DNA from: a bacterium
GTDB taxonomy: Bacteria; BMS3Abin14
Reading direction: 5' to 3'
NCBI GenBank assembly: GCA_029210545.1
Contig: JARGFV010000096.1
Location: forward strand, 1-9,500
Length of the DNA: 9,500 nucleotides
The notes below the pieces were generated by a model. It was given only the letters and a program-made list of their open reading frames with translations. It was not told the DNA's origin and ran no database searches. A program made the translations under genes and the position numbers. How positions within the stretch are numbered: the first letter of the stretch is position 1; every line of letters begins with the position of its first letter. Shown here piece after piece: positions 1 through 9,500 of this stretch.

Positions 1-71
1 AGTGCCATTCCCATTTATCTTTAATTGCCACACAGTTAGCTGACATCTCATTTGCATCATGAATAATGCGG

Positions 72-118
72 GCTAGTGCTAAGAACCAGGTTGCTAAGAA
101 CTGAGAGATCTTCTTAGC
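72..118. repeat. GCTAAG-type repeat with 8-bp inverted end
   Basis: The octamer GCTAAGAA occurs at 78-85 and 93-100, 15 bp apart. Its exact reverse complement TTCTTAGC follows at 111-118, so 93-118 can fold into an 8-bp stem with a 10-nt loop. The order TGCTAAG, purine pair, CCAGGT, GCTAAG recurs at 5756-5790 after the thioredoxin-like gene, so this is one copy of a dispersed element rather than a local accident. The function is unknown. A transcription terminator for an upstream plus-strand gene is possible but there is no T-run after the stem. Confidence 0.6.
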
Positions 119-158
119 TCATAGAACTTCACATTCTGTGTGCATATCCCTCACCCGG

Positions 159-185
159 GTGCAATTTCTGCACTATCGTGGTCCG
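159..185. promoter_or_regulatory. candidate activator-binding site (NtrC-like dyad)
   Basis: Two overlapping dyad-like patterns lie about 75-100 bp upstream of the predicted transcription start. GTGCA-N5-TGCAC is a perfect dyad at 159-173. TGCAC-N5-TGGT at 169-182 resembles the NtrC operator form TGCACCAAAATGGTGCA, with 11 of 17 positions matching over 169-185. A palindrome CACCCGGGTG (152-161) overlaps the left side. Sigma-54 promoters need an upstream enhancer-binding activator, so a dyad here is expected, but assigning it to an NtrC-family protein is speculative. Confidence 0.3.
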
Positions 186-211
186 TTTACCATGTGTAAG
201 CTACTGTAAAC
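185..211. promoter_or_regulatory. inverted repeat GTTTAC/GTAAAC with phased direct repeat
   Basis: GTTTAC (185-190) and GTAAAC (206-211) form a perfect 6-bp inverted repeat with centres 21 bp apart, about two helical turns. TGTAAGC (195-201) and TGTAAAC (205-211) are also spaced exactly 10 bp. The site sits about 50-77 bp upstream of the predicted start, just behind the sigma-54 promoter, where an activator or IHF could bind. No named regulator is recognised. Confidence 0.3.
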
Positions 212-235
212 ATAGAGAAACACGCAGAATATAAG

Positions 236-251
236 TGGCACAAACCTTGCT
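236..251 (+). promoter_or_regulatory. sigma-54 (RpoN) -24/-12 promoter of the ccm operon
   Basis: The sequence TGGCAC-N5-TTGCT at 236-251 matches the sigma-54 core consensus. The invariant GG (237-238) and GC (249-250) are separated by exactly 10 bp, the required spacing. Transcription would start near 260-262, leaving a leader of about 26 nt before the ATG at 288. No sigma-70 promoter of comparable quality was seen between here and ccmE. The match is direct sequence evidence; actual use by RpoN is inferred. Confidence 0.72.
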
Positions 252-287
252 CTATATGACTGTTTGGCGTATGTGTGGACCAGGACA

Positions 288-710
288 ATGACCGGAAAAT
301 CAAAAGCGATCAAATTCATCGTGCTCGGACTGGCCCTTGCGGGGGCCGTCGGCTACCTGTTTGTCTCCGGGATGAGCAGTTCCATGGTCTACTACTTCAC
401 CCTGGAAGAGATGTCCCTCACGCCGCCGCGGGTGGGCGAGGAGGTGCGGCTCGCCGGGTGGGTCAAGGATGGTTCCATCTCCGGTTCCATGCTGGAAGGG
501 GGCATCGCTTTCGTCATGACCGACGGTGAGCGCGAGCAACCGGTGAGCTACTCCGGCCAGGTACCCGACACCTTCGAGAACGGGGCCGAGGTCATCGTCG
601 AAGGGATCTTCCGCGGGAAGCCGGTCTTCGAGGCGGCGACCATGCTGGCCAAGTGCCCTTCCAAGTACGAGGCCACCAAGCCCGGCCAGGAGAGAGGCGA
701 GGATCTGTGA
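288..710 (+). CDS. ccmE: cytochrome c-type biogenesis heme chaperone CcmE, Cys variant
   Basis: CcmE is the periplasmic, membrane-anchored chaperone that binds heme covalently and carries it from CcmC to CcmF. From ATG 288 the protein is 140 aa: one N-terminal membrane anchor (about residues 8-27), then an OB-fold beta-barrel (about 45-120) with the family pattern VRLAGWV, VSYSGQVPDTF and VIVEG. The heme-binding motif, HxxxY in E. coli (His130, Tyr134), is C123-P-S-K-Y127 here (codons 654-668), so cysteine replaces histidine. This matches the variant known from Desulfovibrio and archaea. In-frame TTG 264 and GTG 273 are possible starts, but TTG would sit almost at the predicted transcription start and the extra residues are not family-like. 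It is the first operon gene, and its stop overlaps the ccmF start. Confidence 0.9.
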   Translation: MTGKSKAIKFIVLGLALAGAVGYLFVSGMSSSMVYYFTLEEMSLTPPRVGEEVRLAGWVKDGSISGSMLEGGIAFVMTDGEREQPVSYSGQVPDTFENGAEVIVEGIFRGKPVFEAATMLAKCPSKYEATKPGQERGEDL

Positions 711-2686
711 ACGCCATGGGCGCGGCGGCTCTTTTCGTTGCCCTCCTCGTCAGCCTTTACGGGACGGGAGCCGCCCTCGCCGGGGCCCTTAACGGGCGGC
801 GGAACCTGGTCAAAAGCTCCCTGCTGTCGGTCTACCTGAGCTTCGTGCTGGTGACCATCTCGTCGGCCGCCCTCCTCAGGGCTTTCCTCGCGCGGGATTT
901 TTCCATCCTGTACGTTTTCGAATATTCCAGCAGGGCCCTGTCCGACACCTACGCCGTCACCGCTTTCTGGGCCGGGCAGGAGGGCTCCCTGCTCCTGTGG
1001 GCCTGGCTGCTTACCGCTTTCGCTGCCCTGGCGCTCCACCGCAATCGCAACAGGCTCCCCGATATGCTTCCCTGGGCCACCTTCATCCTGATGCTCAACG
1101 CCTCCTTTTTCCTCCTGCTTTTAAACTTCGTGACCGACCCTTTTGCCCCATTTCCCGGTCCGACCCCCGCCGACGGGTACGGCCTTAACCCCCTTCTCCA
1201 GAACCCCGGAATGGTCATTCACCCGCCGACCCTGTTTATCGGTTACGTGGGGCTTACCATTCCCTACGCATTCGCCCTTGCTTCCCTTCTGGCCGGCCGG
1301 TCCGATGCCCAGTGGCTCGCTCGGACCCGCCTTTGGACGGTGGTCTCCTGGTTCTTTCTCGGGATAGGGATCCTGCTCGGGGCCGAGTGGGCCTACGTGG
1401 AGCTGGGCTGGGGCGGATACTGGGCCTGGGACCCGGTGGAAAACGCCTCTCTCATGCCGTGGCTCACCGCCACAGCCTTCATGCACTCCATCATGATCCA
1501 GGAGCGAAGGGGCATGTTCAAGGCCTGGAACGTTGGGCTCATCATCATCACCTATTTCCTCATCCTCTTCGGGACCTTTATCACGCGAAGCGGGGTCATC
1601 TCCTCCGTCCACGCCTTCGGAAAGAGCAGCCTGGGCACCTTTTTCCTGGTCTTCATGATCGTGACGCTGCTCCTGGGGCTGGCCCTCATGGTGTGGCGAC
1701 GCAGGCTGCTGTCCCCCGAACACCGGCTCCACTCTGTGACATCCAGGGAGGCAGCCTTTCTCCTCGGCGACATCATCCTGTCCGCCATGGCGTTCTCGGT
1801 CTTCTGGGGAACCATCTTCCCCGTGATCTCGGAGTTGGTCACCGGCACCCAGATCGCCGTCGGGGCCGGTTTTTACAACCGCGTCAACGTTCCCATTGCC
1901 CTCGTCCTCATGGCGCTCATGGGGATCGGCCCCCTCCTGGCCTGGAAAAGGTCCGCGGGCCGCAGCGTCGGCAGGGACCTGGTCCTTCCGCTGGTCATGG
2001 CGATCCTGGGCATGATCGGGTCTCTTGCCATCGGCATCCGGAACCCGGGTACGATCCTGGTCATGTCCTTTTCCGGTCTCATCGCCGGGTCCGTTCTCGT
2101 GGAGCTTTACCGCGGCGCTGCTGCCCGAAAGGACACCTACGGTCCCAATTTCCCCATTGCCGCCGCGAAAGTGGTGTGGGGCAACCGTCGCCGTTACGGC
2201 GGGTACATCGTCCACCTTGGCATGGTCCTGGTGTTCATGGGCCTTTCCGGAGCGCCCCTCACCGAGGAGGTCTCAGGCACACTGAAACCCGGCGAATCCC
2301 TGGCCGTGGGCAGCTACTCCATCAAGTACAGGAAAATGCAGTGGGTGCCCTTCCAGGACAGGCTCTCGGTGACCACCCAGCTCATCGCTTACAAGGACGG
2401 GAACGCCGTTGGACAGCTGGTCCCCGAAAGATGTTTCTACCAGAACCGTGAAGACCAGCCCACCAGCGAGGTGTCGATCCTCAGCGACTGGAAGGAGGAC
2501 CTGTACGTGGCCCTCACCGGGTACAACCGGGACGGGCGAGCCAGTTTCAGGGTCCTGGTCAACCCCTTTGTGCCGTGGTTGTGGTACGGTGGATATGTTG
2601 CCGCTTTTGGCGTGGCCGTCGCCGTCTGGCCGCGGAGAAGGAAAAAAGCTGAGCCGTCGGAAGCAAGGGGGGGCGTCGCGCCATGA
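707..2686 (+). CDS. ccmF: heme lyase CcmF (cytochrome c synthetase subunit)
   Basis: CcmF is the large inner-membrane protein that takes heme from CcmE and attaches it to CXXCH cysteines of apocytochrome c. The 659-aa length is normal for the family. The tryptophan-rich WWD periplasmic motif GWGGYWAWDP lies at 234-243. All four functional histidines appear present: H172 (IHPPTL), H260 (FMHS), H302 (SVHAFG) and H503 (YIVHLG), matching E. coli H173, H261, H303 and H491. Many hydrophobic segments run through the chain, with a large soluble stretch near 520-620 before the last membrane helix. The GTG 707 start is chosen because GAGG at 699-702 precedes it at 4 nt and it overlaps the ccmE stop (GTGA). 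ATG 716 is an alternative. Confidence 0.95.
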   Translation: MNAMGAAALFVALLVSLYGTGAALAGALNGRRNLVKSSLLSVYLSFVLVTISSAALLRAFLARDFSILYVFEYSSRALSDTYAVTAFWAGQEGSLLLWAWLLTAFAALALHRNRNRLPDMLPWATFILMLNASFFLLLLNFVTDPFAPFPGPTPADGYGLNPLLQNPGMVIHPPTLFIGYVGLTIPYAFALASLLAGRSDAQWLARTRLWTVVSWFFLGIGILLGAEWAYVELGWGGYWAWDPVENASLMPWLTATAFMHSIMIQERRGMFKAWNVGLIIITYFLILFGTFITRSGVISSVHAFGKSSLGTFFLVFMIVTLLLGLALMVWRRRLLSPEHRLHSVTSREAAFLLGDIILSAMAFSVFWGTIFPVISELVTGTQIAVGAGFYNRVNVPIALVLMALMGIGPLLAWKRSAGRSVGRDLVLPLVMAILGMIGSLAIGIRNPGTILVMSFSGLIAGSVLVELYRGAAARKDTYGPNFPIAAAKVVWGNRRRYGGYIVHLGMVLVFMGLSGAPLTEEVSGTLKPGESLAVGSYSIKYRKMQWVPFQDRLSVTTQLIAYKDGNAVGQLVPERCFYQNREDQPTSEVSILSDWKEDLYVALTGYNRDGRASFRVLVNPFVPWLWYGGYVAAFGVAVAVWPRRRKKAEPSEARGGVAP

Positions 2687-2913
2687 ATATCTGGACATCC
2701 TTTTTCCTGGTCCTGTCAGCGGTGGCCCTTGCTTACCCTTTCCTCTCTAACGACGGCAAGCCCGACGGCGTTGCCGGATCGGCCCCATTGGAGGCCCACG
2801 GGGACTGGAACGAAGAAGAGGTCGATCTCGATCTTGCTTCCGGACGGTTGAGCCGGGCAGATCACGAGATCATGGGGGAGCGGGAAAAGAGCGCATCTGA
2901 CGATGTGCCCTGA
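2683..2913 (+). CDS. small membrane protein resembling the CcmI N-terminus
   Basis: This 76-aa protein overlaps the ccmF stop by 4 bp (ATGA) and sits directly before ccmA, so it is almost certainly translated with the operon. One hydrophobic helix spans about residues 5-21, followed by an acidic soluble tail. Residues 44-64 contain EEEVDLDLASGRLSRAD, which resembles the short helical segment (pattern DLExDxxxGKLSxxDY) that follows the first membrane helix of CcmI/CycH proteins. By family knowledge CcmI helps present apocytochrome. Here this piece is separate, and a TPR protein at the operon end could be its other half. It is not CcmH, because it lacks the LRCxxCQ motif and has no cysteine. 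Existence as a gene is likely; the CcmI relation is tentative. Confidence 0.7.
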   Translation: MNIWTSFFLVLSAVALAYPFLSNDGKPDGVAGSAPLEAHGDWNEEEVDLDLASGRLSRADHEIMGEREKSASDDVP

Positions 2914-2925
2914 GCCGCGAGGTGG

Positions 2926-3630
2926 ATGATGGGAGCCTTCCTGAGAGGTCGACAGCTCAGTAAACGGTACGGCCCCATCCACGCCCTGCGGGGAGTGGAC
3001 CTATCCGTGGCCAGGGGGGGGTCCCTGGTCCTTCTCGGCCCGAACGGGGCAGGAAAGAGTACCCTGCTGGGCATTCTCGCCGGTCGGATCAGGCCCACGG
3101 AGGGTTCCGTTGTCCTGGAGGGCGGCGAGATCCGGTCCGGCACTGCGGCACGGACCAGGACCGGCTACCTGGCACACGCCTCCCTCCTCTACCCTGGATT
3201 GACTGCCCTGGAGAACCTCCGGTTCACAGGTCAGCTTTACGGGGTCAAAACTCCTTTGGCACGGGCCGAGGAGCTCCTCGATTTCGTGGGGCTGACCAGG
3301 CGCGGGGACGATCGGGTGGGAGGCTTTTCCCGGGGCATGCAGCAGCGCCTTTCCATCGCGAGGGCCCTGGTCCACGACCCCGAGCTTATCCTCCTCGACG
3401 AACCGTTCTCGGGCCTGGACTACCACTCTTCCCGGTCCTTTGCCGACGACCTGGCCCATCTCAGGGACGGCAGGAGAACCATTGTCGTTGCCACCCACGA
3501 CATGGATGCGGTGAGCATCATGGGGGAGGATGTCGCTGTCATGGACCGGGGCCGGATCGTTCACCTGGGAGCGGCTCCCGAAGACGTCAGGGGGCTGTAC
3601 ACGGGCCTGCTCGGTCAGGAGGGGTCGTGA
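2926..3630 (+). CDS. ccmA: heme exporter ABC ATPase CcmA
   Basis: CcmA is the cytoplasmic ATPase of the CcmABCD complex, whose ATP hydrolysis releases heme-loaded CcmE from CcmC. The 234-aa protein has all ABC motifs: Walker A GPNGAGKST (38-46), signature SRGMQQR (135-141, the form usual in CcmA), Walker B LILLDEP with D158 and E159, and the H-loop His191 in VATHD. There are ATG codons at 2926 and 2929. GAGG at 2919-2922 gives 3 and 6 nt spacing, so 2929 may be the real start. It follows the CcmI-like gene by 12 bp and overlaps ccmB. Position between ccmF and ccmB rules out most other ABC families. Confidence 0.93.
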   Translation: MMGAFLRGRQLSKRYGPIHALRGVDLSVARGGSLVLLGPNGAGKSTLLGILAGRIRPTEGSVVLEGGEIRSGTAARTRTGYLAHASLLYPGLTALENLRFTGQLYGVKTPLARAEELLDFVGLTRRGDDRVGGFSRGMQQRLSIARALVHDPELILLDEPFSGLDYHSSRSFADDLAHLRDGRRTIVVATHDMDAVSIMGEDVAVMDRGRIVHLGAAPEDVRGLYTGLLGQEGS

Positions 3631-4295
3631 GGGTCGCCCTGGCTATCTTCCGCAAGGACCTCGCCCTGGAGTTCCGTGGAGGAGAGGTCGTGGTTACCCT
3701 GGCGGTCTTCTCCTTCCTGATCCTGACCCTTTTCTCTTTCACGGCGGTGCCGGGGTCCCGGGCGCCGAGGGAGATGGCGCCCGGAATCTTCTGGATCGCC
3801 TGCCTCTTCGCCGGCATCCTCGGCCTGGGAAGGAACTTCGACCGGGAGCGGGAGAACAGCTGCTTCACGGCTCTCCTGCTGGCGCCTTGTGACCGTGTCC
3901 AGGTCTACCTTGGGAAATGTTTTTCAACCCTGGCTTTCATGGTCCTCTTTCAGGCGGCCCTGTGGCCGCTGTTCGGCGTTCTTTACGGTTACAGCCCCGT
4001 CAGGGGGGCAGTAACCGCGTGGATGGGGATACTCCTCGGGGATATCGGATTTGTGGCCCTGGGGGTCATCCTATCGGCGGTCACCATCCACGTGCGGGGC
4101 AGGGAGATCATCCTCCCCCTCCTCCTGTTGCCCCTCTGCCTGCCGGTCCTGGTGGGAGGGGTCCGGATCATCTCCCTTGCCGTGGAAGGCGCGCCCTTCG
4201 GCGGGGCCGCTCTCTGGATGGGGCGTCTTGCGGCCTTCGATGTGATCTTCCTGGTGCTGGGGTCGTTGTTGTTCCCGCTGGTGGTGGAAGAGTGA
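3627..4295 (+). CDS. ccmB: heme exporter membrane subunit CcmB
   Basis: CcmB is the membrane partner of the CcmA ATPase. The 222-aa length is typical. About six hydrophobic segments are visible, roughly at 21-41, 52-68, 98-120, 127-152, 160-185 and 200-219. The loop DRERENSCFTALLLAP (about 72-87) matches the conserved cytoplasmic coupling segment of the family, which reads FxxDxxxGxLxxLLxxP in relatives. The start is GTG 3627, which overlaps the ccmA stop (GTGA), with AGGAGG at 3617-3622 upstream, so translation is probably coupled to ccmA. The gene ends just before a repeat-filled spacer. Confidence 0.92.
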   Translation: MRVALAIFRKDLALEFRGGEVVVTLAVFSFLILTLFSFTAVPGSRAPREMAPGIFWIACLFAGILGLGRNFDRERENSCFTALLLAPCDRVQVYLGKCFSTLAFMVLFQAALWPLFGVLYGYSPVRGAVTAWMGILLGDIGFVALGVILSAVTIHVRGREIILPLLLLPLCLPVLVGGVRIISLAVEGAPFGGAALWMGRLAAFDVIFLVLGSLLFPLVVEE

Positions 4296-4410
4296 ATCTC
4301 AGACCTCATACCTCAAATCTCAAAGGGACGGATGAGATCTTGTCAGCAATGTGTTGCGTATTGATTCTGGATATTTAAAATGGTTTCTCTGAGATGTGAG
4401 ATCTGAGATG
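4296..4410. repeat. two opposed arrays of 7-bp repeats between ccmB and ccmC
   Basis: Immediately after the ccmB stop lie four tandem heptads of the form AYCTCAN (4296-4323: ATCTCAG, ACCTCAT, ACCTCAA, ATCTCAA). At 4390-4410 are three heptads in the opposite sense (TGAGATG, TGAGATC, TGAGATG), and a lone TGAGATC is at 4333-4339. The reverse complement of 4390-4410 matches 4295-4315 at 17 of 21 positions, so the transcript could fold into a long imperfect stem. The last heptad supplies the ATG of ccmC. This is the only gap inside the otherwise overlapping ccmE-to-lipoprotein gene run apart from the 12 bp before ccmA. Confidence 0.75.
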
Positions 4411-5085
4411 AAGAAATTTACTGACATAGCCTTACCTGTTATCGCCGCGGTGGCCATCATTTTCGCTCTGGCCGGTGCGCTTCTCATCGCCCCAACGGAA
4501 AAGGCAATGGGCCACGTCCAGCGCATCTTCTATTTCCACCTGGGCAGCGCGGCGGCGGCTTTCGCCGGTTTCACCCTTGTGCTGGCCGCGTCGGTGGCTT
4601 TCATCCTTTCGCGCAGGATGGTCTTCGATTCGGTGGCTTTCGCCGCCGGCGAGGTCGGTGTTCTTTTCTGTTCTTTCGTCCTGCTCACCGGCCCCATGTG
4701 GGCAAGGCCTGTGTGGGGGCAGTGGTGGGTATGGGATCCGCGCTTGACGACCACTTTGTTCCTGTGGTTTCTCTACGTGGGTTACCTCGTGCTCCGGCAC
4801 ATGATGCCCGGCTACCGGGGTGCCATGGCCGGTGCGGTGTTCGCTATCCTCGCCTACGTGGATGTCCCCGTTGTATATTTCTCGGTGCGGTGGTGGCGAG
4901 GGATCCACCCGAGGGTCCTGCAGGGCGGAGGCGGCCTGGACCCGGCCATGATCCCGCCCCTCCTGGTGTGCGTGGCCGCATTCGGGCTCCTCGCGATGGC
5001 GTTGATCCGGGAGCGTTTCGAGATCCAGCGCCTGGAGGAGAGCGTGTCCCGGGCCGAGGATACTCTGGAGGTTGAGGCAAGATGA
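4408..5085 (+). CDS. ccmC: heme exporter protein CcmC
   Basis: CcmC is the membrane protein that presents heme at the periplasmic face and loads it onto CcmE. The protein is 225 aa with about six membrane segments. The tryptophan-rich WWD motif GQWWVWDP is seen with W106 to D110. Candidate axial histidines are H44 (FYFHLGSA) and H167 (WWRGIHPR), matching E. coli H60 and H184. The chosen start ATG 4408 gives the family-like MKKFTDIAL; in-frame GTG 4396 is possible. The ribosome site is poor: GTGAG at 4396-4400 is the best candidate, and both it and the ATG lie inside the TGAGATS repeats, which could make initiation depend on RNA folding. Its stop overlaps ccmD (ATGA). Confidence 0.93.
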   Translation: MKKFTDIALPVIAAVAIIFALAGALLIAPTEKAMGHVQRIFYFHLGSAAAAFAGFTLVLAASVAFILSRRMVFDSVAFAAGEVGVLFCSFVLLTGPMWARPVWGQWWVWDPRLTTTLFLWFLYVGYLVLRHMMPGYRGAMAGAVFAILAYVDVPVVYFSVRWWRGIHPRVLQGGGGLDPAMIPPLLVCVAAFGLLAMALIRERFEIQRLEESVSRAEDTLEVEAR

Positions 5086-5237
5086 AAGACCTGACGTACC
5101 TGTTCTCGGCGTTCGCCATCATCTGGGCCGGTGTCGGTCTTTACCTCGTGCGCCTTGCTGCCCTGAGGAGCGATCTTCAGCGGCGTGTCGCCAGGCTCGA
5201 AGAAAGGGCTGCTGAAAGGAACAGGGTTGATGGGTAG
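5082..5237 (+). CDS. ccmD: heme exporter small subunit CcmD
   Basis: CcmD is a small single-helix membrane protein needed to release heme-bound CcmE from the CcmABC complex. This 51-aa reading frame starts with MKDLTYLFSAFAIIWAGVG, has one membrane helix at about residues 6-24, and continues with a strongly charged helical tail rich in Arg and Glu (residues 29-48). This is the classic CcmD layout and length. It starts at ATG 5082, overlapping the ccmC stop by 4 bp, and its last 8 bp overlap the start of the lipoprotein gene. CcmD sequences diverge strongly, so the call rests on topology, size and position right after ccmC. Confidence 0.85.
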   Translation: MKDLTYLFSAFAIIWAGVGLYLVRLAALRSDLQRRVARLEERAAERNRVDG

Positions 5238-5757
5238 AAAAGGGCTGTCCGCACTTCTTCTCGTCACCGTCCTTACTGTCGGCCTTGCTGCCGGCTGCAC
5301 CTCCGGGGAAAACAACGGCCAGAGCCTGTCGGGCGGGGCGCCCGACTTCCTCCTTCCGTCGGTGGACGGCTCCATGGTCCGCCTGTCCGATCACAGCGGC
5401 AAGGTGATCATCGTGGATTTCTGGGCCACATGGTGTCCTCCCTGCGAGGAGATGATCCCGGTGCTTTCGAAACTCCACCGTGAGTTTTCTGAAAAAGGGC
5501 TGGTGGTCCTCGGCGTGGCCATGGACCGGGAAGGGCTCGGGGTCCTGGGCACTTTCGTCCACGAAAAGATGATCCCTTACAAGGTCCTCATGGGAGATGA
5601 CAAGGTGACCAGGTCCTTCGGGGGAGTATCGTCCATACCAACCCTTTTCATCATCGACCGCGAGGGCAGGCTGGTCAGGAAGCTGATGGGGTACCACACC
5701 TTCGGGCAGCTGAAGGACCAGATCAGCAGGTATCTGGAGCAACCTGCTGAGAGCTAG
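5230..5757 (+). CDS. TlpA/ResA-type thiol-disulfide oxidoreductase lipoprotein (CcmG-like)
   Basis: This is a thioredoxin-fold protein probably tethered in the periplasm, where it would reduce apocytochrome CXXCH disulfides before heme attachment. From ATG 5230 it is 175 aa. A signal peptide of basic then hydrophobic residues ends in the lipobox LAAGC with lipidated Cys23. The thioredoxin domain spans about 40-170 and has the active site WCPPC (C69, C72) and a cis-proline in SIPTLF (P137). WCPPC and the lipobox look like TlpA/ResA rather than E. coli CcmG, which has a membrane helix and WCPTC. In-frame GTG 5185 would bury the signal peptide, so 5230 is preferred; AAAGGA at 5215-5220 is its likely ribosome site. 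It overlaps ccmD by 8 bp, which supports a Ccm role. Confidence 0.88.
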   Translation: MGRKGLSALLLVTVLTVGLAAGCTSGENNGQSLSGGAPDFLLPSVDGSMVRLSDHSGKVIIVDFWATWCPPCEEMIPVLSKLHREFSEKGLVVLGVAMDREGLGVLGTFVHEKMIPYKVLMGDDKVTRSFGGVSSIPTLFIIDREGRLVRKLMGYHTFGQLKDQISRYLEQPAES

Positions 5758-5838
5758 GTGCTAAGGGCCAGGTGCTAAGGGCTAAGAGAGCTCTCAAGAA
5801 AGATGTTACTCAAAACCTTAAACCCAAAACACAAAACT
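5756..5838. repeat. two 7-bp-period repeat blocks before the TPR gene
   Basis: Block one, 5756-5790, reads as five heptads: AGGTGCT, AAGGGCC, AGGTGCT, AAGGGCT, AAGAGAG. The 13-mer AGGTGCTAAGGGC is exact at 5756-5768 and 5770-5782. Block one begins within the stop codon of the lipoprotein gene and runs into the palindrome GAGAGCTCTC (5786-5795). Block two, 5811-5838, is four heptads: CAAAACC, TTAAACC, CAAAACA, CAAAACT. Block one is the same family as the element at 72-118. The two blocks differ in sequence but share the period. Confidence 0.75.
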
Positions 5839-5858
5839 TGTTTCCCGGAGGTTGATCA

Positions 5859-6443
5859 ATGAAAGACAACAAAATCGTCGTCCTCGTAGTGGCCGCCCTT
5901 TTCGTCGGGCTCATGACCGGCATCCTGGGACCCAAACTCTTCGGCAGGAAGCCGGCCGTCTCCACGGTCTCCGGACCGGCGCCTGCCCAGCTGCCTCCTC
6001 AGGCTCCCGGGACCAACTACACTCTGAAGATCAGCGAGCTCAAGCGCCGCCTCGAGACCAACCCCAACGACGTCGGCCTCCTTGTCCAACTGGGCAACAC
6101 CTATTTCGACAGCCACATGTACCCCGAGTCCATCGAGGCCTACGAAAAATCCCTTGCGCTCAAGCCCGGCAACCCCAACGTCCTCACTGACCTGGGGGTC
6201 ATGTATCGGAGGAACGGCCAGCCCGAGGAAGCCGTCAAGAGGTTCCGGATGGCTGCCGAGGCCGATCCGACGCACCCCCAGAGCCGAATGAACCTGGGCG
6301 TCGTACTCTTTTATGACCTGCAGGACGCAATAGGCGCCCGGCAGGCCCTTGAAGGGCTTTTGAGCATCTACCCGCAGGGCCCCAATGCCGACCAGGCCCG
6401 GCTGCTCATGGCCGAGATCGACAAAATGACGGGGGGGCAATAG
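5859..6443 (+). CDS. membrane-anchored TPR protein, likely apocytochrome chaperone (CcmI C-terminal-like)
   Basis: The 194-aa protein has an N-terminal membrane anchor (about 6-24), a Pro/Ala-rich linker (about 31-52), and at least three tetratricopeptide repeats at about 72-105, 106-139 and 140-174, with typical positions such as LGNTYFDSHMYPESIEAYEK and LGVMYRRNGQPEEAVKRF. TPR domains bind peptides, and the C-terminal TPR domain of CcmI/CycH holds the apocytochrome C-terminus. Being last in the ccm cluster, this protein could fill that role together with the CcmI-like 76-aa protein. A strong ribosome site GGAGG (5847-5851) stands 7 nt before ATG 5859, so unlike its neighbours it does not rely on translational coupling. 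A general TPR lipid-anchored or scaffold role cannot be excluded. Confidence 0.85.
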   Translation: MKDNKIVVLVVAALFVGLMTGILGPKLFGRKPAVSTVSGPAPAQLPPQAPGTNYTLKISELKRRLETNPNDVGLLVQLGNTYFDSHMYPESIEAYEKSLALKPGNPNVLTDLGVMYRRNGQPEEAVKRFRMAAEADPTHPQSRMNLGVVLFYDLQDAIGARQALEGLLSIYPQGPNADQARLLMAEIDKMTGGQ

Positions 6444-6449
6444 AAGCTG

Positions 6450-6530
6450 ATCTCAAATCTCATCCTTCGACCAATTTTCACCTTCGCTAAAACTACTGTG
6501 GGCAGGCAGGATCGGTATCTCAAATTTCGA
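6450..6530. repeat. short ATCTCAA heptads downstream of the TPR gene
   Basis: ATCTCAA and ATCTCAT lie in tandem at 6450-6463, seven bases after the TPR stop, and ATCTCAA followed by the decayed unit ATTTCGA lies at 6517-6530. These are the same heptad as in the ccmB-ccmC spacer. No terminator hairpin with a T-run was found for the ccm operon in this stretch. Confidence 0.6.
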
Positions 6531-6583
6531 TTCTTCCGGTTAATGCGTACCTAGGTGTTGCCACTCCAGATCCCCAAAGCTGA

Positions 6584-6651
6584 TTAACCACGGAGGTCAC
6601 GGCTTGCCACGCCGAAGCTGATCGCGAAGGCGGGAGGGACACGGAGGAAGG
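6584..6651 (+). repeat. ACCACGGAG/ACACGGAGG dispersed repeat, interrupted
   Basis: TTAACCACGGAGGTCACGG (6584-6602) and GGGACACGGAGGAAGG (6636-6651) resemble the two parts of a widely seen intergenic repeat built from units like CACAGAGG. Between them is about 33 bp rich in GCC/GGC that looks inserted. A better-preserved copy in the other orientation is at 8104-8152. The remaining spacer, about 6652-6787, shows no gene. Confidence 0.5.
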
Positions 6652-6787
6652 CCAGGAACTGGGGTAATGCTTGTCTTCGCGAGCTGATACCCGGGCGAAG
6701 CGATCTCGTTTCCTCTAAAGGCGGCGTTTTTCAACACGGAGGCATCCCTCGACAAGCTCCTTTCGATCTCCTCAGTGTCCGGAGCCT

Positions 6788-6836
6788 GTCACGCCGGAGG
6801 CGTGATGTCTCCAGTGAGTCACATCCTTATTGTGAC
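6788..6836. repeat. two tandem hairpins between convergent genes
   Basis: TCACGCC-GGA-GGCGTGA (6789-6805) is a perfect 7-bp stem with a 3-nt loop. GTCACA-N7-TGTGAC (6818-6836) is a perfect 6-bp stem. Neither is followed by a clear T-run on either strand, so they are not textbook terminators, although the first could end ccm transcription in a Rho-assisted way. TCACGCC stems recur in the spacer at 8257-8275, which suggests a repeat family. Confidence 0.5.
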
Positions 6837-6847
6837 GAACGGGTGGT

Positions 6848-6884
6848 AAAAAATCCCCTAAAGATCCCCCCAAGGGATCTTTAG
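6848..6884 (-). terminator. intrinsic terminator of thyX, overlapping its coding end
   Basis: CTAAAGATCCC and GGGATCTTTAG (6858-6868 and 6874-6884) form a perfect 11-bp stem with a 5-nt loop. Read on the minus strand it is followed by GGGGA and six T (6848-6853 complement), the form of an intrinsic terminator. Both stem arms lie in coding sequence: the 3' arm includes the thyX stop codon TAG, and the 5' arm is the CTA AAG ATC codons. Confidence 0.85.
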
Positions 6885-7787
6885 CCCCATCCTCACAAGC
6901 TTGCCGGCGAACTCCCTGCCCTCCAGGGTAGGCTTGACGCTGTCCCCGTCCTTCACGGTGAACCCGGCCGCGAGAAGCTGTTTGTCCGCTTCATCCCTTC
7001 GCCCGCTGTTAATCAGGGCCAGGATCCCGATCTCGTCGCCGGAGAGGCTGACAGCCCCGTACCTGTAGTCCATGAACGCCTCCCAGGCGAGGGGTACCCA
7101 TATCCTGACGATCTTCTCGCCGATGGTGTGGGCGTACTGGCGGATCTCGAGCTGGGCCTTGTCGTCCATACGCAGCGCCAGAAAATGCAGGAGGTTGTGC
7201 AGGTCGATCTTCCAGTAGGCTTCCGTGTAGGTGGACAGGGGAAGCTCCTTTCTCGCCTGTTCCCTGGCCACTCCCAGGTCGATCCTCTCCTGGTAAATCT
7301 CCCTCAGGTAGCTGAGGGCCTCGGCCTCACGCCTGGTGAGCTTCCCGCCCAGTTCGGGATCCAGTCCGCCTTCGCTGCCCTGGCGGTTCATTTCCCCCTG
7401 AAGCCTCCACTCGTCCGGTGCGGTAGTCCTGGCCCTGTCGATGGCCAGGGAGTAGCGGGTGGAGTACTCGTTGACGTTGGCGGTCCGGTGCCTGATCCAT
7501 TGGCGCCACAGGTCCATGGGGACACGAACGTGGAGCTTGACCTCGCACATCTCGAAAGGGGTGGTGTGGCGGTGCCGCATGAGGTACCGGAGGAGGCCCC
7601 GATCGCCGCTCACCGTCTTCGTGCCCTTCCCGTAGGAGACCCGGGCAGCCTGGACGATGGAGTCGTCGTTTCCCATGTAGTCGACGAGACGGACAAAACC
7701 GTCGTCAAGGACGGGGAAGGGCTGCCCGAGGATCCGGTCGAGTTCAGGGACCCGGATGCGTTCGAGGCGTTCTTTTTCGTCACTCAC
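6858..7787 (-). CDS. thyX: flavin-dependent thymidylate synthase ThyX
   Basis: ThyX makes dTMP from dUMP using methylenetetrahydrofolate, FAD and NADPH, replacing ThyA. The 309-aa protein carries the ThyX signature RHRx7S as RHRTANVNEYS (99-109), followed by TRY. Other family segments are RHRHTTPFE (71-79), REQARKELPLSTYTE (175-189) and the helix LHNLLHFLALR (196-206), which contributes to dUMP and flavin binding. Compact ThyX proteins are about 220-250 aa; this one has an extra C-terminal region of roughly 65-70 residues, a length seen in some proteobacterial members. The GTG start at 7785-7787 is supported by GGAGGT (complement of 7793-7798) at 5 nt. It stands alone between two spacers and is not linked to ccm. 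Confidence 0.95.
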   Translation of the reverse strand: MSDEKERLERIRVPELDRILGQPFPVLDDGFVRLVDYMGNDDSIVQAARVSYGKGTKTVSGDRGLLRYLMRHRHTTPFEMCEVKLHVRVPMDLWRQWIRHRTANVNEYSTRYSLAIDRARTTAPDEWRLQGEMNRQGSEGGLDPELGGKLTRREAEALSYLREIYQERIDLGVAREQARKELPLSTYTEAYWKIDLHNLLHFLALRMDDKAQLEIRQYAHTIGEKIVRIWVPLAWEAFMDYRYGAVSLSGDEIGILALINSGRRDEADKQLLAAGFTVKDGDSVKPTLEGREFAGKLVRMGLKIPWGDL

Positions 7788-7805
7788 GTTGGACCTCCCG
7801 GCAGA

Positions 7806-7840
7806 TGGGAGTCTGTGTGAGGTTCTCCGACAGGCTCCCA
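7806..7840 (-). promoter_or_regulatory. imperfect hairpin in the thyX leader
   Basis: TGGGAG (7806-7811) pairs with CTCCCA (7835-7840). Inside it CTGT pairs with ACAG (7813-7816, 7830-7833) and GAG with CTC (7819-7821, 7825-7827), with small symmetric internal loops. The hairpin ends 7 nt before the thyX ribosome site, so it would lie in the 5' leader. It may control translation or mRNA stability, or be one more spacer hairpin. No known riboswitch class is recognised. Confidence 0.4.
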
Positions 7841-7954
7841 GGTTGGAAAGAAAGGAAACATCCTAACGGATGGAGAAAGGGAGGTCCAGTACTTGGTAAG
7901 GTGAATTGGAGAAATGCGGGAAAGTCGGTGAAAGAGTGCGGAGAGAAAAGCGCA

Positions 7955-7990
7955 GTATGGGAGTATGGGGGTAAGGGAGAGTAAGGAGAG
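7955..7990. repeat. tandem octamers GTATGGGR
   Basis: GTATGGGA (7955-7962), GTATGGGG (7963-7970) and GTAAGGGA (7971-7978) are three tandem octamers, followed by the decayed units GAGTAAGGAGAG. This is a purine-rich low-complexity tract on the plus strand. It lies in the 627-bp spacer (7788-8414), where no credible gene was found. Confidence 0.6.
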
Positions 7991-8008
7991 TGGCTATTGT
8001 TGACTTTA

Positions 8009-8075
8009 GCGCGAAGCGCCCTTCGATCACGCCATCCGTCTTCGTTCTTCGAACTACGCCGTGACAAGTCGGCGT
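8009..8075. repeat. short hairpin-bearing repeat sequence
   Basis: GCGC-N3-GCGC (8009-8019) and ACGCCG-N8-CGGCGT (8056-8075) are perfect inverted repeats. The stretch between is rich in CTTCG and ATCACGCC words that reappear around 8240-8310, which suggests decayed copies of one dispersed palindromic repeat family. Confidence 0.4.
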
Positions 8076-8103
8076 GACTCAGGGCAGGCAAAGCGCGAAG
8101 AAA

Positions 8104-8152
8104 GATCATATCCTTCGCTCTCCTCCATGTCCTCTGTGACTCTGTGGTGAAA
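8104..8152 (-). repeat. ACCACAGAG-type dispersed intergenic repeat
   Basis: Read on the minus strand this stretch begins TTTCACCACAGAG and continues TCACAGAGG, ACATGGAGG, AGAGCG, a run of degenerate 9-bp units. This pattern is familiar from intergenic DNA of many environmental bacteria. It is the inverted relative of 6584-6651. A 138-codon minus-strand frame (7780-8196) crosses it and owes its length to the repeat. Confidence 0.6.
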
Positions 8153-8160
8153 TCGCTTTT

Positions 8161-8220
8161 ACCGCTTTTACAGGAACCGCGTTCTCCGCGGTTCAATTCA
8201 CCGCTTTTGGAGGAACCGTG
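8161..8220. repeat. 21-bp direct repeats flanking a strong hairpin
   Basis: The 21-bp words at 8161-8181 and 8200-8220, both starting ACCGCTTTT and containing AGGAACCG, match at 18 of 21 positions. The first overlaps a perfect hairpin, GAACCGCG-TTCTC-CGCGGTTC (8174-8194), with an 8-bp G+C-rich stem and 5-nt loop. The function is unknown. Confidence 0.65.
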
Positions 8221-8225
8221 AAGAG

Positions 8226-8312
8226 GGCTGGATCCCGGGTATGCGCTTCCGTCTTCGTCACGCCACTTGCGTGACTGCGACGTGATAATTCGCTTCGCCC
8301 GGAATGACGAAG
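8226..8312. repeat. REP-like palindromic element
   Basis: The element opens with CTGGATCCCGGG and closes with CGCCCGGAATGACG, the ends of a very common REP-like element (CTGGATTCCCG...CGGGAATGACG). CCGGG (8235-8239) can pair with CCCGG (8298-8302). Inside is a perfect hairpin, GTCACGC-CACTT-GCGTGAC (8257-8275). The spacer from 8313 to 8414 holds only a weak CTCCTGT-like heptad tract (8342-8362). Confidence 0.55.
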
Positions 8313-8414
8313 GGATTGAACCCTGTTTCCGCCCTTCACTGTTCCTGTCTCCTGTCCTGCTCGCTCTGCTGGCCGTAAGTCTCGCCGCGGGTGTGATCGA
8401 AGGATGCGGGCGGC

Positions 8415-9134
8415 TCAGGTTTCAGCGGAATTGAGGAGACTGGCCACGTACCGGTCGATGGCCTCCTGGTCGTCCTGTTTGATGGTGAGAAATTTGATTC
8501 CGATTCCCTGGTGACTGGTGTCGTCCAGTTCCCCGAGCCAGACGACCAGAGCATCCCGCACCTCAACCTCTCTTTCGCCTGCACCGGAGTCGGGCAGCGA
8601 GAACCGGATCTGGCACATGTCACCTTTCACAGGGGTAATGTTGCCGCTGATGAAAGCTCCCCCGCCACCTAGTGAGTGGATCGTCCCTTCCTTGCCCGTG
8701 CCTTCCCATATGGCGGTGCAGGGCAGGGAAACAGAGGTTCTGGCCCAGGATCGGACAGCTATTCCAAGGAACGCTTCCACTAGAGCGAGGGCCTGGTTCC
8801 TGCGGATCGGTTTGAAGATGATGCCGTCAAAACCTGCGGCCGCCAGCTGAAGCCTCGACGCCTCCCGCTCCCCCGAGCTGACGATGATAACGGGAATGTG
8901 AGCCGTGGCAGGGTCCGCTTTGAGTATCCTGCAGACATCCAGCCCCATCATGTCTTCCATGATCTGGTCGAGGAGAATGAGGTCCGGGTTTACCGAGCGT
9001 GCCTTGTCAATGGCCTGCTTGCCGGACGAGGCCGTGTGGATGTCGAACCGCTCCCTGCCCAGGCAGGAGATCTGCTGGCTGAGGAAAAATTCGTTGTCGT
9101 CAACGATCAGAACGACATTTTTCTCATCGGCCAT
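8415..9134 (-). CDS. response regulator: receiver domain fused to PilZ-like domain
   Basis: The 239-aa cytoplasmic protein joins a CheY-like receiver (about 6-122) to a PilZ-type domain (about 125-236). The receiver has the acidic pocket D12-D13, phosphoacceptor D56 (LILLDQIM), S86 or S87 in IIVSSG, and K108 in FKP, so it should be phosphorylated by a histidine kinase. The second domain begins with RSWAR (128-132), fitting the RxxxR c-di-GMP motif, and has HSLGGGGAFI (153-162) where PilZ usually shows (D/N)xSxxG, so binding may be altered. Start ATG 9132-9134 gives MADEKNVVLIVDDNE and has GAAGG 7 nt upstream; an in-frame GTG at 9185 would add 17 unlikely residues. No output gene or kinase is adjacent, so its pathway (motility, adhesion or other) is unknown. 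Confidence 0.88.
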   Translation of the reverse strand: MADEKNVVLIVDDNEFFLSQQISCLGRERFDIHTASSGKQAIDKARSVNPDLILLDQIMEDMMGLDVCRILKADPATAHIPVIIVSSGEREASRLQLAAAGFDGIIFKPIRRNQALALVEAFLGIAVRSWARTSVSLPCTAIWEGTGKEGTIHSLGGGGAFISGNITPVKGDMCQIRFSLPDSGAGEREVEVRDALVVWLGELDDTSHQGIGIKFLTIKQDDQEAIDRYVASLLNSAET

Positions 9135-9185
9135 ATCAAGGCCTTCTCTCCCCGTCTGCATTCCGCAGATAAATTTTACTCTCAC

Positions 9186-9500
9186 CAGCTATTCAGGCAT
9201 GCCACGGCGAAAATGGCGGGCCGACTCCCGGGATAGATGGTATTGGAACAAGTGCCCGGGAATCCTAATTCCAAATTTGTAACAGAAGAATCCCGTTTTG
9301 TCTCCTTATTGTTGTCACCCGAAATCCGCGATTGATTTTGATCGGCCTCCGGTCGGGGCATCGGAGGAGCCGTTTTTTCGGTCCGGATCCTTGCTCTTTG
9401 CACTGCACTCCCTGGCGCCCTCTTTCAAATTTGATAGAGTCGCAAAAAGTCCAATCCGGGACTTTTCGCTCCACGGAAAGGGAAAAGCGTCGTTTTCCCT
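9186..9500. other. upstream spacer with two terminal hairpins
   Basis: No credible gene is seen in these 315 bases. AAAAGTCC-N6-GGACTTTT (9445-9466) is a perfect 8-bp stem with five A before it on the plus strand, giving a T5 run on the minus strand. AGGGAAAA-GCGTCG-TTTTCCCT (9479-9500) is a second perfect 8-bp stem cut by the window end. Together they could terminate a minus-strand gene beyond 9500, upstream of the receiver-PilZ gene. A small dyad GGAAT-N4-ATTCC is at 9259-9272. No convincing promoter for the receiver-PilZ gene was identified. Confidence 0.45.

Follow-up and report, generated by a model that had tools for sequence, protein, structure and literature searches.

The ccm (cytochrome c maturation) operon at the beginning of the 9,500-nucleotide stretch analysed here (hereafter the window) is probably driven by a lineage-specific sigma-54 promoter, a reading to which we assign a probability of about 0.87. 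The promoter stands out from chance because a -24/-12 element is conserved at the same place, upstream of ccmE, in four related genomes. The original prediction of a sigma-54 type promoter for ccm is further supported by the RpoN and the many enhancer-binding proteins encoded in the genome of the window. This arrangement suggests that cytochrome assembly is switched on by a dedicated activator rather than left on; were the operon strictly activator-gated, heme attachment capacity would be a commanded response. The comparisons below were made on a family set of 12 genomes, in which the window's own genome is named G000.

The -24/-12 element and the ccm operon

A GG-N10-GC element, TGGCACAAACCTTGCT, is located at positions 236-251 of the window on the forward strand. 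Its TGGCAC and TTGCT parts are separated by the spacer AAACC, with 10 bases between the GG (237-238) and the GC (249-250), and 36 bp (252-287) separate the element from the ATG of ccmE at 288. The sequence, coordinates, GG-N10-GC spacing and 36-bp gap of the original prediction were all found correct on re-check. Compared with the consensus YTGGCACG-N4-TTGCW (mrNrYTGGCACG-N4-TTGCWNNw in its full form, established from 186 promoters and quoted in PMC2725144), the sole departure is an A for G at the seventh position. The pattern TGGCACNNNNNTTGCW (TGGCACN5TTGCW) was matched with zero mismatches only once in the window, at 236-251, while 6 matches were obtained with up to 2 mismatches, versus 3.6 expected. 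The ORF of ccmE has an alternative start, TTG at 264; the ATG at 288 matches the start of the ortholog in the relative G003. The features of the promoter region and of the operon are as follows.

157-173, +: candidate enhancer site GGGTGCAATTTCTGCAC; conserved block in G003
236-241, +: -24 element TGGCAC; motif match, TGG and A invariant in an alignment of seven promoters
247-251, +: -12 element TTGCT; motif match, TTGC invariant in the same alignment
262, +: predicted transcription start, 12 bases past the C of the -12 GC, from sigma-54 promoter geometry
288-710, +: ccmE, CXXXY (LAKCPSKY) heme-chaperone variant; NCBIfam CcmE E 7e-24 and motif
716-2686, +: ccmF; TIGR00353 E 9e-131
2683-2913, +: 76-aa small membrane ORF in a CcmI-like position; syntenic in G003 (47%), no family match
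2926-3630, +: ccmA, ABC ATPase; TIGR01189 E 1e-34 and place in cluster
3627-4295, +: ccmB; TIGR01190 E 5e-20
4396-5085, +: ccmC; TIGR01191 E 1e-36
5185-5757, +: ResA/CcmG-like thiol-disulfide oxidoreductase; ResA subfamily E 1e-26
5859-6443, +: CcmI/NrfG-like TPR protein; the presumed operon ends with this gene

The System I set is complete for CcmE, CcmF, CcmA, CcmB, CcmC and a CcmG-type thioredoxin. Because all the Ccm proteins score below the NCBIfam curated cut-offs, the operon is classified, from its sequence, as a divergent System I. The canonical HXXXY motif is absent from its CcmE, and CPSKY (CXXXY) is found instead, a Cys replacing the heme-binding His in every family member checked. 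In this it resembles the variant System I with a CXXXY CcmE of D. desulfuricans, D. vulgaris and archaea (PMC9084895, PMC3884852). No CcmH-type CxxC protein was detected in the window, as in the archaeal form of this variant; such a protein is present in G007 and in a second group of ccm operons of the family, hereafter type-2. D. desulfuricans, unlike the window operon, retains and needs ccmH (PMC9084895). Sigma-54 control is not described for variant System I in PMC9084895 or PMC3884852.

A single CcmE is encoded in G000. The original prediction had placed all c-type cytochrome assembly under this promoter, which goes too far since ResB (System II) genes are present at two places in G000, C13:16124-17389 (L334) and C12:17117-18268. 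In G003, G004 and G009, ResB is carried by the contig of the heme-sensor kinase described below, at most ~13 kb away from it.

Conservation of the element upstream of ccmE

In the 350 bp upstream of the ccmE matches, sites were ranked by a simple consensus score whose weights were set by hand. The top-ranking site was consensus or near-consensus in 5 genomes of the family, G000, G003, G004, G007 and G009, spread over four genera. It was perfect in G003 (TGGCACGGGGCTTGCT, CcmE 73% identical) and in G007 (TGGCACGATCGTTGCT, CcmE 40% identical), and read TGGCATGAGGATTGCT in G009 (CcmE 56% identical) and TGGCATGGGGATTGCT in G004. In each of these four relatives, the site is the strongest near ccmE, lies within ~200 bp of it in the correct orientation and is positioned between ccmE and the upstream gene. 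The GG/GC pair, whose lack of conservation among close relatives would have refuted the original prediction, is thus kept in all four. Upstream of ccmE, G000 and G003 have little sequence in common besides the element and the block at 157-173.

Although ccmE was found in 10 of the 11 other genomes of the family, the site was present in only 4 of them. The element is absent from the type-2 ccm operons of the family, in which ccmE is ~34-44% identical and which in several cases comprise CcmH. Beyond the family, the threshold was reached at 2 of 79 distant ccmE loci, sampled from many phyla, compared with 1 of 79 for the reversed control. This lack of enrichment led us to reject a link between sigma-54 and ccm that would hold for bacteria in general. 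As the element is missing at type-2 operons and not enriched at distant loci, the sigma-54 arrangement at ccm is, in these sequence comparisons, a lineage-specific one and not a general property of ccm.

In G004, the ccmE located behind the sigma-54 promoter (L136:7080-7289) is an in-frame 69-aa remnant without its central part, and another contig of G004 carries a further ccm operon, whose ccmE is longer.

RpoN machinery and candidate regulator

G000 encodes one copy of RpoN (PF04552, E 4e-60) and about 17 enhancer-binding proteins (17-18 PF00158 proteins). A PrpR-type activator of G000 provides a positive control: a perfect site, TGGCACGCCCCTTGCT, and then a further gene cluster come after it. 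We infer RpoN binding, the start site and the co-transcription of the ccm unit as follows. RpoN holoenzyme would bind 236-251 as a closed complex, to be remodelled by an AAA+ enhancer-binding protein bound upstream, for which 157-173 is the candidate site. Only upon this remodelling would transcription start, near base 262, yielding a transcript made of ccmEF, the 76-aa ORF, ccmABC, resA and the TPR gene. The original prediction also held that ccm operons are not usually described as RpoN-dependent, and we agree: no sigma-54-dependent ccm operon was returned by our literature search, which was not exhaustive and hence is no proof of novelty.

The listed activators of the relatives (in part for G010) were compared with those of G000. 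One of them, located on contig C24 of G000 (L125; L325:3081-4433), is an NtrC-type activator of REC-AAA-HTH_8 organisation whose orthologs at 75-77% were confined to G003, G009 and G004; in the other genomes, the top matches reached 44-47%. The adjoining kinase (L325:350-1879) was found in G000, G003, G004 and G009, as well as in G007 as a contig-end fragment, and in none of the other seven genomes. The kinase-bearing genomes are exactly the five with a sigma-54 site before ccmE. This co-occurrence of kinase and ccm site across 12 related genomes, found by screening ~17 candidates, is suggestive but no proof. In G003, the kinase (C49) and the activator (C47) are on different contigs, both near a contig end.

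The sensor part of the kinase, flanked by two hydrophobic segments (10-28 and 184-202), contains CRRCH at 145-149, and CxRCH is invariant across the five genomes. It matched 3b42 (GSU0935) with an E-value of 0.0018 and PF21563 with an E-value of 8e-5. We thus predict a periplasmic Cache/PAS-like domain with a putative heme c motif. The c-heme Cache/PAS sensors (GSU0935, GSU0582 and the DUF3365/Tll0287 sCache_heme domains) likewise have a CxxCH periplasmic domain between two transmembrane helices (PMC8396549, PMC12889525). The best studied of them are chemoreceptors or stand-alone domains, whereas the output of the C24 protein, with its predicted heme, would be a histidine kinase beside an NtrC-type activator. 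A redox-linked switch has been described for GSU0935 of G. sulfurreducens (PMC8396549), and related heme-Cache domains bind NO (PMC12889525). Neither the neighbourhood nor the candidate regulator gives any indication of nitrogen, which was discarded as the signal; the best candidate signal is redox or heme.

That the C24 activator and its partner kinase, the best candidates identified, activate the ccm promoter is a tentative proposal, which we hold at somewhat below even odds. Against it, neither a C24-type kinase nor a C24-type activator was found among the 660 contigs of G011, whose ccm is of the same type (76%, with the promoter off the contig end). No ortholog of the C24 activator was found in G007 either, where a different pair adjoins ccm. 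This G007 pair consists of a HAMP/HisKA kinase and an NtrC-type activator, encoded immediately before the operon and in its orientation, and the perfect sigma-54 site separates the activator gene from ccmE, a layout that speaks for the sigma-54 promoter itself.

The 14-heme cytochrome cluster

Beside the C24 activator (L325:5294-12098) are encoded an NHL-repeat protein, a cytochrome with 14 CxxCH motifs and MtrC-like domains, a redoxin and a PPIase. They form a conserved cluster resembling an extracellular electron transfer module. The activator adjoins the 14-heme cytochrome operon in four genomes, and the NHL gene has a sigma-54 element of its own, TGGAACGAAACTTGCG in G000 and G003 and TGGTATGGAACTTGCG in G009 and G004. 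Upstream of the NHL gene, we also identified a palindrome, TGGGGCAAATACCGCA, of which a variant form is kept in all four genomes.

Since the kinase-activator pair adjoins the sigma-54 promoter of the 14-heme cytochrome operon as well, a joint induction can be proposed, in which a redox-type signal would induce the cytochromes and the cytochrome assembly machine together. The corresponding feed-forward circuit would lead from the heme-c sensor kinase to the NtrC-type activator and on to the sigma-54 promoters of both the 14-heme cytochrome and the ccm operons; we regard it as speculative, with the odds against it. If it exists, cytochrome assembly would be under the command of one of its own products, the sensor, and a heme-bearing kinase in command would join redox sensing, multiheme cytochrome production and assembly in one loop. 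What is new here is a candidate heme-sensing two-component system through which a multiheme cytochrome operon and ccm would be coupled.

The candidate upstream activator site

The candidate site at 157-173 contains an inverted repeat, GTGCA-N5-TGCAC, at 159-173 and is located 77 bases before the -24 element. Both the block (GTGCAACTTCTGCGC) and the 77-base spacing are kept in G003. Similarity among enhancers upstream of ccm is modest. When the enhancer-like palindrome of the NHL promoter was searched for upstream of ccm, its best match fell on the block at 157-173 in G000, a weak resemblance (p 0.04), and on a conserved block in G009 (p 0.08) and G004 (p 0.06). In G003 and G007, the best match was not on such a block. 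An enhancer motif common to the ccm and 14-heme cytochrome promoters, with p between 0.04 and 0.33 in these sequence matches, is therefore suggestive only.

Motif frequency and alternative explanations

Across the 2.72-Mb G000 assembly, we counted 4 instances of the exact pattern and 2 of its reversed control; with at most 1 mismatch to the fuller consensus, the genome-wide counts were 16 and 25, respectively. Because such sites are not in excess of the reversed control in G000, a single site alone is weak and not beyond chance genome-wide. For the same reason, a genome-wide sigma-54 regulon deduced from the strict consensus was dropped. The background rate, obtained by counting sites of equal quality over 531 kb of sequence from the family, amounts to 1.7e-5 per position and strand, or 0.0025 per 150-bp upstream region, a value probably inflated because much of this sample adjoins activator genes. 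Another of the 4 exact G000 sites, TGGCACCGATGTTGCT (L142:4648-5293, on contig C64), is located 60 bp before a redoxin/TlpA-like gene, which could be a member of the same regulon.

With counts of this kind, the element before ccmE might be a chance resemblance, ccm being transcribed from another promoter type or from farther upstream; the contig begins only 235 bp upstream of the element, and an upstream gene could be missing. We consider this very improbable, since best-scoring and correctly oriented sites, two of them perfect, are found in four more genomes whereas ~0.0025 would be expected per genome. Moreover, plsY, which was not found in G000, is divergent from ccm in G003, G009 and G004, leaving no upstream read-through there. 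A real sigma-54 promoter could also work in tandem with a sigma-70 promoter, the latter ensuring basal ccm expression and the former a condition-specific boost. Dual sigma-70/sigma-54 promoters are documented, for instance in the lactate operon of D. vulgaris (PMC6456213), and one sigma-70-like match is present at 40-67 of the window (CTGACA-16-AATAAT). Such matches are however at chance level (1 found versus 0.7 expected) and, apart from the sigma-54 element and the block at 157-173, the upstream region shows poor conservation, so that we find a tandem arrangement unlikely.

If the sigma-54 promoter is real, its activator may still be an enhancer-binding protein other than that of C24, for example one of the ~16 others of G000, and we give this nearly an even chance. 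At least 16 further activators are available in G000, no strong enhancer motif is common to the ccm and NHL/cytochrome promoters, and the activator directly upstream of ccm in G007 has only ~41% identity to any activator of G000. Its best identity in G000 being only ~41-42%, this G007 protein was itself rejected as a universal activator. As the neighbouring pair of G007 suggests, the ccm promoter may have swapped activators between genera. On the other side, the C24 activator is the one, among the profiled activators of G000, whose distribution best matches that of the sigma-54 ccm promoter, and its kinase occurs in all five genomes with such a promoter, G007 included, and in 0 of the 7 others.

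Comparison with known systems

In E. coli, the ccm genes are under the same respiratory control as nrf. Expression of nrf in this species depends on FNR and Nar proteins (PMC12285233). RpoN of Geobacter sulfurreducens is a global regulator that touches the cytochromes of extracellular electron transfer, and its regulon has the same promoter architecture as that described here, with the consensus TTGGCACGGTTTTTGCT (PMC2725144). G. sulfurreducens is a multiheme-cytochrome-rich anaerobe, and the term 'ccm' does not occur in the main text of that study. The sigma-54 regulome of D. vulgaris comprises the DVU3142 regulon, with the octaheme cytochrome ohcBAC, and the NrfS-NrfR system controlling nrfHA (PMC4641369, PMC6456213). 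As proposed here for G000, operons encoding multiheme cytochromes are activated there by enhancer-binding proteins acting at -24/-12 promoters. The reported D. vulgaris activators differ in that they target cytochromes and not the heme-attachment machinery, 'ccm' being absent from the main text of PMC4641369.

Other features of the window

A response-regulator protein with a C-terminal extension is encoded at 8415-9185 on the opposite strand, downstream of thyX, and is not part of the ccm unit. In the leader of the window, where no terminator and no structured RNA were found, short AT-rich repeats and a hairpin (GCTAAGAA...TTCTTAGC) are located at 77-118. Repeats of the GTGAACAGTGAACGGT type are present in G003 (L003 840-930). 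Repeats such as these may account for the contig breaks next to these operons.
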